DNA of 64,000 nt from Marinobacter persicus. Its GTDB lineage: Bacteria; Pseudomonadota; Gammaproteobacteria; Pseudomonadales; Oleiphilaceae. A program made the translations under genes and the position numbers. The stretch's first letter is position 1. The number at the start of each line of letters is the position of its first letter. Of the stretch, positions 1 to 64,000 are shown piece by piece. The notes beneath the pieces are model-generated. The model saw nothing but the letters and a program-made list of their open reading frames with translations. It was not told the DNA's origin and did not search any database. The stretch is from positions 62,001 to 126,000 of the forward strand of contig NZ_PTIV01000005.1 of NCBI RefSeq assembly GCF_002934325.1, given 5' to 3'.

Positions 1-1
1 G

Positions 2-1555
2 GATGATCTGAAGCGTTTCCGACGCCGCCTGGGAGAATATCGGCGCCCCTACGAGGCTATTCCCCTGCGTTACAACCTGAGCGAGGAAGAGATTGCCAAG
101 GTCTCTGTGCGCCGACATGAATTCCCCGGTGTGGAAGTGGAAGCCGAACTGGTTCGACACTATCCCTACAGTGAGTTGACCGCCCATGTCCTGGGCTATG
201 TCGGGCGCATCAACCGGGAAGAGCTGCAGCGCATTGATTCGGTCAACTACGCGGGCACCAACTACATCGGAAAATCGGGCATCGAGCGTTTTTACGAAGA
301 TGTCCTGCACGGCAAGGTGGGTTACCAGCACGTTGAGACGAACGCCCGTGGCCGAATCCTGCGGGTGCTGGAACGGGAAAATCCGGCACCAGGTGAAGAT
401 CTCCAGTTGCATCTTGACCTGCGGCTTCAGCGCAAAGCTCATGAGTTGCTCAAAGGGCAGCGGGGCACGATCATTGCCATTGAACCGTCGACTGGCGGCA
501 TCCTTGCACTGGCCAGCGTACCCTCGTTCGACGCCAACCAGTTTGTCACCGGGATTGACGCCAAAGCTTATCGTGAGCTCAGTACCAGTATCGACAAGCC
601 GCTGTTTAACCGGGCCTTGCGTGGCCAATACCCGCCGGGCTCAACGATCAAGCCGATGATGGCTGTGGCAGCGCTGGACAGCGGTGCGACCACTCGGGAC
701 AGGAAAATCTATGACCCTGGCTATTATCAGCTCAATGATAACGGTCGTCGTTGGCGGGACTGGAAGCGCACTGGTCACGGCTGGGTCGACCTGGTCGAGG
801 CGGTGGCCGAGTCCTGCGACGTCTACTTTTATGAGATGGGGGTGGATATGGGCATCGACACCATGCATCACTATCTGTCGGCGTTCGGTTTTGGCGAAGA
901 CGCCACTCTGGATGTGGCTGGCGCACTCGAGGGGATTCTGCCGTCACGGGAATGGAAGCGCGCCCACCGGGACCAGCCCTGGTACCCGGGGGACTCGGTC
1001 AACATGAGTATTGGTCAGGGCTTTTTCCTGGCGACGCCGCTTCAGCTAGCCACTGCGACGGCGCTCATTGCCAATCGAGGAGAATGGGTGGAGCCACGGT
1101 TGCTTAAGGACATCCCGGGGGACCGCCCGGTTGAGGAGTTTCTTCCCGAACGCACCCACAAGCCGCTTGAGCTGAAGAACCCGGATGACTGGGAGTACGT
1201 GGTTGATGCCATGGAAGAGGTGATGCATGGTCGTCGTGGTACAGCGCGTCGCGCCAGTGTCGGGGCCGATTACCGGATGGCGGGTAAAACGGGTACCGCC
1301 CAGGTGTTCAGTCTCGAAGGGGCGGAGTATGAGGCTGAAGATGTCCGCGAGCGTTTGCGCGACCACGCCCTCTTTGTGGGATTTGCCCCGGCTACGGATC
1401 CCAAGATTGCTGTCGCGGTGATTGTGGAGAATGGCGGTGGCGGCAGCGCCGTAGCAGCGCCAGTCGCCAGGGAGCTGTTTGATGCCTGGCTGGAAGAGCT
1501 CCCGGCGGAGGATCGGGCGGCAGCTGAAGCGGCCGATGCCGGGGAGGAGCGTTGA
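2..1555 (+). CDS. mrdA: Penicillin-binding protein 2 (peptidoglycan transpeptidase), 5' end outside the window
   Basis: Transpeptidase of the elongation machinery, anchored in the inner membrane; it cross-links new peptidoglycan together with RodA. The reading frame is open from base 2, so 517 residues are visible and roughly 110-130 N-terminal residues, including the membrane anchor, lie outside. The dimerisation region comes first. The active-site serine is in STIK (serine codon at 641), followed by SCD near 811 and KTGTAQ near 1286, the three motifs of the penicillin-binding fold. The stop codon TGA shares one base with the rodA start, so translation is probably coupled. The family assignment is firm. 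GTG at 107 is an internal codon, not the start. Confidence 0.96.
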   Translation, partial: DDLKRFRRRLGEYRRPYEAIPLRYNLSEEEIAKVSVRRHEFPGVEVEAELVRHYPYSELTAHVLGYVGRINREELQRIDSVNYAGTNYIGKSGIERFYEDVLHGKVGYQHVETNARGRILRVLERENPAPGEDLQLHLDLRLQRKAHELLKGQRGTIIAIEPSTGGILALASVPSFDANQFVTGIDAKAYRELSTSIDKPLFNRALRGQYPPGSTIKPMMAVAALDSGATTRDRKIYDPGYYQLNDNGRRWRDWKRTGHGWVDLVEAVAESCDVYFYEMGVDMGIDTMHHYLSAFGFGEDATLDVAGALEGILPSREWKRAHRDQPWYPGDSVNMSIGQGFFLATPLQLATATALIANRGEWVEPRLLKDIPGDRPVEEFLPERTHKPLELKNPDDWEYVVDAMEEVMHGRRGTARRASVGADYRMAGKTGTAQVFSLEGAEYEAEDVRERLRDHALFVGFAPATDPKIAVAVIVENGGGGSAVAAPVARELFDAWLEELPAEDRAAAEAADAGEER

Positions 1556-2685
1556 TGCTGGGAGTCAAAGAAGGCGGTGAAGACCTGATCCGCAAACGCA
1601 GCATCTGGACCATGCTGCACATCGATCCTTTGTTGTTCCTGCTGTTGATAGTGCTGATGGCCGGTGGGCTGTTCATTCTCTATAGCGGCGCGGACCGTAA
1701 CCTGATGGTGGTGAAGGCCCAGGCCATCCGGTTTGGCATTGGCCTTGGGGTGATGCTTTTCCTGGCGCAGCTTGATCCTGCGGTGTTCCGCCGCTGGGCA
1801 CCCTGGTTGTACCTGGCTGGCCTGGCTGGCCTGGTGGCGGTCCTGCTGGTGGGGATTGGCGCCAAGGGGGCCCAGCGCTGGCTGTCCCTTCCCGGCCTAC
1901 CCCGGTTTCAGCCCTCCGAGGGCATGAAGATGGTCGTGCCCATGGCCACGGCCTGGTACCTTTCCCGTTACTATCTGCCGCCGACCTTCTCCAGGGTTAT
2001 GCTTGGGCTGGTCATTGTGCTGGTGCCGATGGCGTTGATTATTCTGCAGCCGGATCTGGGTACCTCGCTGCTGGTCGGGGCTGCCGGTATTTTTGTGGTG
2101 TTTTTTGCCGGCATCAGCTGGAAGTTGATTTCGGCCTTTTTTGCCATCGTGGCGGTTTCAACGCCATTGATGTGGTTTTTCGTGATGAAGGAGTACCAGA
2201 AACAGCGTGTTCTGACGCTGCTGGACCCACAGAGCGATCCGCTGGGCGCTGGCTGGAATATTATCCAGTCCAAGACCGCCATTGGCTCGGGAGGCCTGGA
2301 TGGCAAGGGGTGGCTGCAGGGCACTCAGTCACACCTGGAATTCCTGCCCGAGAGTCATACCGATTTCATCGTTGCCGTGATGGCCGAAGAGTTCGGTTTT
2401 ATTGGCATGCTGATCCTCATCACCCTGTATTTCCTGATTATCCTGCGTTGCCTTTACATCGCCTCCACTGCCCAGGATTCCTTCAGTCGGCTGCTCGGTG
2501 GCGCCCTGTCGATGACGTTCTTCATGTACGTGTTCGTCAACATCGGCATGGTCAGTGGTTTGCTGCCCGTGGTTGGCGTACCCTTGCCGCTGATCAGTTA
2601 TGGCGGCACCTCGGCCATCACGCTGCTGGCGGCCTTTGGCATACTGATGTCGATCCAGACCCATCGTCGCATGATTGCGGCCTGA
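1555..2685 (+). CDS. rodA: Peptidoglycan glycosyltransferase RodA (SEDS family)
   Basis: Polymerises lipid II into glycan strands during rod-shaped growth, as partner of PBP2. It is a 376-residue multipass inner-membrane protein with about ten hydrophobic segments, close to the usual 370-380. The segment FLPESHTDFIVAV holds the SEDS catalytic aspartate (HTDF), and PLPLISYGGTS near the C-terminus is the family signature. The ATG at 1555 overlaps the last base of the mrdA stop; an upstream TTG at 1552 is less likely. It sits in the elongation operon between mrdA and rlpA. Confidence 0.96.
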   Translation: MLGVKEGGEDLIRKRSIWTMLHIDPLLFLLLIVLMAGGLFILYSGADRNLMVVKAQAIRFGIGLGVMLFLAQLDPAVFRRWAPWLYLAGLAGLVAVLLVGIGAKGAQRWLSLPGLPRFQPSEGMKMVVPMATAWYLSRYYLPPTFSRVMLGLVIVLVPMALIILQPDLGTSLLVGAAGIFVVFFAGISWKLISAFFAIVAVSTPLMWFFVMKEYQKQRVLTLLDPQSDPLGAGWNIIQSKTAIGSGGLDGKGWLQGTQSHLEFLPESHTDFIVAVMAEEFGFIGMLILITLYFLIILRCLYIASTAQDSFSRLLGGALSMTFFMYVFVNIGMVSGLLPVVGVPLPLISYGGTSAITLLAAFGILMSIQTHRRMIAA

Positions 2686-2778
2686 TCATGGCGGGCCGGT
2701 AATGGCGAAGTTTGTCCGGAACCCGTTACAATACGACCTGTCAGTATGGGCTGACCAATAGTGAATAGCGGGTTGCGA

Positions 2779-3705
2779 ATGAACAGGTGGTTAATGGCAA
2801 AACAATGGGGCGCACTGCTGCTGGCGGTGATGACCCTGGCTGGTTGCGCCAGTTCACCGGAAACCGACCATTCGGCCCGTTACACCCTGAAACAGGACCG
2901 GGCCCCGGCCGGGGGCTTTGATGCCAGCGGTCTGGCCGATGCTGTTCCGCGCTATCAGGCGCCGCAGACGGCGGGCAATAAGTCGCCATACACGGTCTGG
3001 GGCAAATCTTACCGGGTCCTGGACAGTAACGATGGTTATGTGGCGCGTGGAATCGCCAGTTGGTACGGTGAAAAATTCCATGGCCATAAGACATCGAATG
3101 GCGAAGTCTTTGATATGTACGCCATGTCGGCGGCGCACAAATCCCTGCGGATCCCGGGTTACGCGAAAGTAACCAACCTGGATAACGGTCGCTCCGTGAT
3201 TGTGCGCGTGAATGACCGCGGCCCGTTTCACGCCAATCGCTTGATCGATTTGTCTTATGCGGCGGCAAAAAAACTGGGTTACCATGACCACGGAACCGCC
3301 CGGGTGGAAGTGGCGGCGATTACCGTTCGCCCGGACGGTACGATGTACCTGGCGGGTGAGCCCTGGGAGCCTGCATCAGAAAGCGCAGTCACCCCGCCAC
3401 TTAATGCGGGTATGGAAACCGGGGAGGGTGAACAGGTTCAGTCTTCCGACGAAATGCTGTCGGGTGAGGCCCTGTTTGTCCAGTTGGGCGCCTTCAGCAA
3501 CCGTGATCCTGCCCGGGCCTTACTGGCGCGGGCGCAGAATTTGGTGGACAGTCCCATACGTGTGAGGGAAGTAAGCACGGAGCGAGGCCGATTCCATCGG
3601 GTCCAGGTAGGGCCTTTCCCGAATGAAAGCGAAGCGCGCTACGCTCAGACTCTTCTGGAGTCACTGGGGTTTGGTCAGACCATTGTTCTTACCGATTCCC
3701 ACTAG
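2779..3705 (+). CDS. rlpA: RlpA family lipoprotein (septal-ring lytic transglycosylase)
   Basis: Outer-membrane lipoprotein that cleaves peptide-free glycan strands, typically at the division site. A short hydrophobic signal ends in the lipobox LAGC about 20 residues in. A double-psi beta-barrel follows (GIASWYGEKFHG to about residue 180, with NDRGPF). The C-terminus is a SPOR domain (LFVQLGAFSN ... RVQVGPF), which binds denuded glycans. The length of 308 residues is normal. The start is uncertain: GTG 2761, ATG 2779 and ATG 2794 are all in frame and none has a strong ribosome binding site; all keep the lipobox. It lies downstream of rodA, as in Pseudomonas. Confidence 0.92.
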   Translation: MNRWLMAKQWGALLLAVMTLAGCASSPETDHSARYTLKQDRAPAGGFDASGLADAVPRYQAPQTAGNKSPYTVWGKSYRVLDSNDGYVARGIASWYGEKFHGHKTSNGEVFDMYAMSAAHKSLRIPGYAKVTNLDNGRSVIVRVNDRGPFHANRLIDLSYAAAKKLGYHDHGTARVEVAAITVRPDGTMYLAGEPWEPASESAVTPPLNAGMETGEGEQVQSSDEMLSGEALFVQLGAFSNRDPARALLARAQNLVDSPIRVREVSTERGRFHRVQVGPFPNESEARYAQTLLESLGFGQTIVLTDSH

Positions 3706-3751
3706 ACAACACCTGGATGCAGGTAGAAGACGCAATTCAACCCGACAACCA

Positions 3752-4927
3752 ATGACACAACCAATGGCTTTCAAGATGATCACTCGCATACTTCTTCTGG
3801 CGCTTTCACTGACATTCCTGGCAGCCCAGGCTTCGGCTCAGTCCGTTTTGATCCCGTCGCCTCCTCAGGTCGCCGGCAGCTCGTGGGTGTTGATGGACCC
3901 GCTGAGTGGTCGCATCATCATGGAAGAGAACAGCGATGAGCGTCTGCCTCCCGCCAGCCTGACGAAGATGATGACCGCCTATATCGTTGAGCGTGAGCTG
4001 GACGAGGGGCGCATTTCCCTGTCGGATATGGTGCCGATCAGCGTCAAAGCCTGGCGCACGGGGGGATCGCGCATGTTTGTCCAGGAAGGCACGGAAGTGT
4101 CGGTTGAAAAATTGCTCAAAGGGGTCATCATCCAGTCGGGTAATGATGCCTCCGTGGCTCTGGCGGAGTACGTTGCCGGCAGTGAGGGTGCGTTTGTTGA
4201 CATCATGAACCAGCAGGCACAGCTGCTGGGGATGAAAAACACCCATTTCGAGAATGCCACGGGCCTGCCCGCCGAAAATCACTATTCCACCGCCTATGAC
4301 CTCGCGCTGCTGGCCAAAGCGATTATTCAGGATTACCCGGAAAACTATGATCTCTATGCGGAAAAGCATTTCACCTACAACAATATCCGTCAGCCTAACC
4401 GCAACACTCTGCTCTGGCGCGATGAGAGCGTCGACGGCCTGAAGACCGGTCATACCGAAGAAGCCGGCTACTGCTTGGTGGCTTCCGCCAAACGCGAAAA
4501 TACCCGCCTGATTGCCACGGTCATGGGGACCAACAGCGCCGACGCGCGGGCGCAGGAAGTCCAGAAGATGCTGAATTACGGCTTCCGCTATTACCAGAGT
4601 GAGCTGCTTTTCCGCGCCGGCCAGGAATTGGTCGATACCCGGGTATGGGGTGGCGAGCAGGATCAGGTGTCTGTTGGGATGGCAGAAGACGTCTACGTGA
4701 CCATTCCGCGCGGTTCGCGGGATTCGCTGGAATCGGTGGTGGACCTTGATTCTGTCATTAAAGCGCCCATTAATGTGGGGGACGAGCTCGGCCGGGTGTC
4801 GGTCACGCTCAATGGTGAAACCCTGGTGGACAAGCCGGCCCTGGCGCTGACTGAAGTGCCCGAAGGTGGCCTGTTCAAGCGTCTGTGGGACGCCATCAAA
4901 CTGTTCTTTGTACAACTGTTTAATTGA
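3752..4927 (+). CDS. dacA: D-alanyl-D-alanine carboxypeptidase (PBP5/6 type)
   Basis: Removes the terminal D-alanine from peptidoglycan pentapeptides in the periplasm. A signal peptide ends at about AQASA. The three active-site motifs are SLTK (PPASLTKMM), SGN (IIQSGNDAS) and KTG (DGLKTGHTEE). A PBP5 C-terminal beta domain follows, then an amphipathic helix (GLFKRLWDAIKLFFVQLFN) of the kind that tethers PBP5 to the membrane. The frame is open further upstream (from 3623), but that part overlaps rlpA and has no signal peptide. ATG 3752, 3764 and 3776 are the realistic starts; 3752 is chosen without a decisive ribosome binding site. Confidence 0.94.
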   Translation: MTQPMAFKMITRILLLALSLTFLAAQASAQSVLIPSPPQVAGSSWVLMDPLSGRIIMEENSDERLPPASLTKMMTAYIVERELDEGRISLSDMVPISVKAWRTGGSRMFVQEGTEVSVEKLLKGVIIQSGNDASVALAEYVAGSEGAFVDIMNQQAQLLGMKNTHFENATGLPAENHYSTAYDLALLAKAIIQDYPENYDLYAEKHFTYNNIRQPNRNTLLWRDESVDGLKTGHTEEAGYCLVASAKRENTRLIATVMGTNSADARAQEVQKMLNYGFRYYQSELLFRAGQELVDTRVWGGEQDQVSVGMAEDVYVTIPRGSRDSLESVVDLDSVIKAPINVGDELGRVSVTLNGETLVDKPALALTEVPEGGLFKRLWDAIKLFFVQLFN

Positions 4928-4970
4928 GGTTGTCGGCGCTGTTAGCCGGTGACCGGGAGAAAAATGCGGC

Positions 4971-5240
4971 ATGACTGAGCCGAAAGCCCCAAAAATCGAG
5001 TTTCCCTGTGATTATGTGATCAAGGTGATTGGCAACGCCGCGCCGGACTTCACCGAGTTTGTTGTGGAAGTGGTAGAGCAACATGCCCCGGGAATCTCTG
5101 AAACCGATATCACCGTCAACGACAGCAGCAAGGGCCGGTTCTCTTCGGTCCAGCTGAAGATCGTGGCGACAGGGGAGCGGCAGCTCAAGGCGCTGTTTGA
5201 AGACCTCAAGGCCAGTGGCCGCGTGCACATGGTGCTTTGA
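4971..5240 (+). CDS. ybeD: YbeD family protein (DUF493)
   Basis: An 89-residue protein of the YbeD/UPF0250 family. These small proteins have an ACT-like fold and no settled function, and are conserved between dacA and lipB in many gammaproteobacteria. The N-terminal [13 protein letters not shown] and the central [11 protein letters not shown] segments fit the family. A purine-rich stretch (GGGAG) lies upstream of the ATG. Its TGA shares one base with the lipB ATG, so the two are probably translated together. Confidence 0.88.
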
Positions 5241-5890
5241 TGCCAGATTTGATCGTCCGGTCCCTGGGGCAGCAACCGTACACCGAAACCTGGGAAGCAA
5301 TGAAGGCGTTTACCGCCTCCCGCGATGCAGACACGGTGGACGAGTTGTGGTGCCTGGAGCACCCCGCCGTGTTCACCCAGGGGCAGGCCGGCAAGGCTGA
5401 ACATATCCTGCTACCGGGGGATATTCCGGTGGTGCAGGTGGATCGGGGCGGTCAGGTGACCTATCACGGCCCCGGACAGCTGGTTATTTATCTGTTGATC
5501 AACCTGACCCGTCGCAAACAGGGCGTGCGTGCGCTGGTGGATGATATTGAGCAGTCTATCGTCGCCACGCTGGCCGGTCTTGGTATTGACGCCGCACCCA
5601 GGCCGGACGCGCCAGGGGTCTATGTCGATGGCGCCAAGATTGCTTCGTTGGGGCTGCGGGTGCGCCGGGGCTGTTCTTTCCACGGGCTGGCGCTCAATGT
5701 GAATATGGACATGGAGCCGTTCAGTCGTATCAATCCCTGTGGTTATGCCGGCATGGCTATGTGTCAGGTCCGTGACTTTCAGGCTGGCGCCACGGTGGCC
5801 GATCTGGAACGTCGTTTGGTCAAGGAACTGGTGCAGCGCCTGGGGCATGAGCAGGTTATTCACTGCACCGACAGCCCGTCCAGTCTTTAG
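5240..5890 (+). CDS. lipB: Octanoyl-[ACP]:protein N-octanoyltransferase LipB
   Basis: Transfers octanoate from acyl carrier protein to lipoyl domains of 2-oxoacid dehydrogenases and the glycine cleavage H protein; LipA then inserts sulfur. The 216-residue protein has the substrate-loop motif [11 protein letters not shown], the lysine in [11 protein letters not shown] and the catalytic cysteine in NPCGY. ATG 5240 overlaps the ybeD stop by one base. In many relatives lipA follows directly; here lipA is 21 kb away (26118-27161, opposite strand) and a convergent membrane-protein gene begins 9 nt beyond the stop. Confidence 0.96.
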
Positions 5891-5898
5891 GCTGCCCC

Positions 5899-6333
5899 TC
5901 AGGTGGCCATTGCGCCGGCTTTGAGCACCACCCAGATGACGAAGGCATAGCGTAGCCCTTTGCCGATCGCTACCAGGATCACGAAATTCAGCCAGGGCAC
6001 CCGCATGATGCCACCTACAAGGGTCAGCGCATCGCCACCAATGGGCAGCCAGCCCAGCAATAACGACCACTGACCGTAGCGATTAAACCGGTTCCGGGCC
6101 TTGTGCAGTTGGGTCTCGCTGACTGGAAACCAGCGCCGGTCCTTGAAGCGATCCACCTGGCGGCCAATAATGCCGTTAACGACCGAGCCCAGCGTATTGC
6201 CTGCCGTTGCCCAGAACCAGAGCCAGAACAGAGGGTAATCCTGGCTGGCGAGAGTGCCGAGCAGTATTTCTGAATAGGCCGGCAGCAAGGTTGCTGCGGC
6301 AAAGGCGGTCAGGAAAAGCGTGAGATAGCTCAT
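5899..6333 (-). CDS. YqaA family membrane protein (DedA/VTT-like)
   Basis: A 144-residue inner-membrane protein of the YqaA group within the VTT/DedA superfamily, which is linked to membrane lipid homeostasis; the exact substrate is not known. Recognisable parts are the N-terminal LPAYSEILLG, the GNTLGSVVNGIIGR turn and GWLPIGGDALTLVGGIMR, typical of the re-entrant helices of this family. It converges on lipB with only 8 nt between the two stops and no terminator visible, so read-through antisense is possible. Confidence 0.85.
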   Translation of the reverse strand: MSYLTLFLTAFAAATLLPAYSEILLGTLASQDYPLFWLWFWATAGNTLGSVVNGIIGRQVDRFKDRRWFPVSETQLHKARNRFNRYGQWSLLLGWLPIGGDALTLVGGIMRVPWLNFVILVAIGKGLRYAFVIWVVLKAGAMAT

Positions 6334-6446
6334 GCGAGGAATCGTAAAGCACTATCATTGTCATGGTAAGTGCTAATTTCCATTCTCCGTCAGGGCTGGC
6401 ACTATCTCGGTATTATCTTAAACACTTATCTGTCTCAGGAGCATGT

Positions 6447-6701
6447 ATGGAAACAGTAACCATTTATGGCCGCACGAGCTGTCCGTTTTGTGTGATGGCG
6501 AAGAATTTGTGCGAGTCCAGGCACATTCCTTTTACCTGGATCGATATGATTGAGCGGGGCATGAGCAAGCAGGACATTGCTGATGAAATTGGCAAGCCCG
6601 TGCATACCGTGCCGCAGATTCTGGTGGGCGATGAATATGTGGGCGGCTTTGACGAGTTTTCCGCGTATGTTCGCCGGCACGAGGCGGAGACCTCTCAGTA
6701 A
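6447..6701 (+). CDS. Glutaredoxin (GrxA-like, CPFC active site)
   Basis: An 84-residue cytosolic thiol-disulfide oxidoreductase that uses glutathione. The dithiol active site is CPFC at about residues 11-14, and TVPQI with GGFDEF form the glutathione-binding part. Its sequence resembles E. coli GrxA (KPVHTVPQILV) more than GrxC, so the subclass is tentative. The ATG at 6447 is chosen because AGGA at 6437-6440 is well placed; an upstream in-frame ATG at 6363 would add a non-conserved tail. The transcript ends at the shared terminator 6727-6757. Confidence 0.9.
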   Translation: METVTIYGRTSCPFCVMAKNLCESRHIPFTWIDMIERGMSKQDIADEIGKPVHTVPQILVGDEYVGGFDEFSAYVRRHEAETSQ

Positions 6702-6726
6702 GCGGACAAGGCACGTTTTTGATACG

Positions 6727-6757
6727 AAAAAGCCCGGCATCATGGCCGGGCTTTTTA
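6727..6757. terminator. Bidirectional Rho-independent terminator between glutaredoxin and pfp
   Basis: An 8-bp GC-rich stem (6731-6738 with 6744-6751, AGCCCGGC/GCCGGGCT) is flanked by an A-run on the left and a T-run on the right. It can therefore end both the rightward glutaredoxin transcript and the leftward pfp transcript. Confidence 0.9.
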
Positions 6758-6776
6758 TTGGGCTGAAAACGGGTAC

Positions 6777-8039
6777 TTACAGCTCGAAGTCGGTTTTCAG
6801 CTTCTTCTCCACCAACTGGTTCTTCAGCTTCGCCACTTTGGGGAGACCGCCTTCAAATGGTGGGAAGTTCTCGCCGGCAATCAGCGGCTTCATGTAATCC
6901 CGGCAGTCCTGAGTGATCGCGAAGCCATCATCGGTGATGTAATGGATTGGCATTTTCTTTTCCTGGTTGGCCACTTCGCTCAGGTTGGCCTCACCGATGG
7001 ACCAGCGGTAGGGGCTGGCTTGTTCGCGCACGATGGTCGGCATCAGGGCCTGCTTGCCCGTCAGTGCCATTTCCACGGCGGCTTCACCCACGGCGTAGGC
7101 TTGTTCCACGTCGGTGGCGGAAGCAATGTGGCGCGCCGAGCGCTGCAGATAGTCGGCGACCGCCCAGTGATACTTGTGGCCCAGGGCCTGTTTGACCATG
7201 TTTGCCAGGGCAGGGGCAACACCACCCAACTGGGTGTGGCCGAAGGCGTCCTTGGCGCCGGCATCGGCCACGAAATGGCCGTCTTCGTACTGGGCGCCTT
7301 CCGAGGCCACCACCACGCAGTAGCCATAATCCTTCACGCACTGGTCAACACGGGCCAGGAATTTCTCGCGGTCAAACGCCACTTCCGGGAACAGGATGAT
7401 GTGTGGCGGCTGGCCTTCGCCTTCACCGGCCAGGCCACCGGAGGCGGCAATCCAGCCGGCGTGGCGGCCCATCACTTCCAGGATGAAGACCTTGGTGGAG
7501 GTGTCGCACATGGACTTGATGTCCAGGCTGGCTTCCAGGGTGGAAGTGGCGATGTACTTGGCCACGGAACCGAAGCCCGGGCTGCAGTCGGTGAACGGCA
7601 GGTCGTTGTCGACGGTTTTGGGCACACCAATACAGGTGATCGGATAACCCATTTTTTCGGCCAGTTGGGAAACCTTGAACGCGGTATCCTGGGAATCGCC
7701 GCCACCGTTGTAGAAGAAGTAACCGATGTCGTGGGCCCGGAACACTTCAATCAGACGCTCGTATTCGCGCTGGTTTTCGCTGATGTTCTTCAGCTTGTAG
7801 CGGCATGAGCCAAACGCGCCGCCGGGCGTATGTATCAGGGCCTGGATGGCGTCGTCGGATTCCAGGCTGGTATCAATGAGCTCCTCTTTCAGGGCACCGA
7901 TAATACCGTTACGACCGGCGTACACCTTGCCAATCTGGTCCGGGTGTTTGCGCGCTGTCTGGATAACACCGCAAGCACTGGCGTTAATAACAGCGGTGAC
8001 ACCGCCGGACTGAGCGTAAAATGCGTTTTTGATGGCCAT
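6777..8039 (-). CDS. pfp: Pyrophosphate-dependent 6-phosphofructokinase
   Basis: Interconverts fructose 6-phosphate and fructose 1,6-bisphosphate using pyrophosphate, a reversible glycolysis/gluconeogenesis step in the cytosol. The 420-residue protein belongs to the PfkA superfamily: AQSGGVTAVINAS at the N-terminus, NGGGDSQDTA at the phosphoryl-donor loop and GVPKTVDNDL at the catalytic site. GGGDS replaces the GGDGS of ATP-dependent enzymes, and TVDND replaces the usual TIDND; the donor assignment to PPi is inferred from these. The start is ATG 8039, which has AGGAGG 11 nt upstream. An in-frame ATG at 8069 has no such site. The gene is divergent from mpl. Confidence 0.88.
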   Translation of the reverse strand: MAIKNAFYAQSGGVTAVINASACGVIQTARKHPDQIGKVYAGRNGIIGALKEELIDTSLESDDAIQALIHTPGGAFGSCRYKLKNISENQREYERLIEVFRAHDIGYFFYNGGGDSQDTAFKVSQLAEKMGYPITCIGVPKTVDNDLPFTDCSPGFGSVAKYIATSTLEASLDIKSMCDTSTKVFILEVMGRHAGWIAASGGLAGEGEGQPPHIILFPEVAFDREKFLARVDQCVKDYGYCVVVASEGAQYEDGHFVADAGAKDAFGHTQLGGVAPALANMVKQALGHKYHWAVADYLQRSARHIASATDVEQAYAVGEAAVEMALTGKQALMPTIVREQASPYRWSIGEANLSEVANQEKKMPIHYITDDGFAITQDCRDYMKPLIAGENFPPFEGGLPKVAKLKNQLVEKKLKTDFEL

Positions 8040-8183
8040 TACGGGGTAAGCCTCCTGCTGGTTCGACAATGGCGCAGATGATACGCCAAACGTTCCGGTT
8101 TTTCATGATCAGATCATCGCCCTTGACCCGGTCAATGGGATGATGGAGGCTTTGCAGGTTTTCAATCAGGAGGCGGTACCTCA

Positions 8184-9578
8184 ATGCACATTCATATTCT
8201 GGGAATCTGCGGCACCTTTATGGGGAGTCTGGCCGTCATTGCCCGTGAGCTGGGCCACAAGGTCACCGGCTCGGATCAAGGCGTGTATCCGCCCATGAGC
8301 ACCCAGCTTGAAGCCCAGGGTATTGAGTTGATGGAGGGGTATGGCGCGGAAAACCTCAAGCCAAAGCCGGATCTGGTGTTGATCGGCAATGCCATGTCAC
8401 GGGGCAACCCGGAAGTCGAGGCGGTGCTGAACCAGCACATTGATTACATGTCCGGTCCCGAATGGCTTTCCCGGGAAGTGCTGCGTCATCGTTGGGTGCT
8501 GGCCGTTGCTGGTACTCACGGAAAAACCACCACCACCGCCATGTTGTTGTGGATTCTGGATCAGGCCGGCTTCGAACCGGGTTACCTGGTGGGCGGCGTG
8601 CCCCAGGACTTTTCCGTCTCCGCCCGCCTGGGCAAAAGTGATTTCTTTGTCATCGAGGCCGACGAATACGACAGCGCGTTCTTCGACAAGCGCTCCAAGT
8701 TTGTCCACTACCGCCCCGATACCCTGATCCTGAATAACCTGGAGTATGACCACGCCGATATTTTCGAGAACGTGGAAGCCATTGAGCGCCAGTTCCACCA
8801 CCTGGTGCGCACCGTGCCCTCCCAAGGCATGATTGTGCGGCCTGCCCGGGATGTTCACCTCGACAATGCCCTTGGCCTGGGTTGCTGGAGTTCCGTCCAG
8901 GACACCGCCATTGGAAGCGAAGTGGGGCACATGGCTGACTGGCGAGCTGAGTTGTTGTCAGAGGATGGCAGCCGGTTCATGGTGATTCACCACGAGCAAC
9001 CGGTGGCGGCCCTGAGATGGAACCTCACCGGTACCCACAACGTGCGCAACGCGCTCTCCGCGATCGCGGCAGCCCGGCACATTGGCATCACCCCGGACCA
9101 CGCCGTGGCGGCGTTGTGCCGGTTTGGTGGTGTGAAGCGTCGCATGGAGTTGATCGCCGAGATCGGTGGGGTTCGCGTGTATGACGATTTTGCCCATCAT
9201 CCCACCGCCATCGCCTCCACCCTGGAAGGCTTGCGCAATCGTGTCGGCGATGAGCCGATCCTGGCCATTGTGGAGCCGCGCTCGAACACCATGAAACAGG
9301 GCGTGCACCAGCAGGCGCTGATTCCCAGTACGGATGCGGCCGATCGGGTGCTGTGGGGCAATCTGACGGATATGGCATGGCTGCCGGTGCTACTCGAAGG
9401 CTGGAAAGAAGGGCGGGGAGCTGGTGATCATCATCGAGTAGAGGATTCGGTGGAAGCGCTGATCGGCAGCGCCTTGGAGCAACTCCCGGAAACCTGCCAT
9501 ATTGTGATCATGAGTAACGGTGGCTTTGGTGGCATTCACCAGAAACTCGTGGCGGAACTGGAGAAAGTGCGTGGCTGA
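8184..9578 (+). CDS. mpl: UDP-N-acetylmuramate:L-Ala-gamma-D-Glu-meso-DAP ligase
   Basis: Cytosolic recycling ligase that attaches the recovered murein tripeptide to UDP-MurNAc, feeding it back into peptidoglycan synthesis. The 464-residue protein opens with [16 protein letters not shown] (nucleotide-binding N-terminal Mur domain), carries the ATP loop [13 protein letters not shown] near residue 110, and has the Mur ligase signature region FAHHPTAI in its last third. AGGAGG upstream of ATG 8184 gives a strong ribosome binding site. The 3' end overlaps ubiX by 8 nt. Confidence 0.96.
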
Positions 9579-10206
9579 ATCACCGGCGGTAGTTAATCTG
9601 GCATTCACCGGCGCCTCGGGCGCCCAGTACGGCCTGCGGCTGTTGCAGTGCCTGGTGGCGAATCAATGCCGGGTAAACGTCATGGTCAGCAGGGCGGCCC
9701 AGGTGGTGATCGCCACGGAAACCGATTTCCGGTTGCCGGGTTCGCCGCCGTCCATGAAAGAGGCGTTTACCGAATACACCGGTGCGGCTGATGGTCAGAT
9801 CCAGGTTTTCGGTCGGGAAGAGTGGTTTTCACCGCCGGCCTCCGGCTCTGGAGAGAAAGCTCCGTTGGTGGTGTGCCCCTGTAGCACGGGTACTTTGTCA
9901 GCGCTTGCCACCGGCGCCAGTAACAACCTGATCGAACGGGCCGGGGATGTAGCGCTGAAAGAGCGCCGCCAGTTGATCCTGGTGTTGCGCGAATCGCCAT
10001 ACTCGGAAGTGCACCTGGAAAATATGCTCAAGCTCACCCGGATGGGTGCGGTGATTATGCCGGCCAGCCCGGGTTTCTACCACAAGCCGGAATCGGTCGA
10101 CGATTTGGTGGACTTCATGGTGGCAAGGATTCTGGACCATCTGGGTCTGGAGCAGACCATGGTGCCGCGTTGGGGGGAGTCTAAGGGCTCAACGGTGCAA
10201 GAGTAA
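9571..10206 (+). CDS. ubiX: Flavin prenyltransferase UbiX
   Basis: Makes prenylated FMN, the cofactor of the ubiquinone-pathway decarboxylase UbiD. The 211-residue flavoprotein shows [13 protein letters not shown] near the N-terminus, [16 protein letters not shown] in the middle and [16 protein letters not shown] in the C-terminal part, all family hallmarks. GTG 9571 overlaps the mpl stop by 8 nt and gives the normal length; extending upstream in frame only reads mpl sequence. Its TAA stop (10204-10206) lies inside the left arm of the hairpin repeat at 10201-10309, so that repeat forms the immediate 3' untranslated region. Confidence 0.95.
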
Positions 10207-10309
10207 GCGGGTAGGTCTTTCCAAAACACGCTGTAAATACGTCCCTGTAGCGCTCGTCCTCCGCCATCCATGGCTCCGCACGGTTTTGGAAAGACCTACC
10301 CGCTTACTC
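10201..10309 (+). repeat. Hairpin repeat, copy 1 (variable stem, conserved loop)
   Basis: Left arm 10201-10227 and right arm 10283-10309 are perfect 27-bp inverted repeats. The 55-nt loop contains the self-complementary element GCCATCCATGGC and the weaker TACGTCCCTGTA. Related elements are at 28712-28824, 43998-44111 and 44179-44290. The shared tip of the stem is TCCAAAA/TTTTGGA; the outer stem differs between copies. No open reading frame of interest lies inside. The function is unknown; it could act as a terminator or a protective 3' hairpin for ubiX. Confidence 0.85.
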
Positions 10310-10414
10310 CCAGAGTACGGGCGTAAACAAACAGACACAAAAATACAGCACAATAGCATCGCGCTGACGTGTGTAATCGTATGGGAGTTTTAATTAATCT
10401 GGGGAGTATCAAGG

Positions 10415-10438
10415 CCACTTCTTAGGGGGAAGAAGTGG
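10415..10438 (-). terminator. Trailer hairpin of tRNA-Leu
   Basis: A 9-bp inverted repeat (10415-10423 with 10430-10438, CCACTTCTT/AAGAAGTGG) lies just 3' of the leftward tRNA-Leu, and its stem includes the tRNA CCA. There is no T-run after it on that strand, so it may be a processing or weak termination structure rather than a classic terminator. Confidence 0.4.
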
Positions 10439-10522
10439 TGCCGAGGAGAGGACTTGAACCTCCACGGGGTTGCCCCCACTAGCACCTGAAGCTAGCGCGT
10501 CTACCAATTTCGCCACCTCGGC
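10436..10522 (-). tRNA. tRNA-Leu (anticodon CAG)
   Basis: An 87-nt cloverleaf on the minus strand with an encoded CCA end (10436-10438). The acceptor stem is GCCGAGG (complement of 10516-10522) paired with the complement of 10440-10446. The anticodon loop TTCAGGT gives CAG, reading CUG leucine codons. The long variable arm is the class II feature expected for leucine. It is a single gene between ubiX and rnr. Confidence 0.97.
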
Positions 10523-10562
10523 AGATGACTTGTTGAGGTGAGCCCCTCAACCGATGGCGCGT

Positions 10563-10591
10563 ACTTTAAGGATTCCTTCCGGGTCTGTCAA
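10563..10591 (-). promoter_or_regulatory. Sigma70 promoter for tRNA-Leu
   Basis: On the minus strand TTGACA (complement of 10586-10591) is followed after 17 nt by TAAAGT (complement of 10563-10568) and then ACGCGCC. A GC-rich stretch at this place is typical of stable-RNA promoters under stringent control. The tRNA begins about 40 nt downstream of the -10. Confidence 0.7.
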
Positions 10592-10728
10592 ACACTTTTT
10601 TCAAAAAAGTTTTCAGAAACTTGCATAGGTAAAAACACGCTCTGGTTAGGCAGGTAAGACATCCCGACGTTATACTGGGGTAAATATGAATTTTGCCGCA
10701 CTGTTGCGGCCAACCAAGAAGGATCCGA

Positions 10729-13227
10729 ATGGTTTCCCGGAAGAAAGAAAACAAAGACCCGAATGCTGAGCTCGAGGCTCGCAAATACGAAAACCCGGTA
10801 CAGAGCCGGGAGTATATTATCCAGCACCTGAAAGAGCGGGGGGCGCCAGCCACTCACGAGACGCTCTGCCAGGAGTTCGGGCAGACTGAGCCAGACAGTA
10901 TTGAAGCCATCCGCCGTCGATTGATTGCCATGTGCCGCGACGGGCAGTTGATTTGCAACCGTCGGGGTGCTTATCTGCCACTGGATGAGGCTGAACTGGT
11001 TACGGGCCGCATTGTCGGTCACAAAGATGGGTTCGGTTTCCTGATCCCGGATGACAAAGGCTCCGATCTTTTCCTGACCGCCCGACAGATGCGCCAGGTG
11101 TTTCACGGTGACCGTGTTGCCGCCCGGGTGGACCGGGTGGATGACCGTGGCCGTCGGGAGGGCGTGATTGTCGAAGTACTGGAGCACAAGACCGAGCAGA
11201 TCGTCGGGCGCTTCTTCAAGGAAAGCGGTATCGCCTTTGTGGTGCCGGAAAACGCCCGCATCAACCACGAGATCCTGATTCCCGATGAGCAGGCGGGTGG
11301 TGCCGTGCATGGCCAGTATGTGGTGGCCGATATCCTGCGCCAGCCAACCATTCGCACCCAGCCCACTGGCCAGATTGTCGAAATTCTGGGCGAGCACATG
11401 GCCCCGGGCATGGAAATCGACGTGGCCATCCGCTCCTACGACATTCCCCACAACTGGCCGACGGAAGTGGGCGAGCAGGCGGCTTCGATCCCTGAAGAAG
11501 TGGAAGAAAAGGACAAGCAGAACCGGGTGGATATCCGGAACATGCGTCTGGTCACCATTGATGGCGAAACTGCCCGGGATTTTGACGACGCCATCTATTG
11601 CGAGCCGCGCCCGCGCGGCGGTTACCGGCTGGTGGTGGCCATTGCCGATGTGTCCCATTACGTGCGTCCGGGCTCTCCCCTGGATGAAGAAGCGGTTCGC
11701 CGTGGTAACTCGGTTTACTTCCCGGACCACGTGGTGCCCATGCTGCCGGAGAAACTCTCCAACGGCCTGTGCTCCCTGAACCCGGGCGTGGATCGCCTGT
11801 GCATGGTGGCGGACATGACCATCAGCGCCGCCGGCAACCTCAGTGGCTACACCTTCTACCAGGCGGTGATGCGCAGCCACGCGCGACTGACTTACAACAA
11901 GGTCAGTGCCATGCTCGAGCACCCGGATACCGAGGAGGGTTACCGGTTGTGTGAGCATTACGCCGATCTGCTGCCGCATCTGCACAATCTTTACGATCTG
12001 TACAAGCAGTTCCGAAAGGCGCGCACCGAGCGCGGTGCCATTGATTTCGAAACCACCGAAACCCAAATAGTCTTCGATGCCAACCGCAAGATTGAAGAAA
12101 TCGTGCCGGTGCATCGCAACGATGCCCACAAGATTGTGGAAGAGTGCATGTTGTGCGCCAACGTGGCCACGGCCCGGTTCCTGAAAAAGCACGAAGTGCC
12201 GGCGCTGTACCGTGTGCATGAAGGGCCGGGTGAGGAAAAGCTTCAGAACCTGCGTCTGTTCCTGGGTGAACTGGGTCTGCAGCTGGGCGGCGGAGACAAG
12301 CCGACTTCCGCCGATTACCAGCAATTGCTGGCCGAAGTGGCGGACCGGCCGGATGCCAATGTCATCCAGATGGTCATGCTGCGCTCGCTCAGTCAGGCGG
12401 TGTACAGTCCGGAGCAGAGTGGTCACTTTGGCCTGGGCTTCGCCAGCTATACCCACTTCACCTCACCGATTCGGCGCTACCCGGATTTGATTGTGCATCG
12501 CGCCATTAAATCCCGGATCCACAAGCCGGAAGTAAAGAAGGATGTGGTGACTCCGAAAGTGACCGATCCGGAGCTGGCGAAATATCCCTATGAGTATGCG
12601 GACATGGAGCGGCTCGGTGAGCAGTGCTCGATGACCGAGCGCCGCGCCGACGACGCCACCCGCGATGTGGAGGCCTGGCTCAAGTGTGAGTTTTTGCGGG
12701 ATCACGTGGGCGACGAATTCGATGGGGTGATCGCGGCCGTGGTGCCCTTTGGGATTTTTGTGTCCCTGTCCGATATCTATATTGAAGGTCTGGTGCATGT
12801 GTCGTCCCTGAGTGGCGATTATTTCCACCATGACCCCATCAAGCATCGGTTGATTGGTGAACGAACCGCCGTGAGTTTCCGTCTGGGGGATGAGGTTCGT
12901 GTGCAGGTTGCCCGTGTCGGCATGGAAGATCGCAAGATCGACCTGGAGCTGGTCAGCGAGCCGAAACACAGAGAAGGCGATCGGGAAGCGCTGGATATTG
13001 CCCGGCGTGATGTCAGTGACAAAGGCTCACGTGGCAAAAAAGGCAGTCGTGGCGGCAAGAAGAAAGCCGGCGGCTCCCCTGGCGGCCGCTCCGGGGCGAA
13101 GCCCGGTGGTCAGCCCAATGCCAAAGTGCCACCGTCCAGCGCCCGGGAAAAACTGGTGGCCGAAGCCGCTAAACAAGCCCGGAAACCCGCCAGGCGCGGT
13201 GGCCGTAAAGGCAAATCCGGGAAATAA
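10729..13227 (+). CDS. rnr: Ribonuclease R
   Basis: A processive 3'-5' exoribonuclease that degrades structured RNA and takes part in RNA quality control. The 832-residue protein has an N-terminal winged-helix region (ETLCQEFGQTEPDSIEAIRRRL), cold-shock domains, the RNB catalytic domain (TIDGETARDFDDAIYC with metal-binding aspartates; TSPIRRYPDLIVHR), an S1 domain near residue 660 (GDEFDGVIAAVVPFGIFV) and a lysine/arginine/glycine-rich tail of about 70 residues. ATG 10729 has AAGGA upstream; the in-frame codon at 10693 does not. rlmB follows closely, as in E. coli. Confidence 0.96.
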   Translation: MVSRKKENKDPNAELEARKYENPVQSREYIIQHLKERGAPATHETLCQEFGQTEPDSIEAIRRRLIAMCRDGQLICNRRGAYLPLDEAELVTGRIVGHKDGFGFLIPDDKGSDLFLTARQMRQVFHGDRVAARVDRVDDRGRREGVIVEVLEHKTEQIVGRFFKESGIAFVVPENARINHEILIPDEQAGGAVHGQYVVADILRQPTIRTQPTGQIVEILGEHMAPGMEIDVAIRSYDIPHNWPTEVGEQAASIPEEVEEKDKQNRVDIRNMRLVTIDGETARDFDDAIYCEPRPRGGYRLVVAIADVSHYVRPGSPLDEEAVRRGNSVYFPDHVVPMLPEKLSNGLCSLNPGVDRLCMVADMTISAAGNLSGYTFYQAVMRSHARLTYNKVSAMLEHPDTEEGYRLCEHYADLLPHLHNLYDLYKQFRKARTERGAIDFETTETQIVFDANRKIEEIVPVHRNDAHKIVEECMLCANVATARFLKKHEVPALYRVHEGPGEEKLQNLRLFLGELGLQLGGGDKPTSADYQQLLAEVADRPDANVIQMVMLRSLSQAVYSPEQSGHFGLGFASYTHFTSPIRRYPDLIVHRAIKSRIHKPEVKKDVVTPKVTDPELAKYPYEYADMERLGEQCSMTERRADDATRDVEAWLKCEFLRDHVGDEFDGVIAAVVPFGIFVSLSDIYIEGLVHVSSLSGDYFHHDPIKHRLIGERTAVSFRLGDEVRVQVARVGMEDRKIDLELVSEPKHREGDREALDIARRDVSDKGSRGKKGSRGGKKKAGGSPGGRSGAKPGGQPNAKVPPSSAREKLVAEAAKQARKPARRGGRKGKSGK

Positions 13228-13263
13228 CGCAAGATTCAGCAACGCCAGATGCAGGAAAGTTCA

Positions 13264-14001
13264 GTGTCTCAGGAATACATTTTTGGCTGGCACGCCGTGG
13301 ATGCCGTGCTCAAGCGCGAGCCGGAGCGGCTTCAGCGGGTGTGGATTCAGACCGGCCGCCAGGACAAGCGGGTCAAGACGGTCACCGGTGCCCTCGATGG
13401 TCTAGGTGTGCAGTGGCAGATTGTCCATCGTAAAGAACTGGACGAGCGGGTCTCCGGTGTTCATCAGGGTATTGTCGCGGCGGTGTCCGCCAGCAAGGAG
13501 TGGACTGAAGACGATCTGCTGGCTCAGTTGGCAAACAGTGACAAGCCGCCGTTCCTGCTGGTGCTGGACGGGGTGACCGATCCTCATAATCTGGGCGCCT
13601 GCATGCGCACCGCGGATGCCGCCGGCGTGCAGGCGGTGATTGTGCCCAAGGACAAATCCGCGAGTCTCACGCCGGTGGCCCGCAAAGTGGCCTGTGGCGC
13701 AGCGGAAACGGTGCCGTTTGTGCGGGTGACCAATCTGGCTCGCTTTCTGCGCGAAATCAAGGATCAGGGTGTCTGGTTGATTGGCACCGCCGGTGAGGCG
13801 GACGCTACCCTGTACCAGGCGGATTTCAAAGGCTCCGTGGCGCTGGTGATGGGTGCCGAGGGAAAGGGCATGCGCCGTTTGACCCGGGAGCACTGCGATC
13901 AGTTGATCAACATTCCCATGGCCGGGCACGTGGATAGCCTTAACGTGTCCGTAGCCACGGGTGTCTGCCTTTACGAAGCGGTGCGTCAGCGCCAGGGCTG
14001 A
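13264..14001 (+). CDS. rlmB: 23S rRNA (guanosine-2'-O-)-methyltransferase RlmB
   Basis: Methylates the ribose of G2251 in 23S rRNA. This 245-residue SPOUT-class enzyme has an N-terminal rRNA-binding domain ([13 protein letters not shown]) and the knotted SAM-binding motifs [29 protein letters not shown] and [19 protein letters not shown] 13264 is preferred because AGGAAA lies 6-8 nt upstream and the protein then begins as homologues do; ATG 13249 is an alternative that would cover this site. It lies downstream of rnr, and its transcript can end at 14055-14085. Confidence 0.92.
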
Positions 14002-14022
14002 GGGCTGAGGGCTGATTAAGCC

Positions 14023-14051
14023 TTGCACAACCAGGCCTGGGCGCCTAGAAT
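14023..14051 (+). promoter_or_regulatory. Sigma70 promoter for the rpsF operon
   Basis: TTGCAC (14023-14028), a 17-nt spacer and TAGAAT (14046-14051) make a near-consensus promoter. Transcription would start at about 14058, giving a leader of roughly 190 nt before rpsF. The predicted start falls inside the rlmB terminator hairpin. Confidence 0.65.
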
Positions 14052-14054
14052 ATG

Positions 14055-14085
14055 CCACCCCTATTTTTAGGGGTGGTTTTGTTTT
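14055..14085 (+). terminator. Rho-independent terminator after rlmB
   Basis: A 9-bp stem (14055-14063 with 14068-14076, CCACCCCTA/TAGGGGTGG) with a TTTT loop is followed by TTTTGTTTT. It begins only 4 nt after the -10 of the rpsF promoter. Confidence 0.8.
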
Positions 14086-14187
14086 GCCTGACTTACGGCA
14101 AACCGAATCCCGCTTTTGATCAAGCCTTTGTAATAAAGCCTTATCGTAAAAGCAGAAATAAAACGGACAGCCTGGCTGTCTACTCCT

Positions 14188-14228
14188 TGCCTTCATGCTC
14201 TGGCAGCGCTGCCGGGGAAGAAGGCTGT
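14188..14228 (+). promoter_or_regulatory. Possible S6:S18 autoregulatory leader structure
   Basis: The rpsF leader can fold with GCCTTC pairing to GAAGGC around a second helix built on GGCAGC/GCTGCC, followed by an unpaired CCG. In several bacteria the S6:S18 complex binds a leader structure with a CCG bulge to repress its own operon. This placement is an inference from pairing only and needs a covariance-model search. Confidence 0.3.
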
Positions 14229-14248
14229 ATAAACCGTAGGGAGAACTC

Positions 14249-14656
14249 ATGCGTCACTACGAAATCGTATTTATGGTACATCCGGATCAGAGCGAGCAAG
14301 TGCCCGCGATGATCGAGCGTTATACCGGCGTCATCACTGAAGATGGCGGCAAGGTACATCGCCTGGAAGATTGGGGCCGTCGTCACCTGGCTTACCCGAT
14401 CAACAAGATTCACAAGGCTCATTACGTGCTGATGAACGTTGAATGTTCCAAGCCGGCTATGGATGAGCTGACTCATAACTTCCGGTTCAACGATGCCATC
14501 ATCCGCGAGATGATCCTGCGTCAGGACGAGGCTGTTACCGAGCCTTCCCCGATGAAAGCCGCGGAATCCCGCGAAGATCGTCGCGAAGAGCGTCCTCGTC
14601 GTTCTGCCGAGTCCGATTCTGGCCAGAAAGCCAAGAGTCAGGGCGAAGAAGAGTAA
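14249..14656 (+). CDS. rpsF: 30S ribosomal protein S6
   Basis: Small-subunit protein that binds 16S rRNA as a heterodimer with S18. Residues 1-100 form the S6 fold ([31 protein letters not shown]). An acidic/basic low-complexity tail of about 35 residues ends in GEEE. The C-terminus is where RimK adds glutamates in other bacteria, and a rimK gene is present at 48045-48953. GGGAG precedes ATG 14249. First gene of the rpsF-rpsR-(membrane protein)-rplI operon. Confidence 0.97.
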
Positions 14657-14681
14657 TTAACCGGAGTTAAGGAGTTATCTA

Positions 14682-14912
14682 ATGGCTCGTTTTTTCAGAC
14701 GTCGTAAGTTCTGCCGCTTCACGGCAGAAGGTGTCAAGCAGATCGATTACAAGGATCTGGACACCCTGAAAGGCTACATCACTGAAACCGGCAAAATCGT
14801 GCCCAGCCGCATTACCGGCACCAAAGCACGTTATCAGCGTCAGCTGGCTACCGCTGTCAAGCGTGCCCGCTACCTGGCACTGCTGCCGTATACGGACAGC
14901 CACGACCACTAA
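14682..14912 (+). CDS. rpsR: 30S ribosomal protein S18
   Basis: A 76-residue basic protein of the small subunit platform, partner of S6. The sequence [13 protein letters not shown] and [11 protein letters not shown] near the end are characteristic. GGAG precedes the ATG, and the gene lies 25 nt after rpsF in the same operon. Confidence 0.97.
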
Positions 14913-14933
14913 GCACAGACAGGACTCGGGACC

Positions 14934-15800
14934 ATGCGTGCACTGGCACAGTATGTAATGCGCGGTCCCCTTCAGGCCGGCGGGGTTGCAGCAGTCACCA
15001 CTGCGGTACCTCTGTTGTTCTGGATTGGCGCGGCAGTTGTCGGCCTGGTTGTTCTTCGACTGGGCCTGCGTCAGGGGTTGAATATCGGCCTCTGGGCACT
15101 GCTTCCGGCATTGGGTTGGGCTCTTTATGGCCAGGACCCGACGGCCCTGGTGGTGGTGTTGCAGACAATGTTGATGGCGCTGATCCTCAGGACCTCAGGG
15201 ACTTGGGAAAAAGCGCTGTTATCCGGCGCTTTCCTGGCAATACTGACCGGGCTGATGCTGCCTCTGATGTACCCGGCATTACTGAGCGATCTGGTTCAGT
15301 CGGGTATTGAGTTTTACAAGCAATACAACGCCGAGATTGCCCAGGAACTGGGCAGTGACCTGGAGCTGATTATCCGGGACACCATGACCGCCAGTATGGC
15401 GGGCACCTACTTCGCCACCGCAGTTGGTATGACCATGTTGGCGAGAGGGTGGCAGGCAGCCCTGTACAACCCGGGCGGATTCCGCAAGGAGTTTCACAGT
15501 CTGCGGTTGTCACCGGTCATCGCCGTGCTGTGCGCAGTCACAATGATGATCGGGCCGGTGTTGGGCCTCAACTCATTGTTGTTGGCCTGGGCCGCGGGAA
15601 CGCCCCTGTTCCTGGCTGGCCTGGCGCTGGTTCACGGTGTGGTTGCTCGTAAGCAGTGGAGCGTGCAGTGGCTGGTCATGTTTTACATTGCCCTGTTGCT
15701 GTTGGGTCCGAGTCTGATGATGCTGTTGTTGGTTCTGGCTTTTGTGGATAGCTGGCTGGACATCCGCAGGCGTATCAAGCCTGACGGATCGGCTGAATAA
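14934..15800 (+). CDS. Multipass membrane protein in the S18-L9 interval (DUF2232-like)
   Basis: A 288-residue protein with about eight hydrophobic segments and only short soluble loops, so an inner-membrane protein. It resembles the YybS/DUF2232 group that is found next to rplI in several bacteria; the assignment rests on position and topology more than on a motif. A polar stretch near residues 125-145 ([20 protein letters not shown]) probably forms an extended loop. It is 21 nt after rpsR and 20 nt before rplI, so co-transcription with ribosomal proteins is likely. No function is established. Confidence 0.72.
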
Positions 15801-15820
15801 AGCACGAAGAGGTTAACGAG

Positions 15821-16267
15821 ATGGAAGTTATTCTGCTCGAGAAAGTAGCAAACCTTGGCTCACTGGGTGACAAGGTAAAGGTAAAGGCCGGTTACGGTCG
15901 TAATTTCCTGCTGCCGTACGGTAAGGCTGTGCCTGCCACGGAAGCGAACATCAAGGCGTTCGAAGAGCGTCGTGCCGAGCTGGAAAAAGCCGCTGCCGAG
16001 AAGCTGGCCGCTGCCCAGGCTCGCGCCGAAGCTCTGGAAGGCACTTCTGTAACCATCACCTCCAAGGCTGGTGAAGAAGGCAAGCTGTTCGGTTCCATTG
16101 GCGTGCGCGACATCGCAGACGCGATCACCGCCGCTGGCACCGAAGTTGAGAAGAGCGAAGTTCGTCTGCCGGAAGGCCCGATCCGGGTGACTGGCGAGTA
16201 CGACATCGAGCTGCAGCTGCACACCGACGTGGAAGTAACCATCAAGCTGGCGGTTGTTGCCGGCTAA
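15821..16267 (+). CDS. rplI: 50S ribosomal protein L9
   Basis: A 148-residue large-subunit protein that binds 23S rRNA near the L1 stalk. The N-terminal domain has [17 protein letters not shown] and [13 protein letters not shown]; a long alanine/glutamate-rich helix (about residues 48-75) links to the C-terminal domain ([15 protein letters not shown]). AAGAGG precedes ATG 15821. The operon probably ends at the hairpin 16331-16363. Confidence 0.97.
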
Positions 16268-16330
16268 CCGGTTGCTCCGCCTGATGGTGCTTGCATAGCC
16301 TGCTGAAACGTCCTGTTTTGGCAGGTATAA

Positions 16331-16370
16331 ACGGGCCCGAACCGGAGACGGTTTCGGGCCCGTTGCTTTC
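16331..16370 (+). terminator. Terminator-like hairpin after rplI
   Basis: A 14-bp GC-rich stem with one bulged base (16331-16344 with 16349-16363) and a GAGA loop is followed by the weak T-rich TGCTTTCT. It separates rplI from dnaB and may only attenuate. Confidence 0.65.
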
Positions 16371-16454
16371 TGGTATTCTTGTACCTTTCAATTTCATTCC
16401 GTGCCTTCCCGGCGATACCCTTGCCAGGCTGGCAGCACCTGAAGAAGTGTGTCC

Positions 16455-17861
16455 ATGGCCAATCCAACCCTGAAAGCCGACGCTGTCGATCTCGAGACCA
16501 GCCGCATCAAAGTGCCTCCCCATTCGGTTGAAGCCGAACAGGCGGTGCTGGGCGGCCTGATGCTGGACAACCGCCGTTTTGACGAAGTGGCGGAAATGAT
16601 CTCTGCCTCGGATTTCTATCGACAGGATCACCGGCTGATTTTCGGGGCCGTGGAGCGGCTGGCCAGCGAGAGTGAGCCGCTGGATGTGGTCACCCTGACC
16701 GAATTCCTGGAACGGGCCGGGGATATTGAAGACGCCGGCGGGCTTGAGTACCTGGCCCAGCTGGCGGAAAAAACCCCGGGCGCGTCCAACATCAAGGCTT
16801 ATGCCGAGATCGTCAAGGAGCGCTCAATCCTTCGCCAGTTGTTGGAAGTGTCTGGCAAGATTTCCGATTCCGCGTTCAACCCCCTGGGTCGCAAGAGCAG
16901 CGAGATCCTGGATGAGGCCGAGCGCAGTGTGTTCCAGATTGCCGAATCCCGTACCAAGGAGGGCTCCGGGCCAAAGGCGATCAATCCCATTCTGGCCAAT
17001 GCCCTGACTCGCATTGAAGAGCTGTTCGAATCCGGCGACAAGACCACCGGCCTGACCACCGGCTTCAAGGACCTGGACGAGCAGACCTCGGGCATGCAGC
17101 CGGCGGACCTGATCATTGTGGCGGGCCGCCCCTCCATGGGTAAGACCACCTTCGCCATGAACATTGTGGAGAACGCGCTCATCACCACCGGCACGCCGAT
17201 CCTGGTGTTCAGTATGGAAATGCCCGCCGATGCCCTGGCCATGCGTATGCTCTCCTCGCTGGGGCGCATCGACCAGACCAAGGTCCGTAGTGGTAACCTG
17301 GAAGAAGACGACTGGCCGCGCCTGACCTCGGCCGTGAGCCTTTTGAAGGACAAGCCTCTGTATATCGACGACACCCCCGGCCTGAGCCCCACCGAGATGC
17401 GATCCCGTGCGCGCCGTATTGCCCGGGAGAACGACGGCAAGCTGGGCCTGATCATGGTCGATTACCTGCAGCTAATGCGTGTGCCGGGTAACACCGAGGG
17501 CCGGACGGCCGAGATCTCCGAAATTTCCCGGTCCCTGAAAGGTCTGGCCAAGGAACTGGCCTGCCCGGTGGTGGCCCTGTCGCAGCTGAACCGGAGCCTG
17601 GAGCAACGGCCCAACAAGCGCCCGGTGAACTCGGACCTGCGGGAATCGGGTGCCATCGAGCAGGACGCGGACGTGATCATGTTCGTCTACCGGGACGAGG
17701 TCTATAACGAAGACACTCCGGACAAGGGCATTGCCGAGATTATCATTGGTAAGCAGCGGAACGGCCCTATCGGCACCACCCGTCTGGCCTTCATTGGCAA
17801 GTTCACCAAGTTTGAAGACCTGGCTCATGGTGACTATGGCGATTACGGTGGGGATTACTGA
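16455..17861 (+). CDS. dnaB: Replicative DNA helicase DnaB
   Basis: Hexameric 5'-3' helicase at the replication fork. The N-terminal primase-interacting domain starts with VPPHSVEAEQAVLGG. The RecA-like ATPase domain has Walker A GRPSMGKTTFA, Walker B LIMVDYLQLM and the arginine-finger region SDLRESGAIEQDADV. The length of 468 residues is normal and no intein is seen. ATG 16455 has GAAGAAG upstream; an in-frame GTG at 16449 is less likely. The TGA overlaps the alr ATG by one base, an arrangement shared with E. coli and Pseudomonas. Confidence 0.97.
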   Translation: MANPTLKADAVDLETSRIKVPPHSVEAEQAVLGGLMLDNRRFDEVAEMISASDFYRQDHRLIFGAVERLASESEPLDVVTLTEFLERAGDIEDAGGLEYLAQLAEKTPGASNIKAYAEIVKERSILRQLLEVSGKISDSAFNPLGRKSSEILDEAERSVFQIAESRTKEGSGPKAINPILANALTRIEELFESGDKTTGLTTGFKDLDEQTSGMQPADLIIVAGRPSMGKTTFAMNIVENALITTGTPILVFSMEMPADALAMRMLSSLGRIDQTKVRSGNLEEDDWPRLTSAVSLLKDKPLYIDDTPGLSPTEMRSRARRIARENDGKLGLIMVDYLQLMRVPGNTEGRTAEISEISRSLKGLAKELACPVVALSQLNRSLEQRPNKRPVNSDLRESGAIEQDADVIMFVYRDEVYNEDTPDKGIAEIIIGKQRNGPIGTTRLAFIGKFTKFEDLAHGDYGDYGGDY

Positions 17862-18937
17862 TGGCCCGCCCCACGGTTGCCCGAATCCATCTTGAGGCGA
17901 TAAGCCACAACTACCGACTGGCAAGCCGGATGGCCGGTGACGCCCGGGCCATGGCGGTGGTCAAGGCTGATGGGTATGGCCACGGCATCCGGGCGGTGGC
18001 GCATGCCCTGGCTGAGGATGCCGGCAAGTATGCCGTAGCTTGCCTTGAAGAGGCCCGGGCGATTCGGGAGGCGGGTCTGACGCACCCCGTGGCACTGCTG
18101 CAGGGCGTGCACCAGCAGGCGGATCTGAAAGACTGTGTGCACGAGGATTTTGAACCGGTGTTGCACAGCCCGGCCCAATTGGCCTGGCTATCGGCAAGCA
18201 CGGAGGTACCCCGGTTCTGGCTCAAGGTGAACACCGGCATGAACCGTCTGGGCTTTCGCCCGGAAGAACTTGCCGGTGTCTGGTCGGGTCTGAAGGCGGC
18301 CGGCCATGACAGTAACCTGCTGGGGTTTGTCACCCATTTCGCCTGTGCCGACCAGCCCGGTAATCCCATGACCGCCCAGCAGACCCAATGCTTTGAACAA
18401 GCCACGGCTCCGTGGCCGGAGCTGATGCGCAGCGTGGGTAATTCCGCCGCGCATTTCCTGGAAGGGCAGCCGCTGTACCAATGGAGCCGCCCGGGGATCA
18501 TGCTGTACGGTGGTTCTCCGATGGAAGGAAAAACGGGGCTTGAGTTGGGTCTGAAGCCGGCCATGACCCTGGAGGCGCCATTGATTGCCACCCGTACCGT
18601 GCGGGCAGGAGAGTCGGTCGGCTATGGCGCCACCTGGACTGCCGACAAGGACACGCGAATGGGGATGGTGGCCATCGGGTACGGTGATGGTTACCCCCGT
18701 CATGCGGGAACCGATACGCCTGCGGCGATTGGTGGCCGCCGTATCCGGTTGTTGGGACGGGTATCCATGGACATGCTGGCAGTGGACCTGTCATCGGTGC
18801 CAGACGCCCGGGAAGGCGATACGGTGGAGCTCTGGGGCGACACTGTCAGCGTTGACGAAGTTGCCACTTGTGCCGGTACCATTGGTTATGAGTTGCTGAC
18901 CGGCGTTACCGCGCGGGTTCCGAGAATTTATCAGTAA
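17861..18937 (+). CDS. alr: Alanine racemase (PLP-dependent)
   Basis: Makes D-alanine for peptidoglycan. The PLP lysine is K35 in VVKADGYGHG. The second catalytic residue is the tyrosine in GYGATWTADKDT, and IGYGDGYPRH is the other conserved loop. The 358-residue length fits the family. Its ATG uses the last base of the dnaB stop, indicating coupled translation. Confidence 0.96.
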   Translation: MARPTVARIHLEAISHNYRLASRMAGDARAMAVVKADGYGHGIRAVAHALAEDAGKYAVACLEEARAIREAGLTHPVALLQGVHQQADLKDCVHEDFEPVLHSPAQLAWLSASTEVPRFWLKVNTGMNRLGFRPEELAGVWSGLKAAGHDSNLLGFVTHFACADQPGNPMTAQQTQCFEQATAPWPELMRSVGNSAAHFLEGQPLYQWSRPGIMLYGGSPMEGKTGLELGLKPAMTLEAPLIATRTVRAGESVGYGATWTADKDTRMGMVAIGYGDGYPRHAGTDTPAAIGGRRIRLLGRVSMDMLAVDLSSVPDAREGDTVELWGDTVSVDEVATCAGTIGYELLTGVTARVPRIYQ

Positions 18938-18975
18938 GCCGTATTTCACCACTATTCCGGAGGCATTGTTTCGGC

Positions 18976-19824
18976 GTGCATGTACTAGTTGTTCACGATT
19001 ATGGCCCACTGGGGAAAGTGCTTCTGGAACGGTTGCGCAAAACCCATTTGCGGGTTAGCCCATTGCTGGTCAGTGACCCGGCCAAGGCCGGCACCGGCGC
19101 CCTGGATAACTGGGTGCCAAAAGATGTGGACCTGATCGTGAATGCCTTATGGCTGGATGATCCCGAGCAGGCTGAGCAAAACCGGGAGCAGACCCATCAG
19201 GCCGCGTTCGCTTTGCCGCTGGCGTTGGCGGAATACGCCCGTGAGCATGGCATGGCGCTGCTCCAGTTGTCGTCATGCTATGTGTTTGATGGTCGGAAGC
19301 AGGGTGCCTATATCTCATCCAATCCCGGGCAGCCTATAAACGAACTTGGCCGTTGGCAATGGGAGTGCGAGCAGGCGTTGCGCACGTCTTTGCCTCGTCA
19401 CATCATTCTGCGAACGGGCTGGAGTCTGGCACGGGTGGTTCGCAAGGTGCATGATTGTGCGGTTGACTCCGGCGTTCTGGCTCTGCCCGGGCGCTGTCGA
19501 GGCCAGCCAGTGGCGGTATCTGACCTGGCTCGGGTGATGGCCGCCATTGTCCTGCAACTGGATTGTGGGGCGGAAGTGTGGGGTACCTACCAGTACGCCG
19601 GAGCTGAAGAAATCAATCTTTATGAGTTGGGGCTGGAAGTGGTTGGTATGCCTGGTATTCCCCAAAGCACCCGCGTGGTAGACGATATGCCGGAATGGGG
19701 GCACCTGGAGCCGGTGAATACCACCATAGTGTGCAGCAAAATCCGTAACACCTTCGGCATCAAACAGCTTCCGTGGCGCAACTGGCTAACGGAAGAGGTA
19801 AAGATGGTTTGTCAGGGGCAGTAG
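18976..19824 (+). CDS. RmlD-like NAD(P)-binding sugar-nucleotide reductase homologue
   Basis: A 282-residue extended short-chain dehydrogenase of the RmlD (dTDP-4-dehydrorhamnose reductase) type. The N-terminal HVLVVHDYGPLGKVL is a divergent nucleotide-binding turn. LLQLSSCYVFDGR matches the catalytic-site strand of RmlD (usually STDYVFDG) but with Cys-Tyr, and the expected YxxxK is replaced by ELGRWQWECE. The lysine is therefore missing and the enzyme may be non-catalytic or altered. The GTG start at 18976 is the only good candidate; GGAGG lies rather far upstream. No rhamnose cluster is nearby, so the role is open. Confidence 0.7.
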   Translation: MHVLVVHDYGPLGKVLLERLRKTHLRVSPLLVSDPAKAGTGALDNWVPKDVDLIVNALWLDDPEQAEQNREQTHQAAFALPLALAEYAREHGMALLQLSSCYVFDGRKQGAYISSNPGQPINELGRWQWECEQALRTSLPRHIILRTGWSLARVVRKVHDCAVDSGVLALPGRCRGQPVAVSDLARVMAAIVLQLDCGAEVWGTYQYAGAEEINLYELGLEVVGMPGIPQSTRVVDDMPEWGHLEPVNTTIVCSKIRNTFGIKQLPWRNWLTEEVKMVCQGQ

Positions 19825-19826
19825 TG

Positions 19827-20573
19827 TTACTGACCCTGACGAGCGAAGTCTCTCGTCACCACTTGCAGTGCATCCACGTCCAGTAGCTCCACTTCCCGGC
19901 CACGGGCGCGGATGATGCCCTGGTTCTGGAAGCGGGTGAATACCCGACTGACGGTTTCCACGGCCAGGCCCAGGAAGTTGGCAATGTCGTTGCGGGCCAT
20001 GGGCAGGCTGAAGTTGGTGGCCGACATGCGCCGACGGCGGAAACGGCTGGATAGCGACAGCAGCAGGGCAGCGATGCGCTCTTCTGCCGTATTCTTGCTC
20101 AGCAACATGGCCAACTGATGGCTGTTCTGGATTTCCTGGCTCATCATCCGGTACATGTGGTGCTGCAGTTCGGGCAGCTTGCCCGTCAGTTCTTCCAGCT
20201 TGTCGACCGGAAACTCACACACACTCGTACGCTCCAGCGCGCGGGCAGTGCAGGCATAGGTTTCACTGCTCATGCTGTCGAGCCCAACCAGTTCACCCGG
20301 CATGAAAAAGCCGGTGACCTGTTCTTCTCCACCCTCGGTAATGATCGAAGTCTTGATCGAGCCACTCTTCACCGCAAAGCACGACCGCACTGGCGTACTC
20401 TGGTCGAAGATATGCTCGCCCCGGTTATAGATCTTGCCCTGCTGGACGATGTCTTCAAGCCGGTCGAGATCGTTTTCTTCAATTGCCAGGGGGAGGCAGA
20501 GGTTGCTCAAGCTGCATTGATTGCAGGCCGCTTTGAGGGGAGATGCTTGCTGGAGTCGAATTGCCTGGGCCAT
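19827..20573 (-). CDS. fnr: FNR/ANR-type oxygen-responsive transcription regulator
   Basis: A Crp-family regulator that senses oxygen through a [4Fe-4S] cluster and activates anaerobic genes. From ATG 20573 the 248-residue protein carries cysteines C17, C20, C26 and C108, the FNR cluster ligands. A cyclic-nucleotide-binding-type fold and a C-terminal helix-turn-helix follow. The recognition helix VETVSRVF has the E-x-x-S-R pattern that reads TTGAT half sites. An upstream frame extension to 20672 lacks conservation and contains an FNR box. Two FNR-type boxes (20593-20606 and 20714-20727) lie upstream, suggesting autoregulation. It converges on the RmlD-like gene with a 2-nt gap. Confidence 0.95.
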   Translation of the reverse strand: MAQAIRLQQASPLKAACNQCSLSNLCLPLAIEENDLDRLEDIVQQGKIYNRGEHIFDQSTPVRSCFAVKSGSIKTSIITEGGEEQVTGFFMPGELVGLDSMSSETYACTARALERTSVCEFPVDKLEELTGKLPELQHHMYRMMSQEIQNSHQLAMLLSKNTAEERIAALLLSLSSRFRRRRMSATNFSLPMARNDIANFLGLAVETVSRVFTRFQNQGIIRARGREVELLDVDALQVVTRDFARQGQ

Positions 20574-20592
20574 ATTTGATGAACCATCCGCG

Positions 20593-20606
20593 TTGATCCA
20601 TATCAC
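20593..20606. promoter_or_regulatory. FNR-type box proximal to fnr
   Basis: TTGAT-CCAT-ATCAC matches TTGAT-N4-ATCAA at nine of ten positions. It lies 20-33 nt upstream of the fnr ATG, a position that suggests repression of fnr. Confidence 0.65.
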
Positions 20607-20662
20607 ACCCGACGATTGGCGGTCAGGTGCGTCCACGTTCCTTGAGAGCCTGAGCTCGGTAA

Positions 20663-20708
20663 TTTCTATCATCCCTGAGAGCTTCCGCTCTGTTTTCTAT
20701 CATCCCTG
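20663..20708. repeat. 15-nt direct repeat in the fnr upstream region
   Basis: TTTCTATCATCCCTG occurs at 20663-20677 and again at 20694-20708, a 31-nt period of about three helical turns. It lies between the two FNR-type boxes. It may be a duplicated operator or promoter element; nothing more can be said. Confidence 0.6.
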
Positions 20709-20713
20709 TTACC

Positions 20714-20727
20714 TTGACCGAGATCAA
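20714..20727. promoter_or_regulatory. FNR/DNR-type box distal to fnr
   Basis: TTGAC-CGAG-ATCAA differs from TTGAT-N4-ATCAA at one position and resembles FNR- and DNR-type sites. It overlaps the last codons of rbgA by 4 nt, about 140 nt upstream of fnr. Confidence 0.6.
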
Positions 20728-21587
20728 GTATCTTGGAGTTCTTCCAGCTCCCTTTCCACCACTGCGGGTGTTTCCAGGGAAATGCGTCCGAGAGTGCCGG
20801 AACGGAACTCATTGAGCAACACTTCCGACACTTTGTGCAGGTTCGGTACCCCGCCGCGCCCCAGGAAGCGGCGTTTGACGGCGATGGCATCCATCAGCGA
20901 CAGGCCGTCACGGGGCGTCTCATCGAGACCGTAGCGGTCCACAACCAGTTCCGGGTAATGGGCCACCAGAAAATCGGCCTCGAACAGGGCCACGTCTTCA
21001 AAATCGAGCACGGCGCTCCGGATGGCGCCGGTAATGGCCAGCCGATAACCACAAGCCTCTGGTGAGAGCTTGGGCCAGAGAAAGCCCGGGGTATCGTACA
21101 GCAGTATGTTGTTGGGCAGTTTGATGGCCTGCTGGGCGCGGGTAACGGCTGGCTCGTTTCCGGTTTTTGCCACCGGCCGTCCAGCCAGGGTATTGATCAG
21201 CGTTGATTTCCCGACATTGGGAATGCCCAGAATCATCACTCGCAGGGCGCTTTTCTCGCGGTCATGATCCGGCGTCATTTCCTGGGCCAGGTCCAGAATC
21301 GCCAGTGCTTCCCGGCGCTGGTTCTGGGTCAGGGTCAGGGCTCGCACGCCGCGCTCCCGCTCCAGCCATTCCAGCCACTGGCTGGTCACTTCCGGATCGG
21401 CCAGATCCCGTTTGTTCAGTACCTTGATCAACGGCGTGTCGCCACGCAGGGAAGGGACCAGCGGATTTTCGCTGCTGAACGGGATGCGGGCGTCAACGAC
21501 CTCGATGATCAGATCCATCTGAGGCATGACTTTTTTGATCTCCTTTCGGGCCTTGTGCATGTGCCCGGGAAACCAGTTGATGGCCAT
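20724..21587 (-). CDS. rbgA: Ribosome biogenesis GTPase RbgA/YlqF
   Basis: A circularly permuted GTPase that helps late assembly of the 50S subunit. Motif order is diagnostic: G4 (NKRD) near residue 60 comes before G1 (GIPNVGKST), and G3 (DTPG) follows near residue 175. The N-terminal AINWFPGHMHKARKEI is the family signature. The start is the ATG at 21587; the open frame extends to 21707 but without homology. The protein has 287 residues. The upstream 230 nt is shared with the divergent Spy-like gene. Confidence 0.94.
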   Translation of the reverse strand: MAINWFPGHMHKARKEIKKVMPQMDLIIEVVDARIPFSSENPLVPSLRGDTPLIKVLNKRDLADPEVTSQWLEWLERERGVRALTLTQNQRREALAILDLAQEMTPDHDREKSALRVMILGIPNVGKSTLINTLAGRPVAKTGNEPAVTRAQQAIKLPNNILLYDTPGFLWPKLSPEACGYRLAITGAIRSAVLDFEDVALFEADFLVAHYPELVVDRYGLDETPRDGLSLMDAIAVKRRFLGRGGVPNLHKVSEVLLNEFRSGTLGRISLETPAVVERELEELQDT

Positions 21588-21736
21588 GGTGGTGCTCCGC
21601 TGCCGGTGAAAAGCGCCATTATGCAGGGGAATGACTAAATTTTCACATTTATTGGAACCCGCCTGTGCTGCGGCCTGAAGCCAACTATCCGGGGAAGGAA
21701 GGGGCACGAAGGCCGAGGTTGGGATGAAATCACGTT

Positions 21737-21772
21737 CCGTAATGTTTTACGGTGTGCGTCTGACACTAATAA
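21737..21772 (+). promoter_or_regulatory. Inverted repeat and possible promoter before the Spy-like gene
   Basis: CCGTAA-TGTT-TTACGG (21737-21752) is a perfect 6-bp inverted repeat. TTTTAC (21745-21750), 16 nt and TAATAA (21767-21772) could be the promoter, which would place the repeat over the -35. Spy/CpxP genes are envelope-stress regulated elsewhere, but this is not the direct-repeat CpxR site. Confidence 0.35.
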
Positions 21773-21818
21773 AGCCAATACACGGTGGTGCCTGCCACCC
21801 GAGTAAACGGAGATGAAT

Positions 21819-22304
21819 ATGAAACTAGTAAAGATCCTTGGTTCGGCCCTGGTTGCCCTGAGTCTGTCCACCGGTGTGGTTGCGCAGCAGTCTCAACAGC
21901 CGTCAGGTGGCCAGCCGGATCAGGTGTCCCAGTTGGCACAGATGGTCGGCTTGTCCGATGATCAGCAAACTGAAATTCGCGGCATCATGCAAGAGATGCA
22001 AGGTAAAATCCGCGAGCTGCGTAAGACTGCAAGAACCCTTCAGCAAGAGCTGCAGGGTGAAATCAAACAGGATTTTGATGCCAGTGCGATTCAGGAAAAA
22101 GCCGATGAGCTCGGTGAAGTGACTGGCAAAATCGCTGGCCTCTCCGCTCTTATGCAGGCAAGGGTAGACGCCGTATTTACCGAGGAGCAACGTAAAGAGC
22201 TGGATCGTCGAATGAAGCAAATGCAGCAGCAGATGCAGCAGCGCCGGCAGATGATGCAACAGCAACAGCAGTCACAGAAGCAGGGTAAGGGTAACGCCCA
22301 GTAA
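21819..22304 (+). CDS. Spy/CpxP-family periplasmic protein
   Basis: A 161-residue exported protein with a signal peptide ending near VVAQ. The mature part is almost entirely helical: LSDDQQTEIRGIMQEM resembles the LTxxQ motif of Spy/CpxP, a second copy appears as FTEEQRKELDRRM, and the tail is very rich in Gln, Met and Arg. Spy is an ATP-independent periplasmic chaperone induced by envelope stress; a similar role is inferred here. GGAG at 21809-21812 is 6 nt from ATG 21819 but touches ATG 21813, so 21819 is the better start. Confidence 0.82.
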   Translation: MKLVKILGSALVALSLSTGVVAQQSQQPSGGQPDQVSQLAQMVGLSDDQQTEIRGIMQEMQGKIRELRKTARTLQQELQGEIKQDFDASAIQEKADELGEVTGKIAGLSALMQARVDAVFTEEQRKELDRRMKQMQQQMQQRRQMMQQQQQSQKQGKGNAQ

Positions 22305-22323
22305 TAAGTCGTGTTTGCCGAGA

Positions 22324-22357
22324 AACCCGCCAGAGCCCGGCTCCGGCGGGTTTTTTT
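22324..22357. terminator. Terminator between the Spy-like gene and the RND exporter
   Basis: An interrupted GC-rich stem (AACCCGCC pairing with GGCGGG plus TT, inner GAGCC/GGCTC) is followed by seven T residues. The T-run overlaps the stop codon of the convergent exporter gene. Confidence 0.85.
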
Positions 22358-24836
22358 ATGAGCGGCCGAACGGTTTGATCAGCACGATCAGTCGCGGCAG
22401 CAACGTCAGCGCGCCCACCAGCGCCATGAACATGGCAAAGCTGGTGAACAGCCCGAAATAGATGGTCGGGATGAAGTTCGACAGCACCAGAATCGAGAAG
22501 CCGGTAATGATGGTCAGGGAGGTGAAGAACATGGCCTGACCGATGCTCCGGTGACAGCGGTGCATGGTAGCCAGGTAGTCCCGGTCTTTGGCGAACTCGG
22601 TCTTGAAACGATGGATGTAGTGGATGGTGTCGTCCACCGCGATGCCGACGGTGATGGCCGCCACGGTGATGGTCATCATATCCAGGGGGATGCCCAGCCA
22701 GCCCATCAGGCCCAGTACCGAGCCGGCCGCAATCAGGTTGGGCGCCAGCCCAATCAGTGCCAGGGTGAGGGAACGGAACAGGATCAGGAACATCACCAGG
22801 ATGGCGCCGAATACCACCCCAATGGTCTTGATCTGGGAATCGAACAGGCTTTGCAGCATGTTGTTGTACATGACGGTCATGCCGGACAACAGTACGCGAT
22901 CCTCGTCATAGCCCAGTTTTTGGGTGAGATGATGACGGATCTTGTCGAGCAGTTCCTGACGCTTGAGATCAGGGTTGGTCTCGAGGATCCGGATGCTGAA
23001 TCGTGCCTTATCGTGTTCTTCGGAAATGTAGGGCGTCAGCAGAATGTCTTTCAGGTCTTCTGGCACGGCAGCGGGCACGAAGGCCAGCTCCAGTGCGTCC
23101 AGCGGCTCGCCCTGGTTAACCTGTGCCAACAGGGCCAGGGTGGTGTCGATTGACAGAACCTTGCCGGTTTCCGGCAGGCTGTCCAGATACTCGTGCACCT
23201 CTTCCAACTGCTGCATTTTCTGATAGGTGTACCAGGTATCACGGTACTCTTCACCACTGCCGCAGTCCTGAACAAATGGATCGCAGTCACTGGCAAAGGG
23301 GTCTCCACCACCATTTTCCGGGGCCGGTTTGTCGGTGATCACTACATCCAGCGGTGTGGTGCCCCCCAGGTGGTTATCAATGGTGATCATGCCCTGATGG
23401 ATTTCCGTGGAAGGCTTGAAGTAATCGATAAAACTGTTTTCCACGGTAAGGCGGCTCAGGCCGATCACACAAAGCACTGCCAATATCCCGGAGCCAACGA
23501 GCACCGTTCCGCCAAAACGCTCTGTAAAGCGCGCGAAAGCGTCTGTGAAGGGTATCCGGTTGGAGGCCACCCGTTCATCAACAGGTGGCGGCATCAACCG
23601 TAGCAGGGCTGGAAAGACCAGGAACGTGATCAGGAAGGCCACAGTCAGGCCCAGGGTCATCATCCAGCCAAAATCAATCACCGGTCGAATGCCGCTGAAG
23701 GTCAGGGAACCGAAGGCCACGATGGTGGTGATCGCCATGTAGAAACAGGGCTTGATCATGGCCATCAGGGTGCGGTGCAGGATGTCCCGGGGGGCGGCTT
23801 CCGGTTCGTCATGCTGAAACTCCCGATAGCGCACGATCAGGTGGATGGTCAGCGACAGGGTCATGATCAGCAACAGCGAGATGAAGTTGGATGAGATAAC
23901 CGTGACCGGCCACTGCGCCCAACCCAGGAACCCCACCATCAGCCACACGGTAAAGCCACAGCACAACAACGGCACCAGCACCCAGCGCCACTGGCGGAAG
24001 ATGATCGCCAGGGTCAGCAGTAAAAACGCCAGCACGCCAACACCAAAGGTGGACAGGTCGTTTTTGATAAAGCGGATCATGTCGGCGACGATCATGGGTA
24101 CACCGCCCAGGTGGATGGTGGCCTGATCGCGATACCGGTCGAGGATATCTCGCACCTGGCCGATGGTCTGGTCGCGCTCATTGCCCATCTGTTCGGTGAA
24201 CTGGATGAATTCGCTGCTGATGCGCTTCAGTTCCGCCTGCTCAGCGGCACTGGCACTGCCCGCCTGCACCTTGTCCCGAAGGTCGTTACGCTGGTTCAGC
24301 AGTTCAAAGTATTGCTTCGGGGTGGGAAGATTGACCTGAATGGCTGTTGTCTCGGCGTTTTCACCAATCAGCAGGTTGGGGTAGAGCGGGTTGTTCAGCA
24401 ACGCCTGGCGAGCGGTTTCCGGCGGCACATCGTCGGTGTCGATGGTTTTGATTTCACTGTCGACCGAGTCCAGGTTGAGATCGGGGCTGTGCAGCAGTGG
24501 CACGTTAAGAATGCTGTTGGTGGAGCTCACCGCATCCAGTGCGGCCAGCTCATCCCGCAGGGCTGCCAGGCGCTCCAGGCCCGAGCGGGTAAACAGCTCC
24601 TGGTCTGGCGTGTAAGTCACCACCAGGAAGTCGTCGGAGCTGGTAAATATGCGGTTTACCCGGCGGTATTGCTCCAGTGACCGGTCGTTTTCCAGGACCA
24701 ATGACTCGGCGGAGGCGTCAAGCCGGAACTGGCCAAAGCCAAGGGCGGTGCCGGCCAGTAGCAGGCCGAGCAGAATCAGTACGAGCCAGGGATGGGCGAG
24801 GATAACACGGTCGTAAAAGGCGCCAAGGCGATCCAT
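22356..24836 (-). CDS. RND superfamily exporter (MMPL/COG1033 type)
   Basis: An 826-residue inner-membrane transporter of the predicted RND exporter group. One N-terminal helix (ILAHPWLVLILLGLLLAGTAL) precedes a large periplasmic domain. Two sets of five helices are separated by a second periplasmic domain containing a cysteine-rich stretch (SDCDPFVQDCGSG). Aspartates in VGIAVDDTIHYIHRF fit the proton relay of this family. The substrate is unknown; relatives handle lipids or hydrophobic compounds. ATG 24836 is chosen over an in-frame TTG at 24881. It lies 48 nt downstream of a chemoreceptor gene on the same strand. Confidence 0.85.
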   Translation of the reverse strand: MDRLGAFYDRVILAHPWLVLILLGLLLAGTALGFGQFRLDASAESLVLENDRSLEQYRRVNRIFTSSDDFLVVTYTPDQELFTRSGLERLAALRDELAALDAVSSTNSILNVPLLHSPDLNLDSVDSEIKTIDTDDVPPETARQALLNNPLYPNLLIGENAETTAIQVNLPTPKQYFELLNQRNDLRDKVQAGSASAAEQAELKRISSEFIQFTEQMGNERDQTIGQVRDILDRYRDQATIHLGGVPMIVADMIRFIKNDLSTFGVGVLAFLLLTLAIIFRQWRWVLVPLLCCGFTVWLMVGFLGWAQWPVTVISSNFISLLLIMTLSLTIHLIVRYREFQHDEPEAAPRDILHRTLMAMIKPCFYMAITTIVAFGSLTFSGIRPVIDFGWMMTLGLTVAFLITFLVFPALLRLMPPPVDERVASNRIPFTDAFARFTERFGGTVLVGSGILAVLCVIGLSRLTVENSFIDYFKPSTEIHQGMITIDNHLGGTTPLDVVITDKPAPENGGGDPFASDCDPFVQDCGSGEEYRDTWYTYQKMQQLEEVHEYLDSLPETGKVLSIDTTLALLAQVNQGEPLDALELAFVPAAVPEDLKDILLTPYISEEHDKARFSIRILETNPDLKRQELLDKIRHHLTQKLGYDEDRVLLSGMTVMYNNMLQSLFDSQIKTIGVVFGAILVMFLILFRSLTLALIGLAPNLIAAGSVLGLMGWLGIPLDMMTITVAAITVGIAVDDTIHYIHRFKTEFAKDRDYLATMHRCHRSIGQAMFFTSLTIITGFSILVLSNFIPTIYFGLFTSFAMFMALVGALTLLPRLIVLIKPFGRS

Positions 24837-24884
24837 GAACAAGGTCTCTGCGGGTGGAACGAGGTGCAGAGTTTGCCACAATCT

Positions 24885-26105
24885 TTAGTTAACTGTGACC
24901 TTTGACGACGCATTATCCAGGGATTCGATCAGTTGTTTCAGGCGCCGGGCCATATCCGCGCTCTCGGACAGCTCGGTGACCATGCTCTGGGTGGTCTCCC
25001 GGATACCCTGGATATTGGCCAGGACTTCGTCGGTACCGGAAGTCTGTTCGGACGACAGGTTGGCGATTTCCTGATTGGTCTGGTTGATGCGACTGACTAC
25101 CTCATTGATGGCTTCGAGGGCTTTCCGGCCTTGCTCGGATTCCTCGACACAGCGGTTGGCGTCTTCAGAACTGCCGGTCATCTGGTCCACGGCATCGTTC
25201 ATCGCGGTGAGCAATCGGTCCAGGGTGGTCTGGATCTGGTCGGTGGAATCCTGCACCCGGCGCGCCAGGTTGCGGACTTCGTCTGCGACCACGGCGAAGC
25301 CACGACCCTGCTCACCGGCCCGGGCGGCCTCGATGGCGGCATTCAGTGCCAGCAGGTTGGTCTGCTCGGCAATGCCTTGAATTTCGGTGATGGCGTGGCC
25401 GATTTCCTGGCTGTTCTCGGCCAGTGATTCCACGCTGCTGGCGGAACTGCGCACCACATCGGCGAGTTTCCGGATGCTGTCCGCACTCTGGCTGACGCGC
25501 TCGCCGCCGGAGATAGCGGTTTCCCGGGCTTCATGGGACAGGGTATTGGCAATGCCTGCCTGTTCGGCGATGCCGACGAAGCTCTGCAGCATGGTTTCAA
25601 TGACTTCGGCGGATCGGTCCGCGCCTTCCTGCTGTCGGCCCAGGTCGTCACGACGGGCCTCGGCGGCCTCGGTCAGGGCCTGAACCTCCTGGTGCAGCCG
25701 CTCGGTGGCCTGCTTCATGCTCTTGACCACCTCTTCAGTGCGATCCTGCATGGCGTTGAAGGCTGTGGCCATCTGGCCGATTTCATCATTGGAGTCGACA
25801 TGGGCGCGCTGGCTCAGGTTGCCGCTGGCCTGGACTGACACCATGGTGTCTTTCAGTCGGTTAACGTGCCGTTCAATAAAGGAGATCAGCAGTTGTGAGC
25901 CGGCCATCTCCAGGCCCATCAGGATGGCGATCACCACCGCGAAACCCGGCAGGGTGTCGGCCACGACCGTCATCCAGGGGCGTCCCGTGTAATCAGCCAT
26001 GACATAGGTGGCATAGAGGGCCAGCAGGCAGAGCACCGCCAGGACCACAATATTCAGCAACCAGAACTTGTACTTCAGCCGGATATTTCGCAGCAGAGAC
26101 AGCAT
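24885..26105 (-). CDS. Methyl-accepting chemotaxis protein without a periplasmic sensor domain
   Basis: A 406-residue chemoreceptor. Two hydrophobic helices (about residues 13-36 and 48-76) are separated by only about ten residues, so there is no room for a periplasmic ligand domain. A HAMP region follows ([23 protein letters not shown]). The cytoplasmic signalling hairpin has the conserved tip [21 protein letters not shown], which contacts CheA/CheW. It may sense a membrane or cytoplasmic cue. The start lies 12 nt after lipA on the same strand, so co-transcription is likely. Confidence 0.92.
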
Positions 26106-26117
26106 TAACTCGCCTTA

Positions 26118-27161
26118 TTATTCTATGGCCTTGACCGGAATCTGCATGGCATTGGAAGACTCAGGGACTTCCGGTACGGCCAGGCCGAGATTGTTTTTAT
26201 CAAAGACTTTATCAGCCCGGTAACTGGAGCGCACCATGGGGCCGGAGGGCACTTCCATGAAGCCTTTTTCCAGGCCTATGTCACGGAGGCGGTTGAATTC
26301 TTCCGGGGTGACGTAACGCTCCACCGGAAGGTGATTGGCAGTGGGCCTCAGGTATTGACCCAGGGTCAGAATATCCACGCCGATGGCGCGCAGATCATCC
26401 ATCGTTTGCAGGATTTCTTCTTCGGTTTCACCCAGCCCCAGCATCAGGCTGGTCTTGGTGAGTACGTCCGGCCGGTGCTTCTTGGCGTGGGCCAGCACGT
26501 CCAGGGTTTTCTGGTAGCCGGCGCGCGGGTCGCGCACGCGGCGGGTCAGCCGCTCGACAGTTTCCACGTTCTGGGCAAACACATCCAGGCCGGAGTCCAC
26601 CACCTGTTCGACCAGCGGCATCACGGCATCAAAGTCCGGGGTGAGTGCTTCCACGGCCACTTCAGGAGTGCGCTTTTTGATGGCAGCCACGCAGGCGGCG
26701 TAATGGCCAGCGCCGAAGTCTTCCAGATCGTCCCGGTCCACCGAGGTTAGTACGATGTAGCGCAGACCCATGAGTTCCACGGACTTGGCGGTGTTCTCTG
26801 GCTCTTCGTGATCCAGCCAGCCCTTCGGGTTGCCGGTGTCCACCGCGCAGAATTTGCAGGCACGGGTACACACCGAGCCCATCACCATGATGGTGGCGGT
26901 GCCGGCGGTCCAGCATTCGCCAATGTTCGGGCAGTGGGATTCCTGGCACACGGTGCTCAGCCGGTGTTCGCTGACGTTTTTCTTGACGGCATCGTAGCGT
27001 TCGCCGCCCGGCATGCGCGCCCTCAGCCATTTCGGCTTGCGCTCCAGGGGCTTGTCTTCCGTGCTGCCTTTTTGCTTGACGCCGTCCTTGATGGCGGAGA
27101 AGCCGTGCTCGTTACGGAATTTGGAACCACTGGTAATGCGGGGCTTTGCGCTGTCGCTCAT
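26118..27161 (-). CDS. lipA: Lipoyl synthase (radical SAM)
   Basis: Inserts two sulfur atoms into octanoyl groups placed by LipB, completing lipoate on its target proteins. The 347-residue enzyme has the auxiliary cluster motif [12 protein letters not shown], the radical SAM motif CTRACKFC and the C-terminal RSSY serine that ligates the auxiliary cluster. The N-terminal extension of about 60 residues is basic and usual for proteobacterial LipA. It is separated from lipB (5240-5890), which in many relatives is its immediate neighbour. Confidence 0.97.
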
Positions 27162-27252
27162 TGGCCAGACACTCTCGGGTTAAAGCATGGAGGACTTTAA
27201 AGATTAATCGTCGGGCAGGGCAGTTACAAGACAGGTAAGGATAATCACGGGG

Positions 27253-27282
27253 AAACCGGGCGCTACATTGGTCGCACCCGGT
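27253..27282 (-). terminator. Weak hairpin after the metY pseudogene
   Basis: An interrupted stem of ACCGGG with GCG pairs to CGC and CCCGGT around a 10-nt loop, between metY and lipA. On the minus strand it is followed only by TTTCCCC, so termination would be weak. Confidence 0.35.
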
Positions 27283-27303
27283 GTTATTTGGTTGTGGGCT
27301 CAA

Positions 27304-28581
27304 TCAGGCCTGGGACTTGTCCAGGGCCTGGGTGATGTCGGCAATGATGTCGTCCACATGCTCAATGCCGATCGACAGGCGCACCAGGTCTTCACTCACG
27401 CCGGCGCTCTTGAGCTCGTCGGCATCCAGCTGGCGGTGGGTGGTGGTGGCTGGGTGGCAGGCCAGGGATTTGGCATCACCGATGTTGACCAGACGCAGGA
27501 TCATGTCCAGGGCGTCGATGAACTTGGCGCCAGCCTCGCGGCCACCTTTAATACCGAAGCTAAGAATGCCCGAGGCCTTGCCGCCACAGATCTTTTCGCA
27601 AGTCGCCTTGTAGGGGCTGTTGGCGAGGGCGGCGTAATTCACCCATTCCACGGCCGGGTGGTCCTGCAGGAACTGGGCAACCTTCTCGCTGTTCTCGCAG
27701 TGACGCTCCATGCGCAGGGCGAGGGTTTCCAGGCCCTGCATGATCAGGAAGGAGTTGAACGGCGACAGCGCAGAACCGGTGTTACGCAGCGGCACCACGC
27801 GGCAGCGGCCGATGAAGGCGGCTTCGCCCAGGGCTTCGGTTTAGACCACGCCATGGTAGGAGGGGTCCGGCTCGTTGAGCATCGGGAACTTCTCGGCGCT
27901 GGCTTTCCAGTCGAATTTGCCGGAGTCCACCACCACGCCGGCCACAGTGGTGCCGTGACCACCGATGTATTTGGTCAGTGAGTGGATCACGATATCGGCG
28001 CCGTGCTCGAACGGGCGGCACAGGAAGGGCGTGGCCACGGTGTTATCGACAATCAGCGGGATGCCGTGCTTGTGGGCGATGTCGGCCCATTTCTGGATGT
28101 CCACTACATTGCCGGCCGGGTTGCCGATGGACTCGCAGAACAGGGCGCGGGTCTGGTCGTCGATGGCTTTTTCCACGGCGTCGTAGTCGTCGTGGGTGAC
28201 CATGCGGCACTCGATGCCCTGGTTGGGCAGGGAGTGGGCGAACAGGTTGTAGGTGCCGCCGTACAACTGGCTGGTACTGACGATGTTGTTGCCCACTTTG
28301 CAGATAGTCTGCAGGGCGTAGGTGATGGCGGCCATGCCGGAGGCCACGGCCAGGGCGCCCACACCACCTTCCAGTGCGGCCATGCGTTCTTCGAGCACAC
28401 TGTTGGTGGGGTTCATGATGCGGGTGTAGATGTTGCCCTGCACCTTGAGGTCAAACAGGTCGGCACCGTGCTGGGTGTCGTCGAAGGTGTAGGAGGTGGT
28501 CTGGTAAATCGGCGTGGTGGCGGCCTTGGTGGTGGGGTCGCTCTTGAAGCCGGCGTGCAGCGCGAGGGTTTCCGCTTTCAT
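27304..28581 (-). pseudogene. metY: O-acetylhomoserine sulfhydrylase, interrupted by one in-frame TAA
   Basis: Encodes a PLP enzyme that makes homocysteine from O-acetylhomoserine and sulfide. The frame reads [26 protein letters not shown] through [19 protein letters not shown] (PLP lysine in LTK) and stops at codon 247, TAA at 27841-27843. The same frame then resumes without any shift (TEALGEAAFIGRCRVVPLRN) to a normal C-terminus at 27304. Homologues have a tyrosine there (GVVYTEALG), so a single TAC/TAT to TAA change explains the break. No other lesion is seen, so the mutation is recent or a sequence error. AAGGA precedes the ATG. No SAM-type riboswitch was recognised upstream. Confidence 0.88.
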
Positions 28582-28711
28582 GTCAACAATCCTTGCTGGT
28601 GATCTTCTTGGTAGTTGTAAGTAGAACTACGAAGTATGCCACAGGGAGCGGAAAGCACCCATAGTTTCAGGGGGTATCAGGATGTAAGTCGAAGTCTGTG
28701 CGTGGTGAGAC

Positions 28712-28824
28712 GCAAGTAGGCGGGTAGGCCTTTCCAAAACACGCTGTAAATACGTCCCTGTAACGCTCGAGCTCCGCCATCCATGGCTCCGCACGGTTTT
28801 GGAAAGGCCTACCCGCCTGCTTGC
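28712..28824 (+). repeat. Hairpin repeat, copy 2
   Basis: Arms 28712-28740 and 28796-28824 (29 bp) pair perfectly except for one T-G wobble. The loop is nearly identical to that of the copy at 10201-10309, in the same orientation. Relative to that copy, a T-A pair in the stem has become C-G (AGGTC/GACCT to AGGCC/GGCCT), a compensatory change. It lies 10 nt beyond the 3' end of the leftward serine hydrolase gene. Confidence 0.85.
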
Positions 28825-28834
28825 TGGCTTTTAG

Positions 28835-30082
28835 TTACACCAAAGCTCCGTACGCCAGCGCTCTTAATTCCTGGCGCACCGGATAAGCCCGCGAGGGAAT
28901 CAACTGGGTCATGAAGATCAGCACCAGGTCTTCGCTTGGGTCCACCATAAAGTGGGTGCCGGCCAGGCCGCCCCAGCCGTATTCGCCTTCCGAGCCAATG
29001 GTGTGGGACGCCGGTACGTCGGTTTTGACGGAAAAGCCGAGGCCAAAACCGGTGCCTTCGTAAGGAGTCTCGCTGAAGCCGCCAATGGACATTGTCGGGA
29101 GATCCTGGCCGCCGGGCAGGTGGTTGCGGCACATGAATTCCAGGGTTTTGCGGCCAATGATGCGGGCGCCCTGGTATTCGCCGCCCTGATTCAGGGCCTG
29201 GGCGAAGCGGAAGTAGTCGTCGATGGTGGAGACCAGGCCACCGCCGCCGGAATGGAAACGAGGGGGCTTCAGGTAACGGGAGCGTTCCGGATCGTCCTGC
29301 AGCTTCATGGTGTCGCCTTGCTGGTACAGGTAGCAGGCGGCAAAGCGGTCCTGCTGGTCCGGGCGCACGTGGAAGCCGGTCTCGGTCATGCCCAGGGGCT
29401 CGAAAATGTGCTGATGGAAGTACTCGTTCAGCGGCTGGCCGGAGAGCTGTTGCACCAGGTAGCCAAGTACATCGGTGGAGACCGAATAGTTCCAGGCGGT
29501 GCCAGGGTTGAACTCCAGCGGCAGTTCGGCCAGGCGATCCACCAGCTTGTCCAGAGTCAGTATCGGACTGCCATCCAGCTTCAGCTTGCGGTAAGCCGCA
29601 TCCACTGGGGTGCGCTCGGTGAAGCCGTAGGTGAGCCCCGAGGTGTGGGTGAACAGGTCCCGAATGGTCATGGTGGTGGTCGCCGGCTCGGTCTCGAAGT
29701 CCGGGTAATGGCCACTTTTGTACACCCGCAGGTTCTTCCAGTAAGGGATGTACTTATGCACGGGGTCGTTGAGCAGGAACTTGCCCTGCTCGTACAGCTG
29801 CATCATGGCGATGGCGGTGACGGGCTTGGTCATGGAATACACGCGAAAGACGGTGTCGCGCTCCATGGGCCTGCCGCGTTCCACGTCCCGTTGGCCCTGG
29901 GCCTGGCACCAGACCACCTCGCCGTGTCGTGCCAGCAGCGTGACCGCCCCTGGAAGTTTTCCGGGTTGCACGTACTGTTCGTTCAGGTGCCGGTGTATAC
30001 GACTCAGCCGATTGATGGATAACCCCGCCTGGACATCGGGGGCGGGGCGGTTGGTTTTGTCGTGAGAGCTGGTTGGGGTCAT
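28835..30082 (-). CDS. Serine hydrolase of the class C beta-lactamase/esterase family
   Basis: A 415-residue penicillin-binding-fold hydrolase, probably a family VIII-type esterase. The nucleophile motif SMTK ([12 protein letters not shown], near residue 83) matches S-x-x-K, and the second motif is a tyrosine in [20 protein letters not shown]-like glycine-rich sequence ([10 protein letters not shown]) near the C-terminus replaces the KTG of beta-lactamases, as in esterases. No signal peptide is evident, so it is probably cytosolic. The substrate is unknown. Hairpin repeat copy 2 lies immediately downstream. Confidence 0.85.
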
Positions 30083-30107
30083 GGTGAAATTAATTATGGT
30101 TGTAGCT

Positions 30108-30137
30108 TAAAGGTTTTTAATAAAATGCCGGTATAAT
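30108..30137 (+). promoter_or_regulatory. Promoter of the chemoreceptor gene at 30171
   Basis: TTAAAG (30108-30113), 18 nt and a perfect TATAAT (30132-30137) precede the gene. The -35 is weak, consistent with a regulated promoter. The predicted start at about 30144 lies inside the FNR-type box. Confidence 0.55.
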
Positions 30138-30150
30138 TGATCTGGATCAC
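30137..30150. promoter_or_regulatory. FNR-type box overlapping the chemoreceptor promoter
   Basis: TTGAT-CTGG-ATCAC begins on the last base of the -10 and covers the predicted transcription start. An FNR protein bound here would be expected to repress. It matches the half-site pattern of the box at 20593-20606 exactly. Confidence 0.6.
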
Positions 30151-30170
30151 ATCATCAAGAGAGTTTGCCA

Positions 30171-31811
30171 ATGGCAGTGCTGAATAACCTGTCCCTGAAA
30201 CTACGCCTGACCGTTCTGGTATTGATTCCTTTATCAGCGATAGCCGGCCTTTCCATCTATGCGCTGGTCGTTTTCGCGGATATCAACCGTGGTGTCTCCA
30301 GCATCTACAATGATCGCGTTGTGCCTCTGAAAGATTTGAAGATCATTTCTGACGAGTACGCGGTAAACGTAGTCGATGCGATTAATAAGGTGAATGCAGG
30401 GCTGCTCACCCCCGAAGCCGCAGTGGCGCTGCTGACAGACGCACAGGGTGTGGTTGAGAGGCGCTGGAACGACTATACAGGTACGCTCCTGACGGCAAAA
30501 GAGCAAACGCTGGTGAATGAGGTGGAAGCCCTGTTTGCGGATGCCGATCAGGCGATTGCCAAAGCCATTACTTTGTTGGAAAGAGCCCCAGCCAATGCGC
30601 GGGGCCAACTGGACGCCATTGACGGCCCTCTTTACACGTCGATTGATCCGGTGACTTCAAAAATTGCCGAGTTGATTGATTTGCAACTGGAGGTGGCTGC
30701 AGAGGCGCATCAGGACGTCAGCTCGCTCTATGACTTCAGTAAAGTGTTGTATCCGGTTGTTGCGGTTCTGGTGGGGCTGGTCGCTCTGATTGCCAGTGTG
30801 CTAATTATTATGTCCATTACTCGGCCTCTGGGCGCGATGAGGCAGTTGATGGCCAAGGTTACAGCGGAATCGGACGTGTCTGCCCGGGTAGTGGTGCAGG
30901 GCAGGGATGAGCTGGCCGAGCTGGGGCACTCGCTCAATACCATGCTCGGAGAGTTTGACGATATTATCGTCCGTTTTTCGGCGATATCCGAGGAAGTGGC
31001 AACGGCCTCTGAGGAGTTGTCTTCCATTAATGCCGATACGGAAAAGAATGTCGAGGCGCAATCCGAACAGACGGACCAGGTCGCAACGGCGATGCATCAG
31101 ATGAGCGCGGCATCCTCCGATGTGGCGCGAAGCGCGGATGAGGCGCAATCGGCCGCTTTGGAGGCCAAAAACCTTGGTGGTGAAGGGCGCGAGGCCGGTA
31201 ATCGAGGTCGTGAAGCACTTGAACGTTTGTCCGCTGACATCCGGCGAGTGTCCGATCGGATCAATGCGCTTGAGACCAAAAGCGGAGACATCCAACGTGT
31301 GACTCAGGTGATCAATGACATCGCCGATCAGACCAATTTGCTGGCGCTCAATGCCGCGATCGAGGCGGCCCGGGCGGGTGAGCATGGCCGAGGGTTCTCG
31401 GTGGTGGCCGACGAGGTTCGGTCGTTGGCGCGGCGGACTCAGTCTTCTACGGCCGAGATTTCCGAGGTGATCAATGGGCTGACTGAAGAAAGCAAGGCGG
31501 CGGTGGCGGTCATGCAGTCTGGCCTGGAGCAGGTGGAAGACAACCGGATGTTGATCGAAGAGATTGCTCAGACGATTAATTCGATGAGTGATGCCATCGA
31601 GCGAATTTCCCAGATGGGCGAACAGATTGCCAGCGCCTCGGAAGAACAGTCTGTGGCGGCGGAACAGGTGAGTGGCAATCTTACCCACATCGTGGACTTT
31701 TCGAGCCAGAACCTGACGGGGGCGCGCCAGTCCTCCGAAGCCAGCCAGGAGCTGGCCAGGTTGTCGGCGGAGATGCAGGAACGCTTCTCGGTTTTCAAGA
31801 CATCGGCTTGA
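30171..31811 (+). CDS. Methyl-accepting chemotaxis protein with periplasmic four-helix domain
   Basis: A 546-residue transmembrane chemoreceptor. The first membrane helix ([21 protein letters not shown]) is followed by about 160 residues of predicted helical periplasmic domain of the 4HB type. The second helix ([23 protein letters not shown]) leads to HAMP ([15 protein letters not shown]) and the signalling domain with tip [22 protein letters not shown]-type sequence. The ligand is unknown. ATG 30171 is preferred to an in-frame TTG at 30165. Its promoter is overlapped by an FNR-type box. It ends at a strong terminator. Confidence 0.93.
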
Positions 31812-31827
31812 CCTGAACCTAAACGAC

Positions 31828-31857
31828 AAAAGCCCGGCTCCAAAGCCGGGCTTTTTT
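31828..31857 (+). terminator. Rho-independent terminator after the chemoreceptor gene
   Basis: A 9-bp stem (31831-31839 with 31844-31852, AGCCCGGCT/AGCCGGGCT) with a CCAA loop is followed by TTTTTT and preceded by an A-run, so it may also serve the convergent DUF4124 gene. Confidence 0.9.
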
Positions 31858-31892
31858 GATCGCGCATATTCTGGGCCTCGTAATGGCCCGAA

Positions 31893-32411
31893 TCAGTAAT
31901 CTGATTCCCGGGGGCGGGGAATTATCGGACATTTATCGTAGGCCTCAACCCTATTGCTGCCATTTCTGTTTTTGTAGGGGCCAAAACAGTCCTGAGCTTT
32001 TCGATAGCGCTCCATTGCCTGTTCGTACCGTTTTTTGCGCTCCATGGGTGTGGCAGGTGATGTCAAAGGCGGCCGTTCGGATGTTTTTGCATTCTCAGGT
32101 TTGGGGAGCGCTTCCTTGTGGTTTTCGGGCGCTCTGTCGGGGCTGTTCGCTTCGGCAGTGCTTTCTGCAGCATCGCGTATTCGCTCGGCCCTGGCATGAG
32201 CAGCTTCGACTTCTTCTTTACTGGGGGGCTTCGCTGAGAGTTCCACAGGGTTTGCCTCATCGCGGTGCTGGACCGGAACCCTGTCAGAAAAATGGACCTT
32301 CCCGTTTGAATCTGTCCACTGGTAGATTTCGGCATTGGTTGTCGGCGAGGAAAGAAGTAGTGCAGATATCAGGACACCTATCCATATGGAATCGAGCGGT
32401 TGTAGTTCCAT
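31893..32411 (-). CDS. DUF4124 domain-containing exported protein
   Basis: A 172-residue protein with an N-terminal hydrophobic signal (SIWIGVLISALLLSS) and a DUF4124 segment right after the cleavage region (AEIYQWTDSNGKVHFSDRVP). The rest is charged, proline- and alanine-rich, with two cysteines near the end (AQDCFGPYKN, DKCPII). DUF4124 is a common exported module in gammaproteobacteria with no known activity. A G-rich stretch 5 nt before ATG 32411 supports that start; a GTG/ATG further up (32432) is possible. Confidence 0.8.
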   Translation of the reverse strand: MELQPLDSIWIGVLISALLLSSPTTNAEIYQWTDSNGKVHFSDRVPVQHRDEANPVELSAKPPSKEEVEAAHARAERIRDAAESTAEANSPDRAPENHKEALPKPENAKTSERPPLTSPATPMERKKRYEQAMERYRKAQDCFGPYKNRNGSNRVEAYDKCPIIPRPRESDY

Positions 32412-32603
32412 TACGTCCCCCCCTGTTTTCAACCGATAAGCCTGGCAGGCGATTATTCCGTTAATAGGCTTGTATAAAGAATAAGCAGGATGCGTAAGGA
32501 TAGCAAAGGCAAGGTCGGGCGGGATATTGCGCGTTAGGGGCTGCTGCGCCCCTCAGCGATTGTTTGATCAATCGTCCATGTTGTAGGCAATTTGTAGACA
32601 CCC

Positions 32604-32640
32604 AATAAAAAAGGGTTACAGCGTGAACTGTAACCCTTTG
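32604..32640 (-). terminator. Rho-independent terminator of tRNA-Met
   Basis: On the minus strand a 12-bp stem (AAAGGGTTACAG with CTGTAACCCTTT, complement of 32610-32639) ends in a T-run. It lies 6 nt beyond the 3' end of the tRNA. Confidence 0.88.
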
Positions 32641-32645
32641 AAATC

Positions 32646-32722
32646 TGGTAGCAAGGGGCGGAGTCGAACCGCCGACCCCGGCATTATGAGTGCCGTGCTC
32701 TAACCAACTGAGCTACCTTGCC
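32646..32722 (-). tRNA. tRNA-Met (elongator, anticodon CAT)
   Basis: A 77-nt cloverleaf with encoded CCA. The anticodon loop is CTCATAA, and the D-arm GCTCAGTTGGTTAGAGC and variable loop GGGTC match elongator Met rather than initiator or lysidine-Ile tRNA. The first acceptor pair is G1-U72, where the E. coli counterpart has G-C. It has its own promoter and terminator. Confidence 0.92.
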
Positions 32723-32757
32723 ATTTCGCTTTGGGCATCGCCCCAAACGAGGCGCGT

Positions 32758-32786
32758 ATTTTCGACATTTGGCCTCAAGGTGTCAA
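32758..32786 (-). promoter_or_regulatory. Sigma70 promoter for tRNA-Met
   Basis: On the minus strand TTGACA (complement of 32781-32786), 17 nt and GAAAAT (complement of 32758-32763) are followed by ACGCGCC, the same discriminator as at the tRNA-Leu promoter. The -35 lies in the loop of an 8-bp inverted repeat (32771-32778 with 32791-32798, GGCCTCAA/TTGAGGCC) that may end ychF transcription. Confidence 0.65.
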
Positions 32787-32814
32787 GGCTTTGAGGCCAA
32801 AAAATCCCGAATTA

Positions 32815-33906
32815 TTAAACGTTAAACCGGAAGTGGATGATGTCGCCGTCCTGGACGATGTAGTCCTTACCTTCCAGGCGCCATTTGCCCGCGTCCTTGG
32901 CGCCCTGTTCGCCATTATTGGCGACGAAATCTTCGTAGCCCACCACTTCGGCACGGATGAAGCCGCGCTCGAAATCGGTGTGGATCACGCCCGCAGCCTG
33001 CGGGGCGGTGGCGCCGATGCGCACGGTCCAGGCGCGAACTTCTTTTACGCCGGCGGTGAAGTAGGTCTGCAGGCCCAGCAGGTTGTAGCCGGCGCGGATA
33101 ACGCGGTCCAGGCCCGGTTCTTCAATGCCCATTTCATCCAGGAACATGGATTTCTCGTCGTCTTCCAGTTCGGAGATTTCCGCCTCAAGCTTGTTGCAGA
33201 TAGGTACCACGACGGCGTTCTCTTCGTCGGCAATGGCCTTCACTTGGTCCAGGTACGGATTGTTCTCGAAGCCATCTTCGTTAACGTTGGCGATGTACAT
33301 GGTGGGCTTGACGGTCAGCAGGCACAGCTCACGGATCAGGGCCATCTGGTCTTTGTCCAGGCCCATGCTGCGTACGGGCTTGCCTTCATTCAGTACCGGC
33401 AGCAGCTGCTCGAACATGGCCAGTTGGGCCTTGGCATCCTTGTCGCCGCTCTTGGCCACCCGCTGGACGCGCTTGATGGCTTTTTCCACGGTGTCCAGGT
33501 CGGCCAGGGCCAGCTCGGTGTTGATTACTTCAATGTCGGCGGCCGGGTCCACTTTGTTGGACACGTGAATCACGTTGCCGTCGTCAAAGCAGCGCACCAC
33601 GTGGGCGATGGCGTCGGTCTGGCGAATGTTCGCGAGGAACTGGTTACCCAGGCCTTCGCCCTTGGAGGCGCCTTCCACCAGGCCTGCAATGTCGACAAAC
33701 TCCATGGCGGTGGGGATCACCTTCTGGGGTTTGACGATTTCTTCCAGTTTGTCGAGCCGTGGGTCCGGCATGGGTACCACACCGGCGTTGGGTTCGATGG
33801 TGCAGAAGGGGAAGTTTTCCGCGCCGATGCCGGATTTGGTCAATGCATTGAACAAGGTGGATTTGCCGACGTTGGGAAGGCCGACAATGCCGCAGTTAAA
33901 TCCCAT
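32815..33906 (-). CDS. ychF: Redox-regulated P-loop ATPase/GTPase YchF (OLA1 family)
   Basis: A 363-residue ribosome-associated Obg-related NTPase; family members hydrolyse ATP in preference to GTP and influence stress responses. G1 is GLPNVGKST at residues 9-17, G3 is [16 protein letters not shown], and the altered G4 (usually NKxD) is NVNEDG, the basis for ATP preference. A C-terminal TGS domain is present ([16 protein letters not shown] ... VQDGDIIHF). The order pth-ychF is conserved in gammaproteobacteria. Confidence 0.96.
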
Positions 33907-33988
33907 GGAATGCCTCTGCTGGTGCTGAAAATTTGCGCGGATTATACCGGGCTAATGGTAAGGGTGCGAGTAGGGCTGGCCGCTATGC

Positions 33989-34579
33989 TCAGGCGACGGG
34001 CTTGAAGCTGTGCAGGCGGTTCATGGCCGCTGCCAGGTTGCCGCCGGCTGCCTGGGGCAATACGCGGGTAATCTCGTCAAACACGGCGTGCAGGTCTTCG
34101 GTTTCGCGTTTGCCCAACCGGCCCAGTACGTAACCGGTCACTTTCCGGCTGTCGCCAGGGTGGCCGATGCCGATGCGTAAACGCTGGAAATTGTTGGTGC
34201 CCAGGTGAGCGATGGTGTCCCGCAGACCATTATGGCCGCCATGGCCGCCGCCTTTTTTCAGCTTAGCCGTGCCGGGCGGGAGGTCGAGCTCATCATGAGC
34301 GACCAGGATCTGTTCGGGAGAAATCTTGAAGAAGTCCGCCAGGGCCTTGATGGCAAGTCCGCTGCGGTTCATGAAGGTGCTCGGGTTGAGCAGGTGCAGG
34401 TCCAGGCCCTGCCAGTGGATGCGGGCGTAGAGCCCGTGGTACTTCTTGTCCGGACGGAGCGTCTGGCCCGCTTCACGGGCCAGCGCTTCGACGAACAGGG
34501 CACCGGCGTTATGGCGGGTATTCTCGTAGTCGGGGCCCGGGTTGCCCAGGCCGACGATCATGACAATATCCTGTGCCAT
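33989..34579 (-). CDS. pth: Peptidyl-tRNA hydrolase
   Basis: Releases peptides from prematurely dropped peptidyl-tRNA. The 196-residue enzyme has the N-terminal [19 protein letters not shown] with the catalytic histidine, plus [10 protein letters not shown] and HDELDLPPG with the conserved aspartate, and [12 protein letters not shown]. It is the normal size. It lies 20 nt after rplY in the same direction. Confidence 0.97.
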
Positions 34580-34599
34580 TGCTCAGTGCCCCCGGAGGA

Positions 34600-35238
34600 T
34601 TACTCCTCGCCGCCTTCTTCGCCTTCGGCTTCTTCGCTGTCGTCAGCCTTGGCGCCTTTCGGCTTGTGCACAGACACAACCGGCTGGTCGTGGTCTTCAC
34701 CCTGCATCAGGGCGGCGGAGCGAACGCCTTCCGGCAGCTTCAGGTCGCTCAGGTGAACAACCTGGTCCATCTTGACGTCGTTCAGGTCAACTTCGATGAA
34801 CTCAGGCAGGTTCTGCGGCAGACACACAACTTCCACTTCGGTCATGTTGTGGGAGGCAACGCCACCTTCAAGCTTGATAACCGGTGCAGACTCTTCGTTC
34901 AGGAAGTGCAGCGGTACCTGGACGTGGATTTCGTGGTCCTTGTCAACGCGCTGGAAGTCAGCGTGAGTCAGGATTGGCTTGTACGGGTGACGCTGCAGGT
35001 CCTTCAGGATCACGCTTTCTTTCTTGCCGTCCAGTTCGATGGTCAGAACGTGGGAAAAGAAGGCTTCGTTTTCCAGGGACTTCTTCAGCTCGTTGTGCCA
35101 GATGGCAACCGGAGTTGCATCTTTGCCGCCACCGTAGATGATGGCCGGGATTTTACGCTCTTCGCGACGCAGGCGGCGGCTCGCACCCTTCCCCTGGTCG
35201 TCACGAGGAAATGCTTCAATTACGAATTCCTGAGACAT
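34600..35238 (-). CDS. rplY: 50S ribosomal protein L25 (Ctc/TL5 form)
   Basis: A 5S rRNA-binding large-subunit protein. The 212-residue two-domain form has an N-terminal L25 domain (GKGASRRLRREERKIPAIIYGG), a C-terminal TL5 domain and an acidic tail (DDSEEAEGEEGGEE). GAGG lies well placed upstream of ATG 35238; an in-frame ATG at 35259 is part of that leader. Located between prs and pth, the usual arrangement in Pseudomonas and relatives. Confidence 0.95.
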   Translation of the reverse strand: MSQEFVIEAFPRDDQGKGASRRLRREERKIPAIIYGGGKDATPVAIWHNELKKSLENEAFFSHVLTIELDGKKESVILKDLQRHPYKPILTHADFQRVDKDHEIHVQVPLHFLNEESAPVIKLEGGVASHNMTEVEVVCLPQNLPEFIEVDLNDVKMDQVVHLSDLKLPEGVRSAALMQGEDHDQPVVSVHKPKGAKADDSEEAEGEEGGEE

Positions 35239-35324
35239 GATACTTACCTCGTTGTTCATTCAGGTGGCCCGCGACCAGGCGTCTTCCTGAATGAGTTTCT
35301 GAAAAGGCCGAGTTTTTCGGCCGA

Positions 35325-35358
35325 CTAAAACAATCGGGAGCCCTGCAGGGCTCCCGAT
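35325..35358 (-). terminator. Terminator after prs
   Basis: A perfect 26-nt palindrome (35333-35358, half site ATCGGGAGCCCTG) is followed on the minus strand by TTGTTTTAG. It lies between prs and rplY and could reduce read-through into rplY. A smaller GGCCGA/TCGGCC hairpin is at 35306-35323. Confidence 0.7.
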
Positions 35359-35400
35359 CGGAAATTTGCTTTTACGTCTGATACTTGGGCTGTGCCCAGA

Positions 35401-36351
35401 TCACTCGTTTTCAAACATGGCGCTGATAGATTCCTCGTTGCTCACGCGACGAATGGATTCGGCGAGCAGCCCGGCCATGCTGACGGGGCGGATTCTATCA
35501 CACTTTTTCACCTTGTCACCCAGCGGGATGGTATCGCAGACCACCAGCTCGTCGAGATCGGAATTGCTGATGTTCTCGATAGCCGGGCCAGACAGCACCG
35601 GGTGGGTGATGTAAGCGACAACGCGGGAGGCGCCGTGCTCTTTCAGTGCGTTGGCGGCCTTGCACAGGGTGCCTGCGGTATCGACGATGTCGTCCACCAG
35701 GATGCAGGTTTTGTCTCTGACGTCACCGATGATATGCATAACCTGGGACACGTTCGCCTTCGGGCGGCGCTTGTCGATAATGGCCAGGTCGGCGTCGTCG
35801 AGGCGCTTGGCTACGGCGCGGGCACGGACAACGCCGCCAACGTCGGGTGAAACCACCACGAAGTTGTCAAAGCGCTGGCGTTCGATGTCTTCGAGCAGTA
35901 CCGGTGTGGCGTAGATGTTGTCCACGGGAATGTCGAAGAAGCCCTGAATCTGATCCGCGTGCAAATCAACGGTCAGTACACGATCCACGCCGATGCTGGA
36001 GATCATGTCCGCAACAACCTTCGCACTGATGGCAACCCGGGTCGAGCGTACCCGACGATCCTGGCGGGCGTATCCGTAATAGGGGATAACGGCGGTGATT
36101 CGTGTGGCGGAGGCGCGGCGCAGGGCGTCGGCCATCACGATCAGTTCCATCAGGTTGTCGTTGGTCGGGTAGCAGGTCGGCTGAATAATGAAGACGTCGT
36201 GACCACGAACGTTCTCGTCGATTTCGACGGTGGTTTCGCCATCACTGAAACGGCCAACGGTGGCCTGACCCATGGGGATGTGAAGTTTCTTGGCAATATC
36301 CTGGGCAAGTTCAGGATTGGCATTGCCCGCGAAGATCATCAATTTGGACAC
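35401..36351 (-). CDS. prs: Ribose-phosphate pyrophosphokinase
   Basis: Makes PRPP from ribose 5-phosphate and ATP for nucleotide, histidine and tryptophan synthesis. The 316-residue enzyme has [18 protein letters not shown], the catalytic flexible loop [21 protein letters not shown] and the PRPP-binding [13 protein letters not shown] 36351 has AGGA 8 nt upstream and is preferred; ATG 36339 is internal to the first beta strand. The open frame runs on upstream through tRNA-Gln, which is not coding. Confidence 0.95.
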
Positions 36352-36403
36352 GTCTGTATCCTTCTCGGTATCGGCGTTGGATTCAGAAGAACTCGAAGAA
36401 AGG

Positions 36404-36478
36404 TGGCTGGGGTGGCAGGATTCGAACCTGCGCATGACGGGATCAAAACCCGTTGCCTTACCACTTGGCGACACCCCA
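36404..36478 (-). tRNA. tRNA-Gln (anticodon TTG)
   Basis: A 75-nt cloverleaf with encoded CCA (complement of 36404-36406). Acceptor stem TGGGGTG pairs with CACCCCA, and the anticodon loop TTTTGAT gives TTG, reading CAA and CAG. It lies 19 nt after ispE and 52 nt before prs, so it is probably cut from the ispE-prs transcript. Confidence 0.96.
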
Positions 36479-36497
36479 GTATCGTGCTTCTTTGGCA

Positions 36498-37361
36498 TCA
36501 TGTCAGCTCTGTCAGCTTCTGGTGTAGCGGTGAATAGTTCACCCCTTTAGCTACGAACCCCGTGATGCCGGAGGGTTTGCTTTCCCAGATGATCCGCGCT
36601 GCGGATTCTGTCGGGAAACGTCCAAAAATGCAAGCCCCGGTTCCGGTTAATCTTGCAGGTCCGAATTGTGAAAGCCATTCAAGGCCTTGGCGTACCTCCG
36701 GATACAGTTTTTGAACTACATCCTCACAGTCGTTTCGGTACCTCGAGGCGTCTCCCTCAAAAGCGGGGCGTATTGTGATTTTCGGGGTGTCTCTTGTCAA
36801 CCCTTCGTGTGAAAAAATCTTTCCTGTGTTGATGTCACAGTCTGGTTTGAGCACCACAAACCAGTCCTCCGGCGGTTCCGCGGGGGTCAGTTTTTCGCCC
36901 ACGCCTTCGGCAAAGGCCGCTCGGCCGCGGACAAAAACCGGCACATCGGCACCTAGCCCCAGGCCGATTTCCGCCAGCTCATCTTCACCGAGGTTCAATT
37001 GCCAGAGCCAGTTCAGGCCCACCAGGGTGGTGGCGGCGTTGGAGCTGCCACCGCCAAGTCCGCCGCCCATAGGTAGGCGTTTGTCGATGCTGATGGTGAC
37101 GCCTGGCAATGGCTTGCCGGCTCGTGCGGCCAGTGCCCGGGCCGCACGGATAATCAGGTTGTCTTCGTCTGCCACGCCGGGGATGGGTTGCGCCAGGCGA
37201 ATGTCGGGGCTGTCCGGTGTCAGGGTGAAGGTGAGTTCGTCGCCATAGTCCAGGAACTGAAACAGGGTCTGCAGTTCGTGATAGCCGTCAGGGCGTTTGC
37301 CAACGATATGCAGGAACAGGTTCAGTTTTGCCGGTGAGGGCAGGGTAATGCTGGGGTGCAA
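36498..37361 (-). CDS. ispE: 4-diphosphocytidyl-2-C-methyl-D-erythritol kinase
   Basis: A GHMP kinase of the MEP isoprenoid pathway. The 287-residue protein has [22 protein letters not shown] at its N-terminus, the ATP loop [18 protein letters not shown] and a C-terminal [10 protein letters not shown]. The gene starts 3 nt after lolB and is followed by tRNA-Gln, an order shared with pseudomonads. Confidence 0.96.
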
Positions 37362-37364
37362 GGA

Positions 37365-38000
37365 TTACTTCTCCTCTCGCCAGTCTGCGATGACCACTCG
37401 AACGCGTTTGTCCCCTTTGAGGGCGGTAATGCGTGCTGGCAGCTCCGGTTTGTCGGCCACGAATCGACGCCATCGATCGTAGCGGATTTCCCAGCCGTTC
37501 TGTTCGATGATGGCCAGTTGGTTGTTCTGGTCGAACAGTAGTCGATGCTCTGTGTCCGGTGCCGGCAGGCCCCGGAGCCACCACACCAGGCTGTCTACCG
37601 GAAGTTGCCAGCCCGTGGCGTCGTTCAACAGCTGTTCCGGATTGGCGGAGCGGTAGGTATCGCCGTTGCTCAGGGTCAGCTCGATAAACCCGGGGGCGCC
37701 TTTGATGCGTGTAGAGCCCATGCCGAGGAATGAGGAAGACAGGCTCAGGTCATAGTGGTTGCCGTATTGCTGCCAGCGGTTGATGACGGCGCTGCCGCTG
37801 TCTGACGGCTGTTTGACGGCCATTTTCCCTGACAGCACCCAGCGGTCAAACTCACGCAGCTCCCGCGCTTGCTCCTCCCAGTTGGGTGGCTGCTGGTCTG
37901 TCATTCCCTCGGGCAGCGGTTCCAGCTGTATGCTGGTGCAGCCGGCCAGGGTGGTGATGGCAAACAGAAGGGCCAGCGCCAGGTTGTGTCGGACTGTCAT
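37365..38000 (-). CDS. lolB: Outer-membrane lipoprotein receptor LolB
   Basis: Accepts lipoproteins from the periplasmic carrier LolA and inserts them into the outer membrane. The 211-residue protein begins with a lipoprotein signal (LLFAITTLAGC) and contains WVLSGKMAVKQ and the hydrophobic FLGMGSTRIKG loop typical of LolB. Its ATG overlaps the stop of the upstream TPR gene by 4 nt (ATGA), and ispE follows after 3 nt. Confidence 0.94.
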   Translation of the reverse strand: MTVRHNLALALLFAITTLAGCTSIQLEPLPEGMTDQQPPNWEEQARELREFDRWVLSGKMAVKQPSDSGSAVINRWQQYGNHYDLSLSSSFLGMGSTRIKGAPGFIELTLSNGDTYRSANPEQLLNDATGWQLPVDSLVWWLRGLPAPDTEHRLLFDQNNQLAIIEQNGWEIRYDRWRRFVADKPELPARITALKGDKRVRVVIADWREEK

Positions 38001-39757
38001 TCCTCGCCCCCGGCGCTGGTTAGCCGGTTGATGGTTTCCAGCAGGATGTCGTGGTCCGGATTTTCGTCCAGGGCTTCATCCCACACGATGCGTGCCTGAT
38101 CCTGATTGCCGGTTACCCAAAGCACTTCGCCGTAGTGGGCAGCCACTTCCGGGTCCGGGAATGCCGCCCATGCCTGCGCCAGGTACTCCAGTGCGCCCTG
38201 GTAATCCCCCTGGCGGTAGAGCACCCAGCCCATGCTGTCGAGAATGGCCGGGTTTTCCGGGTCAAGGCTCAGGGCCCGTTCTATATACTGCCGGGCCTCT
38301 TCAAGGCGTTCGGTTCGAACGGTCAGGATGTAGCCCAGGGCGTTAAGCGCAGCGGCGTTATCGGGTTCCAGTTCCAGAACCCGGGTCAGATCCTGTACCG
38401 CCTTGTCAGTGTTGCCCTCGGTATCCAGCAGCATTGCTCTGGAGTAGCGTATGTCGATGTTATCGGGGTACTCCTGCAAGGCTGCATCCGCCGCTTCCAG
38501 TGCCTGGCTGGGGCTGCCGTGTTCCAGCAGAAGGTTTACCTCCACCAGCCAGAAGCGTTCGGCAAAATCAGGATGCCGGTCCCGCAGCGAACGGATGTGG
38601 CTCCGGGCTTCCTCCAGGTTGCCGTTTTGGGCTTGCAGGCTGCTGGCCCGTGCCAGCGATGGGAAGAAGAAGTTGCCCTGTTCCACGCTCTGGTAATAGT
38701 TGATCGCCTGCTCGGTGTTGCCGGCTTCTTCTTCGATGCGTCCCAGGTAGTAGCTGGCCTGGTCGGCGTAGTGGTCCTGCTCGATCAGGCGGGTGAGTTC
38801 TTCCCTGGCGACGTCGGGTTCATTGTTTTCCAGGGCGACCAGGCCAAGTGAGAGGCGCAGGTCGGGGTTGTTTGGATAGCGGTCCACCAAGCGCTGAAAC
38901 TCATCCTGGGCCGCTTGCAGTTGGTCTTCATTCAACAGCATTCGGCCATAGAGTGTGCCCATCGGCTGGCTGGCCGGGAATCGCCGGGTGTTGGTTGTCA
39001 GGTAATTAAGCGCTTCGCGTTTGCGGCCCACCTGGTAGAGCAGGTCGGCCTTGAGAATGATGGCTGGTTGAAAGTTGCGGTGCCGGTTCAGTAGTTGGTT
39101 AAGGCTTTCCAGTGCCTGCTCGGGACTGCCGGTGATTTTCTGTAGCAAGGCAATGCTGTAGTCCAGCTCCGGGGTGTCCGGGTGGCGTTCGGCCAGTTGC
39201 TGGTAAAGCGACAGCATTTCCTGTTGCTCTTCGTAGGGCAGGGACGCGGACATCGCGGCCAGGCTATCAAAGTTGGCATCCTCGCCCTGGTCCATAAGCT
39301 TTTCCATGTGGGAAAGGGCGGCTTTCATGTCGTTCTGTTTCAGGGCCTGGATGGCGGCCAGGCGGTGGGCATCAACGCTTTGTGGTGCCACTTCCAGCCA
39401 CAGGTCTGCCAGTTCCTGCTGGGCGGAGTCGGCACCCAGGGATTGGGCGATGCGTGCGGCGCGGGCAATCACGCCTGTGTCCCGGGATGTGCGGGCGGCC
39501 TGCAGATAGTTCGCCAGGGTGACATCGTAACGACCACGTTGGCCGGCGATCTCAGCGGTTAGCAACTGGTACAGTACTTCGGGTTCAAACTCCGCGTAGT
39601 CCGGTTCCCCGGGAGGGTTGCCTGCCGGTTTTTGAGAGTGCACCTCGTTGGCCACGATCGGTTCCTGTTCATCGCCGGAGAGGCTTGCGCAGCCGGGCAG
39701 GGTCGCCAGGGCTGCGCCCAGAAGGCAGGTGGCCAGATAAGGGGAGAACTTGTGCAT
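37997..39757 (-). CDS. TPR-repeat lipoprotein upstream of lolB
   Basis: A 586-residue predicted outer-membrane lipoprotein. The signal peptide ends in LPGCAS (lipobox). Most of the mature protein consists of tetratricopeptide-like helical pairs, clearest near residues 430-520 (ALNALGYILTVRTERLEEARQYIERALSLDPENPAILDSMGWVLYR-type repeats, quoted in part as SLDPENPAILDSMGW). Such proteins next to lolB/ispE are conserved in Pseudomonas-like bacteria and are thought to scaffold envelope complexes; the partner is unknown. Confidence 0.85.
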   Translation of the reverse strand: MHKFSPYLATCLLGAALATLPGCASLSGDEQEPIVANEVHSQKPAGNPPGEPDYAEFEPEVLYQLLTAEIAGQRGRYDVTLANYLQAARTSRDTGVIARAARIAQSLGADSAQQELADLWLEVAPQSVDAHRLAAIQALKQNDMKAALSHMEKLMDQGEDANFDSLAAMSASLPYEEQQEMLSLYQQLAERHPDTPELDYSIALLQKITGSPEQALESLNQLLNRHRNFQPAIILKADLLYQVGRKREALNYLTTNTRRFPASQPMGTLYGRMLLNEDQLQAAQDEFQRLVDRYPNNPDLRLSLGLVALENNEPDVAREELTRLIEQDHYADQASYYLGRIEEEAGNTEQAINYYQSVEQGNFFFPSLARASSLQAQNGNLEEARSHIRSLRDRHPDFAERFWLVEVNLLLEHGSPSQALEAADAALQEYPDNIDIRYSRAMLLDTEGNTDKAVQDLTRVLELEPDNAAALNALGYILTVRTERLEEARQYIERALSLDPENPAILDSMGWVLYRQGDYQGALEYLAQAWAAFPDPEVAAHYGEVLWVTGNQDQARIVWDEALDENPDHDILLETINRLTSAGGEE

Positions 39758-39838
39758 GCAGTGTCCCGTCAGTGGTTGGCAGGCCCCGAATCTGCCCTGG
39801 AGTTGAGGTAGATCGGGTTGGGTTGAATATCAGGCTTC

Positions 39839-39844
39839 TATAAT
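39839..39844 (+). promoter_or_regulatory. Probable -10 element of hemA
   Basis: A perfect TATAAT stands in the 221-nt gap between the divergent TPR gene and hemA, with only a weak GGTTGG at the -35 distance. It would give a leader of about 130 nt. Confidence 0.4.
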
Positions 39845-39978
39845 GGCATAAGGATGTGAGCTTGCCCAACCTGTCCGCACTTGCCGAAGTAGCTGGGTTT
39901 TCGGGTGGCAGCTGACTCCGCTCACCGGTAGAATACGGGTGAATGTCCATGACTGGCACAGGATTTTCCGACCGCAAG

Positions 39979-41268
39979 ATGGCTTTGCTGACACTGGGAA
40001 TCAATCATAAAACTGCACCCGTGGAAATCCGCGAGCGTGTGGCCTTCACACCGGAACGGTTAGGCGAAGCCTTCTCCGAACTCCGGGCAGCCTCTGGTGC
40101 CAGTGAGGCTGCCATTCTGTCTACCTGTAACCGCACCGAGCTCTACCTGGCGGGGGATGACGACTGCGCCCCGGCGGTACTGCGCTGGATGGCGGGTTTC
40201 CATGACCTGGACGCGGCCGATCTTGAAAGTGTGGTTTACGTGCACCGGGATTCGGATTCCGTTCGGCACATGATGCGTGTGGCCGCTGGTCTGGATTCCA
40301 TGGTGCTGGGTGAGCCCCAGATCTTCGGCCAGTTGAAGGACGCCTACGCGGCGGCGCGGGAACACGGTGCCACGGGCAAGTTCCTCTCGCGCCTGTTCGA
40401 GCAGACCTTCTCCGTGGCCAAGCGCATTCGTACCCAGACCGCGATTGGGGAAAACCCGGTCTCGGTGGCCTATGCCTCGGTCAGCATGGCGCACCACATC
40501 TTTGCCGACCTGTCACACAACAAGGCGCTGCTGGTAGGCGCTGGGCAAACCATTGAGCTGGTGGCCCGGCACCTCTCGGAAGCTGGCGTCAAGGATTTTG
40601 TGGTGGCCAATCGCACCCTGGAGCGGGCGCAGGGGTTGGCCGAGCAATATAATGGCAAAGGCATTCTGCTGTCCGAGATTCCCGACCACCTGGCCGATGT
40701 GGATATTGTGATTTCCTCCACCGCCAGCCCGCTGCCCATTCTGGGTAAAGGTGCCGTGGAACGAGCCTTGAAAAAGCGCAAGCACCGGCCTTATTTCATG
40801 GTGGACATCGCCGTGCCCAGGGATATTGAGCCAGAAGTGGGTTCACTCGCTGACGTCTACCTTTATACGGTGGACGATCTGCGCCAGGTGATTGAAGAGA
40901 ACCTGCGTTCCCGCCAGGGCGCCGCGCGCGAGGCGGAAAACCTGGTAACCAGTGGTGTTCAGGACTTCCTGGACCAGCTACGCGCCCTGGATGCGGTCTC
41001 CACTCTCAAACTGTTTCGCCAGCGGGCGGAAATCCTGCGGGACATCGAAACCGAAAAAGCCCTCAAAGCATTGCGCAACGGCAGCGATCCTGAAACCGTG
41101 CTGCGCGCCATGGCGCGGGGCCTCACCAACAAACTTCTGCATCAGCCTTCCGTGCAGGTGCGCAAGGCCATGTCCGAAGGTCGCTCGGAAGTGACCGAAT
41201 GCCTGCGTGAGCTGTATCAGTTGGACGCCCTGGAAGCCGACGAGCCCACCACCACGGAAAAATTATGA
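39979..41268 (+). CDS. hemA: Glutamyl-tRNA reductase
   Basis: First committed step of C5-pathway tetrapyrrole synthesis: reduces glutamyl-tRNA to glutamate-1-semialdehyde. The 429-residue enzyme has [20 protein letters not shown], the catalytic cysteine in STCNRTELY, the NADPH-binding [15 protein letters not shown] and a C-terminal dimerisation helix. ATG 39979 matches the conserved N-terminus; in-frame ATGs at 39943 and 39949 would add 10-12 residues. It overlaps prfA by 4 nt (ATGA); hemA-prfA-prmC is a classic operon. Confidence 0.95.
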
Positions 41269-42353
41269 AGTCTTCCATACAATACCGCCTCGAACAGTTG
41301 GTTGACCGGTTCGAGGAGGTCAGCGCGCTATTGTCCGATCCGGCCACCATTGCCGACCAGAACAAATTTCGCGACCTTTCCCGGGAATTCGCCGAAATCG
41401 AGCCGGTGGTCAAGTGCTTCCAGGCCTGGCGTCAATCGCTGGCCGACATCGAGGCCGCCGAGGAACTGACCAGAGACGGTGATGTCGAGATGCGCGAAAT
41501 GGCCGAGGAAGAGCTGGCCAGCGCCCGTGGCCGCAGTGAGGAGCTGGATGAGGAACTCCAGCGCCTGATGCTGCCCAAGGACCCCAACGACGGCAAGAAC
41601 GTATTCCTGGAAATTCGCGCCGGGACCGGCGGTGATGAAGCCGCGATTTTTGCCGGCGATCTGTTCCGCATGTATTCCCGTTACGCCGAAAAGCACCGCT
41701 GGCAGATCGAAATCCTGAGCGAAAGCGAAGGCGAGCACGGCGGCTATAAAGAGCTGATCGCCCGAGTGGTGGGTGACGGCGTATACGGCACACTGAAGTT
41801 TGAATCTGGCGCCCACCGCGTTCAGCGCGTGCCGGAAACCGAATCCCAGGGCCGCATCCACACCTCGGCCTGCACGGTGGCGGTGATGCCCGAGGCCGAT
41901 GAAACCGAAGCCGTGGAAATCAACAAGGCGGATCTGCGGGTGGATACCTTCCGGGCGTCCGGCGCCGGCGGCCAGCACGTCAACAAGACCGATTCGGCCA
42001 TCCGGATCACCCACCTGCCGACCGGGCTTGTGGTGGAATGCCAGGAAGAACGCTCCCAGCACAAGAACCGGGCCAAGGCCATGAGCCTGCTGGCGTCCCG
42101 CCTTCGCAATATTGAGCAGGAAAAGCAGCAGAAAAACATGGCGGAAACCCGCAAAAGCCTGGTGGGCAGTGGCGACCGCTCCGAGCGCATTCGCACCTAC
42201 AACTTCCCCCAGGGCCGGGTGACCGACCACCGCATCAACCTGACGCTGTACAAGCTGGACGAAGTGATCGCCGGTGATCTGGACGCCGTGGTGGTGCCCT
42301 TGCAACAGGAACACCAGGCCGAACTGCTGGCTGAACTGGCCAATGAGCAGTGA
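41265..42353 (+). CDS. prfA: Peptide chain release factor 1
   Basis: Recognises UAA and UAG and triggers peptide release. The 362-residue protein has the GGQ motif ([16 protein letters not shown], the glutamine methylated by PrmC) and the codon-recognition tripeptide P-x-T as PET in [16 protein letters not shown] (PAT in E. coli). It lies between hemA and prmC with overlaps of 4 and 11 nt. Confidence 0.96.
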
Positions 42354-43218
42354 GTCCCGACTAACCTGCCAGGCCCTGATAAAGGCAGCCATGGCAAAGA
42401 TCGGCGGTGATTCTCCCAAGCTGGACGCCGAGCTGCTGTTGGCCCGTGCCACCGGCCTGACCCGGACCAGTTTTATTACCTGGCCGGAGCGTGAAATCTC
42501 CGAAGCCCAGGCCCAGGATTTTCAGGCCCTGGTGGACCAGCGCGCCGAAGGCCAGCCCATTGCCTACCTGCTGGGCGAACAGGAATTCTGGTCATTGCCC
42601 CTGAAAGTCAGCCCCACGACCCTGATCCCGCGCCCGGATACCGAATGCCTGGTGGAAACCGCTCTCGATCTCGCCTTGCCGGCAGATGCCCGGGTTCTGG
42701 ACCTGGGCACTGGCACCGGTGCCATCGCCCTGGCCCTGGCCAGTGAGCGCCGGCAATGGCAGATCATGGCCACGGATCGTGTGGCCGAGGCAGTCGAACT
42801 GGCCCGCCAGAACAGCGAACGGCTTGGGCTGCCCGTCAGCGTTTTACAAAGCGACTGGTTTGCACAGCTCCCGCCCGAAAGCCGGTTTGATCTCCTGATC
42901 TCCAATCCGCCGTACATCCCGGCAAGCGACCGCCATCTTGGCGAAGGCGATGTGCGTTTTGAGCCGACCTCTGCCCTGGTATCGGGCGACGATGGGCTTG
43001 ACGATATTCGCACTCTGATCCAGAACGCGCCCGGGTGGCTGACAGACAACGGTTGGCTAATGCTGGAGCACGGCTATGATCAGGGTGAGGCGGTTCGCAA
43101 ACTGTTTTCGGCCGCCGGCTGGCGGGCCGTTGAAACCCGGCGGGACTACGGTGGCAACGAACGCCTGACCCTGGCTATGAAACCGGCGGATAACGGAACG
43201 GAGGCAAACCCATGCTGA
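42343..43218 (+). CDS. prmC: Peptide chain release factor N5-glutamine methyltransferase
   Basis: Methylates the GGQ glutamine of RF1 and RF2. The 291-residue SAM enzyme has [16 protein letters not shown] (SAM loop) and [12 protein letters not shown] (NPPY catalytic motif). ATG 42343 overlaps the prfA stop by 11 nt and gives the normal length; extension further upstream reads prfA in another frame. It overlaps moeB by 7 nt. Confidence 0.95.
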
Positions 43219-43964
43219 GCGACGAAGAACTGCTGCGCTATAGCCGCCAGATTCTGATGCCCGAATTCGACATTGCCGGCCAGGAGAAATTGAAAGCCGC
43301 CCGAGTGCTGGTTGTTGGCGCCGGCGGCCTGGGCTGCCCCGTGGCGCTCTACCTGGGCGCTGCCGGTGTGGGGCACCTGACCCTGGTGGATGATGACACC
43401 ATCGAGTTGGCCAACCTGCAGCGCCAGATTGCCTTCGAGCAGCATTGGCTGGGTGAATCAAAAGCCGAGCGCCTGGCCGGCCGGGTGCGTGAACTGAACC
43501 CGGAAGTGTCAGTAACGCCGGTCAACCAGCGTGTGGCAGGCTCCGAACTGCAGCGTCTGGTACAGGATGCCTCCCTGGTGCTCGACTGCACCGACAACTT
43601 CGCCACCCGCTTCTCCCTGAGTCGCGCCTGTGTCGCCGCCAGAGTACCGCTGGTCTCCGGCGCGGCCATTCGTGGGGAAGGGCAGCTGTCGGTTTATGAC
43701 ACACGCCAGCCAAAAAGTCCCTGTTACCACTGTCTGTATGAAGAGGAAGGCAGCGAAGAGCTGACCTGTTCAGAGGCCGGTGTTATCGCCCCCTTGGTGG
43801 GCATGATTGGCGCCGCCCAGGCCATGGAGGCCATCAAGGTGATCAGCGGCGTCGGCGAGCCGTTGGTGGGTCGCCTGTTGATTCTTGATGCCTGGCAGAT
43901 GCGTTGGCGTGAGATGAAACTGGCCAAAGATCCTGGCTGTCCGGTTTGTTCAAGTTCTGAGTAG
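43212..43964 (+). CDS. moeB: Molybdopterin-synthase adenylyltransferase (MoeB/ThiF family)
   Basis: Adenylates the C-terminus of a ubiquitin-like sulfur carrier (MoaD, possibly ThiS). The 250-residue protein has the ATP-binding VLVVGAGGLGCPVALYL, the arginine finger region NLQRQIAF, two CxxC zinc motifs (CYHC and CPVC) and the cysteine in LTCSEAGV. No rhodanese domain is present. MoeB versus ThiF cannot be separated by sequence alone; the hemA-prfA-prmC neighbourhood is where moeB sits in related genomes. Confidence 0.9.
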   Translation: MLSDEELLRYSRQILMPEFDIAGQEKLKAARVLVVGAGGLGCPVALYLGAAGVGHLTLVDDDTIELANLQRQIAFEQHWLGESKAERLAGRVRELNPEVSVTPVNQRVAGSELQRLVQDASLVLDCTDNFATRFSLSRACVAARVPLVSGAAIRGEGQLSVYDTRQPKSPCYHCLYEEEGSEELTCSEAGVIAPLVGMIGAAQAMEAIKVISGVGEPLVGRLLILDAWQMRWREMKLAKDPGCPVCSSSE

Positions 43965-43997
43965 CGTTCCCAAAGCGGAACCTTTATTAATGGTGGA

Positions 43998-44111
43998 GAC
44001 GGGGTTGGGAATGCCTTTCCAAAAAGCGCTCCTTGCGGCACATCCATGTGGCGCTTGTGTTCCGCCATCCATGGCTCCACAAATTTTTGGAAAGGCATTC
44101 CCAACCCCGTC
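43998..44111 (+). repeat. Hairpin repeat, copy 3
   Basis: Arms 43998-44025 and 44084-44111 are a perfect 28-bp inverted repeat whose outer sequence (GACGGGGTTGGGAATG) is unlike the other copies. The loop keeps GCCATCCATGGC, while the first small hairpin is now CACATCCATGTG. It lies 34 nt after moeB. With copy 4 it fills the 345-nt gap between the convergent moeB and phr genes; nothing else was recognised there. Confidence 0.85.
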
Positions 44112-44178
44112 GACCAGACTAATGCAGATGGCCGTCTCTAGTGATCGTCTGGAAAAACATATAGGCCAGCATTGAGTA

Positions 44179-44290
44179 GGGGCATGTCAGGAAGGACTGT
44201 CCAAAAATTTTGAGGGCCAAGGATGGCCCGAAATAAGCGCACATGGATGTGCTCGTAGCGGTTTTTGGACAGTCCTTCCTGACATGCCCC
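44179..44290 (-). repeat. Hairpin repeat, copy 4 (inverted relative to copy 3)
   Basis: Arms 44179-44207 and 44262-44290 are a perfect 29-bp inverted repeat with another unrelated outer sequence (GGGGCATGTCAGGAAGG). Read on the minus strand the loop has CACATCCATGTG and GGGCCATCCTTGGCCC, i.e. both small hairpins are kept with changed bases on both sides. It lies 20 nt from the 3' end of phr. Confidence 0.85.
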
Positions 44291-44309
44291 GGCAATCCGT
44301 AGCAACAAG

Positions 44310-45707
44310 TTAACCGTCTTTCAAAGCCTGAAAGCGCGCAATAGCTTCCTTCCGACTTTCTTTCAGGTCCACAATGGGCCGTGGATATCCCTTCGGAATC
44401 ACACCACCTTTACGCGAAGGCTCGTGAATCCGCTTGCTGTCCAGCTTCGCCAGCTCTGGCACCCACCGGCGGATGAATTCGCCGTCGGGGTCAAAGCGCT
44501 CGCTCTGGGTGACCGGGTTGAATACCCGGAAGTAAGGCGCGGCATCGGTGCCGGTGGAGGCGCTCCACTGCCAGCCGCCGTTGTTCGACGCCAGGAAACC
44601 ATCCACCAGGTTCTGCATGAACCACGCCTCCCCCAAACGCCAGTCGATGAACAGATTCTTGGTCAGGAACATGGCCGTCACCATGCGCAGGCGGTTGTGC
44701 ATCCAGCCGGTGGCTTTCAACTGGCGCATGGCCGCATCGACAATAGGGATGCCAGTTCGCCCCTCCTTCCACGCCTCGAAATGCTCCCCGGGGCTGTTCC
44801 ATTCCAGTGCCTCCGTTTCCGGCTTGAAGGCCCGGTGCATGCTCACCCGGGGGTAGTGGTAAAGGATATGAATGTAGAAATCCCGCCAGGCAATCTCATT
44901 GATCCAGGTTTCAATGCCTTTGCCCGAGCCGCCGGCCTGGCGGGCGGCGACCAGACATTGGCGGCCGGAGAGTATGCCGTTGGCCAGGTAGGGTGAGAGC
45001 AGGCTGGTGCCGTCCAGCGCTGGAAAGTCCCGGTCGTCTTTGTAGCGGGCCGCTTTTTTGGCCACGAAATGTTCCAGTTGATCGTGCGCGGCCCACTCGC
45101 CAATGGCCACCAGTGGCTCGGGCGCCTCTTGGAATGGCGCGGGCCGGGCGTTGGTCTGGTTGGCTTTGAGCGCAGGCCCGATTGCCTTGGGCGCGGGGTA
45201 GACCGTGGGCTGACTTTCCTCGATCCAGGCGCGCCATCGCCGGGAGAAAGGGGTGAACACCGAATAGGGCTCGTTTTGCTGAGTCAGGATATGCCCCGCC
45301 GGCGCCACGGTCTGGTCCCGGTACTTGTGGCATTCGATGCCTCGTTCGGCCAGCCGGGCATGGGCCTGCTTGTCGCGCTGGCGCTCGTTTACGCCGTATT
45401 CTTCATTGAAGTGAACCTGTTGTATGCCGTGTTGGCTGCACAGGCTTTCCAACAGCCCCAGGCTGTCATCGAACCGCTGGCCGGTCTCGAAATGCAATGG
45501 AATACCCAGTTGTGCCAGCTCCCGGGCCAAGGCGTTGGCATGCTTCAGCACAAACTGCACCCGCGCTGCAGACCAATCATGTTCCTGCCATTGTCCGGGA
45601 GTAATCAGGAAAGTGGCGCGCACTGGCTCGCCAGTGGCACAGGCGGCGGTGAGTGCGGGGTTATCGGCAATTCGCAGGTCATTCCGGAACCAGACCAGTT
45701 GTGTCAT
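44310..45707 (-). CDS. phr: Deoxyribodipyrimidine photolyase
   Basis: Light-driven repair of cyclobutane pyrimidine dimers. The 465-residue flavoprotein has the N-terminal antenna domain (TQLVWFRNDLRIADNPAL) and the FAD domain with LSPYLANGILSGRQ, WINEIAWRDFYIH, ATGWMHNRLRMVTAMFLTK and the DAAPYFRVFNP signature near the C-terminus. Class I CPD type is most likely. It converges on moeB with two hairpin repeats between. Confidence 0.95.
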   Translation of the reverse strand: MTQLVWFRNDLRIADNPALTAACATGEPVRATFLITPGQWQEHDWSAARVQFVLKHANALARELAQLGIPLHFETGQRFDDSLGLLESLCSQHGIQQVHFNEEYGVNERQRDKQAHARLAERGIECHKYRDQTVAPAGHILTQQNEPYSVFTPFSRRWRAWIEESQPTVYPAPKAIGPALKANQTNARPAPFQEAPEPLVAIGEWAAHDQLEHFVAKKAARYKDDRDFPALDGTSLLSPYLANGILSGRQCLVAARQAGGSGKGIETWINEIAWRDFYIHILYHYPRVSMHRAFKPETEALEWNSPGEHFEAWKEGRTGIPIVDAAMRQLKATGWMHNRLRMVTAMFLTKNLFIDWRLGEAWFMQNLVDGFLASNNGGWQWSASTGTDAAPYFRVFNPVTQSERFDPDGEFIRRWVPELAKLDSKRIHEPSRKGGVIPKGYPRPIVDLKESRKEAIARFQALKDG

Positions 45708-45746
45708 CGGGTCATCCTGGTGTCGTAAGAGTGGTAATACGGGTAA

Positions 45747-45775
45747 TTACAGTTCAAAAATCATTGGCTTATATA
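45747..45775 (+). promoter_or_regulatory. Possible promoter of the DUF432-mscS-rimK cluster
   Basis: TTACAG (45747-45752), a 17-nt spacer and TATATA (45770-45775) lie in an AT-rich stretch 73 nt before the first gene. Confidence 0.4.
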
Positions 45776-45847
45776 TTCGCTGGAACCACCGGATTGGATT
45801 ATAGTTCAACGAAAGGGCCTGAACTGAAGAGGAGACTTTCCCCAGGC

Positions 45848-46663
45848 ATGACTGAACAATCCGAAGGCCAGCGCGACGGTGTCTGGGCACATCGCTATCA
45901 ACTGGCTTCCGGCCAGACACAGCGGCATCAACTGGGGCAGATCCGCCTGTGGGTCACGCTGCTGGACATGGAATGGCAGGTGCGCCAGGAACCACTGGCC
46001 CCGGATGCAGACCCTCTGACCTGGCACGAGACTGTTGGTTCTGGCATGCCATCGTCTGATCTTCCCGAGCAGCGTTTTATCAGATCGTCGGGCGACGAGG
46101 GCCTGGTGCGGTACCTGCCGGCCATGGCGCCACTGCCCACGGTGATCCGTCCCTACCAGCCGCTGACCATTCCGGCGGACGGTCGCTGTGTCTTGTATGT
46201 GGGCAACCTGCTCTGGATGCAAATCTTCCTGGGTGAGCAACAACAGGCGCTCACCGAATTTCCCCTGGCCACACCGTCCAAAACCTGGCTGGGGGCTAAC
46301 ACCATGCAGGGAGAAATCTGCTACGCCTCAGCCACCTATGGCCGCCTGGTGCTGGAGGCGGTACCCATACGACCCTGGCGAGCGGTAACGCCAGTCACCA
46401 TCAATAACCGGCGGACGAAACCGCTATTGCTGGAGCGCTTCAACCTGCCCACACCGTTATTGTCACTGCACCGCAATGAAAGGGGACAGCTGTGGACCCC
46501 GGGTGTTGTGGTGGAATGTGAGACGGATATGAGTTCGGCCAGCTTGCGTATAGAGCCCAGGGTAACTGCGGCGGCCGGTGACTGTGAGCTCATCGCTCCG
46601 GCCCGTGAAAAGCTGGCCAAGGGACGAAGTCTGGTAAGGGCCTTTGACCACATATTTGGATAA
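45848..46663 (+). CDS. DUF432-like protein next to an MscS channel
   Basis: A 271-residue soluble protein without signal peptide or membrane helix. It looks mostly beta-stranded (VLYVGNLLWMQIFLG; GEICYASATYGRLVLEAVPIRPWRAVTPVTI). It resembles the DUF432 group that is often paired with MscS-type channels; this family call is tentative. AGGAG lies about 12 nt before ATG 45848. The gap to the channel gene is 12 nt, so a cytoplasmic regulator or partner of that channel is a reasonable guess. Confidence 0.65.
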   Translation: MTEQSEGQRDGVWAHRYQLASGQTQRHQLGQIRLWVTLLDMEWQVRQEPLAPDADPLTWHETVGSGMPSSDLPEQRFIRSSGDEGLVRYLPAMAPLPTVIRPYQPLTIPADGRCVLYVGNLLWMQIFLGEQQQALTEFPLATPSKTWLGANTMQGEICYASATYGRLVLEAVPIRPWRAVTPVTINNRRTKPLLLERFNLPTPLLSLHRNERGQLWTPGVVVECETDMSSASLRIEPRVTAAAGDCELIAPAREKLAKGRSLVRAFDHIFG

Positions 46664-46675
46664 TAGCCGGGAGCA

Positions 46676-47569
46676 ATGGCCGTGTTTGATGAACTCCAGA
46701 ATACGTTGATGCAGATTGTCGGCAGCATTGCCTGGGGGCAATGGCTGGCGGCCGGCTTTCTATTGCTGTTGGGGATTGTACTGGGCACCCTGGTGGCCCG
46801 CAGCGCCGGAAAACTGGCCGAGAATCGCATCTCCCGGCACCACCAGGTGATGATCCGGCGCCTGGTGTTTTATCTGGTCTTCATCATCTTTGCCATGGCG
46901 GCCTTGCGTGAGGTCGGCTTCTCCCTGCAGGTGTTGCTGGGCGCTGCCGGTATCCTGACGGTCGCCATTGGCTTTGCTTCCCAGACATCGGCTTCCAATA
47001 TCATCAGTGGCCTGTTTCTGGTCATGGAAAAGCCGTTCGAGATTGGGGATCTTATTGAAGTTGACGCCACCGTCGGGGAAGTGGTGGCGATCGACCTGTT
47101 GAGCGTGAAGCTGAGAACGCGTGACAACCTGTACGTGCGTATTCCCAACGAGACCCTGATCAAGACCCGGGTTGTTAACCGTTCACGCTTTCCAATCCGT
47201 CGGGTCGATCTGTTGATCGGTATCGCCTACGCCGAAGATGTGGAGCGGGTGAAAGAGCTGTTATTGTCTCTGGCAGAACAGAACACGGTGTGCCTGGAAG
47301 AACCCAAACCCTTTGTGTTGGTGACCGGTTTCGGAGCCTCTTCCGTGGACTTGCAGTTTTCCTTTTGGGTGGTGCAAGAAGAGTTTCTGGAAGGCCGGGG
47401 AGCCATGATGATAGAAATCAAAAAAGCCCTGGACGAAGCAGGCATTGAAATTCCGTTCCCTCATACCAGTGTCTACGCTGGCAGCCATTCGGCGCCATTC
47501 CGTATCCAACTGGTGGACCCGGAACCCACGCAAAACAAGGATCGACTGGATGCCGACCAAAAAAACTGA
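46676..47569 (+). CDS. Small-conductance mechanosensitive channel (MscS family)
   Basis: A 297-residue inner-membrane channel that releases solutes on hypo-osmotic shock. Three hydrophobic helices are followed by the pore-helix region VLLGAAGILTVAIGFASQTSASNIISG and a cytoplasmic vestibule beginning MEKPFEIGDLIEVD, the MscS beta-domain signature. The 3' end overlaps the next gene by 20 nt. It belongs to a six-gene rightward run with DUF432, RimB, RimK, an aspartoacylase homologue and YjbQ. Confidence 0.92.
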   Translation: MAVFDELQNTLMQIVGSIAWGQWLAAGFLLLLGIVLGTLVARSAGKLAENRISRHHQVMIRRLVFYLVFIIFAMAALREVGFSLQVLLGAAGILTVAIGFASQTSASNIISGLFLVMEKPFEIGDLIEVDATVGEVVAIDLLSVKLRTRDNLYVRIPNETLIKTRVVNRSRFPIRRVDLLIGIAYAEDVERVKELLLSLAEQNTVCLEEPKPFVLVTGFGASSVDLQFSFWVVQEEFLEGRGAMMIEIKKALDEAGIEIPFPHTSVYAGSHSAPFRIQLVDPEPTQNKDRLDADQKN

Positions 47570-48041
47570 AACCATAAAAACCGTCTACCCTGATCGGACC
47601 AAAACCAAAGCCGCATTGGGTTGGCGTGAATGGGTGGCTTTGCCGGACCTCGGCATTAATCGCATCAAGGCGAAAGTGGACACCGGGGCAAGGACTTCCT
47701 GTTTGCACGCCTACCGCACCGAGCCCTACACCGAGAACGGCGAGCGCCGGGTGAGGTTCTGGGTTCACCCCGTACAGAACGACCTGCACCAGTCCATCGA
47801 GTGCGATGCCAAGGTGCTGGATGAACGTACTGTGTCGGATTCCGGCGGCCACAAAGAACAGCGCCTGGTGATTGAGACCACTTTGGTGGTCGGTGATTTG
47901 AGCTGGCCGGTTGAAATGACCCTCACCAACCGTGACACCATGCGCTTTCGTATGCTGCTGGGGCGAACCGCCATGTCCGGGCGCTCCGAAATTTACCCTG
48001 AAGCTTCGTATCTTGCCGGCGAACCGGTACTGAGGACCTGA
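47550..48041 (+). CDS. RimB-like retropepsin-type protease (DUF785, 'ATP-dependent zinc protease')
   Basis: A 163-residue protein of the family annotated as ATP-dependent zinc proteases, which has a retropepsin-like fold. The motif KVDTGARTSCLHA contains the active-site D-T-G triad and LLGRTAM matches the second hydrophobic-hydrophobic-glycine element. In Pseudomonas the homologue RimB works with RimK on ribosomal protein S6. Its ATG at 47550 lies inside mscS (20-nt overlap) and rimK follows after 3 nt. The symbol rimB is inferred from this context. Confidence 0.83.
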   Translation: MPTKKTETIKTVYPDRTKTKAALGWREWVALPDLGINRIKAKVDTGARTSCLHAYRTEPYTENGERRVRFWVHPVQNDLHQSIECDAKVLDERTVSDSGGHKEQRLVIETTLVVGDLSWPVEMTLTNRDTMRFRMLLGRTAMSGRSEIYPEASYLAGEPVLRT

Positions 48042-48044
48042 TCT

Positions 48045-48953
48045 ATGAAAATTGCCGTACTGTCCCGAAACAAGCACCTGTACTCGACCCGTCGTTTGAT
48101 GGAAGAGGGCGTCAACCGGGGCCATGAGGTTCGGGTGATTGACTGTTTGCACTGTTCCATGAACATTACCTCGGCTGACCCGCGGATCAGCTACCACGAG
48201 GAATACCTGGAAGATTACGACGTGGTGATTCCCCGAATCGGTGCATCGGTTACGTTTTACGGGACGGCGGTATTGCGCCAGTTCGAGATGATGGGCGTGT
48301 TTCCGGTGAACGAATCGGTGGCCATCACCCGCTCCCGGGACAAGCTGCGTTCCCTGCAGCTGCTCGCCCGCAAGGGCGTCGGCATGCCGGTCACCGGCTT
48401 CGCCAACAAGCCGGACAACGTGCCCGAACTTTTGCAGATGGTGGGCGGCGCGCCGGTGGTGATCAAGCTGCTTCAGGGCACCCAGGGCATTGGCGTGGTG
48501 CTGGCGGAAACCCGCAAGGCCGCCGAAAGCGTGATCGAGGCCTTCATGGGCCTGAAAGCCGACATCCTGGTGCAGGAATTCATCAAGGAAGCCGGCGGTG
48601 CCGACATCCGCTGTTTCGTGATTGGCGGCAAAGTGATTGCCGCCATGAAGCGCCAGGGCGCTGAAGGCGAATTCCGCTCCAACCTGCATCGTGGCGGCTC
48701 GGCTTCGCTGATTCGCATTACCCCGGAAGAGCGCCGCACCGCCATTACCGCCGCTAAGTCCATGGGCCTGAACGTGGCGGGCGTGGATCTACTGCGTTCC
48801 AGCCGGGGCCCACTGGTGATGGAAGTAAATTCCTCGCCGGGCCTTGAAGGCATTGAGACTGCCACTGGCAAGAACGTCGCGGGCATGATCATCGACTGGA
48901 CCGAGAAAAACTACAAACCGTGGAAGACCCGCACCAAGGGCGGTAGAGGTTAA
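48045..48953 (+). CDS. rimK: Ribosomal protein S6 glutamate ligase RimK
   Basis: ATP-grasp ligase that adds glutamates to the C-terminus of ribosomal protein S6 and thereby reshapes translation. The 302-residue protein has an N-terminal [21 protein letters not shown]-grasp strands ([40 protein letters not shown]) and the metal-binding [14 protein letters not shown]. The substrate S6 is encoded at 14249-14656 and ends in GEEE. Confidence 0.95.
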
Positions 48954-48958
48954 TTAGC

Positions 48959-50020
48959 ATGGCCAGAGCGCCTTTTGAGATTGCCGGCACCCAGATCAAG
49001 GCCGGCACCCGGCAAACGGTCGAAGTGCCCGTGGCCAAGCTGTACACCCACACGCCGCTGCACATTCCGGTGGAAGTAGTGCATGGCCGGCGCAGTGGCC
49101 CGGTAATGATGGTGTGTGGCGCCATTCATGGCGATGAAATCAACGGCGTGGAAATTATCCGCCGCGTGCTGAAGAACTCAGCCTTGCGCCACTTGCGTGG
49201 CACCCTGCTGGCGGTGCCTATCGTCAATATTTTCGGTTTTGTGCAGCGCACCCGCTACCTGCCCGACCGGCGCGACCTGAACCGCTGCTTCCCGGGTTCC
49301 GAAAGTGGCTCGCTGGGCGGGCGCATTGCCTACCTGATCCGTAGCCAGATCATGGAGCAGGTCACCCACATTATCGACTTGCACACCGGCGCCATTCACC
49401 GCTTCAACCTGCCGCAGATCCGGGCCGAGCTGAAAAAGCCGGAAACCGCCCGCATGGCGGAAGCCTTTGGTGCGCCCATTATCATCAATGCCGGTCTTCG
49501 TGAGGGTAGCCTGCGGGCCTACGCGGACTCTCAGGATATTCCGGTAATTACCTTCGAAGGGGGTGAAGCCCTGCGTTTCGACCAGGTGGTGATATCGAGT
49601 GGGGTGAAAGGGGTGGTTCGAGTGATGCGCGCCCTGGAAATGATTCCCGCCAGAAGAGGCCCGAAAGCTCCGAAAAAACGCTCGGAAACGGCCGCCAGTT
49701 CCCAATGGGTGAGGGCGGATATCGACGGCATCATGCGCCCGGTGGCCCGGCTGGGCCAGAAAGTGAGCAAGGGCCAGCGCCTGGCCATGGTGGCCGACCC
49801 CTTTGGTGAGACTGAGGTTGCGGTGACGTCGCCCTGCGCCGGCATCGTGATCTGCGTGAACAACCTGCCGCTGGTGAACGAGGGCGAGGCCATCTACCAC
49901 ATTGCCCGCTTCGATGAGCTGTCCGAAGCGGAAAAAGCCATGGACTACTTCCGGAGCTCTTATGAAAACCAGCTGGATGAAGACACGGTCGTACCGGCCC
50001 ATCCGTGGGATGAAGGCTAG
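48959..50020 (+). CDS. Succinylglutamate desuccinylase/aspartoacylase family hydrolase
   Basis: A 353-residue M14-like zinc hydrolase. Zinc ligands are in GAIHGDEINGVE (H and E) and IIDLHTGAIHR (second H), and the catalytic glutamate is likely in VITFEGGEALRF. The C-terminal domain (DIDGIMRPVARLGQKVSKGQRLAMV) has a beta-barrel, lipoyl-like character. Genes of this type beside rimK are common in proteobacteria; action on a peptide or S6 tail has not been shown. It starts 5 nt after rimK. Confidence 0.85.
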   Translation: MARAPFEIAGTQIKAGTRQTVEVPVAKLYTHTPLHIPVEVVHGRRSGPVMMVCGAIHGDEINGVEIIRRVLKNSALRHLRGTLLAVPIVNIFGFVQRTRYLPDRRDLNRCFPGSESGSLGGRIAYLIRSQIMEQVTHIIDLHTGAIHRFNLPQIRAELKKPETARMAEAFGAPIIINAGLREGSLRAYADSQDIPVITFEGGEALRFDQVVISSGVKGVVRVMRALEMIPARRGPKAPKKRSETAASSQWVRADIDGIMRPVARLGQKVSKGQRLAMVADPFGETEVAVTSPCAGIVICVNNLPLVNEGEAIYHIARFDELSEAEKAMDYFRSSYENQLDEDTVVPAHPWDEG

Positions 50021-50035
50021 AATTGAGGAGATGCC

Positions 50036-50455
50036 ATGATCTGGCACCAGAACACCATTGAACTGGCCCCGCGTTCCCGGGGCTTCCACCTGATTACCCG
50101 GGATATCCTGAACCAGGTGGACATCGCCAACTGCGAGGTGGGCGTGCTGCACCTGTTTATCCAGCACACCTCTGCCTCCCTGGCAATCAACGAAAATGCC
50201 GACCCGGACGTTCGCGGCGACCTGGAGCGCCATTTCAACGTGATGGTGCCCGAAGACGCCGACTACTACGAACACACCCTCGAAGGCCCGGACGACACCT
50301 CCCACATCAAGAACGTGATCATCGGCCCGTCCCTGACCATCCCCGTGACTCACGGCGAGCTGGCGCTGGGTACCTGGCAGGGCATTTACCTGTGCGAACA
50401 CCGGAACAGCTCGGGCAGCCGGCGGGTGGTGGCGACCTTGCAGGGAAGGTGGTGA
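50036..50455 (+). CDS. YjbQ/UPF0047 family protein
   Basis: A 139-residue trimeric-type protein with the conserved histidines of the family in LFIQHTSASLAINEN and the C-terminal YLCEHRN. The family is annotated as secondary thiamine-phosphate synthase on the basis of weak activity; the physiological role is uncertain. GAGG precedes the ATG, 15 nt after the hydrolase gene, so it is probably the last gene of the cluster. The following 169 nt hold no recognised feature. Confidence 0.88.
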   Translation: MIWHQNTIELAPRSRGFHLITRDILNQVDIANCEVGVLHLFIQHTSASLAINENADPDVRGDLERHFNVMVPEDADYYEHTLEGPDDTSHIKNVIIGPSLTIPVTHGELALGTWQGIYLCEHRNSSGSRRVVATLQGRW

Positions 50456-50624
50456 GACTTGATCTGAATGCTGGTAACAGCCGTGATGTGTAGTTAGTCT
50501 GTACCTATCAGATTTCGCCCGGGAAGGTCGTGCTGGTGTTTGGCGGTACCGACATTCACGTCCATCGCGAACAGCCCGGAAAGGTCTTTAATGCCTAATA
50601 CAATCACCACTTCAGGGTTAAATC

Positions 50625-52835
50625 ATGGGGGCAGGTTTCGGAGCTGGAACCGTATTCAACGCCGATCTGTTAGCAGTGGCGGTTGACGGCATTATCATTA
50701 CTGACAGGCGCGGCATTATCTTGCAGGCCAATCAGGCAGCGGAAGCGATGTTTCGCTACGCGCCCGGATCACTGGTGGGTTCTCCCATCACCGTTTTAAT
50801 GCCTGACCCCGAATGCTATCGCCATCCAGACCATGTGGCGGAATATTTTGAGCATGGCCCGCGTTACATGGTCGGTGCTACCCGTGAAGTAGAAGGCCTC
50901 GACCGCGCGGGCAACAAGATACCCCTGTTGATATCGGTGAGCAGCTTCGAGGAAAACAATGAGCCACGTTTGGCTGCCTTCCTGCATGATTTCAGCGAAC
51001 GCAAACGCGTCGAGCGAGTCCTCAAAGACGTTAACTCGGAACTTGAAAGACGAGTACACGAACGTACAGCCCAACTGGAAAAAGAAGTCGAGCGCCATCG
51101 GCAGACAATTAACCGCCTTGATCTCGTCAATAGGGTTGTTGAACGCGCTTCGCATGCCGTTGTTATCACCGATGCAGACAACCGAATCCTTTATGTGAAT
51201 CCTGCCTACGAGCAAATGACGGGCTTCAAAAGAAAGAACGTCATTGGCAGAAAGCCCTCGCTTTCCAAGTCAGGCCGGCATGACTCCGAGTTCTATCGAA
51301 GAATGTGGGCGGCTTTGGACAAAGACCTGCACTGGGAGGGTGAAATCTGGGACCGTAGTGAAGATGGTGCCGTGTTCCCGAAATTTCTGAGTATCGACCG
51401 GCTGGCGGATGAACATGGCAACACAAAGAACTTCATTGCCATGTTCCACGACCTTTCCCAGCAAAAAGCGTCGGAAGCGGAAATTGAACGGCTGCAGTAT
51501 TACGACTCTCTCACCACGCTGCCTAACCGCTCCCTGTTTCGTCATCGTCTGCAACATGAGTTCGAGGTCTCCCGCCGACAGGGCACACGGGTTGGCGTCA
51601 TGCTGATAAACCTGGACCGCTTCAAGCAGGCCAACGATACCTTTGGTTTTCCCGCCGGGGATCAGCTGCTGGTGGAGGTGGCGGAGCGTTTGGCGGTCGC
51701 TGTTCGTCGGACAGACCTTGTTGCACGTCAACAAAGCCGCCGGGAGCGCGGTCCTGATATTGTATCTCGTGTGGGAGGCGACGGGTTTGCGGTTATCCTC
51801 AATGACCTCAAGAAGCCTGAGAATGCGACCGTTGTGGCATCGCGAATACTCAAAGTGATGAGTAGGCCTTTTAGCGTCCAGACCAAGACGGAGAGCATTG
51901 ACGATATTTTTCTTCAGGCCAGTATCGGTATCGGTATCTTTCCCGACAATGCCTCGGACATTGACGAACTTGTAAAAGTGGCAGAAACGGCCCTGAGGCA
52001 GGCCAAAGCGTACGGGGGAGGCGAGTTTCGTTTTTTCTCCAAGAGCATGAACGAGGACAGCGCTGCACGTGCACGCATGGAAAGCGATTTGCGCCGGGCC
52101 GTGGCGGAAGAAGCCTTCACCCTGTATTACCAGCCCAAGCTCAATCTGGATACAAACCGTTTCTGCAGCATGGAGGCGCTCATTCGCTGGCCTCGTGGTG
52201 ATGAAATGGTGTCACCCGCCGAGTTTATTCCTTTGGCTGAGGAAACCAACCTGATTGTACCGCTGGGAGCCTGGGTATTGCGCCGCGCCTGCCTGGATGC
52301 CGTGGCGCTGAGCGAGCGTACTGGCCGAGTGCCGGGCATTGCCATTAATCTCTCCGCACGCCAGTTTCGTCAGCCGGGCCTTATTGATGCCGTGCGATCA
52401 GCACTTGAAGAAAGCGCTATTCCGCCGGAAAAGGTGGAGCTGGAAATTACCGAAAGCATGGTGATGGATGACGTTGAAACTGCCATAGAGACTATGCAGG
52501 CACTGCGTGATCTCGGCGTGCGACTGGCCATCGATGATTTCGGCACAGGCTACTCTTCGCTAAGTTATCTCAAGCGCTTCCCGGTCAACACCCTAAAGCT
52601 TGATCGTGCCTTCATTCGTGACCTCCCACATGGCACCGAGGATGCCGCCATCACCGAAGCGGTAATCGTGCTTGCCAAGGCACTGAAGCTGGAAGTGGTA
52701 GCCGAAGGCGTGGAAACCCCGGATCAGCTGGCGTTTCTGGGGCAACGGAACTGCGCCTATGTGCAAGGTTTTCTCTTGGCGCGGCCGGGGCCTCTTGAAG
52801 TTATGCCGGATATCTTTTTAAGTGAGTTCGTTTAA
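50625..52835 (+). CDS. PAS-PAS-GGDEF-EAL protein with degenerate GGDEF (likely c-di-GMP phosphodiesterase)
   Basis: A 736-residue soluble c-di-GMP protein. PAS1 spans about residues 12-120, a coiled coil 120-165 and PAS2 170-285. The GGDEF domain signature is G384-G-D-G-F388, so the catalytic glutamate is replaced by glycine and cyclase activity is doubtful. The inhibitory site RxxD (RGPD) is kept five residues before it. The EAL domain is intact: E517-[29 protein letters not shown] and AEGVET. PDE activity, perhaps tuned by GTP or c-di-GMP binding to the dead domain, is inferred. No membrane helix is seen. Confidence 0.93.
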
Positions 52836-52945
52836 AGCAGGCATTGTTGCGCTACAGGGGCAAGAGGCTTTACGAGGAGGCTGGCAGACATGGAAATATG
52901 CAGTTAGCCTGAACAAAATTAGTTATCTACGGCAAAGGAGTGCTA

Positions 52946-53905
52946 GTGAGCCGGTTTGACCGCATTTACAAGATTCACGACCTTCTCAGAAATGCCCGAA
53001 AACCCGTTCCCATGCGGGTTTTCACTGAAACGCTGGAAACCAGCCGCAATACCGTCACCCGCGATTTTGAGTACCTGCGTGATTCCCTGGGCGCACCGCT
53101 GGAATACTGCCGCGAACAAAATGGCCACCGCTACAATCCGAGTGCCCCGGTATTCGAGCTTCCCGGTTTCTGGATGAATCCCGCCGAGCTTTACGCCCTG
53201 CTTGCCTGTGAGTATTTGCTTGAAAACGTACAGCCCGGCCTGGTGGCTACTCGTCTGGCGCCGCTGAAACAGAAGATTCAGCAGTTATTGGGCGAATCCG
53301 GCCACGATGCCGTGAAAATCAGCGAGCGCATCCGTATTCAGCCAATCCAGACCCGAAACGCCACCAGCCAGACCTTCGATCCCGTGGCCCAGGCAACCTT
53401 GTCTGGTTATTGCCTTCAGTTCCGTTACCTCGCCCGAAGTGGCGGTGGTGAAAAAACGCGACAGGTACACCCGCAACGGCTGCTTCACTATCGCTCCAAC
53501 TGGTATTTGCTGGCCCTGTGTGCGAGAGCCAACGAGCTACGCCTGTTTTCACTGGACCGCATAATCGCGCCTGAAATACAGAACACCCCCGCAAGCCCTA
53601 TGTCTCCAGGGCAGTTGGATACCTTCACCAGTGCCGGTTTTGGCATCTTTGGCGGAACTCCAGAAGCCACCGCTCATTTGCGCTTTTCCGAACACGCGGC
53701 CCAATGGGTAGCAGAAGAAACCTGGCACCCGGACCAGGCCGGCGAATGGCGTGATGATGGCTTTCACTTGCAGGTTCCCTATGCCGATTCCCGGGAGTTG
53801 GTGATGGATGTATTGCGCTATGGACCGGATGTGGAGGTGCTGGCGCCAGAGGAGTTGAGGGCGGAAGTGGCTGAGCGGGTTCGGAGGATGGCGGGGATTT
53901 ATTGA
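52946..53905 (+). CDS. WYL-domain transcriptional regulator next to cas3
   Basis: A 319-residue regulator with an N-terminal winged helix-turn-helix (SRFDRIYKIHDLLRNAR; ETSRNTVTRDFEYLRD) and a WYL domain (QRLLHYRSNWYLLALCAR). WYL domains bind ligands or nucleic acids and often control defence loci. AAAGGAG at 52934-52940 is correctly spaced from GTG 52946; the in-frame GTG at 52940 overlaps this site and is unlikely. It is transcribed toward cas3 with an 86-nt gap. Regulation of the cas operon is inferred from position only. Confidence 0.88.
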   Translation: MSRFDRIYKIHDLLRNARKPVPMRVFTETLETSRNTVTRDFEYLRDSLGAPLEYCREQNGHRYNPSAPVFELPGFWMNPAELYALLACEYLLENVQPGLVATRLAPLKQKIQQLLGESGHDAVKISERIRIQPIQTRNATSQTFDPVAQATLSGYCLQFRYLARSGGGEKTRQVHPQRLLHYRSNWYLLALCARANELRLFSLDRIIAPEIQNTPASPMSPGQLDTFTSAGFGIFGGTPEATAHLRFSEHAAQWVAEETWHPDQAGEWRDDGFHLQVPYADSRELVMDVLRYGPDVEVLAPEELRAEVAERVRRMAGIY

Positions 53906-53991
53906 TTAGTTTTGAGGTGGTGCAGTATTTGGGGCAGTGGGTGATGTAGGGTGTTTTCAGATTGCTCCATTATGATTAGGGACAGGTTCAA

Positions 53992-56277
53992 GTGAAGCAA
54001 AACGAGTACATTGCTCATGCCAGGCAAGATGCCGAAGGTAACTGGTTGGCTCCGCATGCGCTGGAAGATCATCTTCAGAAAGTTGCACGTCTCTGTGAGG
54101 AGTTTGCAGAGGCCTTTGATTCGTCGGGATGGGCCTCAACCGCAGGCTTGTGGCACGATCTTGGTAAGTACCGTGCACCCTTTCAGGAATACATCCGCCA
54201 GGCATCAGGCTTTGAGCGCGAGAATGCCCACGTTGAGCAAGATAAGAGCCCGGCACGGGTAACGCACTCAACGGCCGGTGCGAAGCATGCAATCGAGCAA
54301 TGGCCTTCGGTTCCCGGTTATATCCTGGCGTATTTAATCAGTGGTCACCATGCAGGCCTTCCGGATTGGTCGGGTGGACGCGGGGCATTGCAGTTCAGGC
54401 TTGCCGAAGCGGAACTGGAATATCATCAGTCGCTGGCCTCTCTTCCTCCAGTTCACATCTTGTCAGCGCAGCAACCCCCAGTGCCGAGGATGGCACAAAA
54501 CCAAGACTCGATTGCCTTGTGGATGCGGGTGCTTTTTTCCTGCCTCGTGGACGCTGATTTTCTGGATACCGAGAGCTACATGTCTCCGGAGAAAAGTGGC
54601 AACCGGGGAGTGTATCCATCGCTTGATAAGCTGTATCACACATTCTTCGACAAGATGGCTCGGTTGCAGGACAAGGCCGATAGAACCGAGTTGAATGAAA
54701 TCCGAAAAACCATCTTCCAATCCTGCCAGCAAATGGCGGATAAACCTGCCGGTATATTCAGCCTGACAGTTCCCACCGGCGGCGGTAAGACTCTAGCCAG
54801 CCTCGGGTTTGGGCTAGAGCATGCCAGGGCGCATGGTAAACGTAGGATTATCTACGCCATTCCGTTTACCAGCATTATTGAACAAAACGCCAGTGTCTTT
54901 AGGAGTTTTCTTGGGGAGGATGCCGTCGTTGAACACCATAGTAGCCTGGACGTGGACCCTAACTCGGAAAATGCTGTGTCCCGCCTCGCCACGGAGAATT
55001 GGGATGCGCCGGTTGTTGTCACGACCAATGTGCAGCTATTTGAATCCCTGTTTGCCAGCAGGACCAGCCGCTGTCGCAAATTGCATAACCTGGTAAACAG
55101 TATCGTTGTTCTCGATGAGGCCCAGCAAATCCCACGAGATTTTCACGAGCCGATAACAAGGGCTATGCAGCAGATGAGCGACTATCTAGGCGTGACCTGG
55201 GTGTTGTGTACTGCCACACAGCCCGAGCTCGGCGAGCAGAAAGACGCTTTTGGCCGAGAGCTTCATAAAGGGTTACGAGATGTCCGGGAGATTATTGACG
55301 ATCCGCACGAGCTTGCCCAAAAACTCAAGCGTGTAACGGTCGAAATGCCGGCTGACCCTGAACACCCAACACCTTGGAGTGACCTGGCCGAAAAGGTGGC
55401 GTCAGAGGATTGTTGCCTGGTCGTCGTTAACAAGCGCCAGGATGCCCGAACCCTGTATGAGTGTTTACCTGACGACGGGTATACCTACCACCTATCGGCC
55501 AACATGTGTGCTGAGCATCGCTCCGCAATATTACGAGATGTTCGCACGCGGCTGGAAGCCCGTCGTGCGGGAGATCCTGCGCCCTTGCGTGTGATCAGCA
55601 CACAGTTAATAGAAGCCGGGGTGGATGTGGATTTTCCGGTGGTATTTCGTGCAATGGCGGGGTTGGATTCGATAGCCCAGGCTGCGGGACGGTGCAACCG
55701 AGAAGGCAAAATGGAGCAGACTGGTCGAGTCATTGTCTTTCAGCCGGAAGAACTGCCACCTCCGGGGTTTCTGCGCCAGGCCGCTCAGACGACGTTGGCG
55801 CTACTGAAAAGTGGGCAACTGGATGATCCGCTGAGTCCTCGGGCAATACAGTCTTTTTTTAGCAAGCTGAACAGTCAGGGAAATCGCGATGCCCATAACA
55901 TTGGTGAGCTTTTGACGGCCAAATCAAGCCCTGATGCGCCTCTGGAAATTCAGTTCCGTGAAGCAGCCGGGAAGTTCCGTCTGATTGATAACAAAGGTAT
56001 TGGCGTCATCGTTCCATTTTGCCCGGAGGGCGTGGAAGAAAGCCCGGTTCATACCTGGCTGGCAACGCTGGAAAAAGACGGTTCTGCCAAGTGGGTTTAC
56101 CGCAAATTGCAGCGTTACAGCGTAACGTTGCCAGAAACATTCGCCCAAAAGCTATTGGGTATTGGTGCGCTATACCAGCAAGCCGGCCAGTTCGTGGTGG
56201 AAAGCAGTCATTACCACCCAACCTGGGGCGTGCAGGCACCGGACAGCCTGCTAACGGCTGAAGCAAGCGTGATATAG
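53992..56277 (+). CDS. cas3: CRISPR-associated helicase/nuclease Cas3 (type I-C)
   Basis: Degrades target DNA recruited by Cascade. The 761-residue protein has an N-terminal HD nuclease domain (H55-D56 in LWHDLGKY; ISGHHAGLPDW), then a superfamily 2 helicase: Walker A PTGGGKT near residue 262, DEAQ box (VLDEAQQ) near 375, SAT-like CTATQPE and motif VI QAAGRCNREG. The start is GTG 53992 with only a weak ribosome binding site. cas5c follows after 8 nt with GGAGG. First cas gene in the canonical I-C order. Confidence 0.95.
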   Translation: MKQNEYIAHARQDAEGNWLAPHALEDHLQKVARLCEEFAEAFDSSGWASTAGLWHDLGKYRAPFQEYIRQASGFERENAHVEQDKSPARVTHSTAGAKHAIEQWPSVPGYILAYLISGHHAGLPDWSGGRGALQFRLAEAELEYHQSLASLPPVHILSAQQPPVPRMAQNQDSIALWMRVLFSCLVDADFLDTESYMSPEKSGNRGVYPSLDKLYHTFFDKMARLQDKADRTELNEIRKTIFQSCQQMADKPAGIFSLTVPTGGGKTLASLGFGLEHARAHGKRRIIYAIPFTSIIEQNASVFRSFLGEDAVVEHHSSLDVDPNSENAVSRLATENWDAPVVVTTNVQLFESLFASRTSRCRKLHNLVNSIVVLDEAQQIPRDFHEPITRAMQQMSDYLGVTWVLCTATQPELGEQKDAFGRELHKGLRDVREIIDDPHELAQKLKRVTVEMPADPEHPTPWSDLAEKVASEDCCLVVVNKRQDARTLYECLPDDGYTYHLSANMCAEHRSAILRDVRTRLEARRAGDPAPLRVISTQLIEAGVDVDFPVVFRAMAGLDSIAQAAGRCNREGKMEQTGRVIVFQPEELPPPGFLRQAAQTTLALLKSGQLDDPLSPRAIQSFFSKLNSQGNRDAHNIGELLTAKSSPDAPLEIQFREAAGKFRLIDNKGIGVIVPFCPEGVEESPVHTWLATLEKDGSAKWVYRKLQRYSVTLPETFAQKLLGIGALYQQAGQFVVESSHYHPTWGVQAPDSLLTAEASVI

Positions 56278-56285
56278 GAGGGAAC

Positions 56286-56945
56286 ATGGGATTTTGTCTG
56301 GAAGTCAGTGGTGAGTTCGCCTGTTTTACCCGACCAGAAATGAAAGTGGAGAGGGTGAGTTACGATGTCATAACGCCCTCGGCAGCCAGGGCGATATTTG
56401 AGGCCATTCTCTGGAAACCCGCCATCGAGTGGCACATTACCGAGATTGAAGTGCTCAACCCCATCAGGTGGATGAACCTCCGCCGTAACGAGGTGGAGTC
56501 AATCGCCTCCTCCCGAACGGCTAAAACCGCCATGAAAGAAGGTTCCGGCCTATTGGGGGTCTATGCGGACGAACAGCGCCAACAACGAGCCAGCTTGCTC
56601 CTCAAAGACGTGCGTTACCGAATTCATGGTGAGTTCAGCATAACCGGCAAAGCCGGACCTCAAGACAACGCTGCCAAGTTCGCCGACATGTTTCGCCGTC
56701 GGGCAGAGAAAGGGCAGTGCTTCAATCAGCCGTATCTCGGTTGCCGGGAATTCAGTTGTGATTTTGCACTGGCGGACGAGGATGGTGGCGCGCCTGCGAT
56801 CGATGAAAACCGTGATCTGGGTTTCATGCTCTACGATCTCGATTATTCCGACCCTACCGCTCCAACCCCTTTGTTCTTTCGCGCCAGAATGGACAAAGGT
56901 CGAATCGTTGTTCCGGCAAAAGACAGCCACGAGGTGCGAGGATGA
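56286..56945 (+). CDS. cas5c: Cas5c (Cas5d), crRNA-processing Cascade subunit
   Basis: In type I-C this protein replaces Cas6: it cleaves the CRISPR transcript in each repeat and then holds the crRNA 5' handle. The 219-residue sequence has the Cas5 N-terminal strand GFCLEVSGEFACFTRPEMK, SYDVITPSAARAIFEAI and the glycine/basic region of the RAMP fold. The strong GGAGG upstream decides the ATG. It overlaps cas8c by 4 nt (ATGA). Confidence 0.93.
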   Translation: MGFCLEVSGEFACFTRPEMKVERVSYDVITPSAARAIFEAILWKPAIEWHITEIEVLNPIRWMNLRRNEVESIASSRTAKTAMKEGSGLLGVYADEQRQQRASLLLKDVRYRIHGEFSITGKAGPQDNAAKFADMFRRRAEKGQCFNQPYLGCREFSCDFALADEDGGAPAIDENRDLGFMLYDLDYSDPTAPTPLFFRARMDKGRIVVPAKDSHEVRG

Positions 56946-58729
56946 TTCTTCAGGCTTTGTGCGAATACTATGACCGAAAAGCGGACGCTGGTGACCCGTT
57001 ACCACCGGTTGGCTTTGAAGAAAAAGCCATTCCTTTCGTCCTCGTACTGGATACGGCGGGTAATTTTGTTCAGCTTCGGGATACTCGAGAGATTCCTGAA
57101 AAAGGGAAGCCTGTGCCGAGGAGCTTTCTGGTTCCGCAGGGGGTAAAACGAAGCGGCGCTAAAGCTTACGAAACAGCTTACTGCCTTTGGGACCACTACG
57201 GATATGTCTTGAGCCAACCTAAGGTTGCGAAGCCGGATAGTGAACCGTCGGAGAAAGAGATCGACATGGCTGCCAAGCAGCATCAAGCGTTTGTTGAGCT
57301 TGTTGATCGGCTGGCAGAGGAAATTCCCGATGATCAGGGCGTTCAGGCGGTTCGAGCTTTTCTGCACAACGAAAGTGAAAAGGAAAAAGTCAGGCAGTCG
57401 TCTGAATTTCGTGAATGTCTGAAAATATCCGGTTGCAACCTGACCTTTCAGTTGAGCACCGAAACCGACCTCGTTTGCCAGTCGCCGCATATTCAGCAGT
57501 GGATTCGTGAGCAGCCTCTGGACGATGAGAACAAAGAGGGCGTTTGTTTGGTAACCGGTGAGCGCTCCAAGATCGCACGCCTGCACCCACCGGTGAAAGG
57601 TGTTTGGGGGGCACAAATGGCCGGTGCCAATATTGTTTCCTTTAATATCGACTCTTTTAATTCCTGGGGCAAAGAGAAGGGCAATAACGCACCGGTTAGC
57701 GAAGACGTGGCATTCAAATACACCACCGCCCTGAATCAACTACTGCGCACCAATAGCCCACAGCGGATGCAGCTGAACGAAATCTCGGTAGTCTGGTGGT
57801 CGACCGGTGAAAACCAGTTTGAACAAAACTTTTCCTCTTTCTTTAATGATTCTCCAAAGGATGACCCCGATCAGAGTGTAAGGGCCGTCCGTCAATTGTT
57901 TGAAAGCCTGCAGGATGGCTCGTTTCTCCACTCCGAGGGAACAGAGCGCTTCTATCTGCTGGGCTTATCACCTAATGCAGCCCGGATTGCCATTCGGTTC
58001 TGGCAAGTGGGAACCGTGGCAGAGTTCGGTACTCGCATCGCGGAATGGTTTCAGGATATTGAATTGGCAGACCGCTATGTTTCATGCCCGCCCCTGAAAC
58101 CTCTGCTGCGTTCTACGGCACTATTGCGAAAGGAAGAGAACGTACCTCCAAACCTTCAAGGCGAAACGATTCGCAATATTCTGATGGGGCTCCCCTTGCC
58201 AGCGAGCCTGTTGCAGGCTGCGATCAAACGAATCAAGGCAGAAAAGGGCGATGTTAGCCCTTACCGCGCCAGCCTTATCAAGGCCTATCTGAACCGTCTC
58301 TACCGCCACCAGAAAACCAGTAACAAGGAAATTACCATGGCTTTCAATCCTGAAGAAAAGCGGATTGGCTATCGGCTGGGCTGTTTATTCGCGGTCCTCG
58401 AGAAGTTGCAAGCCGATGCCAATCCAGGTCTCAACGCGACCATTCGTGACCGTTATTACAGCAGTGCCAGTTGTACGCCCAAAGCCGTTTTCGGCACGCT
58501 GATGCGCCTGCATGCGCACCACCTGAAGAAACTGCAGCATCAGGGCCAACGTGTTAATGCAGAAAAACGCATTGCAGAAATTATGTCGGATATTAACGAC
58601 TTTCCCGCGCACCTGAACCTGGAAGAGCAGGGCCTTTTCGCCATTGGTTATTACCATCAGCGCCAGGCTTTATTCACGAAAAAAGAAACCGCGTCATCCA
58701 AGGAAGAACCCGAAGGAGCTGAAGCATGA
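56942..58729 (+). CDS. cas8c: Cas8c (Csd1), large Cascade subunit of type I-C
   Basis: PAM recognition and R-loop stabilisation in the I-C effector complex. The 595-residue protein matches Csd1: N-terminal [23 protein letters not shown]-type start, central [20 protein letters not shown] with NSWGKEKG, and a helical C-terminal region. ATG 56942 overlaps the cas5c stop, and the 3' end overlaps cas7c by 4 nt. An internal start at 58337 would give a separate Cas11c from the last 130 codons. Confidence 0.94.
58337..58729 (+). CDS. cas11c: Predicted Cas11c, translated from an internal start in cas8c
   Basis: In the type I-C system of Desulfovibrio vulgaris the small subunit Cas11c is made from an internal site in cas8c; the same arrangement is visible here. 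AAGGAA at 58325-58330 is spaced 6 nt from ATG 58337, which is in frame with cas8c (codon 466). The product would have 130 residues, beginning [20 protein letters not shown] and wholly helical, ending with cas8c. Two copies are expected to line the crRNA-target duplex. Not proven by sequence alone. Confidence 0.72.
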
Positions 58730-59598
58730 GCCTAGACAACCGTTACGAATTCGTATTTCTGTTTGATGTAAAAGACGGCAATCCAAATGGTGACCCGGAT
58801 GCCGGTAATCTGCCGCGAGTGGATGCGGAAACGGGGCAGGGGCTGGTGACCGACGTATGCCTCAAACGTAAGGTGCGTAATTATGTCGGCTTGGTCAAAG
58901 AAGAGACTCCACCCTTTGAGATTTATATCAAAGAAAAGGCCGTTCTGAATCGTAATAACCTGCGAGCATACGAAGAGCTTGGACTGAAGCATGAGTCCAA
59001 GAAGCTTCCAAAAAAAGAAGAAGACGCCCGGAATGTGACCCAGTGGATGTGTCAGAACTTTTTTGATATCCGCACTTTTGGGGCCGTAATGTCAACGGAT
59101 GTGAATACCGGACAGGTACGTGGGCCTGTGCAAATGAACTTTGCTCGTAGTATTGAACCGGTGGTCAGCGCGGAACACAGCATTACCCGGATGGCGGTTA
59201 CCACAGAAAAAGAAGCAGAGCAGCAAAGCGGCGATAACCGCACGATGGGCCGTAAATTCACCATCCCTTATGGTCTTTATCGTTCCCATGGATTTATCTC
59301 CGCCAACCTGGCTAAACAAACCGGTTTTGGTGAAGAGGATCTCGAGCTTCTGTGGGACGCACTAATCAACATGCTGGATCATGATCGCTCAGCCAGCCGG
59401 GGTGAAATGTCTCCCTGTGCACTCTACGTTTTCAAGCACGAGTCGCCGCTGGGTAATGCGCCTGCTCGGAAGCTGTTTGATCTGATTGATGTAAATCGGG
59501 TTTCGGATGGTCCGGCCAGAGACTTCAAGGATTACCAGGTGAGTATTCGTGAAGATCAGTTGCCGTCGGGCGTCCAGTTGATCAAATATTTGGAATGA
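58726..59598 (+). CDS. cas7c: Cas7c (Csd2), backbone subunit of type I-C Cascade
   Basis: Coats the spacer part of the crRNA in multiple copies. The 290-residue protein begins [21 protein letters not shown], the signature of Csd2, and contains [23 protein letters not shown]. The ATG lies in ATGA shared with the cas8c/cas11c stop. After the stop there is a 67-nt gap before the inserted toxin-antitoxin-like pair, in place of the usual direct junction with cas4. Confidence 0.95.
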
Positions 59599-59665
59599 AA
59601 ACTTGATGGGGTCGAGCCAGTCGGCTGAAAGCATATAAGGTAAATAATGGGGAGTTGAGTCAGGG

Positions 59666-59953
59666 ATGATGCACTGTACGTCGGTAACCTACACCAGCCA
59701 CGCCCTTCGACGAATGTTTGAAAGGCAACTGTCGAGTGAAGAGGTTGTCTACACTCTACAAACGGGTGATCTGGTGATGGATTATCCTGATGATCGTCCG
59801 TATCCCAGCCAGCTGCTGCTTGGCTGGGTGAAGGGTAGGGCGATACATGTTGTTGTATCGAAGAACCCGGCAAGCGGCGAATGTTATGTGGTGACGGCTT
59901 ATTATCCGTCTCTGGAGATCTGGAATGATGATTTCAAAACCAGGAGGTCGTAA
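59666..59953 (+). CDS. DUF4258 protein, putative toxin inside the cas operon
   Basis: A 95-residue (or 94, from ATG 59669) protein of the DUF4258 type, a small fold related to RelE/BrnT-like toxins. Features are YTSHALRRMFERQLSSEEVVYTL at the N-terminus (residues 9-31), the strand LLLGWVKGRAIHVVVS and the C-terminal VVTAYYPSLEIW. It is immediately followed (no gap) by the zinc-finger gene, the usual toxin-then-antitoxin order of this pair. Type I-C operons normally have nothing here. Activity is inferred from family and pairing; it could also be a non-toxic remnant. Confidence 0.8.
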   Translation: MMHCTSVTYTSHALRRMFERQLSSEEVVYTLQTGDLVMDYPDDRPYPSQLLLGWVKGRAIHVVVSKNPASGECYVVTAYYPSLEIWNDDFKTRRS

Positions 59954-60178
59954 ATGAAATGTGTCATCTGCAAGCAAGGTGAAACCCGGCCGGGTACCAC
60001 CACCGTCACGCTAACCCGAGGTGAAAGCACCGTTGTCGTTAAAAACGTCCCGGCGGACATTTGCGAGAACTGTGGCGAGTACTATTTAAACGAAGAAATT
60101 TCCAGTCAGATTATGACGATGGCGGAAGAAGCGGTGCGTTTGAACCATGAGGTTGAGGTGATTCAGTACGCTGCGTGA
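59954..60178 (+). CDS. MqsA/YgiT-type zinc-finger protein, putative antitoxin inside the cas operon
   Basis: A 74-residue protein with two CxxC motifs (CVIC at residues 3-6, CENC near 37-40) that should bind one zinc, as in the N-terminal domain of MqsA. The C-terminal DNA-binding domain of full MqsA is absent; a short helical tail (SSQIMTMAEEAVRLNHEVEVIQ) remains. AGGAGG lies just upstream. The TGA overlaps a GTG in frame with cas4 by 4 nt, so cas4 could be translationally coupled to it. It is expected to neutralise the DUF4258 protein. Confidence 0.82.
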   Translation: MKCVICKQGETRPGTTTVTLTRGESTVVVKNVPADICENCGEYYLNEEISSQIMTMAEEAVRLNHEVEVIQYAA

Positions 60179-60195
60179 AAACTGAGCGAGTCAAT

Positions 60196-60819
60196 ATGGA
60201 TGAAAAACTCATTCCGCTTTCGGCGCTGCAGCATTACGCGTTTTGTCCCCGCCAGTGCGCGCTCATTCATAACGAACAGCTCTGGGCGGAGAACTGGCTG
60301 ACAGCTCAGGGAAAGGTATTGCATCAAAGAGTGGATCACGGAGCTCCGGAAACACGTAAAGGCGTGCGCTTTGAGCGCGGCGTTTTGGTCAGCGCTGAGC
60401 GGCTGGGGCTGACCGGCAAACTCGATCTGGTGGAAGTTCATCAATCCACTGGCGAAATGAAACCGGTGGAGTATAAGCGGGGTAAGCCTAAAAAGGATAG
60501 CTGGGACCGCATACAGTTATGTGCCCAGGGGTTGTGCCTTGAGGAAATGTTGGAACATCCTGTGACCTCGGGTGCTCTCTGGTACTGGCAAACCCGGCAC
60601 CGGGATGAAATTTTTTTCTCCGACGAACTGAGAGAGGAAACCCGGCAGGTTATCGAAAAAGTGCGGCAACTGTTGATTAGTGGCCAGACCCCAAAAATCA
60701 GCTATGCCAAGAAGTGTGACTCCTGCTCTCTATATGACCTGTGCAACCCGAAACTGTTGACCCGAGATGACAGTGAGCGTTATGTCGAAGGCATTTTCGA
60801 CGAGGGAGAGGTCGATTGA
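60196..60819 (+). CDS. cas4: Cas4 (type I-C adaptation exonuclease)
   Basis: RecB-like nuclease with a [4Fe-4S] cluster that trims prespacers and helps choose PAM-flanked DNA. The 207-residue form from ATG 60196 starts MDEKLIPLSALQHYAFCPRQ as homologues do. Cluster cysteines are C17 and C21 and the pair in CDSCSLYDLC; the nuclease core is GKLDLVEVH and PVEYKRGK. GTG 60175, overlapping the preceding stop, is a possible alternative start adding seven residues. cas1 overlaps by 4 nt. Confidence 0.93.
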   Translation: MDEKLIPLSALQHYAFCPRQCALIHNEQLWAENWLTAQGKVLHQRVDHGAPETRKGVRFERGVLVSAERLGLTGKLDLVEVHQSTGEMKPVEYKRGKPKKDSWDRIQLCAQGLCLEEMLEHPVTSGALWYWQTRHRDEIFFSDELREETRQVIEKVRQLLISGQTPKISYAKKCDSCSLYDLCNPKLLTRDDSERYVEGIFDEGEVD

Positions 60820-61835
60820 AAAAGTTGCAGAATAGCCTGTATGTCACTCGCCAGGGTGCCTATATCCACAAAGAACGAGAAACCATTGTGATCGAGCAGG
60901 AGCGCAAGAAATTGATGCAGGTTCCGATCCACTCGATCTCTGGTGTTTTTTGTTTTGGCAATGTTCTGGTTTCGCCAGCATTAATGGGCTTTTGTGGCGA
61001 AAAGGGCGTAAACCTAGCCTTTTTCACCGAGTATGGACGGTTTTATGGCCGTCTTCAAGGCGAGAAATCAGGAAATGTCTTGCTCCGGCGGGCGCAGTAT
61101 CATGCTGATGACGTCCACGTTCTGGAGATTGCACGGTCCTGTGTGGCGGCCAAGCTTGTGGGAGCCCGAAATGTGCTACTTCGTCATAAACGTAACCACG
61201 GTTCCGAGGAAACGGTGGAACAGGCGATAAAGCGCCTGGCGTCATCCGTTCGCCTGGCACGCAGTGTTGATAATCTGGATTCACTTCGAGGCATCGAAGG
61301 GGATGGTGCTGCTACCTATTTCTCGGTCTTTGAGAAATTGATCAATGAAAAGTTACGGATTGATTTTCCTTTTGCAGGCCGCAACCGCCGTCCACCCAGA
61401 GATCCGGTGAACGCCTTGCTGTCGTTCGTATATTCCATTTTGGGTCAGGATATTGGGGCGGCATTAAATGGAGTGGGGCTGGATCCGCAAATTGGTTTTT
61501 TGCATGCTGACCGGCCTGGCCGGGACAGCCTTGCTCAGGACTTGCTTGAAGAATTTCGCCCCTGGTTAGCTGACAGGCTGGTATTAAGCCTGATCAATCG
61601 ACGACAACTTAAGGCTTCGGATTTTATCGAGGAGTCATCTGGCGCTGTCAGGCTCAGTGCTGAAGGGCGAAAGCAGTTGTTAGTCGCTTATCAGGAAAGG
61701 AAACAACAAGAAATTACTCACCCGTTTTTGAAAGAAAAAGTCCCCATCGGGATTGTGCCTCATATCCAGGCGATGTTGCTTGCGCGGCACCTGAGGGGCG
61801 ATTTAAAACGCTACCCGCCCTGTGTATTGCGATAG
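60816..61835 (+). CDS. cas1: Cas1 (type I-C integrase)
   Basis: Catalyses spacer integration with Cas2. The 339-residue protein has an N-terminal beta domain (NSLYVTRQGAYIHKERETIVI) and a helical catalytic domain whose metal ligands are the glutamate in LRGIEGDGAATYF and the histidine and aspartate in GFLHADRPGRDSLAQDL. It starts with TTG within TTGA shared with the cas4 stop; GGGAGAGG lies just upstream. Confidence 0.95.
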   Translation: MKKLQNSLYVTRQGAYIHKERETIVIEQERKKLMQVPIHSISGVFCFGNVLVSPALMGFCGEKGVNLAFFTEYGRFYGRLQGEKSGNVLLRRAQYHADDVHVLEIARSCVAAKLVGARNVLLRHKRNHGSEETVEQAIKRLASSVRLARSVDNLDSLRGIEGDGAATYFSVFEKLINEKLRIDFPFAGRNRRPPRDPVNALLSFVYSILGQDIGAALNGVGLDPQIGFLHADRPGRDSLAQDLLEEFRPWLADRLVLSLINRRQLKASDFIEESSGAVRLSAEGRKQLLVAYQERKQQEITHPFLKEKVPIGIVPHIQAMLLARHLRGDLKRYPPCVLR

Positions 61836-61848
61836 GAATCAAACAGCC

Positions 61849-62142
61849 ATGATGGTTTTGGTCACCTATGACATTTCCCTCGAAGATCCTGCTGGTCCTG
61901 GTCGTTTGAGACGAGTAGCCAAGGTCTGTCTTGATTACGGCGTCCGGGTTCAATATTCGGTTTTTGAATGTGAAGTGGACCCAGCTCAGTGGGTAGTTTT
62001 CAGAGATCAGTTGCTCAACATCTATGACGAGGAGCAGGACAGCCTTCGTTTTTATAAGCTGGGTAAGAACTGGAAGAATCGAATCGAACACCACGGGGCG
62101 AAACCCGCCCCGGACATTTTCCGGGACTCGATGATTTTGTGA
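61849..62142 (+). CDS. cas2: Cas2 (type I-C)
   Basis: Structural partner of Cas1 in spacer integration. The 97-residue ferredoxin-fold protein starts MMVLVTYDIS with the conserved aspartate and has VQYSVFECEV in the middle. ATG 61849 or 61852 follows AGGAA. It is the last cas gene; a terminator lies 46 nt downstream. Confidence 0.95.
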   Translation: MMVLVTYDISLEDPAGPGRLRRVAKVCLDYGVRVQYSVFECEVDPAQWVVFRDQLLNIYDEEQDSLRFYKLGKNWKNRIEHHGAKPAPDIFRDSMIL

Positions 62143-62187
62143 ACGCTAACCGGTAGTGCTCATTAAAAATGCGGGATGTTAGCGGAA

Positions 62188-62226
62188 AGCTGGAGCCCTT
62201 GGGTGGCCCGGCTTTTTTCGTTTTTG
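62188..62226 (+). terminator. Terminator of the cas operon
   Basis: AGCTGG (62188-62193) pairs with CCGGCT (62208-62213, one wobble), with further CCC/GGG pairing inside, followed by TTTTTTCGTTTTT. It separates cas2 from the array. Confidence 0.75.
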
Positions 62227-62320
62227 GCTATGACCACTGTAGCCAGCGGCTTGCGATGACATTGAGGATAGCGATTCCAGTGGGATAGCTGTCGTCATTT
62301 CAATTGGTTACGATAGAGCG
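62227..62320 (+). promoter_or_regulatory. CRISPR leader
   Basis: The 94 nt between the terminator and the first repeat must hold the array promoter and the integration signals. The best promoter candidate is TTGAGG (62262-62267), 17 nt and ATAGCT (62285-62290), which is weak. Because it sits at the cas2 side, repeat 1 should be the newest end. Confidence 0.6.
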
Positions 62321-64000
62321 GTCGCGCCCCTCGCGGGCGCGTGGATTGAAACAGGTTATGGGGCTTGGGTACGTAGAGATTACGCCGTCGCGCCCCTCGC
62401 GGGCGCGTGGATTGAAACAGGACGACCTTTCGTGTTACCAGATTGCCCCGGTTGTCGCGCCCCTCGCGGGCGCGTGGATTGAAACATCCGTTAGCTGGCC
62501 GTACTCACGCCGCAACCCGGTCGCGCCCCTCGCGGGCGCGTGGATTGAAACATGCGCTGGTTGTTTACGCCCTCATGGCTGCGGGGGTCGCGCCCCTCGC
62601 GGGCGCGTGGATTGAAACTTTTTCGAGCGCAAATTGCTTAACCGCAAGCAGATGGTCGCGCCCCTCGCGGGCGCGTGGATTGAAACGAAGCCGCCCAGCG
62701 CCTGGCAGACACCGAAACCAATCGTCGCGCCCCTCGCGGGCGCGTGGATTGAAACGATTAACAGCGCCCAGCAGGCGCCACAGCAGCCGGTCGCGCCCCT
62801 CGCGGGCGCGTGGATTGAAACGTGAACGCCAACGTCTGCCTTGCCGTGGATCTGGGGTCGCGCCCCTCGCGGGCGCGTGGATTGAAACAGTGGTTCCACC
62901 ACGGCGACAGCATCGATCTGTATGTCGCGCCCCTCGCGGGCGCGTGGATTGAAACGATTCCTGCAGAACGACCGCCAGCGCATCGAAGGCGTCGCGCCCC
63001 TCGCGGGCGCGTGGATTGAAACAGTCTTGGGCCTATGGCCCGGCGCACGATACCGCCGTCGCGCCCCTCGCGGGCGCGTGGATTGAAACCCTTCACTGCC
63101 CGGGGCGCTCTGGAATCTGTGGATGTCGCGCCCCTCGCGGGCGCGTGGATTGAAACACGCCCGTTGAAGAACCGTTGCAACGCACCGCCAAGTCGCGCCC
63201 CTCGCGGGCGCGTGGATTGAAACTGGCCTATGCCGTGTCCGCCACACTGCAGCTGCGGTCGCGCCCCTCGCGGGCGCGTGGATTGAAACCGCGTAGCCTG
63301 CATGGGCGTAGTGTTCGCAGCTGGTCGCGCCCCTCGCGGGCGCGTGGATTGAAACCGGGAGAACACTGAAGAAATCGAGCTCCCGAGAGGGTCGCGCCCC
63401 TCGCGGGCGCGTGGATTGAAACAACCATGTATTCGGGTAGCTCTTGCTCTGCCATGTCGCGCCCCTCGCGGGCGCGTGGATTGAAACATGTTGGCGGCGC
63501 CTTCGATCTCGTATTCCTCGGGTCGCGCCCCTCGCGGGCGCGTGGATTGAAACCTGATTTCCTACTACGGGAACACCAAAACAGGCGTCGCGCCCCTCGC
63601 GGGCGCGTGGATTGAAACAATGCTGTCAGTGAACACGATGGCATCCGCCTTGTCGCGCCCCTCGCGGGCGCGTGGATTGAAACTCCAATACCTCAGTCAA
63701 ATGATCACCGACACAGCAGTCGCGCCCCTCGCGGGCGCGTGGATTGAAACATTGAGAACATCCGAATACCCTTTCAACAGCACAAGTCGCGCCCCTCGCG
63801 GGCGCGTGGATTGAAACGCGTGTCAGTGCAAACCAGACAAGACGGAAATGAGTCGCGCCCCTCGCGGGCGCGTGGATTGAAACAAGACCTAGTTAAGCAA
63901 GGTTATGTTGTGTCCAAGGTCGCGCCCCTCGCGGGCGCGTGGATTGAAACGCGCCATTGGCCTTGCCAGTTTGACTGATACCGAGTCGCGCCCCTCGCGG
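62321..64000 (+). CRISPR. Type I-C CRISPR array, at least 25 spacers, continues beyond the window
   Basis: Twenty-five complete 32-nt repeats, the first at 62321-62352, plus a 16-nt start of another at 63985. The repeats begin GTCGCGCCCCTCGCGGGCGC and end GTGGATTGAAAC, and all complete copies read the same. A 7-bp stem CGCGCCC/GGGCGCG with a 5-nt loop is the expected Cas5c substrate. Spacers are 33-37 nt, mostly 34-35, and no two look alike. The ATTGAAAC end and the cas gene set fit type I-C. No degenerate terminal repeat is visible because the array is cut by the window end. Confidence 0.99.

Follow-up and report, generated by a model that had tools for sequence, protein, structure and literature searches.

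Dispersed TwoAYGGAY-type hairpins in Marinobacter with locus-private arms that change together between species

An inverted-repeat search of the window, a 64,000-nt stretch of the Marinobacter persicus genome, located four long inverted repeats (Table 1). The arm sequences quoted in an earlier sequence-only reading were correct, and its description of pairing over 27-29 bp, with a single wobble in the copy at 28712, was confirmed. Positions read off the sequence placed the two GGA hairpins of the focal loop at about 28750-28762 and 28775-28787. The copy at 10201 was located downstream of a tRNA-Leu gene (10436-10522) in the sense of the tRNA. The copies at 43998 and 44179 formed a -/+ pair situated between convergent open frames.

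Table 1 Coordinates of the hairpin elements in the window and of the duplicate copies in genome G006
Feature	Position	Strand	Description
Copy 1, arms	10201-10227/10283-10309		27 nt, 100% arm identity (inverted-repeat search)
Copy 1, whole element	10201..10309	- (GGA strand)	RF01731 30.1 bits
Copy 2 (focal), arms	28712-28740/28796-28824		29 nt, 97% arm identity (inverted-repeat search)
Focal hairpin, left arm	28712..28740	+	private in its outer part; inner part (GGCCTTTCCAAAAC) of a shared kind
Focal hairpin, loop (core)	28741..28795	-	two small GGA-loop hairpins, minus strand
Focal hairpin, right arm	28796..28824	+	
Copy 3, arms	43998-44025/44084-44111		28 nt, 100% arm identity (inverted-repeat search)
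Copy 3, whole element	43998..44111	- (GGA strand)	RF01731 37.0 bits
Copy 4, arms	44179-44207/44262-44290		29 nt, 100% arm identity (inverted-repeat search)
Copy 4, whole element	44179..44290	+ (GGA strand)	RF01731 39.0 bits
G006 duplicate copies	C10:213171, C11:385021, C16:23499		

The sites corresponding to the window copies were compared in other genomes. At 10201, the arms differed and the loop was inverted in G056, and a deletion remnant with a G056-like left arm was present in G093. The copy at 43998 differed from that of G056 at two paired arm positions, on both sides in each case, and the arms in G093 were mismatched. In the copy at 44179, an A-T pair of the window corresponded to a G-T wobble in both G056 and G093, with one further mismatch in G056. 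The orthologue of the focal right arm in G056 carried two transitions and adjoined a second element of another subtype. The focal site contained no element in G093, G122, G018, and G054, where it was too diverged to be read. The gap orthologous to window positions 28600-28835 lacked the hairpin in G092, G002, G052, and G091, and, as judged by eye, apparently contained a gene for a small secreted charged protein.

A strict sequence pattern identified 18 copies in the M. persicus genome, against 0 for a reversed-pattern control. Their stems were 24-29 bp long around a loop of about 55 nt, the innermost 7 pairs being demanded by the pattern and the outer ends being fixed by maximal pairing; nine stems were fully Watson-Crick, and the remaining nine contained 1-3 imperfect pairs. 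A weak consensus (GGG..., then CTTTCCAAAA) was found in the inner half of the stem and none in the outer half, so that the claim of stems private to each copy holds in part. In an alignment of 28 copies, 96.6% of the paired cells were complementary, compared with 74.3% in shuffles (none of 500 shuffles was as high), and both sides had changed at 27 of 38 pairs. The edge of the stem was profiled with 64 elements from four genomes, whose ends were set by a covariance model. Watson-Crick pairing was at least 95% over the 16 inner positions and 75-98% over the 10 outer ones; it was 56% one base beyond the stem, and from two bases out it lay within 19-44%, mostly 20-30%, close to the level expected from composition. 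Among the cores of five genomes (99 distinct ones), one strand carried two or more ANGGA motifs in 93, and the other strand lacked the motif in 98. Strict AYGGAY was not always kept, because the letters around GGA vary. The element comprises a stem of about 27 bp, the outer limit of which is sharp, around two ANGGA mini-hairpins. Judged by eye, none of the 18 M. persicus stems is directly bordered by four or more consecutive T residues, and intrinsic terminators were rejected on this ground.

With 25.9-39.0 bits, the focal element being the lowest, all window copies scored under the RF01731 gathering cut-off of 43 bits, and no match above this cut-off was found in the window or in 140 kb of G096. 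Among eleven loci scanned, seven matched RF01731 at E <= 1 and four gave no match; sub-threshold hits to microRNA families (e.g., mir-3688) indicated that long hairpins attract chance hits. In a wider search of 38 genomes (M. persicus and relatives), matches at E <= 0.01 were present in 26 and matches above the cut-off in seven, with none at either level in 14 control genomes. Matches above the cut-off coincided with strict-pattern copies (G013:C1:1535859 and G024:C11:1649365), and the RF01731 matches spanned the full element and the full model. The elements probably belong to TwoAYGGAY, on the strength of their paired GGA loops, both terminal loops being of the GGA type, together with the 38-genome search.

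TwoAYGGAY was included among candidate RNAs in 2010 (PMC2864571), and its external stem is reported to be poorly conserved, with CsrA binding predicted (PMC4333381). An outer stem enclosing two GGA-loop hairpins is common to TwoAYGGAY and the Marinobacter elements, whereas high-copy dispersal and locus-private, synchronised arms are absent from the portions of the published description considered here. A search of titles and abstracts for TwoAYGGAY in Marinobacter returned nothing relevant; the family is already known as a candidate RNA, and its high-copy, locus-private, synchronised form was not found in the literature searched, mostly by title and abstract. As to function, the leading idea is that the GGA strand may bind CsrA/RsmA, as already predicted in print for TwoAYGGAY. 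The csrA gene was present in the M. persicus genome, and RsmA has a sequence preference.

Besides M. persicus, 20 of 24 congeners carried the strict pattern, which was absent from all 13 genomes of other families that were searched. In GTDB genomes, at least 118 stretches matched; among the matches listed, 75 of 80 belonged to Marinobacter, and the other five were scattered and are perhaps chance. A covariance model built from the 28 copies found the family in M. persicus and all nine congeners tested; match numbers in this search do not equal copy numbers, since many elements match on both strands and scoring was limited to 150 candidates per genome. When 95 genomes sampled from the order, including M. 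persicus and three congeners, were searched, this model had matches in 31 genomes and in 26 of the 70 genera. Six relatives from other families of the order (G027, G029, G134, G149, G194, and G207) had 6-38 model matches each, and G027 and G029 also had matches above the Rfam cut-off. Sampled blocks contained 30 (G096), 29 (G018), 28 (G066), 26 (G024), and 15 (G017) elements per 400 kb, corresponding to roughly 150-330 copies per genome if these blocks are typical, which suggests that TwoAYGGAY is a high-copy dispersed element in Marinobacter.

Gene context was assigned from simple open-frame calls for 132 elements, many of them mutually orthologous: 58 were located in tandem, 37 in convergent, and 16 in divergent gaps, and 21 inside naive open frames. 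The background comprised 327 tandem, 104 convergent, and 173 divergent gaps, relative to which divergent gaps were poor in elements. Relative to the neighbouring genes, the GGA strand of the tandem cases was sense 27 times and antisense 31 times. Elements frequently formed inverted -/+ pairs, separated by about 50-200 bp and with the GGA strands facing outward, including that at 43998-44290 of the window and those at many loci in G096, G018, G066, G056, and G002. The elements resemble REP/REPIN sequences in being dispersed intergenic palindromes that occur singly or as inverted pairs (REP doublets). For REP/REPIN sequences, alternative complementary stem residues or compensatory changes have also been described (PMC3116915, PMC3733652, as far as the portions considered here go). 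The Marinobacter elements differ from them in being much larger (about 110 bp) and in having private outer arms. PF01797 (Y1 transposase) was unmatched in nine Marinobacter genomes containing strict-pattern copies; mobilisation by a RAYT was rejected, as the distribution of PF01797 does not parallel that of the elements.

Similarity of the arms was nearly independent of similarity of the loops. Across 1,529 paralogue pairs binned by loop similarity, the fraction of arm letters shared ranged from 0.37 to 0.43 (rho 0.10); it was 0.41 in the 21 pairs with loops at least 96% alike and 0.37 in the 261 pairs with the least similar loops. Near-identical loops with different arms occurred within single genomes (G003, G013, and G024), and in one orthologous pair (G003:C444/G017:C1) the loops differed between copies identical in their arms and nearly identical in the adjacent flanks. 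The loop is common to the copies; the outer arm is a property of the locus and is not tied to the loop. That copies travel with their arms as a general rule was rejected, given the near-identical-loop paralogues with unrelated arms. Arm families, which the sequence-only reading had set against its own proposal, were sought and not found. An exception was observed in G006, where two copies shared their arms and about 15 bp of flank on each side (99% over 138 bp) and a third was 94% identical to this pair over 128 bp. Whole units can therefore be duplicated, and the G006 copies suggest that the unit duplicated or transposed there extends beyond the hairpin.

To describe how the arms change, orthologous elements were compared in 400-kb collinear blocks of three species (G096, G018, and G066) and of two genomes of another clade (G017 and G024). 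One-to-one orthologous pairs numbered 78. Four of them, fused or out of register, had fewer than 19 of 24 Watson-Crick pairs and were discarded, which left 74 with both stems in register; the pair counts exclude sites where elements were multiple or not reciprocal. The arms were compared as 24 fixed in-register positions, without indels. Since the three-species pairs overlap in species, G096-G018 and G017-G024 serve as the independent sets. Among the 1,776 stem positions, changes in both arms that were still Watson-Crick numbered 250, compared with 19.8 expected under independent arms; 105 positions had changed in one arm and 22 otherwise. The independent sets gave 75 such two-arm changes against 5.2 expected (G096-G018) and 27 against 2.5 (G017-G024). 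Both arms of orthologous loci thus change together beyond independent mutation, as the claim of synchronised arms implied.

The balance of the two kinds of change depended on divergence of the immediate flanks. Below 0.10, no two-arm and 15 one-arm changes were found (20 pairs); at 0.10-0.25, there were 19 and 27 (15 pairs); and above 0.25, 231 and 63 (39 pairs). Unpaired positions per element in these three bins were 0.68, 1.27, and 1.41 of 24. Moreover, five mixed positions, with the left arm in one state and the right arm in another, were captured in 19 three-species loci: three of the G-U type, one C-A, and one A-A. The absence of two-arm changes from the 20 least diverged pairs indicates that the second step is not fast, and because only one-arm changes occur at low divergence and intermediates exist, synchrony returns in two steps. 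The window sites at 43998 and 44179, with their mismatched arms and wobbles in the relatives, agree with this course. The species comparison suggests that a change in one half may later be matched by the other half. The proposal that one arm is rewritten from the other is accordingly supported in part by the excess of two-arm changes, but not as a single step, for one-arm changes come first and intermediates survive.

Divergence per position was 0.18 in the arms, 0.26 in the immediate flanks with gaps counted, and 0.074 in the 600-bp flanks. In the two independent comparisons, the two-arm changes comprised 38 transitions and 64 transversions, whereas the ratio was 1948:1191 in the 600-bp flanks (p = 8e-7) and 51:40 in the immediate flanks (p = 0.0097), in tests that treat positions within a locus as independent. 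In addition, an inverted loop with the arms kept, the pattern looked for as a mark of template switching, was found at one locus: the loop of the element at G096 217949 was 97-100% identical to those of G018 and G066 only when inverted, and two arm pairs had changed. The immediate flanks of this locus were about 50% diverged. Two further apparent loop inversions accompanied largely replaced arms. Clustered two-arm changes were also present in the between-species data, accompanied by flank divergence. For template switching as the sequence-only reading had proposed it, the transversion excess and the single loop inversion fit, and rewriting in a single stroke is not supported.

Imperfect pairs were strongly asymmetric when read on the GGA strand. 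In G096 and G024, 40 were G-U and five A-C (p = 8e-8), in addition to 33 other mismatches, which show that selection against mismatch is not strict; for the first count of the asymmetry, 99 elements were reduced to 89 distinct arm pairs and two were dropped. The G-U to A-C ratio was 21:2 in sense and 19:4 in antisense contexts, and the 18 M. persicus copies contained eight G-U and two A-C pairs. As the excess holds in both contexts, the folded GGA strand is important regardless of how the genes are oriented, and transcription-linked mutation bias was rejected as its cause. Selection on the folded strand is evident from the G-U excess over A-C and from the sharpness of the stem edge. Since selection contributes in this way, the statement that point mutations could hardly keep the pairing went too far: pairing is maintained when mutation is followed by a further step, whether compensation or copying.

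Occupancy was widely shared between species. At 26 of the 30 G096 loci, fused elements included, the matching place was occupied in both other species. Among five loci at which one species lacked the element, four retained remnants of arm or element and one was ambiguous. No clean pre-insertion site was found in the three-species block, at the window loci, or at two of the G006 duplicate loci. Two neighbouring G017 elements corresponded to an element-free stretch of about 1.5 kb in G024 that was not readable, and for a weak element of G066 (43929) neither of the other two species had a corresponding site. The G066 elements at 255191 and 289990 seem to be members of -/+ pairs fused by deletion, with arms still mismatched.

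The DNA beside the elements was often unalignable. Unalignable ends numbered 28 of 60 beside elements against 6 of 106 at control gaps, 25 of 60 against 9 of 100, and 17 of 30 against 30 of 134, with 53 of 69, 50 of 69, and 67 of 76 control gaps placed and gaps with unplaced sides left out. Flanks beside elements in G096, G018, G066, G017, and G024 were unalignable between close species 2.5 to 8 times more often than mid-gap controls. In the three-species set, the two-arm count per locus correlated with divergence of the 40-nt flanks (rho 0.84-0.90); for G017-G024, rho was 0.39 and not significant. Pairs with at least 10 two-arm changes were no more alike than paralogues (mean 11). As two-arm changes track flank divergence, part of them is probably replacement of whole units. 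A different element had plainly been received by G056 at the focal site, and likewise at 10200 in the comparison of G000 with G056.

The reading we favour, with a probability of about one half, is that selection and copying between the arms act together, copying being the main second step. Copies are mostly located at positions shared between species and are inherited with the locus. The first step is a point mutation in one arm, as the one-arm changes of the least diverged loci and the mixed intermediates show; in the second, the partner arm gains the matching base, as shown by the two-arm changes that dominate at diverged loci. This second step may be largely templated, with a hairpin formed at replication letting one arm serve as the template for the other. 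The route would be template switching or quasipalindrome correction, by which the loop could sometimes be inverted; quasipalindrome correction has reportedly been treated by van Noort et al. Selection for a foldable GGA strand would retain the corrected states and fix the length of the stem; homogenising without selection should blur the stem edge, which was observed to be sharp. Loops, as their sequences suggest, are probably exchanged between loci independently of the arms, so that arms would become locus-private while loops stay alike, and some loci may additionally have been replaced by another element. The wider picture, in which loops are swapped genome-wide, locus-bound arms are recopied from arm to arm, and a foldable CsrA-type strand is selected, is put forward tentatively.

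In published template-switch systems, homogenised arms, inverted spacers, and a lowered fraction of transitions have been described (PMC8604942, PMC8794818, in the parts considered here), as in the Marinobacter hairpins. Unlike those cases, the Marinobacter arms flank a structured loop of about 55 nt and recur at many loci per genome, and the course is slow and visibly two-step.

Selection could also act alone, with a one-arm mutation followed by an independent compensatory point mutation that restores a functional folded GGA strand (RNA or single-stranded DNA). We regard this as possible but rather unlikely. It agrees with the GGA strand having far more G-U than A-C pairs whichever way the genes point, with the sharp stem edge, and with the precedence of one-arm over two-arm changes, three of the five captured intermediates being of the G-U type. 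The path through G-U gives transitions, however, whereas the two-arm changes were mostly transversions (38:64); the arm divergence of 0.18, nearer to that of the immediate flanks, is fast given an unfavourable intermediate; and selection for pairing does not explain loop inversion. The transition fraction is not specific to copying between arms, as replacement by unrelated arms would likewise make it nearly random.

Such replacement is the basis of a further explanation, in which an old element is swapped for a ready-paired one together with some flank, by recombination or by insertion into the old element, and the arms only seem rewritten. The unalignable DNA beside elements (28 of 60 ends against 6 of 106 in the first comparison) and the tracking of flank divergence by two-arm changes are in line with it, as are the focal site of G056, where a second element adjoins a remnant, and the G006 copies that share arms and adjacent flank. 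The inverted-loop locus, with its diverged flanks, may also be a swap for an oppositely oriented unit. As a general account, this explanation appears improbable, because 22 of 25 pairs with 3-9 two-arm changes kept at least 14 of 24 stem pairs, a level reached by 12% of paralogues, and because mixed-arm intermediates exist. Loops that were 98-100% identical while 10-13 arm pairs differed also speak against it, although loop exchange could produce the same pattern.

The sequence-only reading had also offered a mobile element whose insertion copies the flanking DNA into an inverted arm. This explanation is very improbable: in the one case in its favour, G018 lacks the element at the locus of G066 261989 and has only the outer end of the right arm, which is ambiguous and also fits deletion between short direct repeats, whereas the other four inspected loci keep remnants of arm or element, most G096 loci are occupied in both other species, and the G006 loci have no alignable empty counterpart.

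How long stems remain perfectly paired despite drift, by compensatory selection or by templated copying, is an old question. Many homologous hairpins with private arms, together with flank divergence, inversion, and intermediates, make the two separable at the level of strains. If selection combined with arm copying is the true course, these elements would naturally record template switching between arms at many sites in each genome.

The strict pattern was also detected in six IMG/VR viral contigs, which could be chance or carriage of the element.
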